This document shows, piece after piece, positions 1 to 42,555 of a DNA stretch of 42,555 nucleotides. Each line of letters begins with the position of its first letter. The first letter of the stretch is position 1. Source of the stretch: Rhodospirillaceae bacterium (GTDB taxonomy: Bacteria > Pseudomonadota > Alphaproteobacteria > UBA6615). The position numbers and the translations under genes are program-made. The DNA is taken from assembly GCA_002724635.1 (NCBI GenBank), contig PBPM01000050.1, positions 1 to 42,555 of the forward strand. Reading direction: 5' to 3'. The notes beneath the pieces were generated by a model. The model had not been told where the DNA came from, made no database searches, and was given only the letters and a program-made list of their open reading frames with translations.

Positions 1-1289
1 ATGCTGTCCGACGGTAGCGCGCGGGAGATCAGGCCGTGCGCCTGGGTGCGCGCCATCATTCCCGGCGCCACCTTCGCGGCCGGGTCGAACAAGCCTTTGT
101 TCTCCTTGTCTGGCGTGAGCTCCAGCGCGGCGAACAGGCCGATGCCGCGGACCTCGCCGACCAGCGGGTGGTCCGCGAACTGCTGCATTTGCTCCTGAAA
201 GGAGCCCATGACCGAGCGCACATGGCCCAACGTGTCGCGCTCCTCGTAGATGCGCAGCGTCTCTAGCGCCACCGCGGCCGAGACCGGGTGTCCGGAATAG
301 GTGTAGCCGGTATTCCACATGCCAAACTTGTCGCTGCCCTCGCGCAGCACTTGATATATCTCGTCGGTCATCAGGACTGCGCCGATGGGCAGGTAGGCTG
401 AGGATAGAGCCTTTGCGATCGACATTAGGTCGGGTTTGATGTTGTAGGTCTCGCACGCAAACATGTTGCCGGTGCGCATGAAGCCGGTGATTACCTCGTC
501 GGCAATCATCAGCACGTCATGCTTCTTCAACACGGCCTGTATCTTCTCGAAGTAAGACGCGGGGGGTGGGATCAGTCCGCCGGCGCCCATTACGGGTTCG
601 GCGATGAAGGCGGCGACCGTGTCCGGGCCCTCCTGCATGATCAGGTCGTCGAGCTCCTGCGCCAGCCGGTCTGCGAAATTCTCCTCGCTCTCGCCGTCCT
701 GGCCCTCGCGCCAATAGTGCGGCGTGGTGACGTGCAGGAACCGGTCAAGGGGAACGTCGAAGCCCTTCTGGGCATACTCGACGCCGGTGAGGCTCGACGC
801 GGCGAGCGTGATACCGTGATAGGCCTTGTGCCGGCCGATAATCTTCTTCTTCTTGGGCTTGCCACGGGCATTGTTGTAGTACCAGACGATCTTCACTTGG
901 GTGTCGTTGGCCTCAGAGCCGGAGTTGGTGAAGAACACCTTGCCCATATCTACAGGCGCCATCTTGACCAGCTTCTCCGCTAGGTCGATGGCGACCTCGT
1001 TGGATCGGTGGGTGAAGCCCTGAATGTAGGGCAGGCGGAGCATTTGCTCGTAGGCCACCTTGGCGAGGCGTTCCTCGCCGAAGCCGAGCGACGTACACCA
1101 GAGGCCGGCCATGCCCTCGATATATTCTTTGCCCTGTTCATCGTAGACATAGATGCCCTTACCCTCGTTGACAATGAACGGGCCATTCTCCTCATGCACT
1201 TTAGGGTTAGTGAACGGGTGCAGGTAGTACGCGATGTCGCGCGCGGCCGGGGAATTGGGTGCAAACTGGGTGCGGTCGGACGGTGCCAT
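1..1289 (-). CDS. Class III (omega) aminotransferase, C-terminus cut by window edge
   Basis: PLP-dependent fold-type I aminotransferase moving an amino group between an amine or omega-amino acid and a keto acid such as pyruvate; cytosolic. Reading back from ATG at 1289 the frame is open to the left edge (about 429 codons; the family is usually 450-460, so only the C-terminal tail is missing). Visible motifs in order: GLWCTSLGFG near the N-terminus, FFTNSGSEAND (phosphate-binding loop), YHGIT, AEPVMGAGG, the PLP-ring motif DEVITGF, and SIAKALSSAY with the Schiff-base lysine. AAGG lies 8 bases before the ATG. It follows manC on the same strand after 92 bases. The SAKALSS-type motif is typical of the putrescine or beta-alanine:pyruvate group, but the exact substrate cannot be read from sequence. 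Confidence 0.9.
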   Translation of the reverse strand, partial: MAPSDRTQFAPNSPAARDIAYYLHPFTNPKVHEENGPFIVNEGKGIYVYDEQGKEYIEGMAGLWCTSLGFGEERLAKVAYEQMLRLPYIQGFTHRSNEVAIDLAEKLVKMAPVDMGKVFFTNSGSEANDTQVKIVWYYNNARGKPKKKKIIGRHKAYHGITLAASSLTGVEYAQKGFDVPLDRFLHVTTPHYWREGQDGESEENFADRLAQELDDLIMQEGPDTVAAFIAEPVMGAGGLIPPPASYFEKIQAVLKKHDVLMIADEVITGFMRTGNMFACETYNIKPDLMSIAKALSSAYLPIGAVLMTDEIYQVLREGSDKFGMWNTGYTYSGHPVSAAVALETLRIYEERDTLGHVRSVMGSFQEQMQQFADHPLVGEVRGIGLFAALELTPDKENKGLFDPAAKVAPGMMARTQAHGLISRALPSDS

Positions 1290-1381
1290 GGGACTTACCT
1301 TGTCTGATGAACGTGCGTTTCCCTACGAACGTTAAGCTTACGGGACGGTCGCGGCAAGCGGTGCGGGGGAGATTCCCGGTT

Positions 1382-2797
1382 TCATGGAGTTTCCAGCCGC
1401 TCGAACTCGTCCTTGCCTGCGTTGGGGCCGGCCTGCACCTCGATCAATGTCAGCCCCTGGTTTTCGGCGGTGGCGAGCGCGTGGGCGGCGCCTGCGGGGA
1501 TGGAGATGGACTCGCCCGGCTCCAGTTGCTGGGTCGCGCCCTCGAGGGTTACCTCGGCTGTGCCTTCGATGACCATCCAGTGCTGGGCGGCGTTCCGGTG
1601 GCGCCGCAGGTTGACCCGTCCCCCCGCATGCACGGAGATGCGCTTGACGTGGAAACCGGGGCCGGCGTTGAGGGTCTTATACCAGCCCCAAGGCCGGTAG
1701 ACCTCGGGGAAAGTTACAGCCTCGCTGCGACCGGACTTGCCGAGTGCATCGACGATGTCCCGGACCTGCTGCACCTCGTCCTTGGGAGCGACTAGCACCG
1801 CATCGGCCGATGCGACGACGACGAAGTCCTCGAGCCCGATCGCGGCTACTAGCGTGCCGTCGCTGCGCAGGTAGCAGTCTCGCGCGCCGACCTGCACCAC
1901 GTCGCCTACGACCACGTTTCCGGCATTGTCCCTGGTACCAATTTCCCACAGCGCGCGCCAGGAACCCACATCTGACCAGCCCATATCGACTGGTACCACG
2001 GCCGCGTGCTCCGTCTTTTCCATCACCGCATAGTCGATCGAGGCCACGGGCGCAGCCGTGAACGCGTCTGCGTCCAAGCGGAAGAAGTCGAGGTCTTCGG
2101 TGCCGCGCGCTAGTGCAACACGACAGGCGGCGCCGGTGTCCGGAGTCAACCGGTCGATCTCCGCGACCAACGCGTCGGCCCGGAATACGAACATGCCGCT
2201 GTTCCAGTAATGGTTATCACTCGCTACATATTTCCGAGCCGTCGCCAGGTCGGGCTTCTCGACGAAGCCGGCAACGTCGCGCACACCTTCCAGATCTGCG
2301 ACCGGGTTGCCGGCCGCGATGTAGCCGAAGCCCGTCTCGGGCGTGCGCGGGGCGATCCCGAACGTGACGAGGCGGCCCGTTCGGGCAGCGGCTGCGGCTG
2401 TGTCGGCTGCCTCGCGGAACGCGGCAACATTCTGCACCACATGATCGGACGGCAGCACGAGCATGAGCGCGTTGGGGTCGCGGTCTAGCAGCCACAACGC
2501 TGCGGCGGTTAGGGCCGGGGCGGTATTCCGCCCGACTGGCTCGAGTAAGATCGCCTGCGGCTGCTGCTCTTGGCGGCGCAGCTGTTCAGCGACCATGAAC
2601 CGGTGTTCCTCGTTGCACACCACGAGCACGGGGGCGAAGCGCTCTGGCACACCAACCCGCAGGGTGGTGTCCTGCAGCATTGTCTGGTCGCTCGCGAGCG
2701 GCAGGAACTGCTTCGGATAGTCCCTGCGGCTCATCGGCCAGAGGCGGGTGCCCGCGCCGCCAGACAGGATGACGGGGGTAATCAAACCGCTTGCCAC
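1382..2797 (-). CDS. manC: Mannose-1-phosphate guanylyltransferase / mannose-6-phosphate isomerase
   Basis: Bifunctional enzyme of GDP-mannose synthesis, which supplies surface polysaccharides: it makes GDP-mannose from mannose-1-phosphate and GTP, and interconverts fructose-6-P and mannose-6-P. 471 residues, the normal length for the type II enzyme. The N-terminal nucleotidyltransferase half begins with GGAGTRLWPMSRRDYPKQFL and contains FVEKPD and YWNSGMFVF; the C-terminal cupin isomerase half contains YRPWGWYKTL, HWMVIEGTAEVTLEG and the IPAGAAHAL stretch. The start is a GTG preceded by a strong AAGGAG seven bases upstream; no ATG fits better. It is divergent from the nitrilase gene (103 bases apart). 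No other polysaccharide genes are nearby, so the glycan it serves is unknown. Confidence 0.94.
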   Translation of the reverse strand: MASGLITPVILSGGAGTRLWPMSRRDYPKQFLPLASDQTMLQDTTLRVGVPERFAPVLVVCNEEHRFMVAEQLRRQEQQPQAILLEPVGRNTAPALTAAALWLLDRDPNALMLVLPSDHVVQNVAAFREAADTAAAAARTGRLVTFGIAPRTPETGFGYIAAGNPVADLEGVRDVAGFVEKPDLATARKYVASDNHYWNSGMFVFRADALVAEIDRLTPDTGAACRVALARGTEDLDFFRLDADAFTAAPVASIDYAVMEKTEHAAVVPVDMGWSDVGSWRALWEIGTRDNAGNVVVGDVVQVGARDCYLRSDGTLVAAIGLEDFVVVASADAVLVAPKDEVQQVRDIVDALGKSGRSEAVTFPEVYRPWGWYKTLNAGPGFHVKRISVHAGGRVNLRRHRNAAQHWMVIEGTAEVTLEGATQQLEPGESISIPAGAAHALATAENQGLTLIEVQAGPNAGKDEFERLETP

Positions 2798-2865
2798 ACC
2801 AAATCTCCTTCTTGCCCGCTCTTGCTAGCGAAATTTTGGGCGCAGGCCAACGCCGCTGTGGCCTC

Positions 2866-2894
2866 GCGACAGGATTGCCAGGCTGGGTTACAAT
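2866..2894 (+). promoter_or_regulatory. Candidate promoter giving a leaderless nitrilase transcript
   Basis: GCGACA (2866-2871), a 17-base spacer, then TACAAT (2889-2894). Transcription would begin at about 2901, which is the A of the ATG itself. There is no Shine-Dalgarno sequence before that ATG, which fits leaderless translation, a mode common in alphaproteobacteria such as Caulobacter. The hexamers are imperfect, so this is a prediction. Confidence 0.4.
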
Positions 2895-2900
2895 GCCGCG

Positions 2901-3725
2901 ATGAAGTTTAGCGCCCTGCAGATGAACACCCGCAGTGAGAAAACCGCCAACCTTGAACAGGCGCGTTCGATCGCGGCGCAGGCCATGGCTGACGACGCAC
3001 CGGACATGCTGGTGCTGCCCGAGGTGTTCGCCTTCATGGGAGGCTCGATCACTGAAAAGCGCGCGGCGGCGGAGGAGCTTCCGGCGCCTGGCGAGGTCGG
3101 CGGTCCTGCCTATGAGATGTTGCGAGGCATAGCCTCAGATCACGGTGTCTTCGTTCATGGCGGCAGCTTCGTTGAGCGCGCGGGCGACGAATACTTCAAC
3201 ACGACGATAGCCTTCGACCGCGGAGGTGCTGAACTCGCGCGCTACCGCAAGATTCACCTGTTCGACGTATCGACGCCGGATGGCCGCGAGTACCGGGAAT
3301 CGGCTGCCTTCGGCGCGGGACGCGAGATTGTTACCTACGCGGCCGGCGATATCACGGTAGGCTGCAGCATTTGCTACGACCTGCGCTTCGCGGAGCTCTA
3401 TTGCGCGCTGGCCGAGCGGGGCGCCAACGTGATCATGGTGCCGGCCGCGTTCACCTTGCAGACCGGCAAGGATCATTGGGAGGTGCTCCTGCGCGCGCGC
3501 GCTATCGAGACCCAAACATTTGTCGTCGCGGCCGCCCAGACTGGCATCTACCGCGAGGAAAACGACGAGCGCGCGAGTTGGGGGCATTCGATGATCGTCG
3601 ATCCCTGGGGGCATGTGCTGGCGCAGGCGCGCGAGGGTATCGGCTATGCGACGGCGCGCATCGAACTGAGTTATCTGGAGATGGTCCGGCAACGTATCCC
3701 TGTTGCCGATCACCGCGTTCTCTAA
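2901..3725 (+). CDS. Carbon-nitrogen hydrolase (nitrilase superfamily, Nit1/omega-amidase type)
   Basis: Cytosolic amidase of the nitrilase superfamily, 274 residues, a standard single-domain length. The Glu-Lys-Cys triad is visible: Glu41 in VLPEVFAF, Lys in YRKIHLFDV, and Cys in VGCSICYDLRF. The YRKIHLFD and ICYDLRF signatures match the Nit1/omega-amidase branch, whose members hydrolyse deaminated glutathione or alpha-ketoglutaramate; I infer a metabolite-repair role. It is followed after 21 bases by an M20 amidohydrolase on the same strand. In many alphaproteobacteria this gene sits between grxC and the DUF1178 gene; here those two are at 34-35 kb and this gene is elsewhere. Confidence 0.9.
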   Translation: MKFSALQMNTRSEKTANLEQARSIAAQAMADDAPDMLVLPEVFAFMGGSITEKRAAAEELPAPGEVGGPAYEMLRGIASDHGVFVHGGSFVERAGDEYFNTTIAFDRGGAELARYRKIHLFDVSTPDGREYRESAAFGAGREIVTYAAGDITVGCSICYDLRFAELYCALAERGANVIMVPAAFTLQTGKDHWEVLLRARAIETQTFVVAAAQTGIYREENDERASWGHSMIVDPWGHVLAQAREGIGYATARIELSYLEMVRQRIPVADHRVL

Positions 3726-3746
3726 GATGCCTTGAAAGGGAATTAG

Positions 3747-4925
3747 ATGAACATCAAGGACGAGATCGCCCGCGATCACGAGTTGCTGACGGCGTGGCGC
3801 CGCGACTTTCATGCTCACCCCGAGCTGGCGTTTCAGGAGGAGCGCACCTCCGCTCTGGTCGCTGAAAGGCTTGAGAGTTTCGGGGTCGGGGTCCATCGCG
3901 GCTTGGCTGGGACCGGCGTTGTGGGGCAGCTCACCGCCGGTACCGGCAACCGCGCGATCGCGCTGCGGGCGGACATGGACGCGCTGCCTATGGACGAGGG
4001 GAACGACTTCGATCACGTCTCTAGGACACCGGGTGTCATGCATGGCTGCGGCCATGACGGGCATACGACGATGTTACTGGGCGCGGCTAAGTACCTTGCC
4101 GCGACCAAGCAATTCGATGGTACGGTCTATTTTATCTTTCAGCCCGCCGAGGAGGCCGAGGGTGGCGCCGAGGTGATGGTTAAGGAAGGCCTGTTTGAGA
4201 GGTTTCCCGTAGAGTCCATCTACGGTATGCATAACTGGCCAGGAATGCCGGTAGGTGAGTTCGCCATCGCGGCTGGCCCGATGATGGCGGCCTTTGATAT
4301 ATTCAATCTGGTAATTCGCGGACGCGGCAGCCACGCAGCGATGCCCCATCAGGGCATCGACAGCATAGTTATGGCGTCCAAAGTGGTGGACGCACTACAG
4401 AGCATCACGAGCCGGAACATCGACCCGATCGATTCCCTCGTTGTATCGGTCACCCAGATTCATGGCGGCGACGCCTACAACGTTATCCCCGGCGAGGTTG
4501 TTCTAAACGGCACGGTCCGGTCGTTCAGCGAGGCGGTGCGCGATCGTGTGGAGCCGGCCATGCGGCGTATCGCCGACGGGGTTTGCGCCGCGTTTGGCGG
4601 CACGGCGGAGTTGCATTATGAGAGGCGCTATCCGGCGACGGTGAACAGCGTCGAGGAAACCGAACACGCCGTAGCTGCTGCGTCGTCGATCGTGGATAAG
4701 CAGAAGATCGACCGTAGCCCCGTTCCGAGTATGGGGTCCGAGGACTTCGCCTACATGCTGCGCGAGAAGCCCGGCAGCTATGTCTGGGTCGGCAACGGCG
4801 CGGTCGAGGGCAGCTGCATGCTCCACAATCCGGGCTATGATTTCAACGACGAGATTATTCCGCTCGGCGTGACCTACTGGTCGGAATTGGTCGAGCAGGT
4901 GCTGTCCGCGGACCGGTCGAGCTAG
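3747..4925 (+). CDS. M20-family amidohydrolase (hippurate hydrolase / aminoacylase-like)
   Basis: Zinc-dependent M20D metallohydrolase that removes acyl groups from N-acyl amino acids or related amides; 392 residues, typical length. Metal-binding and catalytic motifs appear in order: ALRADMDALPM, MHGCGHDGHTTMLLG, FQPAEEAEGGAE (the catalytic and metal-binding Glu pair), MHNWPGMPVG, the dimerisation-domain motif GRGSHAAMPH, and the C-terminal SMGSEDFAYM and HNPGYDFND. AAAGGGAA precedes the ATG. It probably shares a transcript with the nitrilase gene. The natural substrate is not readable; hippurate hydrolase is a family label only. Confidence 0.92.
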   Translation: MNIKDEIARDHELLTAWRRDFHAHPELAFQEERTSALVAERLESFGVGVHRGLAGTGVVGQLTAGTGNRAIALRADMDALPMDEGNDFDHVSRTPGVMHGCGHDGHTTMLLGAAKYLAATKQFDGTVYFIFQPAEEAEGGAEVMVKEGLFERFPVESIYGMHNWPGMPVGEFAIAAGPMMAAFDIFNLVIRGRGSHAAMPHQGIDSIVMASKVVDALQSITSRNIDPIDSLVVSVTQIHGGDAYNVIPGEVVLNGTVRSFSEAVRDRVEPAMRRIADGVCAAFGGTAELHYERRYPATVNSVEETEHAVAAASSIVDKQKIDRSPVPSMGSEDFAYMLREKPGSYVWVGNGAVEGSCMLHNPGYDFNDEIIPLGVTYWSELVEQVLSADRSS

Positions 4926-5592
4926 GCTCGGATCACGCTTAATTCCGTTTAACCATATGGCAAGGCTTGGGCGGCCCTCTGTACCACGAGCCTATGTTAC
5001 TATTTCCGCATATCATCATCACTTCCTACTTCGTGCTGGCAACCGCCGCTGTAAAGACCGCGCCGAGCCTCTTGCTGGCTCTATCGGTCGACATGGCGCC
5101 GACGGCCGCCGGACTGGTTTTTCTCGGCTTAGCGTTCGCGCATTTGATCTTCACCCAGTCCGAGCGCAACCGCCGGCTTGTCTAGGAACTGTCCCTAGTG
5201 CGCTGCCCGACGCATGCGATCGCCAAGGATCTTCTAAATACCCAGACGCAGGTGTTGAAGGGGTTGATCAAAGCCTGCTCGCGCCAGCAGACCAAGGGTG
5301 CCCTGTCTGCCGGCGCGGCACTGCTCGAACGGCCCCATCGCGTGGCCGTCGAGGGTCGCGAGGCCGTCAGCGCCCCATCCGCAGACTATCTCAGCGATGT
5401 CGATGACCCTGAGGTGATCGACATCGCGCGCAAGGCCCACATATCGACCGGGTCGATGTGTATCTCCAACCGATCGTCAACATATCCTAGCGGATGAGCC
5501 GCCACTGCAAGTGCTAAACCCGCAATCGCTAATTTGCATTCACGAGCTCGGGCGCTTTCCTCTCGGTGGCAGACATGGCATACGCCTGTCCT
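4926..5592. other. Gene-poor stretch between the M20 gene and the HAD gene
   Basis: No conserved gene is recognisable. It holds one possible small membrane-protein frame (4994-5185, listed separately). After that frame's TAG, the same frame stays open to about 5497 and reads as plausible soluble protein with GC-rich third positions (for example TQTQVLKGLIKACSRQQTKG). I cannot assign either part to a family. No tRNA, repeat or convincing terminator was seen. Confidence 0.4.
4994..5185 (+). CDS. Possible small two-helix membrane protein, unassigned
   Basis: 63-residue frame beginning MLLFPHIIITSYFVLA, with two hydrophobic stretches (roughly residues 3-18 and 38-56) and a charged end (QSERNRRLV). 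The composition fits a real small inner-membrane protein. There is no good Shine-Dalgarno sequence; a start at 4967 in the same frame is also possible and would add nine residues. I do not recognise the family. It lies 68 bases after the M20 gene. It could equally be a chance frame in GC-rich DNA. Confidence 0.3.
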   Translation: MLLFPHIIITSYFVLATAAVKTAPSLLLALSVDMAPTAAGLVFLGLAFAHLIFTQSERNRRLV

Positions 5593-6468
5593 ATGAACAC
5601 AGAACTCCTGCCGGGCTTTCGGAGCCTCGGGTCGCGATACGACTACCTGATCGTGGATCTTTGGGGTACCTTGCACGACGGTATTGCGCCGCTGCCGGGT
5701 GCCGTGGAATGCCTAGAAGAATTCGGCGCTGTCGGCACTCGGATCACCCTGCTGTCCAATGCCCCTTTCCGCGTTGCCGGGGTGCGCGAGCTGCTGGCCC
5801 AGATTGGGATTCAGGATTCGATCTATGAAGACATCTTCTGCTCCGGCGAGATCGCGTGGCGCGCTATTCGCGACCGGGCCGACTCCTGGCACGCAAAACT
5901 GGGGCGGCGCGTGGCTTTCATTGGGCCGGACCGCCACCGCTCTATGCTCGACAATCCCGGTATCGACGCGATCGCCGAGATTGAGGACGCGGATTTCTTG
6001 ATCTGCACGGGACCGCGAGAGGCGGGACATGTGCTGGACGACTATATGCCCGAACTCGCGCGCGCGTCGGCGGCAAAGCTGCCGATGGTCTGCACCAACC
6101 CCGATCGCGAGGTTTTGCGCGGCGACACCCGGGAAATCTGCGCCGGTGCGTTGGCCGAGGCCTACGAAAGCCGTTTCGGTGGCGATGTCGCGTGGCATGG
6201 GAAGCCCTACAGGCCGGTTTTCGACGAGGTGCTGCGCATTCTCGGTAACCCCGATCGGGCCCGGGTGCTGATGATCGGTGACGGTCTGGCCACCGATGTG
6301 GCCGGCGCGGCCGGTGCGGAGATCGATGCGGCCTTCATCGTCGGTGGCATCGCCGCCGAGCGTCTGCGCGCCTCACCTGGCGCGTTGCCCGACCCGGGGA
6401 GGCTTGCCGCGCTTCTTGGCGAGGTGGGGCAGAGCCCGCGCTATGCTATGCCGGGCTTGATCTGGTAA
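5593..6468 (+). CDS. HAD superfamily class IIA hydrolase (TIGR01459-like)
   Basis: Predicted cytosolic phosphatase of the haloacid dehalogenase superfamily, subclass IIA (NagD-like). From ATG 5593 it has 291 residues. Motif I is degenerate: DYLIVDLWGTLHDG has DLWGT, with the nucleophile Asp but Trp in place of the second Asp, as in the TIGR01459 group. Motif II is TLLSNAPF, the Lys motif is around WHGKPYRPVFDEVL, and motif IV is MIGDGLATDVAGAAGAE. An in-frame GTG at 5566 and ATG at 5575 could extend it; I prefer 5593 because the family normally begins shortly before this point. The substrate is unknown. Flanked by non-coding DNA on both sides. Confidence 0.85.
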   Translation: MNTELLPGFRSLGSRYDYLIVDLWGTLHDGIAPLPGAVECLEEFGAVGTRITLLSNAPFRVAGVRELLAQIGIQDSIYEDIFCSGEIAWRAIRDRADSWHAKLGRRVAFIGPDRHRSMLDNPGIDAIAEIEDADFLICTGPREAGHVLDDYMPELARASAAKLPMVCTNPDREVLRGDTREICAGALAEAYESRFGGDVAWHGKPYRPVFDEVLRILGNPDRARVLMIGDGLATDVAGAAGAEIDAAFIVGGIAAERLRASPGALPDPGRLAALLGEVGQSPRYAMPGLIW

Positions 6469-6853
6469 CAGCCTGCGAACGAAGATTTTAGCGAGTCGGT
6501 TTTTACGCGGGGCCGCGCCTCGTTTGTGACGAAACGGCTTGGTTCAACAAATCATGGGTTTGAGTGTGTACCGCCATAAATGGGACTCGTACTTCGATTT
6601 GCCCTTGGAGACGGCCTGACCGACTCTTTCGGACCTGACGCGCTTCAACGAGGCGGCCGAGCTTCCTAGGCATCAAATAACAGGGACACCTCCGCTAGAT
6701 GATTCGGTGCCTTAAACTGCCGAGGCCAAGCTAGGTTCGTTCCTGCGGATCTACAAAGCCATACACAGGCCCGTGATCTCCGACCAATAGACCGGCCAGA
6801 GGCCACGCACTATAATTTGTAAACATCCTTAACGCGGCAGTGTGAGCCGGAAA
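6469..6853. other. Intergenic region carrying the scpA promoter
   Basis: No gene recognised. Short frames such as the one at 6554 are interrupted by stops within about 25 codons. The right end holds a good promoter (6788-6816, listed separately). I see no hairpin with a T-run that would terminate the HAD gene. Confidence 0.5.
6788..6816 (+). promoter_or_regulatory. Predicted sigma-70 promoter of methylmalonyl-CoA mutase
   Basis: TAGACC (6788-6793), a 17-base spacer and a perfect TATAAT (6811-6816). The start of transcription would be near 6823, leaving a 5' leader of roughly 20-30 bases before the mutase start. This is one of the best promoter matches in the window. Confidence 0.6.
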
Positions 6854-9010
6854 ATGGCCGACTTTCCGAAAAACAGCCTTGGTGAATGGACCGCACGCGC
6901 GGATGAAGAATTGCGCGAGCGCGCAGCTGACGACCTGACCGTCGACACGCCCGAGGGAATTGCAATCAAGCCGATCTACACGCCGGCGGATCTCGGAGGA
7001 ATTCCCTGGCTGGACAACATGCCTGGATTTCCGCCCTTCATTGGCGGCCCGAGGGCGACGATGTATGCCGGCCGGCCCTGGACCGTGCGCCAGTATGCGG
7101 GCTTCTCGACGGCCGAGGAATCCAATGCCTTCTACCGCAAGGCGCTTGAGGGGGGGCAGCGCGGACTTTCGGTCGCCTTCGATCTTGCCACCCATCGCGG
7201 CTATGACAGCGATCACCCGCGCGTTGTCGGCGATGTCGGTAAGGCCGGGGTGGCAATCGACAGCGTCGAGGACATGAAGCTTCTCTTTGATGGCATTCCG
7301 CTCGACGAGATGAGCGTTTCGATGACCATGAACGGCGCGGTGCTGCCGGTGCTCGCGAATTTCATCGTCGCGGGCGAGGAACAGGGGGTCGCGATCAAGA
7401 AGCTCTCCGGGACCATTCAGAACGACATCCTCAAAGAGTTCATGGTCCGCAACACTTACATTTACCCGCCGGCGCCCTCAATGCGCATAGTCTCGGACAT
7501 CATCGGCTACACGGCCGAGAACATGCCGCGGTTCAACTCGATCTCGATCTCTGGCTATCACATGCAGGAGGCCGGTGCGACGGCCGTGCAGGAGCTCGCC
7601 TTCACCTTGGCGGACGGCATCGAATATGTCCGCGCGGCCGTTTCGAATGGACTCGACGTCGACAAGTTCGCGCCCCGCCTGTCTTTCTTCTTCGGCATCG
7701 GTATGAACTTCTTCATGGAGATCGCCAAGCTGCGCGCGGCCCGTTTCCTATGGGCGCATGCCATGCGCGACATGTTCAACGCCGCCGACGAGCGCTCGCT
7801 GATGCTGCGCACCCACTGTCAGACATCGGGCGTGTCTCTGACGGAGCAGGACCCGCACAACAACATCGTGCGCACCACGATCGAAGCGCTGGCCGCGACC
7901 CTCGGTGGCACCCAGTCGCTGCACACCAATTCTTTTGACGAGGCAGTCGCGCTGCCTACTCCGTTCTCGTCGCGCGTGGCGCGCAACACCCAGCTCATCC
8001 TCCAGCACGAGGCCGGCATCACACAGGTCGTCGATCCCTTGGCGGGATCCTACTATGTGGAGAGCTTGACCAACGCGCTGGTGGTCGAGGCCCGCAAGAT
8101 AATAGACGAGGTCGAGGATCTTGGCGGTATGACGCGTGCGGTCGAGTCGGGAATGCCCAAGCTGCGGATCGAGGAAGCTGCGGCACGGCGTCAGGCGCGG
8201 ATCGACCGTGCTGAGGATGTGATTGTCGGCGTCAACCGCTACCAGCCAGACACGGCCGAGGAGATCGACGTCCTCGATATCGACAACACCAGGGTTCGCG
8301 AGACGCAGATTACGCGGCTGAAGGATGTGCGCGAAGCGAGGGATGTCGCGAAATGCACCGCCGCACTCGAAGCGCTGACCCGAATCGCGCAATCTGGTGA
8401 CGGCAATCTGCTGGCGGCCTGTGTCGAAGCCGCGCGGGTGCGTGCTACCGTGGGGGAGATGTCGGATGCAATGGAAGCGGCCTTCGGTCGGCACAGTGCA
8501 ACCGTGAGGTCGATCTCGGGGGTATATGCCGCAGCCTATGAGGGCGATGAAGGTTTCCGAGAGGTCCTTGAACATGTTGATGCGTTCGCTGCGGAGGAGG
8601 GCCGCCGGCCGCGCATGCTAGTGGTCAAGCTCGGTCAGGACGGGCATGACCGCGGCGCTAAGGTGATCGCCACGGCCTTCGCCGATCTCGGGTTCGACGT
8701 CGATGTCGGGCCGCTCTTTGCGACGCCGGAGGAGGCGGCGCAGCAGGCGGTTGAGAACGATGTTCATATCGTCGGTGTCTCGACCCAAGCAGCAGGCCAC
8801 AAGACCCTCGTGCCAAAGCTCACCGAAGCGTTGCGTGCTGCGGGTGCTGAGGACATCGTGGTGATCTGCGGCGGCGTTATTCCGACCAAGGACTATGATT
8901 TCCTGAAGTCGAGCGGCACTTCAGCGATCTATGGACCGGGGACCAATATTCCGGAGGCTGCCCGCGAGGTGCTAAATATGGTTCGGTCGCGCCGGGGCGA
9001 AGTCGCCTGA
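6854..9010 (+). CDS. scpA: Methylmalonyl-CoA mutase, single-subunit
   Basis: Adenosylcobalamin-dependent enzyme interconverting (R)-methylmalonyl-CoA and succinyl-CoA; it feeds propionyl-CoA from valine, isoleucine and odd-chain fatty acids into the TCA cycle. About 718 residues, matching the ScpA-type single polypeptide. The N-terminal TIM barrel starts with [10 protein letters not shown] and contains the substrate-binding stretch [11 protein letters not shown]...[18 protein letters not shown] and [15 protein letters not shown] follow. The C-terminal B12 domain has [14 protein letters not shown], whose Asp-x-His-x-x-Gly provides the lower cobalt ligand, and then [12 protein letters not shown]. 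An in-frame GTG at 6842 adds four residues; neither start has a strong Shine-Dalgarno sequence. An Lrp gene and meaB follow on the same strand. Confidence 0.95.
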
Positions 9011-9592
9011 TTTAGGGTTCCGAGGACGACTGGCCGGACAACGAAGACGCAGTCGGACCTGCTGAGATGCGCGAGCAGGCGCTGAATGATCCGTTCGGCG
9101 GTGAAGAAGACTACAATTATGACAATGGCGAAGCGAACGGGGACGGTTCCGATGATCCCACTCGTGCGCCCGAGATCATGCGCCGGTTTGTCAAGGGCGA
9201 GCTAGGTGGGGTGCGGAGAATCTCCGCTCAGGTGAAGAACCCGATCACCGTCAACCCCGATGCGTGAGCTTGAGCATCTGCTGACCCAAGCGGGCGAGGC
9301 GGATCCCGATGAACTTCTGAGTGAGAGCCTGCTGATGTCGGACGTGGGCACGGCCTACCCGATACTGTCGCCCACCGTCGAACGCCACAGATAGCCAGAG
9401 ACCTTCCCTGTCACGTGTCTCGCGCGCTTCCTGACAAATGTCATGTTTAATTCTTCAATAACTACGATATGAAGATATATTTTTATTAGAATATTATGAT
9501 TGTTAAAAAAATAATTAAAAAAAGTGACAATTGGGACTTATTAATGTTATTAAATTTTCGTTTGTTATTTTTATAAGGAAAAAGTTGTACGA
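9011..9592. other. Gap between scpA and lrp: coding-like remnant plus AT-rich leader
   Basis: The left part holds two overlapping small frames with gene-like codon use: 9067-9267 (66 residues, acidic, with FGGEEDYNYDNGEANGDG) and 9260-9394 (44 residues, MRELEHLLTQAGEADPDELL). Together they could be one gene broken by a frameshift; I recognise neither. The right part (about 9445-9592) becomes extremely AT-rich and forms the leader of the Lrp/AsnC gene. No terminator with a clear stem was seen after scpA. Confidence 0.45.
9431..9459 (+). promoter_or_regulatory. Candidate lrp promoter with an overlapping inverted repeat
   Basis: CTGACA (9431-9436), a 17-base spacer and TTCAAT (9454-9459). The -35 hexamer lies inside a perfect inverted repeat, TGACA-AA-TGTCA (9432-9443), a plausible operator position for a repressor or for autoregulation. 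The whole AT-rich stretch to 9592 could offer alternative -10 elements, so the choice is uncertain. Confidence 0.35.
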
Positions 9593-10069
9593 ATGGAAAT
9601 TAATCTCGACGGTACAGACCGAATGCTTCTAGATGTCCTTCAGACGGACGCCCGATTGTCGTTCCGCGAGATCGGACGGCGCATCGGAATCTCGACCCCG
9701 TCTGTATCCGAACGAATTCGGAGACTGGAAGCGGCCGAGATCATTCGCGGCTACAGCGCGCAGGTGGACCGGGCGGCCGTCGGCCGCGAGATCGGCGCGT
9801 TCCTTCGCCTATCGGTATCCGACAAGAATTTTCGACGCGTGACGGGGCTCTGCCGTTCCCTCGACGCGGTGATGGAATGCCACCATATAACTGGAGAGGA
9901 GAGCTTTGTAATCCGCCTTGCCGTTGCATCTATCGCCGAGCTGGAGGATGTGATCTCGCGGTTTCGCAAGATCGGGCTGGCGCAAAGCTCGGTGATCCTT
10001 TCGTCGCCCGTCGACGGCAAACTCGTACCTACCGATGCCAAGTTGTTGGCGCCCGCGAGACCGCGCTAG
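9593..10069 (+). CDS. Lrp/AsnC-family transcriptional regulator
   Basis: DNA-binding regulator that normally senses amino acids and acts as a dimer or higher oligomer. 158 residues, the standard length. The N-terminal winged helix-turn-helix is at about residues 8-60 (LSFREIGRRIGISTPSVSER and ERIRRLEAAEIIRGY). The C-terminal RAM ligand-binding domain covers about residues 70-145, with the MECHHITGEESFVIRLAV strand pair typical of the family. AAGGAA precedes the ATG. It sits between scpA and meaB; since the mutase pathway degrades branched-chain amino acids, I infer that it may control this locus. It stops 8 bases before meaB, so the two are probably co-transcribed. Confidence 0.92.
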   Translation: MEINLDGTDRMLLDVLQTDARLSFREIGRRIGISTPSVSERIRRLEAAEIIRGYSAQVDRAAVGREIGAFLRLSVSDKNFRRVTGLCRSLDAVMECHHITGEESFVIRLAVASIAELEDVISRFRKIGLAQSSVILSSPVDGKLVPTDAKLLAPARPR

Positions 10070-10077
10070 GTTAGGGC

Positions 10078-11091
10078 ATGATCAGGGCGGAACAGGATAT
10101 GTTCGGACGAGAGACCGGAGATCCGGCGGCGCTGGCGTCGGAGATATGCGACGGAGATCGGCGTGCGCTGGCGCGCGCCATCACCCTAATCGAATCGACC
10201 CGGGAGGATCACCGGGCCGCAGCTGACCGGCTGCTCGAACATCTTCTGCCGCACACAGGCAAGGCGGTACGCATCGGAATTTCTGGCGTGCCTGGCGTGG
10301 GCAAGTCCACCTTCATCGAGGTGTTCGGACAGGATTGGATCGCGGCAGGCCAGAAGGTGGCGGTCCTCGCAGTTGACCCATCCTCGCGACGCAGCGGCGG
10401 ATCCATCCTCGGCGATAAGACGCGCATGGAGCAACTGTCCCGTATGCCCGAGGCGTTCATCCGGCCGTCTCCCACCGCGGGCACCCTAGGTGGCGTTGCG
10501 CGACGGACTCGCGAGGTCATGCTCGCCTGCGAGGCCGCGGGTTTCGGGGTGATTTTGATCGAGACGGTCGGCGTCGGCCAGTCCGAGACCGCGGTTGCGG
10601 ATCTCGTCGACATGTTTCTACTGTTACTGCTGCCGGGCGGCGGCGATGAACTGCAGGGGCTCAAGCGCGGGATTATGGAGCTGGCGGATCTGCTCGTAGT
10701 CAACAAGGCGGATGGCGAAATGGCCGGGGCCGCCCGGCGATCAGCAGCCGAGTTCACCAACGCCGTGCGCTTGTTGCATCCGGCGGCATCGGACTGGGTT
10801 CCGCCGGTGCTGACCTGCTCGTCGCTCGAGAATCGCGGAATCGACGAGGTTTGCGAGACGACCGAACAATTTCGCGCGCAGGCAAGCAACAGTGGCGCGC
10901 TAGAGGCGCGACGTGCAGGCCAGGCCCGTCGGTGGATGTGGGGTGAGGTTGACGAGTATCTGCTCTCCGCCTTCCAGCGCCACCCGGCGGTTTGCGAGGT
11001 GCTCGAATCTCTTGAGCATCGGGTGTCCCGCGCGGAGATCACCCCATCGGCCGCGGCTCAGGCTCTGCTTGCGGCATTTCGGGGCGCATAG
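10078..11091 (+). CDS. meaB: Methylmalonyl-CoA mutase-associated GTPase MeaB
   Basis: G3E-family P-loop GTPase that chaperones methylmalonyl-CoA mutase: it gates cofactor loading and protects the B12 enzyme from inactivation. 337 residues, typical length. Walker A is GVPGVGKSTFIE, followed by VDPSSRRSGGSILGDKTRM (switch I region with the conserved Asp and Arg), ETVGVGQSETAVADLVD (switch II), VVNKADG (base-recognition NKAD), and a C-terminal dimerisation segment. It overlaps no neighbour and begins 8 bases after the Lrp gene. A second ATG at 10099 is possible; GGTTAGGG precedes the first. Genomic pairing with scpA supports the assignment. Confidence 0.95.
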   Translation: MIRAEQDMFGRETGDPAALASEICDGDRRALARAITLIESTREDHRAAADRLLEHLLPHTGKAVRIGISGVPGVGKSTFIEVFGQDWIAAGQKVAVLAVDPSSRRSGGSILGDKTRMEQLSRMPEAFIRPSPTAGTLGGVARRTREVMLACEAAGFGVILIETVGVGQSETAVADLVDMFLLLLLPGGGDELQGLKRGIMELADLLVVNKADGEMAGAARRSAAEFTNAVRLLHPAASDWVPPVLTCSSLENRGIDEVCETTEQFRAQASNSGALEARRAGQARRWMWGEVDEYLLSAFQRHPAVCEVLESLEHRVSRAEITPSAAAQALLAAFRGA

Positions 11092-11109
11092 GTTGTCGCC
11101 ACGGCGGGC

Positions 11110-11138
11110 TTGACCCGCCCCTTGCCATCGCCTAAAAA
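11110..11138 (+). promoter_or_regulatory. Predicted sigma-70 promoter of rpmB
   Basis: TTGACC (11110-11115), a 17-base spacer and TAAAAA (11133-11138). Transcription would begin near 11145, leaving a leader of about 46 bases with GGAG at 11179-11182 ahead of the rpmB ATG. Confidence 0.55.
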
Positions 11139-11190
11139 CTCCGCCGTTCGTGCCGGGTACGGCGCGTTAGCCGTTCATGGAGCGAAAAAT

Positions 11191-11478
11191 ATGTCGCGTC
11201 GCTGCGCCATCACAGGCAAGGGTGTGCTGACCGGAAACAATGTCAGCCACGCGCATAACAAGACCCGTCGCCGGTTCCTGCCGAACCTTCAGACCACCGT
11301 GCTGTATAGCGAGACGCTGGCGCGTGGCGTCCGCGTGAACCTAACGGCACGTGCCATTCGCACGATCGAGCATAAAGGGGGCGTCGATTCTTTCCTGCGT
11401 CGTACGGCGGCCTCCAAACTGCCGCGTGAACTGCGCCGCATGAAGCGCGATCTCGAAAAGGTCGGCGTGGCCGCCTGA
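11191..11478 (+). CDS. rpmB: 50S ribosomal protein L28
   Basis: Large-subunit ribosomal protein, 95 residues, the usual length in alphaproteobacteria. It starts [20 protein letters not shown] and continues with [12 protein letters not shown], the conserved L28 core, then the basic C-terminal half. The upstream in-frame extension to 11110 is rejected because L28 begins at the MSRRC motif and GGAG lies 8 bases before ATG 11191. It is framed by its own promoter and a strong terminator, so it is monocistronic. Confidence 0.97.
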
Positions 11479-11511
11479 TACCGCTGTTGCCAGATCGCCC
11501 GGATCGCGATG

Positions 11512-11537
11512 AAAGCCCGCGTTTCGCGGGCTTTTTT
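11512..11537 (+). terminator. Rho-independent terminator of rpmB
   Basis: Ten-base perfect stem (11512-11521 pairing with 11525-11534), a TTT loop, and a run of six T at 11532-11537. It ends the rpmB transcript and insulates the following tgt gene. Confidence 0.9.
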
Positions 11538-11583
11538 GCGCCCTCCCCGTATATGATCGCTCCTTTGCAAGATGGCGCAATGA

Positions 11584-12837
<1,254 letters not shown>

Positions 12838-12850
12838 GCCAGCCCGGCTC

Positions 12851-13224
12851 TCAGGGTAGGAGTTCGAAGATCAGCAGCAGCGTGCACTGATCGCCGGAGG
12901 AATTATCATCGCTCGAGATATAAATTAGCGTCTGCACACGGGAGGCGGCCCCGGCGGTGATTGTCTCGAGATTCTCGGTAACGAACAGCGTCTTCAAATC
13001 GGCGATCACGCGCGCCCGGCGCGGTCGATTTCCATCGCCGAGATGCCACCGAAATTGCGATTGTCGAAATCCAGTTCGAGCCCGCCACGCCAAACCAGCT
13101 GGCTGACGCGATCTTGGCCACTCAGTCCCTTATGCAGGGGGATAGGTTTTGAGTCCGCGACCGTAGCAGTCTTACCCCACAGCATGGCGAGTAGCGGTCT
13201 GAGGAAAAACGGGTCATCGTTCGT
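12851..13224 (-). pseudogene. Decayed esterase-like (phytase-type) protein gene
   Basis: Two ends of one gene remain. The N-terminal part reads from about 13224 (PFFLRPLLAM, leader-like) through VWRGGLELDFDNRNFGGISA and stops at TGA 13006-13008. One base out of frame, RARVIAD continues directly, then jumps to NLETITAGAAS and the tail LIYISSDDNSSGDQCTLLLI, ending at TGA 12851-12853. The WxGGLEL...FGG start and the YxISDDNxxxxQxTLLLxFEL tail are what I recall from the esterase-like-activity-of-phytase family (about 320-350 residues). Roughly 200 codons of the middle are absent, plus one frameshift. Its place between the rpmB/tgt side and cobT also fits the neighbourhood I recall for the intact gene in other alphaproteobacteria. 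The family call rests on memory of motifs. Confidence 0.6.
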
Positions 13225-13275
13225 TTATAGCCGCATTTCACCGCTCAAATATGACCGAACTGCGTCGGGCTTGTT

Positions 13276-15165
13276 TTAGGCGGCCCGGCGCGATCCGGCC
13301 CGCGGGCCCTTCGGCGCGGCGGCGTCTTCCTCGTCGAACAATTCGGCCAGCTGGTCCATCACCGTGCCGCCGAGCTGTTCGGCATCGACGATGGTGACCG
13401 CGCGCCGATAGTAGCGCGTCACGTCATGGCCGATGCCGATGGCAAGGAGCTCGACCGGTGAATAGGTCTCGATGTACTCGATGATCTGCCGTAGATGGCG
13501 CTCCAGATAGTTACCGGCGTTAACCGAAAGGGTGGAATCGTCGACCGGTGCACCGTCGGAGATGATCATAAGGATGCGCCGCTGTTCCGAACGGGCCAGC
13601 AGCCTGTTGTGAGCCCACCACAGCGCCTCGCCGTCGATATTCTCTTTCAGCAGCCCTTCGCGGAGCATAAGGCCCAGATTCTTGCGGGCCCGGCGCCAGG
13701 GTGCGTCGGCGGACTTGTAAATGATGTGGCGCAGATCGTTGAGTCGGCCCGGGTTGGCGGGCTTGCCCGCCGCGAGCCAGTTCTCTCGAGCCTGCCCGCC
13801 TTTCCAGGCACGTGTGGTGAAGCCGAGAATCTCGACCTTCACGCCGCACCGCTCAAGCGTGCGGGCTAGGATGTCGGCGCTCATCGCCGCGACCGATATC
13901 GGGCGGCCGCGCATCGAACCGGAATTGTCAATGAGCAGGGTTACCACCGTGTCGCGGAAGTTAGTGTCCTCTTCCATCTTGAACGACAGCGGGTGCGCCG
14001 GGTTCGTCACGACACGGGTCAGGCGGGCCGTATCGAGCAGCCCTTCCTCGAGATCGAATTCCCAGTTACGGGTCTGTTTCGCCATCAGCCGGCGTTGCAG
14101 GCGGTTGGCGAGGCGTGAGATTACGCTCTGCAGATGGCCGAGCTGCTGGTCGAGCTGCTGGCGCAGACGTGACAGCTCGTCCGGATCGCAAAGTTCGGGC
14201 GCCTCGACAATCTCGTCATGCTCGGTCGTGAAGGCTCCGTAGACGAACTGTTCGCCCTGGTTGTGGCCATATTCCGGCGGGCGCCAGGGTTGGCCGGGCG
14301 CCTCCGGATCTTCGTCGCCCGCGCCCTGTTCCATATCGCCGTCGCCGTCCTCGAACGGCATGTCCATCTCTTCACTCTCGGCGCCGGCCTGTTCGTCCTC
14401 GCCCTCGCCCTCCATGGCCTGAGCCTCGCCGTCGCTCTCACCCTCGCCGTTGCTCTCGCCTTCGGCGTCGTCCTGTTCGTTGCCGCTGTTGTCGTCGGAG
14501 TCAGGCTCGGTCGCGAGTTCCTCCTCGACGAGGCCGAGATCCGAAATCATCTGCCGAACGACATCCTGAAACGCGAGCTGGTCGTCCAAGCTGTCGCTTA
14601 GGTCCGACAGCGCCGCACCGATTTTGGATTCGATGAACGGGCGCCAGACATCCACCATCGGGCGCGCCGACGGCGGCGGCGGCATACCAGTCAGCGCCTC
14701 GCGCGCCAGCATCGCGACCGCCTCGGAGACGGGCGCCTGGTCGCGCTGGGTGACGCGCGCGAAACCCTTTTCTCGGCTGCGCATCTCATGTGCGGCGCTC
14801 AGGTTGTCAGCCACGCCGGCCATACGATTCGCGCCGATCGACTCGACGCGGGCCTGTTCGACGGCGTCGTAAAGCGCGCGCGCGGCTGGCGCGGATGGAA
14901 CGCGCGTCTGGTGCAGCTCGGCATTGTGGTGGCGCAGGCGCAGCGCAAGCGCGTCGGCCTCGCCGCGCACCACGCTGACATCCTCGGCGGGCAAATCGCG
15001 GGCGGGCAGGGGCAGGTGGGCCTCTTCGCCTGCCACGCCTGCCTGGTCTGGGGTGAATGAGACGGTCAGCTCCGGTTCGCGCGCCATGGCGCGCATGACC
15101 GCGGCGGTGACCCGCCGAAACTCCTCGACGGGACCGTCATTGTTGCCTCTGTTTGAGCCCGTCAT
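13276..15165 (-). CDS. cobT: Aerobic cobaltochelatase subunit CobT
   Basis: Subunit of the ATP-dependent CobN-CobS-CobT complex that inserts cobalt into hydrogenobyrinic acid a,c-diamide in aerobic B12 synthesis. 629 residues from ATG 15165. The N-terminal helical domain is followed by a very acidic linker (about residues 200-300, rich in Glu, Asp and Gly), then a C-terminal VWA domain with the MIDAS motif [13 protein letters not shown] and later [13 protein letters not shown] chose MTGSNRG at 15165 because it follows the cobS stop by 7 bases; the frame also allows 15195, which would overlap cobS. Third gene of the J-domain-cobS-cobT run. The large subunit cobN is not in the window. Confidence 0.94.
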
Positions 15166-15172
15166 CGGGGCC

Positions 15173-16180
15173 CTACTGGGTCGGGGCCGCAGCAATCACG
15201 CCGTCTTCGAGCTCGGTCCCAAAGCAGCGCTGATAATACTCGGCAACGGTCGAGCGCTCGACCTCGTCGCACTTGTTAAGGAATGTGACTCGAAAGCCGA
15301 CCGGAATAGACCCAAAGATCTCGGCATTTTCGGCCCATGTGATGACGGTGCGCGGCGACATGACGGTGGAAATGTCCCCAGCGACGAAGCCCGCGCGGGT
15401 CAGTTCGGCCGTTGCGACCATGGCGGAAATCTTCTCGCGCCCCTCGTCGCCGTCATAGGTTGTGCACTTGGCCATCACGATGTCGACCTCCTGCTCGTGG
15501 GGCAGGTAGTTGAGCGTCGTGACGATGTTCCAGCGGTCCATCTGGGCCTGGTTGATCTGCTGGGTACCGTGATACAGACCGGTTGTATCGCCCAACCCCA
15601 CCGTGTTCGCCGTAGCGAACAGCCGGAAGCTCGGATGCGGCCGGATTACCTTGTTCTGGTCGAGCAGAGTGAGCTTGCTGTCAGCTTCGAGCACGCGCTG
15701 GATGACAAACATAACGTCTGGCCGGCCGGCGTCATACTCGTCGAAGACCAGGGCACAGGGATGCTGCAGGGTCCAGGGCAGGATGCCCTCGCGGAACTCA
15801 GTGACCTGGGCCCCGTCCTTCAGGACGATAGCGTCCTTGCCGATCAGGTCGATGCGGCTAATATGGCTGTCGAGATTCACGCGTACACACGGCCAGTTGA
15901 GGCGTGCGGCGACCTGTTCAATATGGGTCGACTTGCCGGTACCGTGATAGCCTTGGATCATCACACGCCGGTTGTGCGCGAACCCGGCGAGGATCGCGAG
16001 TGTCGTGTCTTGATCGAACTGGTAGGTCTCGTCGAGGGCCGGCACATGCACGGTTTCCTCGGAGAAGGCCGGGACCTCCATGTCGGAATCGATGCCAAAA
16101 ACCTGACGGGCAGACACCTTGAGGTCCGGCTCTGGGTTGGCGGGCATATCTGCGCTGGTGATCGATTCTGTTGCTTCCAT
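15173..16180 (-). CDS. cobS: Aerobic cobaltochelatase subunit CobS
   Basis: AAA+ ATPase subunit that forms a ring with CobT and powers cobalt insertion by CobN. 335 residues from ATG 16180; an in-frame start at 16201 would add seven. Walker [13 protein letters not shown], Walker B region [14 protein letters not shown], sensor-type stretch [20 protein letters not shown], and [13 protein letters not shown] near the C-terminus are all present, and the N-terminal [16 protein letters not shown] is characteristic of CobS. It lies 28 bases after the J-domain gene stop and 7 bases before cobT, so one operon is likely. Confidence 0.96.
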
Positions 16181-16208
16181 AATCCAGTCCACTTTCGTCA
16201 AAATTTCT

Positions 16209-16805
16209 TCACTCGGCGCGGTCTTGGGCTGGACCGACCGATCGCATCAGGGTTGAGTAGGCTTGGTTGATCGCCTTGAGACATTCTTCCGCGAGCTTGT
16301 CACCGCCATTCGTGTCAGGATGGTGCTGTTTGACCAACTCCTTGTAGCGTCGTTTTATAGCGTCTGCCGTGAGCGGAGGCGACAATTTCATTATAGCAAG
16401 GGCGTCAATGGCGGCGGGGTCCAATCCCGCATTCGCCGATGCCGAGGTGCCGCCTGCCGCGGCATCCATCTCCTCCTCGAATAATCCGAAACCGTCTCGG
16501 ATGCCCTCGCACGGTCGCTTGCCGTTGAGCGGCCAGGTCGGCCGGTCCCAGAAGGTCTTGCTGTGCCGGTCGGACTCGATTTCTTCTGCCGACATACCGT
16601 CATAATAATTCCAGGATTTGTTATATGCCCGCACATGATCGAGGCAGAACCAGATATAGTCGCGCACATTCTCGCGGGACCTCGGTGCCCGGAATTTGCC
16701 GGGCAACTCGCAGCCGGCCTCCGCGCAGATGCGCGGGCCCGCTGCGCCGTCACCGCCTTCGGTGAGCAGGTCGTCGAGGTCGATGGATTTGCGCCGCCGG
16801 ATCAT
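16209..16805 (-). CDS. J-domain (DnaJ-like) protein next to cobS
   Basis: 198-residue co-chaperone-like protein. The C-terminal J domain (about residues 135-192) has [20 protein letters not shown] with the HPD tripeptide that stimulates DnaK. The N-terminal half holds [15 protein letters not shown] and [16 protein letters not shown], a conserved Cys/His-containing segment I recall from alphaproteobacterial relatives beside cobS. Start at ATG 16805 because the family begins MIRRRKSID-like; the frame is open further upstream but crosses into bolA. It heads the J-domain-cobS-cobT run; a role in assembling the chelatase is inference only. Divergent from bolA. Confidence 0.9.
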
Positions 16806-16811
16806 GTGCGA

Positions 16812-16840
16812 AATATGTCTGGTGGGCCCGCACGAAGCAA
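16812..16840 (-). promoter_or_regulatory. Candidate promoter of the J-domain-cobS-cobT operon (leaderless)
   Basis: On the minus strand TTGCTT (16835-16840), a 17-base spacer and CATATT (16812-16817). Transcription would begin at or next to the ATG at 16805, and no Shine-Dalgarno sequence lies in between, so the first gene may be translated from a leaderless message. Confidence 0.4.
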
Positions 16841-16885
16841 TAACAGGCGGGAAAAGATGATGTGTCGTGCAAGCTGGAGGAAGAG

Positions 16886-17170
16886 ATGAATCGTGCGGAA
16901 AGGATAAGGGCGGTGGTTGAGGCCGCGCTTGACGTTCATAAGATCGAGGTGCGGGACGATTCGCATCTGCATGCCGGGCATGCCGGCGCCCGCCCCGAGG
17001 GCGAAACACATCTCGACCTCTTCGTGGTCAGTCCAGACTTCGCCGGCCAGTCGCGGGTCATGCGGCAACGGGCCGTTTATGGCCTTTTAACCACGGAATT
17101 CGAGGGTGGATTGCACGCATTGTCGATGCGTGCACTCACACCGGATGAGGCCGAAAAAGAAATAAATTGA
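16886..17170 (+). CDS. BolA-family protein
   Basis: Small [2Fe-2S]-trafficking and regulatory protein that partners monothiol glutaredoxins. 94 residues; the BolA fold is evident from RAERIRAVVEAALDVHKIEV, DDSHLHAGHAG (conserved His residues), GETHLDLFVVSPDFAGQSRV and RQRAVYGLL, ending with GLHALSMRALTP. The start is ATG 16886, with GGAGG eight bases earlier; the frame opens slightly upstream but lacks a ribosome site. Divergent from the J-domain gene, an arrangement I recall in related genomes. Confidence 0.94.
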   Translation: MNRAERIRAVVEAALDVHKIEVRDDSHLHAGHAGARPEGETHLDLFVVSPDFAGQSRVMRQRAVYGLLTTEFEGGLHALSMRALTPDEAEKEIN

Positions 17171-17471
17171 AAAGAAAATCATCTATGTGTTTTGAAGCCG
17201 TTGCTTGGGTTCTGCCTTGTTGGATATCGCCGCATGTGAACGCCTGACGATAGATCGGCTTTGCACCATTATCGACGCCAATGCCGGCGTCCTCCGCCGC
17301 ACGCCGGCCATCCGAGGGTTCATCGCCAGCTATTTCTCGGAGTTGTGTTCGTGCGAGGGGCGCACGGCGGCTCCGATGCCGGAACGCCCCGTGGAGTATC
17401 CGCCGGTCTTCCTCCCGCCAACACGCGCCGTCGCGTAGTCAGCGCGGCCGGATGCCCGGCCCGTCGGCGAT
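17171..17471. other. Gap between bolA and the DUF2889 gene
   Basis: A 77-codon plus-strand frame (17205-17438, TTG start, LDIAACERLTIDRLCTIID) has no ribosome site and no family I know. The first 40 bases are AT-rich. No terminator stem with a T-run was seen. Confidence 0.4.
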
Positions 17472-18035
17472 CTACTCCGCCTCGGGCCCGTCATAATGGT
17501 CGGGCCAAAATTCCTTCACCTTCGGACCGTCGCTGCGGAACGCGTGGCACGTGTTGAGCAGACGAGGCGGGCGCGTAGACTTCGTCCGGCTGTCGGACTG
17601 TTCCTTGCTCTTGATCGGATAAATCGTCTGGAACGCTGTCGTGGCGATCGGCCCTAGCATCTCGACGATATGGGTGCAGCCCTCGACGCCGCCGACCCGG
17701 TCGCGCACCCGCTGGCGCCATCCCGGCCCGATGCTGACCCCGACCAGTCGTTCAAAGTTCGGCGCGATCTCCTTGCACGTCTGGAATGGGCTGTACTCGG
17801 TGACGGCCTCGACCCCTTGAATTGTCAGGTCATCGTCGACCGTTAGACGGACCCACATCTCGTGCACCGGCTCGCCCGGAGGCACATCGCCGCGCTCACT
17901 ATTGTGAAACGTGTACGTCTTCACATCGACGAGTTGACCCTCGATGTCCCACAAACCGTCCCTGCGCCGGTAGCCGTTGCACTCGACGGTCCGGGTGTGA
18001 ATATGCTCGCGCTCCGTCGGGCTCGACAGTGGCAT
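17472..18035 (-). CDS. DUF2889 domain-containing protein
   Basis: 187-residue protein of unknown function. The DUF2889 pattern is visible: HTRTVECNGYRRRDGLWDIE at the start, then LVDVKTYTF, PVHEMWVRLTVDDDLTI, PFQTCKEIAPNFERLVGVSI, the GGVEGCTHIVEML motif and TAFQTIYP. Conserved His, Cys and Glu residues hint at metal or ligand binding, but no reaction is known to me. The ATG at 18035 is 109 bases from the CorC gene upstream on the same strand. Confidence 0.85.
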   Translation of the reverse strand: MPLSSPTEREHIHTRTVECNGYRRRDGLWDIEGQLVDVKTYTFHNSERGDVPPGEPVHEMWVRLTVDDDLTIQGVEAVTEYSPFQTCKEIAPNFERLVGVSIGPGWRQRVRDRVGGVEGCTHIVEMLGPIATTAFQTIYPIKSKEQSDSRTKSTRPPRLLNTCHAFRSDGPKVKEFWPDHYDGPEAE

Positions 18036-18144
18036 GGATTAGTCCTCGCAGATGGGTGATGTGGAAGAAACTAGATATCGGGGACTATAGGAGCGGCGCT
18101 CGCCCGGTCAAGAAACGGCCGTGAAGCAACGAGGTCGGGTCCTT

Positions 18145-19446
18145 CTAGCTGGCCGGTGACGGCTCGGCATCCGGCTCGGTGTCGCTAGGACGCTGGATGA
18201 TCCGCAGCGAGCGCAGCTGGTTTCCGCTGCGCCGCAGTATGTCGATCTTCAGGCCCTCGATATCGAAGCTCTGGCCCTCCTCGGGGATGAAGCGTGCCTC
18301 GTGCAGCACAAGGCCGGCTATCGTCGACGCCTCGTCGTCCGACAAGTTCCAGTCGAACTCCCGGTTGAGGTCGCGGATCGTCACCCTGCCGTCGACGATA
18401 TAGGTTCCGTCCGGCTGTCGGCGCATCCCCGGCACCGGGATGTCGTGCTCGTCGTCGATCTCGCCGACGATCTCCTCGATAATGTCTTCTAAGGTCACCA
18501 CGCCCTGCAGCGCGCCATACTCGTCGACCACTAGGGCGAAATGCTCGCGCCGATCTCGGAATTCGTGCAGCTGGCGCAGGCTGTCAGTTGATTCCGGCAC
18601 GAACCAGGGCTTGGTTGCGACGGCGCGGATGTCGATCTCGTCGATATAGCCTTCATGGCTCTGCACGTCGCGTAGCAGCGCCTTGGCGTGCAGGACGCCG
18701 ACGATATTATCCGGGTTGTCCTCGTAGAGCGGAACGCGGGTGTAGGGGCAGTCAAGTACCCGGGTCACGATCTCGCTCGCGGAGAGTGCCGTGTCGACCA
18801 TCTGTACGTCGGTGCGGTGGGTCATGATCTCGCCCACCTCGACATCGTCCAAATCCATCACGCCGCCAAGCATCTGACCCTCATGCGCGGCTACCGTGTT
18901 GGTGTCGGCATGCAGGCGGATCGCTCCGCGCAGCTCCTGCTCGCGCGTGGCGTGTGCTTCGGCGGAGAGCTTTTCCCCCGTCAGTCTGAGAAGCAAACCA
19001 ACCACGGCTTCGATCGCCCGGGACAGTGGCGATAGGAGTGTGACCACGAGGCGGATCGGGCGCGCCACCGTCAGGGCCACGTCGTCGGCATGCCGGATTG
19101 CATAGGTCTTGGGCAGAACCTCGGCGAAGATCAACACCAGCGTGGTCATCGCGATGGTCGCGTAGGCGACGCCTGCGTCGCCGAATAGGGTGATCATCAT
19201 GCTGGTGGCTAGGGCCGAGGCGAGGATGTTGACGATGTTGTTGCCGATCAGGATACCGCCGATCAGCCGTTCCTGACGGGCATGCAGGAAGTTGACCGTG
19301 CCTGCGCGCCGGTTGCCCTCGCTCTCGAGCTGATGCATGCGCGGCCTTGATGCGCCGGTCAGTGCCGTCTCGGAACCCGAGAAAAACGCCGAAAGTGCCA
19401 GCAGAACAACGATTCCGATGACGATAATGGTGATGGGATCACTCAT
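18145..19446 (-). CDS. CNNM/CorC-HlyC family membrane protein with CBS pair
   Basis: Inner-membrane protein of the CorC/HlyC (CNNM) family, linked to magnesium or cobalt efflux and homeostasis. 433 residues. The N-terminal DUF21 transmembrane domain spans about residues 5-145 (IIVIGIVVLLALSAFFSGSE, NNIVNILASALATS, LIFAEVLPKTYA). Two CBS domains follow (MTHRTDVQMVDT and FALVVDEYGALQGVVTLEDI), then the C-terminal CorC_HlyC domain ending near ILRRSGNQLRSLRI. The transported ion is not decided by sequence. It follows aroB by 24 bases on the same strand. Confidence 0.92.
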   Translation of the reverse strand: MSDPITIIVIGIVVLLALSAFFSGSETALTGASRPRMHQLESEGNRRAGTVNFLHARQERLIGGILIGNNIVNILASALATSMMITLFGDAGVAYATIAMTTLVLIFAEVLPKTYAIRHADDVALTVARPIRLVVTLLSPLSRAIEAVVGLLLRLTGEKLSAEAHATREQELRGAIRLHADTNTVAAHEGQMLGGVMDLDDVEVGEIMTHRTDVQMVDTALSASEIVTRVLDCPYTRVPLYEDNPDNIVGVLHAKALLRDVQSHEGYIDEIDIRAVATKPWFVPESTDSLRQLHEFRDRREHFALVVDEYGALQGVVTLEDIIEEIVGEIDDEHDIPVPGMRRQPDGTYIVDGRVTIRDLNREFDWNLSDDEASTIAGLVLHEARFIPEEGQSFDIEGLKIDILRRSGNQLRSLRIIQRPSDTEPDAEPSPAS

Positions 19447-19470
19447 GAGTCTGGGCCTGTTCTATTTGTG

Positions 19471-20601
19471 TCAGGAGGCGTCCGCCATTTCGGTGAGGAG
19501 GCGCGCCACGACGTCGTCGGACACCTCGTTAGTGATGAAGGTGTCGCCGATACCGTTCGCCAGAATGAAGGTTAGGCGTCCGTCCTGCACCTTCTTGTCG
19601 CGGCCCATATGGGTCAGCAGAATCTCCGCATCCCAGCCGGCGCCCGGGTGTGGCGGAAACCCGGTCGGGAGTTTGCAGGCCGTCAGATGGGAGCGGACCC
19701 GCGCGGCATCTTCGGCGTTACACAGCCCCATCCTGGCGGACAAATCGAACGCCGCAACCATGCCTATCGCGACGGCCTCGCCGTGCAGCAGCCCCGTGCC
19801 GTAGCCGGTTTCGGCCTCGAGCGCATGGGCGAAGGTGTGGCCCAGGTTGAGCAGCGCGCGCTGGCCGGTCTCGCGTTCGTCCTGATTGACGATTTCGGCC
19901 TTCATCTCGCAGCAGCGTTCGATCGCGCGTACCTGCGTCGCGGTATCACCGGCGAGAATGGCCGGCCCGTTGGCCTCTAGCCAGCCGAAGAAGTCAGCGT
20001 CGCCCAGCAGGCCGTACTTTACGACCTCGGCATAGCCGGCGCGCAGCTCTTGGGCGAGCAGGGTGGCGAGGCTGTTAGTGTCGGCGATCACCAGCCTCGG
20101 CTGGTAGAATGAGCCGATAAGGTTCTTTCCATGTTGCGAGTTGATCGCGGTCTTGCCGCCGACCGAACTGTCGACCTGGGCGAGCAGGGACGTCGGAACC
20201 TGTACAAACTCCACCCCGCGCAGCGCGATGGACGCGGCAAACCCGGTCAGGTCGCCGATGACCCCACCGCCGAGGGCGATGAGCACGCTGCCGCGTTCCA
20301 ACCCGCCGGCGACGAGTTGCTCGAGTAGTTCCTCTAGCTGGGCAAAGGATTTCGACGCCTCGCCCGCCGGCACAATAAGGGTGCGGGTCTCATGCCCGCC
20401 CGCCCGCAGCGCGGCATCGAGCGCGTCAGCATAGTGCGGCCCGACATTCGTGTCCGTGATGATTACGCAGCGGCGCTCGCCCAGCCGCTCGGCGAGCAGC
20501 GTCCCGGCGTGAGCGATCCGCCCGGGGCCGATCACAATATCATACGAGCGTGCGCCGAGATCGACCCGGATGGTCCGCGCGCTGTCAGCCGAAACATTCA
20601 T
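19471..20601 (-). CDS. aroB: 3-dehydroquinate synthase
   Basis: Second step of the shikimate pathway: NAD- and zinc-dependent cyclisation of DAHP to 3-dehydroquinate. 376 residues. Seen: ALGGGVIGDLTGFAAS (NAD-binding), QVPTSLLAQVDSSVGGKTAI, the zinc ligands in GYAEVVKYGL, LNLGHTFAHALE and HGEAVAIGM. Its ATG overlaps the aroK stop (ATGA at 20598-20601), so translation is probably coupled. Confidence 0.97.
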   Translation of the reverse strand: MNVSADSARTIRVDLGARSYDIVIGPGRIAHAGTLLAERLGERRCVIITDTNVGPHYADALDAALRAGGHETRTLIVPAGEASKSFAQLEELLEQLVAGGLERGSVLIALGGGVIGDLTGFAASIALRGVEFVQVPTSLLAQVDSSVGGKTAINSQHGKNLIGSFYQPRLVIADTNSLATLLAQELRAGYAEVVKYGLLGDADFFGWLEANGPAILAGDTATQVRAIERCCEMKAEIVNQDERETGQRALLNLGHTFAHALEAETGYGTGLLHGEAVAIGMVAAFDLSARMGLCNAEDAARVRSHLTACKLPTGFPPHPGAGWDAEILLTHMGRDKKVQDGRLTFILANGIGDTFITNEVSDDVVARLLTEMADAS

Positions 20602-21203
20602 TGTGCTGGCGCCACCTCTGCCTGGTCGTTGTATGCCGCCAGTGCGTCGACCACACGCGCAACGGTCGCGTCGAGCGGGCCGTCATCGCTTTCCACGGTA
20701 ATGTCCGCAAGCGCATAGACTGGATAGCGGGTCTTCATCAAGTCCTCGAGACTACGGGCCGGGTCGGCATTGTTGAGTAGCGGCCGGCTGTTGCGCAGCG
20801 CGGTACGGCGCACGAGCGTATTCAGGTCGGCCCGCAGCCAGACCGAGATGCCTGATTTCGCGACTGCGGCTCTTGTATCCTCATCCATGAACGCGCCCCC
20901 GCCGGTGGCCAGAACGATCGGCGCGCCCTCGAGAAGCCGCGCGATCACGCGGCGCTCGCCTTCTCGAAACTCCACCTCGCCATGGCGTGCGAAGAACTCG
21001 GTGATTGTGCATCCCGCGGCCGCCTCAATTTCCATGTCAGCGTCGGCGAAGGGCATTTCGAGACGCGTCGCCAAACGGCGTCCGATCGATGACTTGCCGG
21101 CACCCATCAATCCCACCATCACGATCGACCGATGCGCGGCCGCCGCGACCGCGCGCGAATCGAGCAGATTTTCGTCATCGTTGGCTTGCTCAGAATCACT
21201 CAT
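20598..21203 (-). CDS. aroK: Shikimate kinase
   Basis: Phosphorylates shikimate at the 3-hydroxyl using ATP. About 201 residues from ATG 21203 (21212 also possible). Walker A is LMGAGKSSIGRRLA; DADMEIEAAAG (shikimate and Mg contact), FREGERRVI, LATGGGAF (substrate-binding GGG) and the LID arginine region RNSRPLL follow. The N-terminal 25 residues before IVMVGLMG are longer than in E. coli AroK but usual for alphaproteobacteria. Overlaps aroB by four bases; divergent from the small membrane peptide gene. Confidence 0.96.
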   Translation of the reverse strand: MSDSEQANDDENLLDSRAVAAAAHRSIVMVGLMGAGKSSIGRRLATRLEMPFADADMEIEAAAGCTITEFFARHGEVEFREGERRVIARLLEGAPIVLATGGGAFMDEDTRAAVAKSGISVWLRADLNTLVRRTALRNSRPLLNNADPARSLEDLMKTRYPVYALADITVESDDGPLDATVARVVDALAAYNDQAEVAPAQ

Positions 21204-21270
21204 GCGCTGCAATCTTGCTGCGATCCGGTTCGGCGAGGGATTCGCCGCGTTCTCGCCATTGTTCGGATGA

Positions 21271-21276
21271 TATAAT
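21271..21276 (+). promoter_or_regulatory. Possible -10 element for the 43-residue peptide operon
   Basis: A perfect TATAAT, 82 bases before the TTG start of the small membrane peptide, in the divergent region between it and aroK. I could not find a convincing -35 at the right distance, so this is only suggestive. Confidence 0.3.
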
Positions 21277-21358
21277 AGGCTTTCTCGCGTGGCCCTGCGA
21301 GGTTGAAAGGTCTTTTCTCTGACTTTGCCGCGCTGACCGAGTTCCTCAGGAGGATCAT

Positions 21359-21490
21359 TTGGCTAAGTATGTCATCATCCTGTTTCTCGCCGTGATTGTT
21401 GCCGGCGGCGTATTTCTTGCCACTTGGGACATTCCCGCACCGTCCGAAAGCGTCAAGAAGACCATACCCAACGACCGATTTCCGCGCTGA
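21359..21490 (+). CDS. 43-residue single-pass membrane peptide, TTG start
   Basis: Reads (M)AKYVIILFLAVIVAGG, one hydrophobic helix at about residues 3-20, then FLATWDIPAPSESVKKTIPN and an end of DRFPR. A strong AGGAGG (21348-21353) lies five bases before the TTG, which decides the start. From memory, alphaproteobacteria carry similar peptides with a DIPAP...PDDRF ending near this locus. The gene ends 8 bases before the next CDS, so it is probably the first cistron of a run with the secreted protein, xerD and accA. Function unknown. Confidence 0.75.
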   Translation: MAKYVIILFLAVIVAGGVFLATWDIPAPSESVKKTIPNDRFPR

Positions 21491-21498
21491 CGCTGCTC

Positions 21499-23400
21499 AT
21501 GCGCTGTCTCGCCACCAGCATCGTCTCCGCGCTAGCGCTCATCGCCCTCGCTCCGCTCGCGCACGCACAGCAGTCGGGACCCATCCGCCTTGCGCCAGAT
21601 CCGGTGCCTGCCAAAGCGACTCCGGAGGCATCGCAGCCCGAAGTATTACCGACCGAGCGTCCCAGGGGCGTTCTGATTCGGGGCCTCGACGCAGTCGCCG
21701 AAGACGCGGTCGGGACGCTGACCATCGCAGACGGCAGCCTAGGCGATGAAATGTGGGACGGATCGAGCCGGGCCACGGCCATCCGTCTGCTGGAGGAACT
21801 GCCCGTGGCTGCGCCGTCGGGCGCTGCACGCAGACTGACCCGCCGCCTACTCCTTTCCATTGCCACGCCGCCGTCCGGTGCCGCGAAGCAATCCAGCCTG
21901 CTCGCCGCACGCGTCGCGGGTCTCGTGGCGATTGGCGCGCCTGACGATGCGATCCGGCTCGCAAATGCTGCGAATTCGCGCCGCGTGTCCGATGATGTTG
22001 CACGACCAGTCGTCGCGGCGCATTTCCTGCGCGGCGACATCGCGGGTGGCTGCGCTGTGCTCGCGCGCTATGAGAGCGGCTATACCGAGCGCTTCTGGCA
22101 GAAGGCCCTTATCGTCTGTCAAATCGCGGGCGGCAAGGGAGCGGAGGCATCCTTCAGTTTGGATCTGCTGCGCGAGGAGCACGTTGATGCCGACAGGGCT
22201 TTCGAGAGCATCGCCTACACCTTGGCGGAGGGCTCGCCTGTGACCGAGTCCGAACTGGCCATACCTGGTGCCGCGGACATCCTCAACTTTGCGCTGCTGA
22301 CAGCGGCCGAGGTCGAATTACCCGATTGGATTCTGGACAGCGAAGACGCGGCGATTCTGCGGGCGGCCCTTGCATCGTCCCGTGTTGCGCCCGAACGCAA
22401 GCTCGCGCGCGCCCATGCGGCCTTGCGCGCCGGTCGCATCGATCCGGCCGAGATGGTTGCCATCTACGAGACACTCGAGGCGGATGATGTGGCGCTTGCC
22501 GCGGCGTTGCTCGACCCCGATTCCGTCGAACGCGATACCTGGCTTGCCTATCTGTATCTGGCCGCGCGCAACCAGAAGGTGGCGATAGCGCGTTCGGAGG
22601 CGCTGTGGGAGGCTTGGACGCTTTCCGCAGCGGCGGAGGCGGAAGATATCGTAATGGCCGCTACCGCTCGGTTGCTTGGTGATATTCCCGCCACGGCGGA
22701 TTTCGACTGGTTCGCCGCGGCGGCGACCCGGGCGTCGCTTCTGGCGGGCGAGGATGCGCTTGCCCTAGACTGGTATCAGCTGGTGGTGCGCCAGGCAGGC
22801 GCGGTTACCGATATGGATCGGGCAACCACCGAAATGTGGCCCGAAATGCGGATCATCGGGCGGAACCTGGCCGCTACGCCTATCGCCGATCGCGACCTGG
22901 TTGGCGAAGTGACCGCTGAGGCAAAGCCGGCACCCGCACCTGCGACGTCGATTGCCCCCACGCCCATGGTTACCGTGATGCCATTACCCGCGCAGGCCGC
23001 CGTGCCATGGAGCCCAACACGCCTTTCGCGCTGGATCGACCTCACCGAGAGTAATCCCGGCATGGCTGACGTCGGCACTGCGCTCTACCTGCTTCAGGTG
23101 CTCGGGGACCAGGTCAATGAACGACAATGGGCGCGCGCCGCCATAACCAATCCCACGCCGGCGCCTCAGGCCGATACCGGACGCCTGCATAGCGTCGCGG
23201 CGCTCGCCGGCCTCGAGCGGGCCTCGGCGGCGGGGCGCCTGGCCGAGACCGCATTGTATGCGGTGATTGTGCTGGGGCAGGCGGGCGACAATCCACATCC
23301 GGGGGTCATCGGCAGCGTGGTACGCGGACTACAGCGCGTCGGACTGGACGCTGACGCTCAGGCGGTCGCCCGCGCCGCGCTGGTTGCCCGGGAGCGATGA
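21499..23400 (+). CDS. Secreted alpha-helical protein of unknown function
   Basis: 633 residues from ATG 21499. It begins with a classic Sec signal peptide (MRCLATSIVSALALIALAPL, then AHAQQ, a signal peptidase I site). The mature part is Ala/Leu/Asp/Glu-rich and reads as repeated helix pairs, like TPR or solenoid proteins, without a strict repeat I can write down; a Pro/Ala-rich linker lies near residues 490-515 (KPAPAPATSIAPTPM). I recall alphaproteobacterial homologues under the uninformative label antifreeze glycopeptide; nothing here supports ice binding. The stop overlaps the xerD start (ATGA). Probably periplasmic. The longer frame from 21424 is rejected because it would overlap the small peptide gene and bury the signal sequence. 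Confidence 0.8.
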   Translation: MRCLATSIVSALALIALAPLAHAQQSGPIRLAPDPVPAKATPEASQPEVLPTERPRGVLIRGLDAVAEDAVGTLTIADGSLGDEMWDGSSRATAIRLLEELPVAAPSGAARRLTRRLLLSIATPPSGAAKQSSLLAARVAGLVAIGAPDDAIRLANAANSRRVSDDVARPVVAAHFLRGDIAGGCAVLARYESGYTERFWQKALIVCQIAGGKGAEASFSLDLLREEHVDADRAFESIAYTLAEGSPVTESELAIPGAADILNFALLTAAEVELPDWILDSEDAAILRAALASSRVAPERKLARAHAALRAGRIDPAEMVAIYETLEADDVALAAALLDPDSVERDTWLAYLYLAARNQKVAIARSEALWEAWTLSAAAEAEDIVMAATARLLGDIPATADFDWFAAAATRASLLAGEDALALDWYQLVVRQAGAVTDMDRATTEMWPEMRIIGRNLAATPIADRDLVGEVTAEAKPAPAPATSIAPTPMVTVMPLPAQAAVPWSPTRLSRWIDLTESNPGMADVGTALYLLQVLGDQVNERQWARAAITNPTPAPQADTGRLHSVAALAGLERASAAGRLAETALYAVIVLGQAGDNPHPGVIGSVVRGLQRVGLDADAQAVARAALVARER

Positions 23401-24353
23401 GCCGGCGCCACGAGCCCGTCGCGTCGGCGCGGGTCAGCCGCTATTTCGAAGCATTCTTGGAACTGTTGCTCGCGGAACGCGGGGCGTCGGCCAATACGGT
23501 AGCCGCCTATGGCCGCGATCTGGAAGATGCAGCACGGTTCCTGTCTGCGGCCGATACGGAGCTCACCGGGGTCCTCGATAGCGCGAGTAAGGATGATCTG
23601 CGCGCCTATCTGGAGCATCTCGAGGTACGCGGCATGTCGGCGCGCACTGCGGCGCGACGGCTCTCGACCCTGCGTCAGTTCTACCGTTTTCTCTATGCCG
23701 ACGGGCTGCGCTCCGATGACCCGACGGCGATCCTCGAAAGTCCGCGCCAGGGGCGGACCCTGCCGAAGATCCTCTCCGAGGAGGATGTCGGCGCGTTACT
23801 AGACGCGGCGGCCCGGCGCGAGGGACCCGAGGGCAAGCGTATCTACGCGCTGGTCGAGCTCTGCTACGCGACCGGTATGCGGGTGTCGGAAATGGTCGGA
23901 CTGCCGCTGACTGCGGTCCAGCGCGATCCCCAGGTGCTAATTGTTCGTGGCAAGGGCGACAAAGAGCGCATGGTGCCGCTCAGTGCACCCGCACGCGCGG
24001 CGGTGCGCGCATATCTGGAGGTGCGTGACGTCTTCGTACCCGAGGGTGCAACTAACCCTTACCTGTTCGCCGGGCGCAACGGCAGGCATCTGACCCGCCA
24101 GCGTTTCTTTCAGCTGCTCAAGGATCTCGCGGCGGCGGCGGCGCTAGACCCGCGGAAGGTCAGCCCCCATGTGCTGCGCCACGCATTTGCAACGCATTTA
24201 CTGCATCACGACGCTGATCTGCGCAGCGTCCAGAAAATGCTTGGCCACGCTGATATTTCCACGACGCAGATCTACACCCATGTGCTCGATGAGCGAATGC
24301 GGCGCCTGGTGGCCGAGCATCATCCGCTTGCCAGCCGACCGAACGACAACTAG
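23397..24353 (+). CDS. xerD: Site-specific tyrosine recombinase XerD
   Basis: Resolves chromosome dimers at dif together with XerC at the divisome. 318 residues. The N-terminal SAM-like core-binding domain (about 15-105) includes LLLAERGASANTVAAYGRDL; the catalytic domain has the full R-K-H-R-H-Y set: Arg in GMRVSEMVGL, Lys in VRGKGDKERMVPL, His and Arg in HVLRHAFATHLL, His in LGHADISTTQ, and nucleophile Tyr in IYTHV. Assigned XerD rather than XerC by overall pattern and by its place beside accA. It overlaps the upstream gene by four bases. Confidence 0.94.
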   Translation: MSRRHEPVASARVSRYFEAFLELLLAERGASANTVAAYGRDLEDAARFLSAADTELTGVLDSASKDDLRAYLEHLEVRGMSARTAARRLSTLRQFYRFLYADGLRSDDPTAILESPRQGRTLPKILSEEDVGALLDAAARREGPEGKRIYALVELCYATGMRVSEMVGLPLTAVQRDPQVLIVRGKGDKERMVPLSAPARAAVRAYLEVRDVFVPEGATNPYLFAGRNGRHLTRQRFFQLLKDLAAAAALDPRKVSPHVLRHAFATHLLHHDADLRSVQKMLGHADISTTQIYTHVLDERMRRLVAEHHPLASRPNDN

Positions 24354-24362
24354 TAGGATCCA

Positions 24363-25319
24363 ATGGCATATTTTCTTGAATTTGAAAAACCTCTAGCCGA
24401 ACTCGAGGGTCAGATCGACGAGCTACGCAGGCTGTCCGACAATGGCGATCTGAACATCGCTGATGAGTTGGGCAAGCTGGAGGAGAAGGTCGACCGCGAA
24501 CTGCGGCAGACCTACGGTCGGCTGTCCGCCTGGCAGAAGGTACAGGTAGCGCGCCACCCTTTGCGTCCGAAATGTGGTGACTATGTCGCAGGGCTGGTCA
24601 CCGAATTCGTGCCGCTGGCCGGCGACAGGCTCTATGCAGAGGACAACGCGCTGGTCTCGGGCATAGGCCGCTATCATGGCCGTCCGGTCATCCTCCTAGG
24701 CCAAGAGAAGGGCAACGATACCGAAAGTCGGGTGCACCATAATTTTGGCATGGCCCGGCCCGAGGGCTATCGCAAGGCTCAGCGGCTGATGGAGCTGGCC
24801 AACCGGTTCGACATGCCGATCCTGTCCTTTGTCGACACGTCCGGCGCCTATCCGGGCGTCGGCGCTGAGGAGCGCGGCCAGTCCGAAGCGATCGCCCGGG
24901 CGATCCAAGTCTCGCTCGGCCTCGAGGTGCCATTCGTCTCCGTTATCATCGGCGAGGGCGGGTCCGGCGGCGCCATCGCGATCGCCACCGCTAACACGGT
25001 CCTGATGATGGAGCACGCTGTCTACTCGGTGATCTCGCCCGAAGGCTGCGCCTCGATCCTCTGGCGCGATGGTGAGCGGGCTCGGGACGCGGCCGAGGCG
25101 CTGAAAATCACGGCTCAGGACCTGGCCGAGCTCAGGCTGATCGACGGCATCGTCCCAGAGCCGTTGGGCGGTGCCCATCGCGAGCCCGAGACGGCCATCG
25201 CCGCCGTCGATGTGGCGATCGACGAGGCGTTGCGGGCCATGGACGGTATGGATGGGCCGGCGCTGGTGGCACAGCGGCGGGACAAGTTCCTGAATCTGGG
25301 GAACGCAGGATGGGCCTAG
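24363..25319 (+). CDS. accA: Acetyl-CoA carboxylase carboxyltransferase subunit alpha
   Basis: Alpha half of the carboxyltransferase that makes malonyl-CoA for fatty acid synthesis; works as an alpha2-beta2 complex with AccD. 318 residues, typical. FLEFEKPLAELEGQIDEL at the N-terminus, RHPLRPKCGDYV, FGMARPEGYRKAQRLM, FVDTSGAYPGVGAEERGQSE, and GEGGSGGAIAI (oxyanion region) are all present. TAGGATCC precedes the ATG. Convergent with secA, separated by 57 bases that hold a weak 6-bp stem (25353-25358 with 25369-25374) without a T-run. Confidence 0.97.
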   Translation: MAYFLEFEKPLAELEGQIDELRRLSDNGDLNIADELGKLEEKVDRELRQTYGRLSAWQKVQVARHPLRPKCGDYVAGLVTEFVPLAGDRLYAEDNALVSGIGRYHGRPVILLGQEKGNDTESRVHHNFGMARPEGYRKAQRLMELANRFDMPILSFVDTSGAYPGVGAEERGQSEAIARAIQVSLGLEVPFVSVIIGEGGSGGAIAIATANTVLMMEHAVYSVISPEGCASILWRDGERARDAAEALKITAQDLAELRLIDGIVPEPLGGAHREPETAIAAVDVAIDEALRAMDGMDGPALVAQRRDKFLNLGNAGWA

Positions 25320-25376
25320 GCCGGTCGGTCGAGATAGTCCAAGACGCCGAACGCAACCATCATTTAACGGTTGCCC

Positions 25377-28109
25377 TCAGACGAGCTTACCGTGGCAGTG
25401 CTTGTATTTCTTGCCCGAACCGCAGGGGCAGGCGGCGTTACGCGGCACCTTGCCCCAGGTTGACGGGTCGTCCGGGTCGATTGTGGCCGCGGGCTGGTTG
25501 CGGACCGGCGCGGTTGCCGCGCCTTCGGCCGGTGTGGACGACGGGGTCGCGTCTCCGAACTGGCCGATGCTTGCATGCTTGGTTTCCATCTCGCGCGGCG
25601 CTTGGGGTTCCGGCACGGCCTCGGGCGCGTTAACCTGAATCTCGATGTGGCTGAGCAGCATTGTGACTCCCTCGCGCAGCCGCGCCAGCATGTCCTGAAA
25701 CATGTCAAAGGCTTCGCGCTTGTACTCGTTGAGTGGGTTCTTCTGGCCGAACGCGCGTAGGCCGATGCCTTGGCGTAGATGGTCGAGGCGCAGGAGATGG
25801 TCCTTCCAGTGCTGGTCGAGAATCTGCAGGAGTAGATTCTTCTCGGCCATGCGCATGATTTCCTCGCCATAGTTCGCAACCTTGGCGGCCATGCGCTCGT
25901 CGACCATCTTCTCCATGCGTTCGTGAATTTCCTCGTCGGCGATTCCTTCCTCTGCGGCCCATTCCTCCGCCGGAATCTCGAGACCGAAGATGCGCATCGC
26001 ATCCTCGCGTAGCAGCTCGGTGTCCCATTGTTCGGCAAATGCTTTCTCAGGGATGGTCCGCGCGATCAAGTCTTCCAGTGCCTCGGCGCGCATCGCTTTG
26101 ACCGTATCCGACACGTCGTCGGTGCGCATCAGGTCCTTGCGCTGCTCATAGATGACCTTGCGCTGGTCATTCATGACGTCGTCATACTGCAGCAGCTGCT
26201 TGCGAATCTCGAAGTTGCGCGCTTCAACCTTTTGCTGAGCCTTCTCGAGCGCCTTGTTGATCCAGGGATGAACGATCGCCTCGCCCTCCTCGATGCCGAG
26301 CTTCTGAAGCATCCCGTCCATCCGCTCGGAGCCGAAGATGCGCATCAGGTCGTCTTGCAGCGACAGGAAGAAGCGAGATGTGCCCGGGTCGCCCTGGCGG
26401 CCCGAACGGCCGCGCAGCTGGTTGTCGATGCGCCGGCTCTCGTGGCGCTCAGTGCCGATGACCATAAGACCACCGGCCGCTAGCACCTCGTCATGCAGGC
26501 GTTCGACCTCGGTGCGGATTTCAGCTTCCCTGACTTCACGCACGGGGCTGTCTTCCATGTCCGCGAGATCGGCCTCAAGGCGCATCTCCAGATTGCCGCC
26601 CAGCTGGATGTCCGTGCCACGGCCGGCCATGTTGGTTGCGATCGTCACCGCGCCGGGCACGCCAGCTTGGCCAATGATCTGGGCCTCGCGCTCATGGTGG
26701 CGGGCGTTTAGCACCTCATGGTCGATCCCGCGGGCTTTCAGTGCGGCCGAGACCTCCTCGGACTTCTCGATCGAGACGGTGCCGACCAGCACCGGTTGAC
26801 CGCGGTTGTGGGCGTCCTCGATCAGCTCGTTGATGGCGTTGTACTTCTCTTCCAGCGTCCGATAGACCTCGTCGTTCTGGTCGTTGCGGATCATCGGGCG
26901 GTGGGTCGGGATGTCGACCACCTCGAGCTTGTAGATCTCGGCGAACTCGGCCGACTCCGTCATCGCCGTGCCGGTCATTCCAGCGAGCTTCGGGTATAGC
27001 CGGAAGTAGTTCTGGAAGGTGATCGAGGCGAGGGTCTGATTCTCGTTCTGGACCTCGACGCCTTCCTTCGCTTCGAGCGCCTGGTGCAGGCCGTCGGAGA
27101 AGCGCCGGCCCTCCATCATGCGGCCCGTGAACTCGTCGATGATGACGATGCGGCCCTCGTGGGCGATATAGTCACGGTCGCGCTGGAACAGCTTGTGCGC
27201 GCGCAGCGCCTGGTTGATGTGGTGCAGGACAGTGACGCTGGTGATGTCATAGAGGCTCGTGCCTGCTTCGATTAGCCCCGCCTCCGCCAGCAGCTGTTCG
27301 GCATGCTCGACCCCCTCTTCCGTCAGAGTTGCGGCCCGCGCCTTCTCGTCCACCTCGAAGTCCACCTCGGTCAACTGCGGAACGATCTTGTCTGCCTCCG
27401 AATAGGCGGCTGAGGAATCCTCGACGGGCCCCGAGATGATCAGCGGCGTGCGGGCCTCGTCGATAAGGATCGAGTCCACCTCGTCGACGATGGCGTAGTT
27501 GAAGTCGCGCTGCACCATCTCGTCCAGATGGAACTTCATGTTATCGCGCAGATAGTCGAAGCCGAACTCGTTGTTCGTGCCGTATGTCACGTCCGCGGCA
27601 TAGGCCGCGCGCCGCTCGGCGTCGGACATGGAATTGACGATGCAACCGGCGGTCAGGCCCAAGAACTCGTAGATCTGACCCATCCAGCCAGAATCGCGCT
27701 GGGCTAGATAGTCATTGACGGTGACCACATGCACACCCTTGCCCTCGAGCGCGTTGAGGTAGACCGGCAGGGTGGCGACCAGGGTCTTACCCTCACCGGT
27801 CTTCATCTCGGAAATCATTCCGCTGTGAAGGATCATGCCGCCGAGGAGCTGCACATCGAAATGCCGCTGGCCGAGAGTCCGCTTCGCGGCCTCGCGCACG
27901 GTGGCGAAGGCCTCGACCAGTAGCTCATCGACCGGCTCGCCCGTTTCCAGACGCGCGCGAAAAGCGTCCGTGCATGCCCGCAGGCTCTCATCGTCCAGAG
28001 CCTCTAGCTTGGGCTCCAGCGCGTTGATCGCCTCGACGTTCTTCTGCAGCCGCTTCAGGTAGCGGTCGTTCGCCGTTCCGAAAGCCCGTGTGACAAGACT
28101 GAGGACCAT
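25377..28109 (-). CDS. secA: Preprotein translocase ATPase SecA
   Basis: Motor that drives unfolded secretory proteins through SecYEG using ATP. 910 residues, normal size. The first nucleotide-binding domain has [14 protein letters not shown] (Walker A) and [16 protein letters not shown] (Walker B); the preprotein cross-linking, helical wing and scaffold domains follow; NBD2 has [12 protein letters not shown] and [13 protein letters not shown], then [13 protein letters not shown]. The C-terminal zinc tail [18 protein letters not shown] binds SecB or ribosomes. Divergent from the PpiC-type gene and transcribed from a promoter near 28222-28250. Confidence 0.98.
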
Positions 28110-28449
28110 ACCTCTACCTCGAACCCGTTTGTTCTAATGCCACTGGCGGGAGTCCGCCGCGAGACGTTGTTGATCCGCGGCGCGAACGCCGTGCCCGAAA
28201 AGATGAGGATTCTGGCCGCATTGTCTAGGGCGCGCGTCAGCATGTGTCAATGACGGTCGACGCGGTGTGCGGGGGCCAGGCCCCGGGCTCACATCGAAAT
28301 GTCCTTTTGTCGGCCGAATTCCTATTGACATTGCCGTGTGACCAGCCTCGCAGGCCCCGGGTTTGGCTTGTAAGTGCCCGGGGAACGCGTCAGATTGGCC
28401 CGTAACCGGAGCTAACGGTTTCGCCCTTGGATTCGGCAGGAGTAACCAG
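28110..28449. other. Divergent intergenic region between secA and the PpiC gene
   Basis: Holds the secA promoter (28222-28250, minus) and a GC-rich inverted repeat, GGGGCC-A-GGCCCC (28272-28284), whose role is unknown. TTGACA at 28325-28330 on the plus strand could be a -35 for the PpiC gene but lacks a clear -10. No small gene was recognised. Confidence 0.5.
28222..28250 (-). promoter_or_regulatory. Predicted secA promoter
   Basis: On the minus strand a perfect TTGACA (28245-28250), a 17-base spacer and TAGACA (28222-28227). Transcription would begin near 28215, giving a leader of about 105 bases. The -10 is weak (TA and one A match), the -35 perfect. Confidence 0.5.
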
Positions 28450-29307
28450 ATGCTAAGCACCCGCGCCGCGTCCCTAATGCTTCCGTTTCTCGCCGTGGCC
28501 GCCGCGTTGGTTTCCGCAGAGCGGGCCGATGGCGACACACCTGTCGATCCCGTGGTGGCCGTGGTCAACGGCTCAGAGATTCGCCAGTCGGACGTAGCGA
28601 TGGCGTTTGAGCACCTTCCGGACCAGTTCCGTCAGGTGCCCATTGGCACCCTGTTCACCCAAATCGTGCAGCAGCTGATCGACGGACAGCTGCTAGTCGA
28701 GGCAGGCGATAAGGTAAACCTGCGCGAGGATCCCGACGTACGGGCCCAGATCGAGGACTTCACCCGGGTCGCGGTCCAGCAGGCCTACATTAACCGGATG
28801 ATCTCCGACGGCCTGAAGGAAGAAGATCTGCGCAAGACTTACGACGAGACGATCGCCAATACCGAGGGACCTATCGAGGTGCACGCTCAGCACATCCTGC
28901 TGGACAGCGAAGAAGACGGCTATGACGTGATCGAGGCGCTCGAGAACGGCAAGGATTTCGGCGATATGGCACGCGAACGCTCCAATGGCCCAAGCGCGCC
29001 GCGCGGCGGCGATCTCGGCTACTTCACGCGCTCGGCCATGGTGCAGCCCTTTTCGAGCGCGGCGTTCGCCATCGAGCCTGGCTTGATCGGCGCGGACCCG
29101 GTGCAGACGGAGTTCGGGTGGCACGTGATCAAGGTGCTCGACAAGCGGCGCCAACCCGCCCCGACCTTCCAGGAATCGCGCCCGACGCTCGAACAGCAGT
29201 TGACGCGCGAGTTGATCGCCACGCATATGGCGAGATTGCGGGACAAGGCCGAGATCAAGATGTTCAATCTCGACGGCTCGCCGGTCGAGGATGCACCCGG
29301 GCAGTAG
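28450..29307 (+). CDS. Periplasmic peptidyl-prolyl isomerase (parvulin/PpiC type)
   Basis: Folding helper for exported proteins. 285 residues from ATG 28450, with AGGAG shortly before it. The N-terminal signal sequence (MLSTRAASLMLPFLAVAAAL, then VSAERA) directs it out of the cytosol. A SurA-like N-terminal helical region (VVAVVNGSEIRQSDVAMAFE, then LIDGQLLVEAGDK) is followed by the parvulin domain at about residues 140-235: VHAQHILLDSEEDG, PRGGDLGYFTRS, FGWHVIKVLDKR. Divergent from secA and followed by argJ, a known alphaproteobacterial order, which places it with secretion. Confidence 0.93.
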   Translation: MLSTRAASLMLPFLAVAAALVSAERADGDTPVDPVVAVVNGSEIRQSDVAMAFEHLPDQFRQVPIGTLFTQIVQQLIDGQLLVEAGDKVNLREDPDVRAQIEDFTRVAVQQAYINRMISDGLKEEDLRKTYDETIANTEGPIEVHAQHILLDSEEDGYDVIEALENGKDFGDMARERSNGPSAPRGGDLGYFTRSAMVQPFSSAAFAIEPGLIGADPVQTEFGWHVIKVLDKRRQPAPTFQESRPTLEQQLTRELIATHMARLRDKAEIKMFNLDGSPVEDAPGQ

Positions 29308-29359
29308 GTTTCTGCATCGCGGCGGCGGCCTAGTCGAAGATTTACTGGGAGTTCCTGCC

Positions 29360-30652
29360 ATGGCGAAAGCGGCCAAGTCCAAATCCAGGTCGAAGCCCAA
29401 GTTGACCGGGGCGCCTGTGCCTTTGCGCTCGCCGCTGGCGCCGACGCGGTTCCCCGAAATCGCCAACGTGCGCGGCGTCCGTTTGTCGGGGCGCGCGGTC
29501 GGACTAAAGAAGAATCGAGGGGTAAGGGACCTTATGTTGGCGGTCTTCGAGCCCGGGACCACCTCCGCCGGTGTTCTCACCCGTTCCAGATGCCCCTCCG
29601 CTCCGGTCGAGTGGTGCCGCACCATCCTGCCCCGCGGCAAGGCGCGTGCACTAGTGGTCAATTCCGGCAACGCCAACGCCTTCACGGGCCTGGCGGGCGA
29701 TCTGCAGGTTGCCCAGACGGTCCGCGAGGCGGCGCACCTGTTCGGCTGCCGGGCGCAGGACGTGTTTGTTGCGTCGACCGGCGTGATCGGAGAGCCGCGC
29801 GAACCCGACTATGTCGCGAGCAAGCTGCCTGAAATGAAGCGCGCGCTGGGCGCTGCCAACTGGCGCGACGCCGCCGAGTCGATCATGACCACGGACACCT
29901 TCGCCAAGGGCGCGAGTCTCAAGGTGCGCATCGGCAGGACGCTCGTCACGATCTCGGGCTTCGCCAAGGGCTCGGGTATGATTGCGCCGGACATGGCGAC
30001 GATGCTGGGCTTTGTGTTCACCGATGCGAAGATCCCTGCGACGGTTCTGCAGCGCCTAGTGCGCTGGGCGTCGGACGAGTCCTTCAATGCCATCACCGTC
30101 GACAGCGACACATCTACGTCAGACACGGTTTTGATGTTCGCGACCGGGCAGGCCAAGGGCCAGCCCCGGATCACGTCGGCGGCGGACAAGCAGCTTGCCG
30201 ACTTCAAGGCGGCACTGCGAGAGGTATTCGTCGACTTGGCGCAACAGGTGGTGCGCGACGGCGAGGGGGCGCAGAAGTTTGTGACCATCAACGTCAGGGG
30301 CGCGGAATCGAAGCGCGCCGCGCGCGCTGTCGGACTGGCGGTCGCTAACTCTCCGCTGGTCAAGACCGCGATCGCAGGCGAGGATGCTAACTGGGGTCGG
30401 ATTGTCATGGCCGTAGGTAAGGCGGGCGAGAAGGCGGACCGCGACCGGTTGTCGATCGCCGTCGGCGGCGTGCCGATCACTCGGCTCGGCCAGCTCGTGC
30501 CTGGCTATGACGAGGCACCCGTTGCCGTCCACATGAAGGGTCTCGAGATCGATATAGACATCGACCTAGGGATTGGGCGCGGGCGGGGTACCGTCTGGAC
30601 CTGCGATCTGACCCACGGCTACATCTCGATCAACGCTGACTACCGGAGCTAG
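29360..30652 (+). CDS. argJ: Bifunctional ornithine acetyltransferase / N-acetylglutamate synthase
   Basis: Recycles the acetyl group in arginine synthesis: transfers it from N-acetylornithine to glutamate, and can also use acetyl-CoA. 430 residues. The self-cleavage site is KGSGMIAPDMATMLGFV, where the Thr becomes the N-terminal nucleophile of the beta chain; VVNSGNANAFTG, STGVIGEP and ANWGRIVMAVGKAG flank it, and the typical C-terminus DLTHGYISINADYRS is intact. The first ~20 residues (AKAAKSKSRSKPK) form a basic tail. GGGAG precedes ATG 29360. Four bases separate it from mutT. Confidence 0.96.
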   Translation: MAKAAKSKSRSKPKLTGAPVPLRSPLAPTRFPEIANVRGVRLSGRAVGLKKNRGVRDLMLAVFEPGTTSAGVLTRSRCPSAPVEWCRTILPRGKARALVVNSGNANAFTGLAGDLQVAQTVREAAHLFGCRAQDVFVASTGVIGEPREPDYVASKLPEMKRALGAANWRDAAESIMTTDTFAKGASLKVRIGRTLVTISGFAKGSGMIAPDMATMLGFVFTDAKIPATVLQRLVRWASDESFNAITVDSDTSTSDTVLMFATGQAKGQPRITSAADKQLADFKAALREVFVDLAQQVVRDGEGAQKFVTINVRGAESKRAARAVGLAVANSPLVKTAIAGEDANWGRIVMAVGKAGEKADRDRLSIAVGGVPITRLGQLVPGYDEAPVAVHMKGLEIDIDIDLGIGRGRGTVWTCDLTHGYISINADYRS

Positions 30653-30656
30653 CGCG

Positions 30657-31070
30657 GTGAGCGACGACCCGCCGCCCCTGCTTTTGGTAAGTGCTGCCGC
30701 GCTGATCGACGCCGACAATCGAGTACTGCTAGCGCGGCGCCCGGGGGGCAAGTCCATGGCCGGACTTTGGGAATTTCCCGGCGGCAAACTTCGGGAATGC
30801 GAGACGCCCGAGACGGCTCTGATCCGCGAGCTCGCCGAGGAGCTCGGCATCGACACGCACGAAAGCTGCCTTGCGCCTATTGGCTTCGCGAGCCACGCCT
30901 ATGACGATTTCCATCTGTTGATGCCGCTATTCGTCTGCCGGGTGTGGCAGGGCAAACCCACCCCGCGCGAGGGGCAAGAGCTCGCCTGGGTGCGTCCCAA
31001 CGCGCTACGGGGCTATCCGATGCCGCCCGCCGACGTACCACTGGTTGCCCAGCTGCAGGACCTGCTTTAG
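30657..31070 (+). CDS. mutT: 8-oxo-dGTP diphosphatase MutT (Nudix hydrolase)
   Basis: Removes oxidised dGTP from the nucleotide pool and so prevents A:T to C:G mutations. 137 residues, GTG start. The Nudix box is complete: GGKLRECETPETALIRELAE followed by ELGI (Gx5Ex7REUxEExGU). ALIDADNRVLLARRPGGKSMAGLWEFPGG precedes it in the family pattern, written here only in outline, and the tail ELAWVRPNALRGYPMPPAD matches MutT. It follows argJ closely and is probably translated from the same message. Confidence 0.92.
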   Translation: MSDDPPPLLLVSAAALIDADNRVLLARRPGGKSMAGLWEFPGGKLRECETPETALIRELAEELGIDTHESCLAPIGFASHAYDDFHLLMPLFVCRVWQGKPTPREGQELAWVRPNALRGYPMPPADVPLVAQLQDLL

Positions 31071-31419
31071 GCGATTGTCTCCGATTGGTGCTCTCACGCG
31101 TTGTCGCTGAGCAGCCTTTAGATCATCGACAGCATGACTGCGGTTACAGCGAACCGACAGAGTTCAGGCAGTAACGGGATCAGATTGCGGCCGCCTGCAG
31201 AGTCGCGAGGCGCGCTTGCGCACCTGCCCGGATAAGAAGGACCTCTGGACAAGATTTAAGATTGTAAAGGGGGTGGCATCGCCGAACAGGAAGATCAAAG
31301 CGACCCGCGTTAGGTTTTTGCGGACTAGTTCGGAGAGCTAGTCCATTGGCTCCGATTTAGCGTCTATTGCGTAGAGTGGGAAACGCAGGAGTACTCCCGG
31401 CATAAAGGAGAAGTCCCAC
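31071..31419. other. Gap after mutT with inverted repeats
   Basis: No gene recognised. Two inverted repeats are visible: GGACTAG (31322-31328) with CTAGTCC (31338-31344), and a larger one, GTGGGA (31376-31381) with TCCCAC (31413-31418), enclosing the palindrome GGAGTACTCC. The second lies directly after the stop of the minus-strand membrane gene and could help end its transcript, but neither has a T-run. Confidence 0.45.
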
Positions 31420-32271
31420 CTATCGCGCCGGCTGGTCAACTCGCAGCGTTTTGTTGTCGCGCAGCCGCCGATAGATCAGGGACAGCAGCGTGATTACCAC
31501 CGTGAAGGCGAGGAAGTTGACGAGGATGCCGGTGACCTCGGCCGCGTGTACCGGTTCCGTATCTGCCGCGGACCGTGCAAGTAGAAAGGTCATCCCCCAC
31601 TCTACCAGCCGGAGGGGGACGAGGCTACCAACCAGCAATATGAGTGTCATTCGCCACAGATTGCCCTTGGCCTGGTTCGAGGCCTCGGAGAGGGTGACGG
31701 CATGATCCTCAACTGCGGCGGCGGGCAGGGCCGGGAGCACCATGCAGGTGAGCAGTGCGATCGGGACCGCGAACAGCAGCAGCACGATGATCGTCAGTGT
31801 GACCTCGCCCGCCGCGGTGTCGAGCACGCCGGCAGTGCCCGCGACGGCGCCGACCATGGGGACGAATGTACCCGACACCATGATCCCGATCAAAAGGATC
31901 GCCGCGACGATGACTGCTTGGCCCAAATAACGCATGTGCCGCGCGCGCCAAGTCAGCCAGGCGAACGCGCCGGTGCTGCCGGGCAGGTCGAGTACCAGCC
32001 GGTGCAGCGCGACGGCGTAGAGCAACAGCGCGACCGTGACCAGAACGTAGGCGAGGAAAAAAGGCGCGTTGAGTATCCAGTGGGCCGCGAGGGGGCTGTT
32101 GCTGGTCCGCGCTAGGTTCCCGCCGGCTAGCCAGCCGTTGGACACGATCATTTCGATGGCGACCCAGATAACCAGTGGCAGGAGGGCCAGCTGGAACCAG
32201 GCGGTGAAGCGGCCAAACAGGAAGCGGTAGCCGTCGGCGGTGGTCGCGATGATGGGCAGCTTGTAGGGCAT
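31420..32271 (-). CDS. Multi-pass membrane protein, paralogue of its upstream neighbour
   Basis: 283 residues with about six hydrophobic segments (for example LALLPLVIWVAIEMI, FFLAYVLVTVALLLYAVALH, LTIIVLLLFAVPIALLTCMV). No catalytic motif. A cytosolic-side stretch reads LPAAAVEDHAVTLSEASNQA and then KGNLWRM, which aligns with LPAAALDHNLGIRDAANATA then GKSWYM of the next gene upstream, so the two are diverged duplicates. The family is unknown to me; YciC/DUF-type membrane proteins have similar architecture. Last gene of a minus-strand run that begins with a methyltransferase. Confidence 0.75.
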   Translation of the reverse strand: MPYKLPIIATTADGYRFLFGRFTAWFQLALLPLVIWVAIEMIVSNGWLAGGNLARTSNSPLAAHWILNAPFFLAYVLVTVALLLYAVALHRLVLDLPGSTGAFAWLTWRARHMRYLGQAVIVAAILLIGIMVSGTFVPMVGAVAGTAGVLDTAAGEVTLTIIVLLLFAVPIALLTCMVLPALPAAAVEDHAVTLSEASNQAKGNLWRMTLILLVGSLVPLRLVEWGMTFLLARSAADTEPVHAAEVTGILVNFLAFTVVITLLSLIYRRLRDNKTLRVDQPAR

Positions 32272-32281
32272 CTTTAACCCG

Positions 32282-33115
32282 TCAGGCGGGCGGCAACACG
32301 AGCTGGCGGTACGCCTCGGCGAGCGCCGTGACCTGGGCTGCGATCGCCACGAACATGATTGACTGTTGCAGTAGCAGGGCGACGAACATGAAAGATAGGG
32401 ATGGTCCGCCTAGGCCGATCGCGAGCCCGGCAATGATCTGGCCGATGATGATCAGCGCGAACAGCATGGGCAGCAGCGAGAAGAGGTAAAGGCCGACCAT
32501 GTACCAGCTCTTGCCGGCGGTGGCGTTGGCCGCGTCGCGGATGCCGAGATTGTGATCCAGCGCGGCGGCGGGTAGGATCAGCAGCAGCCGAGCGGTGACC
32601 AGCAGGCTTGCGATGACGATTGCGGTACGTGCGAACATATCTAGGATCGGGTTTGCATTGGTGAATAGGCTCAAGGGCAAGGTTGCGAGGACTCCGAGCA
32701 GAAGCACCACGAAGATAAGCATGAAAAACCGTGCGACGAAGCGCCACTGGCGTTGCCCCCAGCGCATCGCCGCGCCCACCGTGGTGCTCTCCGGGCCGAT
32801 TAGGTAACGTCGGAACCAAGCGACGGCAAACATCGCATAGGCGGCGAAGGCGGCGATAGCGTTGGCGACCATCGCCGCGATGTCGGCGGCAGGAATCTCA
32901 CGCGGATCGAGCGGTCTGTGAGGCGTGTGCGCGCTCTCTGGTGTAGCGGAGAGCGCCTCGAAAAAGAGCTGCCAGTCGCCGGTCAGCCAAAGGCCAGCGA
33001 TCTGTATGAAAGACACCAGAAGCACAGGCAGGAACGCATAAGCAAACAGGTCCCGGCGCTCGTCCCACAGGAAGCGATAGGCCTTGCCGAGGGTGGCGAA
33101 CAGAGTGATCGGCAT
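32282..33115 (-). CDS. Multi-pass membrane protein, paralogue of its downstream neighbour
   Basis: 277 residues, about six hydrophobic segments (LFAYAFLPVLLVSFIQIAGL, FFMLIFVVLLLGVLATLPLS, LFALIIIGQIIAGLAIGLGG). The N-terminus TLFATLGKAYRFLWDERRDL resembles TTADGYRFLFGRF of the paralogue, and both share the LPAAAxxDHxxxxxxAxxxxxGxxW segment. The ATG (33113-33115) overlaps the methyltransferase stop by one base, implying coupled translation. Function unknown; no transporter signature is visible. Confidence 0.75.
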   Translation of the reverse strand: MPITLFATLGKAYRFLWDERRDLFAYAFLPVLLVSFIQIAGLWLTGDWQLFFEALSATPESAHTPHRPLDPREIPAADIAAMVANAIAAFAAYAMFAVAWFRRYLIGPESTTVGAAMRWGQRQWRFVARFFMLIFVVLLLGVLATLPLSLFTNANPILDMFARTAIVIASLLVTARLLLILPAAALDHNLGIRDAANATAGKSWYMVGLYLFSLLPMLFALIIIGQIIAGLAIGLGGPSLSFMFVALLLQQSIMFVAIAAQVTALAEAYRQLVLPPA

Positions 33116-34059
33116 CAGCCCTTGTCCTCCATTGGGGGCAGGCTCGCGGGCTCGCCGGCGACGTATTCCACCGTCTTCAGCGCGTCGGCGAGGCGGGCTT
33201 GGGCGCTGCCCGGGCGCAAGGGCCGTGGCTGGGTCGCGGCGGGCGACCAGCCGGTCAGGAAGAAAACTTCGAACGTTGCCGCCACGCGCCCGTCAGAGTC
33301 GGCATGGCGCTCGCCATAGATTTCCGTGGCGCGGAATAGGGTCGCGCGTCTCGTTGGCGTGCGCCGGCGGTCGCGTCGGATATTTGTCTCGCCCATGCCG
33401 CGCAGGTCATGCATCAGTTTCAACGGGTGATCGTAGACCACGGATATAGTGTCCTTGTCGGCGACCGGCAATGCGAAACCGGCCCGCTGGAGGAGTCCCG
33501 CCGCGTCGGACAGTTCGGCGAAGGGGGCCACGCGCGGGCTGGCGCCGCCCTCGATCTCTGCCTCCGCGGCTAGCCATGCGCTGCGTAGCTCATGCAGGGT
33601 CTCCCCGCCGAAGAGCGCGCCGAGGAAGAGCCCGTCGGGCCGAAGGGTGCGACGAACCTGTGCGAGCGCGCCAGGTACGTCGTTGACCGCGTGGAGTGTG
33701 CCAACGTTGACGACTAGATCGAGGCTGGCGTCTTTGAAGGGCAAGGCCTCTTCGTCGGCAACCACGACCGGGTTCCCGTGTTCTGCCTGCCCGAACCGGG
33801 CGAGATCGACGCTTAGCTCGCTGTGCAGCAGATGCTTTATCTTGCCGGGGGCCAGCTGCGCGGCGGCTTCGGCGAAAAGTCCGGTGCGGCCACCCCAGTC
33901 GAGAGCCAGCTCGAAATAGCGGCGGACATCCGCGGTCCGCTCCGCCAGTCGCTCGGCGATCTCGCGGAACAGAAAGTCGTGTTCCGCGTAGCTCTCTGCC
34001 GCGCGCGCGCGGCGAATGCGTAGCAGCGCGCGGTCGAAGGTATCCATCGGGCCCGTCAT
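33115..34059 (-). CDS. SAM-dependent methyltransferase-fold protein (NDUFAF5/BioC-like)
   Basis: 314 residues from ATG 34059 (MTGPMDTFDRALL). Class I methyltransferase fold: ALDWGGRTG is a modified motif I, VVADEEALPFKDASLDLVVN is the motif II/III region, and VRRTLRPDGLFLGALFGGET is motif V/VI, a pattern typical of NDUFAF5-type proteins and their bacterial relatives near BioC. In mitochondria NDUFAF5 hydroxylates an arginine in complex I; a similar role here is inference from family only. The frame is open further upstream but crosses the divergent grxC gene, so 34059 is preferred. Confidence 0.82.
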   Translation of the reverse strand: MTGPMDTFDRALLRIRRARAAESYAEHDFLFREIAERLAERTADVRRYFELALDWGGRTGLFAEAAAQLAPGKIKHLLHSELSVDLARFGQAEHGNPVVVADEEALPFKDASLDLVVNVGTLHAVNDVPGALAQVRRTLRPDGLFLGALFGGETLHELRSAWLAAEAEIEGGASPRVAPFAELSDAAGLLQRAGFALPVADKDTISVVYDHPLKLMHDLRGMGETNIRRDRRRTPTRRATLFRATEIYGERHADSDGRVAATFEVFFLTGWSPAATQPRPLRPGSAQARLADALKTVEYVAGEPASLPPMEDKG

Positions 34060-34159
34060 GATTTCTATATGGCATGGCCCTTCGCCTGAGCAAAGTGGGG
34101 CTGGCGGCGCGCAGGATTTCCCAGATAATATACGGCGGGGACCAAGGGGAGCGGACGGC

Positions 34160-34420
34160 ATGGCGAAAGTCGAAATATACACCGGCATGATGTGCGGCTT
34201 CTGCTCTGCGGCGAAGCGGCTGCTCGAGCAGAAGGGCGTCGATTTTGAGGAGACCGATGTCAGTGTCAGCAGCGGCAAGCGCCAAGAAATGATAGCCCGC
34301 GCAAACGGTCGCCTCACGGTGCCGCAGATCTTCATCGACGATGCTCATATCGGCGGCTGCGACGATCTCTATGCTCTGGATTCGGCCGGCAAGCTCGACA
34401 CGATGCTGGGTCTCAACTGA
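34160..34420 (+). CDS. grxC: Glutaredoxin 3 with CGFC active site
   Basis: Small dithiol oxidoreductase reduced by glutathione; supplies electrons to reductases and repairs mixed disulphides. 86 residues, standard. Active site MMCGFCSAAKRLL (CGFC rather than the textbook CPYC), the cis-Pro glutathione-binding motif TVPQIFIDD, and the GGCDDLYAL end, where GG-x-D contacts glutathione. GGGGAG precedes the ATG. Its last 8 bases overlap the tail of the convergent methyltransferase gene. Divergent from the NDUFAF5-like gene. Confidence 0.93.
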   Translation: MAKVEIYTGMMCGFCSAAKRLLEQKGVDFEETDVSVSSGKRQEMIARANGRLTVPQIFIDDAHIGGCDDLYALDSAGKLDTMLGLN

Positions 34421-34946
34421 GAGCTCGGGGCTTGCCCTTCACCGCATAAATCCGCTGGATCACTGCCGGGCGGGGCGTATCTGTCTCGCCCTCCTCGAAG
34501 GCGCGCACCTCCATCCGGTCGGCGACGGCCTCGCGCAGTTCTTGGGGCATCAGCAGAAAGTCCGGGTTTGACGGCTTGCCGAAGCGTTCATTGCCAAGGG
34601 CGAACGTCTCGTATAGCAGGCGGCCACCCGGCGCGACCGCTTCTACTAAGGCCGGCAGTAACGGTCGCCAAAGATAATTCGCTACCACCACAGTCGCATA
34701 TGCCTCTGGTGTGGGGTGCCACGTATCGGGACCACTCTCTAGGTCCGCCGCGATCAGCTTCAGCATGGGCACGTCGGCAATATCCGCCATCCCCGAGATG
34801 TCCCGGTCGACGGCCGTGACAGCGAGGCCGCGTGCTAGAAAAAAACGGGCGTGCCGACCGGCGCCGCAGGCGATATCAAGCACGGGTCCGCCGGCATCGG
34901 AGGAAAACCGAGTGATCCAGTCGGATGGCGGGGCGATGGAAGGCAT
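34413..34946 (-). CDS. Small class I methyltransferase (TehB-like)
   Basis: 177 residues. Motif I LDIACGAGRHARFFLARGL, acidic motif II VTAVDRDI, and LIAADLESGPD then YATVVVANYLWRPLLPALVE and GGRLLYETFALGNE are in the order of small SAM methyltransferases. Similar proteins are annotated TehB-like; the substrate is unknown. Convergent with grxC with an 8-base overlap of coding ends, so transcripts from both sides could form a short duplex. Confidence 0.85.
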   Translation of the reverse strand: MPSIAPPSDWITRFSSDAGGPVLDIACGAGRHARFFLARGLAVTAVDRDISGMADIADVPMLKLIAADLESGPDTWHPTPEAYATVVVANYLWRPLLPALVEAVAPGGRLLYETFALGNERFGKPSNPDFLLMPQELREAVADRMEVRAFEEGETDTPRPAVIQRIYAVKGKPRALS

Positions 34947-35052
34947 GCGGCCGGTTCGATAGAGGCTTGTAATTTTCCTGAAATAGCATCATTTCTGTGA
35001 TGTTTTGTATTCTTTTGCCCGCTGCAGCGGGGCACCGAGTGAGCACATCGGG

Positions 35053-35478
35053 ATGATTAGCTTCAATCTGATCTGTAAGAATGATCACGAGTTTGAGGGC
35101 TGGTTCCGGAATTCGGATGATTTCGCTCGCCAAATAAAGGAGCGGCTGGTTGCCTGCCCCGAATGCGGGGACTTGAATATCGAGAAATCCCTGATGGCGC
35201 CCGTGGTGGGTGCTAAGGATGCAGTGGTGGCGGATCGCGGCGAGAAGGCGGCGCAGGCCCGCAAATTGCGCAAGATGCTGGGCAAGGTGCGCGAATATGT
35301 CGAGACCAACTTCGACGATGTGGGCGATGATTTCACCGAGGAGGCCCGCAAGATCTACTACGGCGAGAGTGATGAGCGTCCGATCTACGGCAACGCCACC
35401 GACGAGGATGCGAGGGACCTTGCCGAGGAAGGTGTCCCAGTTGGCAAGTTGCCATGGGTCAAGCGCGCTGACAGCTGA
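35053..35478 (+). CDS. DUF1178 family protein
   Basis: 141 residues; start ATG 35053 (MISFNLICKNDHEFEGWFRN), the conserved opening of this family. A zinc-ribbon-like set of cysteines is seen: Cys in LICKNDHEFEGW and CPECG, followed by SLMAPVV. The C-terminal helical part has VREYVETNFDDVGDDFTEEA and ends with LPWVKRADS. The role is unknown. Just upstream are an imperfect operator-like repeat CATCA-N6-TGATG (34987-35002) and the palindrome CCCGCTGCAGCGGG (35018-35031). Its 3' end is 8 bases from convergent ubiG. Confidence 0.9.
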   Translation: MISFNLICKNDHEFEGWFRNSDDFARQIKERLVACPECGDLNIEKSLMAPVVGAKDAVVADRGEKAAQARKLRKMLGKVREYVETNFDDVGDDFTEEARKIYYGESDERPIYGNATDEDARDLAEEGVPVGKLPWVKRADS

Positions 35479-35486
35479 GTGTCCGA

Positions 35487-36242
35487 CTAGTTTTGGCGGC
35501 AACCGACGCCCATGTAATTCACATCTATGTCGGAGCGATTACGTGACCAACTGCCGGTCAGCGGATTGAAAACGACCCCGGTAAGTTCGATCATCTCAAT
35601 ACCACCGGCTTCCAGTCCGCTGACCAGCTCGGACGGTTTCACGAACTTCCGCCAGTCATGGGTACCGCGCGGCAGCCAGCGCATCACATACTCGGCACCG
35701 ACGATTGCCAGTGCGAACGCTTTGGGCGTGCGGTTCAGCGTCGCCGCGAAGGTGAGCCCGCCGGGCGCTACTAGCCGGGCGCAAACCGCCAGGAAGGCCG
35801 CCGGGTCGGCCACATGCTCGACCACCTCCATGTTGAGTACCATGTCGAACCGTTCGCCATCGGCCAGCAAGTCCTCGGCGGTGATCGCGCGATAGTCGAT
35901 ATTGAGGCCGGATTCCGCAGCGTGCACGGACGCGATCTCGATATTCCGAGCGACCGCGTCGATCCCTGTGACGGTGGCGCCGAGCCGCGCCATGGGCTCG
36001 CACAGGAGCCCGCCGCCGCATCCCACATCGAGCAGGCTCAGGCCCTCGAGAGAGCGCATCGCATGCCTGTCTCGGCCAAAATGCTCGCAGGCACGGTCAC
36101 GGATATACTCAAGGCGAACCGGGTTGAACTGGTGCAGCGGCTTGAACTTGCCTGCGGGATCCCACCATTCGGCTGCCATGCGCCGGAACTTCTCCAGCTC
36201 TGCGGGGTCGCGGGAATCCGCGTGGTTAGTCTGCGTGCTCAT
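35487..36242 (-). CDS. ubiG: Ubiquinone biosynthesis O-methyltransferase
   Basis: Carries out both O-methylations in ubiquinone synthesis using SAM; peripheral to the inner membrane. 251 residues. [20 protein letters not shown] and [11 protein letters not shown] are the diagnostic N-terminal motifs; motif [48 protein letters not shown]; and a C-terminal [14 protein letters not shown]. Divergent from lysC, convergent with the DUF1178 gene. Confidence 0.96.
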
Positions 36243-36293
36243 TTACCGTTCTTGTCTTGTTGTTTTCAACGTGTCCGACTGGCCCCACGGCGC

Positions 36294-36322
36294 TTGCCAG
36301 CCGGGTTTGGGCTGAGTATGGA
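36294..36322 (+). promoter_or_regulatory. Candidate lysC promoter
   Basis: TTGCCA (36294-36299), a 17-base spacer and TATGGA (36317-36322). The message would start near 36329, giving a leader of about 100 bases before lysC. The -35 matches five of six consensus positions; the -10 matches only its first half. Confidence 0.4.
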
Positions 36323-36429
36323 TACGCCGCCTTCGCATCACAAGCTGGCGCTGCAGGCGTCGAATGCGATCTTGCCGCAGGCTGTGCACGCTCATATGTG
36401 TGCTCGTAGAAGGCATAATGGAAGAGACC

Positions 36430-37665
36430 ATGGCACGTATTGTTGCAAAATTCGGCGGGACCTCCGTTGCTGATCTGGACCGAATCCGTGCCGTCGCGCA
36501 GCGGGTCAAGCGCGAGTACGAGGCGGGACACCAGATGGCCGTCGTGGTGTCGGCGATGGCTGGCGTCACCAACGACCTCGTCGCGCTGACCCGCGAGGCG
36601 CATGCCCTGCACGACGCGCGAGAGTACGACGTCGTGGTTTCGACAGGCGAACAGGTAACGGCCGGGCTGCTGGCGATTTGTTTGCAGGAACAAGGCGTGC
36701 GCGCGCGGTCCTGGCTCGGGTGGCAGGTGCCGATCCGCACCTCGGACGCGCAAGCGCGTGCGCGTATCGAATCCATCGAGATCGAGGAAATGGAGCGCCG
36801 TTTCTCGGACGGTCAGGTCTGCGTGCTGGCCGGATTTCAGGGCGTCGGCCCTGACAACCGGATCACGACGCTCGGGCGGGGCGGGTCGGACACGACCGCG
36901 GTGGCGCTGGCGGCGGCGCTCGGGGCGGACCGGTGCGACATCTATACGGATGTGGACGGGGTCTACACATCGGATCCGCGCATAGTGACCCGTGCGCGCA
37001 AGCTGAGTAAGGTAACTTATGAGGAGATGCTGGAGATGGCGTCCCTCGGGGCGAAGGTTCTGCAGACCCGCTAGGTCGAACTGGCTATGAATCACAGGGT
37101 TCCGGTCCAGGTTCTCTCATCATTCGACGAAGCCGTCGGCAGCGAGCGACCGGGAACGTTGGTCGTGGACGAGGAAGATATCGTGGAACATGAAATCGTA
37201 AGCGGCGTTACCTATAGCCGCGATGAAGCTAAGATTACGCTGGTGCAGGTGTCGGACCGGCCGGGCGTGGCTGCTGCCATCTTCGGGCCGCTGGCCGCGG
37301 CCAACGTTAACGTGGACATGATCGTACAGAACGTTTCTGAAGACGAGACCAGCACTGACATGACCTTCACGGTAACGCGCGGCGATCTCGACCGTGCGAT
37401 CGAGACGCTTAACGCCCGCAAGGAGGAGCTTGGCTTCACCAGCCTAGTTCCCGATGCTGATGTCGTGAAGGTCTCTGTTGTGGGCGTTGGCATGCGCAGC
37501 CATGCGGGTGTCGCCCAGCGCATGTTCTCGGCGCTGGCTGAGCGGGGGATCAACATCCAAGTGATCTCCACGTCGGAGATCAAAATCAGCGTCCTGATCG
37601 CCGAGGAGTTCACCGAGCTCGCCCTGCGCGCCCTGCACACCGCCTATGGGCTCGACGCCGCGTAG
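36430..37665 (+). pseudogene. lysC: Aspartate kinase interrupted by an in-frame TAG (catalytic and ACT halves)
   Basis: First step of lysine, threonine, methionine and diaminopimelate synthesis. The catalytic part (36430-37074, 214 residues) has [56 protein letters not shown] and [14 protein letters not shown], and ends GAKVLQTR. Then comes TAG (37072-37074), and without any frame change VELAMNHRVPVQVLSSFD continues into two ACT domains (to 37665; VSDRPGVAAAIFGPLA and VGMRSHAGVAQRMFSALA). Read through, the protein would be 411 residues plus stop, the normal length, and relatives have Ser at the TAG position (TCG would need one base change). An ATG at 37087 could start a separate 192-residue regulatory subunit. 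It may be a mutation, a sequencing error or a true split; called pseudogene only as the neutral label. Confidence 0.8.
37087..37665 (+). CDS. Aspartate kinase ACT regulatory half as a possible separate subunit
   Basis: 192 residues from ATG 37087, four codons past the TAG. It contains both ACT domains that bind lysine or threonine for feedback control. The only ribosome-site-like sequence is AGG at 37073-37075, eleven bases upstream and partly made by the TAG itself, so initiation would be weak or coupled to termination. In Bacillus subtilis and Corynebacterium an internal start in lysC does make a comparable beta subunit, although there the alpha chain is full length. Alternative: the downstream half of a broken gene. 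Confidence 0.45.
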   Translation: MNHRVPVQVLSSFDEAVGSERPGTLVVDEEDIVEHEIVSGVTYSRDEAKITLVQVSDRPGVAAAIFGPLAAANVNVDMIVQNVSEDETSTDMTFTVTRGDLDRAIETLNARKEELGFTSLVPDADVVKVSVVGVGMRSHAGVAQRMFSALAERGINIQVISTSEIKISVLIAEEFTELALRALHTAYGLDAA

Positions 37666-37747
37666 AGGTTTCCATGTCCGCCAGCTTCGCCCGGATCGAG
37701 CACGGTCGAAGCCGCGCCTCGACAGGTGCGCGGCGGGGCGCGTGGGC

Positions 37748-40036
37748 ATGACGCCAGCTGCCGGAGCACCTCCGACGACGCCTGCTTGGACGGGCTCGCG
37801 CCGTCTATTGCGCCAGCTGCGCGACATCATGGCGGGGCCCGGCTCGGGGCAGGAACGTCTCGACCAGATCGCCACGCTAATCGCACGCGAACTCGTCGCT
37901 GAAGTTTGTTCGATCTATGTACGCCGGGCGGGCGATGTGCTCGAACTGTTCGCGACCGAAGGCTTGCGCCCGGATGCCGTGCGCAACACGCGCCTGATGG
38001 TCGGCGAAGGACTGATCGGCTTCGTCGCGGGCAAGGCCATGCCCATCTCACTGGCCGATGCCCAAAGCCATCCGCAGTTCGCTTATCGTCCCGAGACGGG
38101 CGAGGAAAGCTACTCGTCGCTGGTGGGCGTGCCGGTGCTGCGGGCCGGCCGGGTGCTCGGCGTGCTGGCCGTGCAGAACCAGACCCAGCGAAGCTACACC
38201 GACGAAGAGGTCGAGACGCTCGAAACGACTGCGATGGTTCTGGCCGAGCTGATCAGCGGCGGCGACATTCTAGACGCAGATGAGCCGCGCTATGACAGCG
38301 CCAATGAATTGCTACCCCAGCGCATTGAAGGCCTTGCGCTGAGCTCGGGAATGGCGTCCGGGACGGCAGTGGTGCAACGCCGGCGGGTCACGATCGAGAC
38401 CATGCTCGCGGACGATCCCACGATAGAAGAACGACGGCTCCGCGATGCGCTGGCCGCCATTCACGGGCAACTGGATGACGCGTTGGAACGGCCTGAATTC
38501 TCTGACGCCAGCGAACACCGAGACGTACTCGAGACTTTCCGGATGTTCGCTGAGGATCGCGGCTGGCTGCGCCGGATCGACGAAGCGATCCGCTCCGGCC
38601 TATCGGCCGAGGCGGCGGTTCAGCGGGTGCAGGACGAAATGCGGGCGCGCATGGGACAGGTTACCGATAGTTATTTGCGCGAGCGCATGCTGGATTTTGA
38701 GGAGTTGACAGAGCGGTTGCTGCGGCAACTTGTCGATGGCGGGCGGCCCGACGGCATGGTGATACCAGACGATGCGGTGCTGGTGGCGCGAACGCTTGGT
38801 CCGGCGGAGTTGCTGAACTACGTCCCCGGCAGCCTCAGGGCGGTGGTCCTAGAGGAGGGATCGACCAACGCTCATGCAACTATTGTTGCGCGCGCCCTCG
38901 GAATACCGCTGGTTGGCCGGCTGCAGGGTCTGATGTCGAGGGTCGAGTCGGGTGACTCCGTGCTTGTAGACGGCGACAACGGGATTATCTACCTGCGGCC
39001 GGGCGACGAAGTGCAGGCTAACTTCGAGACGGCTGTCGCCGCTCAGGGCGCTAGGCTGAAGGTCTATCAGGGTCTGCGGGACCTGCCGTCCGAGACCCGC
39101 GATGGCGTGCCAGTATCGCTTTTTCTGAATGCGGGCCTATTGGCCGATACGACGCGCCTCGATGAGACCCGGTCCGACGGGATCGGACTCTATCGAACAG
39201 AAATTCCTTTCATGCTTCGGGCGACTTATCCCGACGTTGCAACGCAGACCGAGTTCTATGCCCGCGTTTACGACGAGGCCGGCGGTCGGCCCGTAACATT
39301 TCGCACACTCGATATCGGCGGCGACAAGGCTCTCCCCTATCTGCAAAGTAACTTCGAAGAGAATCCGGCGATGGGCTGGCGGGCCTCGCGGATCGCGCTT
39401 GACCGCCCGGTAATGCTGCGTCATCAGTTGCGCGCCCTAATCGCCGCGAGCGCCGGCCGACCGCTGGACGTCATGTTCCCGATGATCGCACAGGTCTCAG
39501 AGTTCGAGGCGGCGCGACACCTGCTGTATATCGAGCTTGATCGTGCAGCGCGGCGCGGTGAAACCAAACCGGCCACGGTGCGCACGGGCGTCATGCTCGA
39601 GGTGCCTGCGCTAGCATTGCAGCTGGATAATCTGCTGCCCTTGATCGATTTCCTGTCGATCGGCAGCAACGATCTCTTGCAGTTCCTGTTTGCCTTCGAT
39701 CGAGGAAACCCGCGCCTCGAGGGACGCTATGACACGCTTTCGCCCGCCCTCTTGAAACTCCTTGAGCGGATTGCGGAAGATTGCGATGCCGTTGGTGTCG
39801 ACCTCACGGTTTGCGGTGAGATGGCCGGTGATCCGATTGCGGCGATGGCGCTGATCGGAATCGGCTATCGTCGCCTTTCCATGGCGCCCGCGAATTTTGG
39901 TCCAGTCAAGGCGATGGTTCGTTCGATGAGCGTCGCCGAGCTGACGAACTACCTGCAGGGCGTGATGCATTCACCTCACCCAAGTATTCGTTCCCGTCTC
40001 TTGGATTTTGCCCGAGATCATAATGTTTCGATGTAA
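37748..40036 (+). CDS. ptsP: Phosphoenolpyruvate-protein phosphotransferase of the nitrogen PTS (EI-Ntr)
   Basis: First enzyme of the PTS-Ntr regulatory phosphorelay; passes phosphate from PEP to NPr. 762 residues from ATG 37748. The N-terminal GAF domain (about 25-165: LDQIATLIARELVAEVCSIY, LMVGEGLIGFVAGKAMPI) is followed by the EI N-domain, the swivelling His domain with GSTNAHATIVARALGIPLVG (phosphorylated His), and the PEP-binding barrel with GIGLYRTEIPFML, TLDIGGDKALPY, SIGSNDLLQFLFAFDRGNP and VCGEMAGDP. The start fits the family (SRRLLRQLRDIMAGPGS soon after); the frame to 37646 overlaps lysC. It follows lysC by 82 bases, the usual alphaproteobacterial order. Confidence 0.95.
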   Translation: MTPAAGAPPTTPAWTGSRRLLRQLRDIMAGPGSGQERLDQIATLIARELVAEVCSIYVRRAGDVLELFATEGLRPDAVRNTRLMVGEGLIGFVAGKAMPISLADAQSHPQFAYRPETGEESYSSLVGVPVLRAGRVLGVLAVQNQTQRSYTDEEVETLETTAMVLAELISGGDILDADEPRYDSANELLPQRIEGLALSSGMASGTAVVQRRRVTIETMLADDPTIEERRLRDALAAIHGQLDDALERPEFSDASEHRDVLETFRMFAEDRGWLRRIDEAIRSGLSAEAAVQRVQDEMRARMGQVTDSYLRERMLDFEELTERLLRQLVDGGRPDGMVIPDDAVLVARTLGPAELLNYVPGSLRAVVLEEGSTNAHATIVARALGIPLVGRLQGLMSRVESGDSVLVDGDNGIIYLRPGDEVQANFETAVAAQGARLKVYQGLRDLPSETRDGVPVSLFLNAGLLADTTRLDETRSDGIGLYRTEIPFMLRATYPDVATQTEFYARVYDEAGGRPVTFRTLDIGGDKALPYLQSNFEENPAMGWRASRIALDRPVMLRHQLRALIAASAGRPLDVMFPMIAQVSEFEAARHLLYIELDRAARRGETKPATVRTGVMLEVPALALQLDNLLPLIDFLSIGSNDLLQFLFAFDRGNPRLEGRYDTLSPALLKLLERIAEDCDAVGVDLTVCGEMAGDPIAAMALIGIGYRRLSMAPANFGPVKAMVRSMSVAELTNYLQGVMHSPHPSIRSRLLDFARDHNVSM

Positions 40037-40266
40037 ATCATTGCGACCTCGAATCGCATTTGATAAATAAATCGAAAATAGAATGTGAATTATATTTGAT
40101 TATGATTACACCCGGCGCGCTTGGCTTACTCTGTACCTAGGCTCGGCGACCAACTGGAACTGTCTCTCAGGATTTCTGGACATCACTAAGACCGTTGGCT
40201 GGGGGCCTGATGGTACGTTTAAATCCACATTCGTTACGCGTTCTGAATCAGGATGGAGTCGCCGAA

Positions 40267-41346
40267 ATGATGCACTCGGTCGAGGGTGCTGATCATGTCG
40301 GGGCGGTTCTGCGCGAGGCGCGTGAGACCACCGGCCAGACGGTCGGAGATATTGCTGAGACTCTGCGGATTCGCCGGGTCTACCTCGAGGCGATCGAGAA
40401 TGGCCGGTTCGATGAGTTGCCGGGAGCAACCTACGCGCTCGGCTTCGTGCGATCCTACGCTGCCTATCTGAACCTCGATGCGCCCGGCCTGGTCGCACGC
40501 TTCAAGGAAGAGGCGAGCGGAATTCAGGTGCAGCAGGAGCTGGAATTTCCGACGCCGCTTCCCGAGGGGCGTTTCCCCGGTGGGTTGCTGGTCACGATAT
40601 GCCTGCTGCTGGCCGGAGTGACCTTTGGCGGATGGTACTTGTATCAAAGCCAGAACGGGATAGAGGTCGTTCGGGTGCCCGCGCCGCCGTCCGAGGCGGC
40701 CGGTATGGTCGAAGCGCCCGCCGATCCGCCAGAAACTGCCCCGGCCAACGCCGCGGTGGCGTCTGTTGTCAACACGCAGATGCAAGCGGCTTCCGTTGTT
40801 CCTAATGAGAGCGAGGTCGCCGCGATAGCGCTAGGCACGGGCGCCGACCTCTCGGGGCCGGCAGCTGAAGTCTCGGCGCAGGCAGAGGCGCCTCAACCGA
40901 GTGCCGTCGAAGTCGTAGTACGAACCACTCCAGCGCCAGCGGCCAGCCCGCCATCACCCGCTTTTTCGAAGAAGCCCGCCAACGTCGCGTTGCCGAGTAT
41001 CCAGGAGCCATCGACGACGGCCCCGGCAATCGCCGCGGATCGTCAAGGCCGGACATTCGGAGCTCAGAACGTGAGCGCACGCATCATACTGCGCGCTCGG
41101 GAGAACACTTGGGTGCAGGTGCGCGATAAAGACGAGGGTGTTGTACTCACCCAGATGCTAGGGATGGGCGACCGGTACATGGTGCCGAACCGAGATGACC
41201 TGCGCCTGATGACAGGCAATGCGGGCGGCCTGGAAATTCTGGTCGATGGTGAGGCGGTGCCGCCGGTCGGCGCGCAGGGTGAAAGCCGGCGCGACGTGCG
41301 GCTCGATCCGGCGCGACTTCGTGCGGGTACGGCTGTATTTCAATAG
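40267..41346 (+). CDS. RodZ-like helix-turn-helix membrane protein with DUF4115 domain
   Basis: About 359 residues from ATG 40267. The N-terminal Xre-type HTH (about 8-75: VGAVLREARETTGQTVGDIA and LRIRRVYLEAIENGRFDELP) is the RodZ cytosolic domain that contacts MreB. One transmembrane helix at about 110-128 (GLLVTICLLLAGVTFGGWYL), then a long Pro/Ala/Val-rich periplasmic linker, and a C-terminal beta domain (VSARIILRARENTWVQVRDK, GMGDRYMVPNRDDLRLMTGN, ILVDGEAVPPVG), the DUF4115 domain. A cell-shape role is inferred from architecture. The frame reaches 40195 upstream; 40267 is chosen from GGAG just before it and the family N-terminus. Precedes ispG, a common pairing. Confidence 0.88.
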   Translation: MMHSVEGADHVGAVLREARETTGQTVGDIAETLRIRRVYLEAIENGRFDELPGATYALGFVRSYAAYLNLDAPGLVARFKEEASGIQVQQELEFPTPLPEGRFPGGLLVTICLLLAGVTFGGWYLYQSQNGIEVVRVPAPPSEAAGMVEAPADPPETAPANAAVASVVNTQMQAASVVPNESEVAAIALGTGADLSGPAAEVSAQAEAPQPSAVEVVVRTTPAPAASPPSPAFSKKPANVALPSIQEPSTTAPAIAADRQGRTFGAQNVSARIILRARENTWVQVRDKDEGVVLTQMLGMGDRYMVPNRDDLRLMTGNAGGLEILVDGEAVPPVGAQGESRRDVRLDPARLRAGTAVFQ

Positions 41347-41369
41347 CCGGTTTGCGCCGCGTGGCGCAG

Positions 41370-41398
41370 TTGATATTTCATAACGCGACGCGCATGTT
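41370..41398 (+). promoter_or_regulatory. Possible ispG promoter
   Basis: TTGATA (41370-41375), a 17-base spacer and CATGTT (41393-41398), 42 bases before the ispG ATG. The -35 is good, the -10 poor, so ispG may mainly be read from upstream. Confidence 0.28.
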
Positions 41399-41440
41399 AA
41401 GGCGCAACGGTCCGGTCGAATCCAGAGGTTAGAAACCAGT

Positions 41441-42555
41441 ATGAGCGTTCGCCCATATCGCGACATCGAACGGCGCAAGAGCCGTCAGATCATGGTCGGA
41501 GACGTGCCCGTCGGCGGAGACGCGCCGATTACCGTTCAGTCGATGACTAATACACGGACCACTGACGTGGCCGGCACGATAGAACAGATTCGGACGCTCG
41601 AGGTCGCGGGCGCCGATATTGTCCGTGTTTCCTGTCCGGACGAGGACAGTACGCTTGCTCTGCGCGAGATCATCCCCGAGGTGACGGTCCCGATCGTTGC
41701 GGATATCCATTTTCACTATCAGCGCGCGATCGAGGCCGCCGAAGCCGGCGCCGCATGCCTGCGGCTCAACCCGGGCAATATCGGCTCGCGCGAGCGGGTC
41801 CGCGAGGTGGTCAAGGCGGCACGCGACAACAAATGCTCGATGCGCATCGGCGTGAATGGAGGCAGTCTCGAGAAGGAGCTGCTCGAGAAATACGGCGAAC
41901 CCTGCCCCGAGGCGCTAATCGAGAGCGCATTGAATTCCGCTCGCCTTCTGGAGGAAGAGGATTTCCTTGAGTTCAAGATTTCGGTGAAGGCGTCCGACGT
42001 TTTTCTTGCCGTTGCATCTTATATGGGGCTGGCGGAGGCCTGCGATTATCCGCTGCATATCGGTATTACTGAGGCGGGTGGCTTGCAGTCTGGAACCGTG
42101 AAATCTTCGATCGGCCTCGGCATGTTGCTGTGGTCGGGGATTGGCGACACGCTGCGTGTCTCGCTCTCAGCCGATCCGGTCGAGGAGGTGAAGGTTGGGT
42201 TCGACATGCTTAAGTCGCTAGGGCTGCGCCATCGCGGGATTAACGTGATCTCCTGCCCCTCCTGTGCGCGTCAGCAATATGACGTGATCGCGACCGTGAA
42301 GGTGCTCGAGGAACGGCTCGCGCACATCACCACCCCGATGACTGTGTCGGTGATCGGCTGCGTCGTGAACGGGCCCGGCGAGGCCACGATGACGGATATT
42401 GGGTTCACCGGCGGCGGTCGGGGCACCCACCAAGTCTACATCGGCGGACAACCGCATCACCGGTTGCAGGACGAGGATATCGTCGATCATCTGGTGGGGC
42501 TGGTTGAGGCAAAGGCGGCGGAAATCGAGGCCGAAGCGTTCGACGCTATTTCGTC
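41441..42555 (+). CDS. ispG: 4-hydroxy-3-methylbut-2-enyl diphosphate synthase, cut by window edge
   Basis: [4Fe-4S] enzyme of the non-mevalonate isoprenoid pathway; converts MEcPP to HMBPP. From ATG 41441 the frame is open to the right edge (371 codons). Seen: [20 protein letters not shown] start, [72 protein letters not shown], and the cluster ligands in ISCPSCARQ and [10 protein letters not shown]. Only the last few residues are expected to be missing. AGAGG lies upstream. Its product feeds quinone side chains, linking it functionally to ubiG. Confidence 0.97.

Follow-up and report, generated by a model that had tools for sequence, protein, structure and literature searches.

A single in-frame amber codon inside the kinase domain of an alpha/beta-type lysC gene, probably an error of a draft alphaproteobacterial assembly

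The lysC gene of the window (the whole stretch of 42,555 nucleotides analysed here) is read in one frame that is interrupted once, by a TAG at codon 215, and that itself terminates in TAG (Table 1). From the comparisons below it appears to be an ordinary aspartokinase gene of the alpha/beta type, a known kind. Its amber codon, found in no relative, appears to fall within the kinase fold and is probably a consensus or base error in a draft assembly which we take to be of metagenome type. We infer an error rather than a recent mutation from what was observed, namely the position of the stop, its fold context, its absence from relatives and the lack of decay. The gene encodes the entry step to lysine, threonine, methionine and diaminopimelate.

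Table 1. Features of the lysC locus, in positions of the window
Feature	Position	Strand	Basis
Promoter-like TTGCCA, 17 bases, TATGGAT, upstream of lysC	36294..36323	+	sequence; sister contigs
lysC frame (aspartate kinase) with one interruption	36430..37665	+	ORF reading, family match, Pfam
First 214 codons, up to the stop: AA_kinase domain lacking the final helix and strand	36430..37071	+	Pfam, solved structures, AlphaFold2 model
In-frame TAG, codon 215; a Ser codon in sister genomes	37072..37074	+	sequence, alignments of relatives
ATG four codons past the stop, codon 220 (M220); not the conserved beta start	37087..37089	+	25-sequence alignment
GAGGAA, conserved Shine-Dalgarno-like word ahead of the internal start	37171..37176	+	comparison of lysC genes
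Predicted beta subunit from internal GTG 37183: two ACT domains, 160 residues, intact	37183..37665	+	solved beta chains, comparison

The first-pass annotation of this DNA had described an aspartate kinase frame running unshifted save for the one TAG, with an ATG four codons beyond it, and the sequence agrees on both counts. Pfam assigns the sequence ahead of the stop to AA_kinase (profile positions 2-215 of 234) and the sequence beyond it to ACT domains; solved aspartokinases align with the upstream part up to the TAG and with the downstream part onward from it. In three sister genomes (G004, G005 and G006) lysC carries the AA_kinase and two ACT domains in one uninterrupted frame, which in the window is broken at codon 215. 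Against six sister sequences, 19-20 of 20 flanking residues match upstream of the TAG and 18-20 of 20 downstream. To judge from these alignments the TAG is a break within a conserved gene, beyond chance, yet a single point event.

A serine had been proposed at the interrupted position, within what was otherwise the uninterrupted family sequence, and this is what the relatives hold: codon 215 is TCG in five genomes of the same genus, G001, G002, G004, G005 and G006 (the lysC of G001 lies on its contig from codon 172 onward only). Across 138 rows, duplicates included, the codon specifies Ser in 126, Ala in eight and Cys in one; the three stops are all copies of the window gene itself. No stop at codon 215 was seen in any relative, either in this comparison or among the genome and family matches, and the conservation of the split that a naturally divided kinase should show among its relatives is not found. 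An aspartokinase match over the cut-off was obtained in 50 of 60 genomes, and among the matches listed over the cut-off only two have an internal lysC stop: the window's own genome (G000) with its TAG, and G002 with a TAA at codon 153 (locus L037, contig G002:C11). The latter replaces a serine of the GRGGSD motif that is invariant in a 25-sequence alignment. The lysC and argG genes of G021 contain frame breaks, as expected of an error-prone assembly.

The structural setting of the stop was examined by modelling the intact G006 protein with AlphaFold2 (25-sequence alignment, mean pLDDT 88.0). The model has a helix at residues 213-222, strands at 226-230 and 243-246 and the next strand at 259-263, with a poorly modelled stretch at 235-239; on our reading of it the border between kinase and ACT domains lies near 246-259. 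Codon 215 corresponds to the third residue of the helix, and the Pfam AA_kinase match is cut there, 19 positions short of its end. The product ending at the stop would, on this model, be without the last kinase helix and the strand that follows, and is not the complete kinase domain that a naturally split enzyme would have as its first product. The earlier placing of the break between the kinase and ACT domains, and with it the notion of a gene split between its domains, finds no support because the cut lies inside the kinase fold and the predicted beta subunit begins at GTG 37183, not at ATG 37087.

This internal GTG was located through the solved structures 3aaw, 2dtj and 5yei, which we take to be alpha2beta2 aspartokinases of the Corynebacterium glutamicum type. 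The alignment of the beta chains 5yei_D and 2dtj_A starts at their residue 2, which falls on residue 38 of the part after the stop; their residue 1 therefore corresponds to codon 252, that is GTG 37183, which lies 37 codons past the TAG and has a GAGGA ribosome site. The position was then compared across a non-redundant set of 110 lysC genes, drawn from GTDB contigs and from genomes of the class and, to judge by record titles, mostly alphaproteobacterial. The GTDB loci had been retrieved with six protein patterns, one of which overlaps the start stretch, though with degeneracy at synonymous sites. The column is present in 109 of the 110 genes and is ATG, GTG or TTG in 103 of these. Azospirillum and Thalassospira (L045, L059) are among the relatives with the conserved start in lysC. 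Where it encodes valine the codon is always GTG (79 of 79), a codon that makes up 41% of the valine codons in these genes. A Shine-Dalgarno-like word stands 4-15 bases upstream in 107 of the 109, and start and word occur jointly in 94.5% (103/109), the runner-up among internal columns reaching 31.2%; these counts are not independent, since the genes are related. Given the conserved internal start with its Shine-Dalgarno word we class lysC, on comparative grounds, as a gene of the alpha/beta type. Its one frame would then yield a full alpha chain, and the internal GTG, with a ribosome site of its own, an ACT-only beta chain. As written, the nonsense codon would abolish a foldable alpha chain but spare the beta chain, whose frame of 160 residues is intact. 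The methionine at ATG 37087 is invariant in the 25-sequence alignment; the comparison puts the conserved beta start at GTG 37183 rather than there.

According to an excerpt of one paper, the aspartokinase of C. glutamicum is an alpha2beta2 structure (PMC10464499). The window gene resembles that type in having the kinase and two ACT domains in one frame and an internal start at the equivalent codon, and differs from it in an additional stop, unshared by any relative, that precedes the beta start by 37 codons. A search of the open-licence full-text literature returned no report of an internal start in alphaproteobacterial lysC, which is no proof that none exists.

The gene is not visibly decaying and, by its substitutions, is under strong purifying selection. 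Compared with G005, G006, G004 and G002 its dN/dS values are 0.02-0.08 for the kinase part and 0.02-0.04 for the ACT part, the highest being against G002. Against 112 other sequences two residues are private to it, H108Q (in a column 95% conserved) and G306E (89%); the same type of comparison gave none for G005 or G006. In a second comparator set of 93 sequences the window gene has no private residue on columns conserved at 95% or more. Neither the relaxed selection nor the further lesions of a covered pseudogene were found.

That such a lesion might be covered by a second kinase was one of the suggestions of the first-pass annotation, and it finds no support. The only other aspartokinase over the family cut-off in the G000 assembly (no third was found) is on contig C68 (locus L007), is truncated by the contig end and has Ser at the equivalent codon. 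Its protein is 67.7% identical to that of the window, and the contig repeats the gene order of the window locus at 67% DNA identity over the two longest matched pieces. The C68 locus is 81.5% identical in protein to L095, from a named Rhodospirillaceae MAG, and has a G+C content of 57.2% compared with 62.7% for the window. C68 is apparently a contaminant contig from another Rhodospirillaceae bacterium, with that organism's syntenic lysC locus, and as a genuine back-up this copy was rejected, being truncated and foreign-looking in both identity and G+C; the genome has no second intact aspartokinase that we could find of its own.

Genome-wide amber recoding had been thought unlikely on the ground that TAG ends many genes here, and the wider survey bears this out. 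TAG terminates 14 of the 30 main ORFs of the window (picked from 83) and, over 442,555 bases of G000, 90 of 248 long ORFs; it is an ordinary terminator, neither rare nor avoided. Of 43 tRNA-family matches in G000, ARAGORN recognized 42 as tRNA genes, the exception being the weakest (C19:7580). No CTA anticodon, and hence no cognate suppressor, is among these 42, a list that is incomplete: some expected tRNAs are missing, including tRNA-Ser with the GCT anticodon, and several G000 contigs end in tRNA genes. Recoding was rejected on stop usage and the tRNA set together.

The window is contig C37 of an assembly whose 137 contigs total 2,946,582 bases, with completeness rated at 100% and contamination at 6.15%. 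A coding-potential screen of 442,555 bases of G000 gave 36 candidate interruptions; by eye, lysC and place 5183 of the window are the only possible stops within proteins, and the rest look like gene junctions or ends. An in-frame comparison of 95,365 bases with the sister genomes flagged places 5183, 15198, 36815 and 37072. In our reading, place 15198 precedes a start and 36815 lies in a frame antisense to lysC. The TAG at 5183 is in frame within a presumably EAL-like gene (4949-5437) that is decayed and shortened relative to its intact counterpart in G001. Besides that gene, lysC is the only clean break in the bases compared.

In-frame stops of this kind do occur in these assemblies, as the sister draft G002 illustrates. 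Six places were flagged in 103,596 bases of G002, three of which we take to be true breaks: in lysC (supported by five sister sequences), in a presumably ComF-like gene (three) and in an EAL-like gene (one). The TAG in the ComF-like gene, at place 9523 of the joined C11, is on the same contig as the TAA of lysC. The coding-potential screen gave 75 candidates in 430,000 bases of G002 and 42 in 455,001 bases of G006, sorted by eye; of those in G002, three further ones, at C24:198969, 21009 and 20814, look to lie within proteins. The G002 homologue of the EAL-like gene (C24, near 20814-21009) also has stops. The in-frame comparison flagged five places in G001, one in G004, seven in G005 and four in G006, which were taken for upstream or antisense frames. 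Isolated nonsense errors or polymorphisms of draft genomes are likewise single changes, private to one assembly, in conserved frames, as are the breaks of G002; the general case differs from the present one in that few other breaks were found in the window's genome.

As for a hot spot in lysC, matches among 24 genomes carried no stop in rpoB (0 of 17, a set extending past the family into the wider class), asd (0 of 23) or argG (0 of 22), and the 20 lysC matches that passed the cut-off included two with a stop; the lysC frame breaks of G021 were set aside, its argG being likewise broken. Two of 20 against none of 62 control matches gives p = 0.057 (Fisher), on which a hot spot was not accepted: the figures hint weakly, if at all, at anything peculiar to lysC. 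Oxidation-type damage was not accepted either. A G:C to T:A change could account for the G000 stop and for each of the three G002 breaks, the original G002 codons being deduced from the sisters; four cases prove little, and 43.6% of all possible single-base nonsense changes are of this type. The mutY gene is intact in G000, and no match above the cut-off was found in G002 or G004.

Among the explanations that had been left side by side, a sequencing error or a recent lesion is the one now favoured, and a split kinase or readthrough lacks positive support. For an error, which we consider the probable source of the TAG, speak the serine of the sister genomes and the privacy of the stop, the lack of decay (dN/dS about 0.02-0.08, two private residues against 112 sequences), the want of a genuine back-up for an enzyme at the entry to its pathway, a position away from both the domain border and the natural subunit start, and the draft quality of the assembly (137 contigs, 6.15% contamination) with similar breaks in G002 and G021. 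It has to be set against the scarcity of signs that errors are frequent in this assembly as a whole, with one other break, in the decayed EAL-like gene, in 95,365 bases and no other judged by eye to lie within a protein in the 442,555-base screen, and against the lysC stops of 2/20 versus 0/62 in the controls (p 0.057). A genuine recent null allele, by which the alpha chain would be lost, the beta chain still made and the cells would live on imported or neighbour-supplied products, is possible though rather unlikely. Such an allele would fit the sister codon (TCG), one base away from TAG, the independent stop of G002 at an invariant residue and the true decay of the nearby EAL-like gene; it sits poorly with a lysC under no relaxed selection, with the failure to find a second aspartokinase of the genome's own, and with the retention of asd and the rest of the conserved locus.

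That a product restarted at ATG 37087 joins the 214-residue piece in a working enzyme with altered feedback control is very improbable. A restart is conceivable over the 12 bases that separate the ATG from the end of the stop, and a weak AGG word (37073-37075) precedes the ATG by 11 bases; this is no strong ribosome site, however, the cut would on the model fall within the kinase fold, the stop is conserved in no relative and the conserved beta start is elsewhere, at GTG 37183. Even harder to credit is a stop that is real and fixed, giving a three-chain aspartokinase with altered feedback control from the 214-residue kinase piece and two C-terminal pieces (from a coupled restart at ATG 37087 and from the standing start at GTG 37183). 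Least credible of all is readthrough, in which a suppressor tRNA or a leaky context would insert a residue at the TAG. The missing expected tRNAs and the contigs ending in tRNA genes mean that a tRNA could be unseen; against this stand the 42 tRNA genes without a CTA anticodon, the use of TAG to end 90 of 248 long ORFs and, again, a stop that is not conserved.

Were the three-chain reading true, the independent nonsense codon of G002 would mean that the genus tolerates loss of an intact alpha chain, and a stop that was both fixed and functional would show a central biosynthetic enzyme divided in a new manner. With an error the favoured reading, the lesson is rather that a lone in-frame stop in an environmental draft genome calls for comparison with sister genomes and with known internal starts before the gene is declared split. 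A by-product of the work is the comparative evidence that the lysC of many Alphaproteobacteria has a conserved internal start, away from the TAG, for a stand-alone ACT subunit.

Two further observations concern the locus. In G012 and G018, both of genus g7 of the family and rated 99% and 92% complete, no aspartokinase passes the cut-off. Neither genome matches the ubiG-lysC-ptsP region at the DNA level or PTS_I above the cut-off, but both keep asd. The absence may be a shared loss or a shared assembly gap. In addition, sister genomes have an integrative element inserted between lysC and the gene upstream, presumably ubiG, at a promoter-like site (window 36306-36322) that is empty in the window. 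In G011 (L217, G011:C2) 9,038 bases lie at the site between two direct copies of TTCGGGCTGAGTATGGA, with ORFs matching Pfam Arm-DNA-bind_3 (an integrase arm domain), DNA_pol_B_2 and Adhesin_E; no integrase catalytic domain was matched in the Arm-DNA-bind_3 ORF. The G017 contigs (L031/L218) include the site as well as breaks around it, and one contig of G023 (L020) begins there. Contigs of G005 (L180/L041) and G001 (L183), coming from the ubiG side, enter the same foreign sequence at the site, and another G005 contig passes through without the element.
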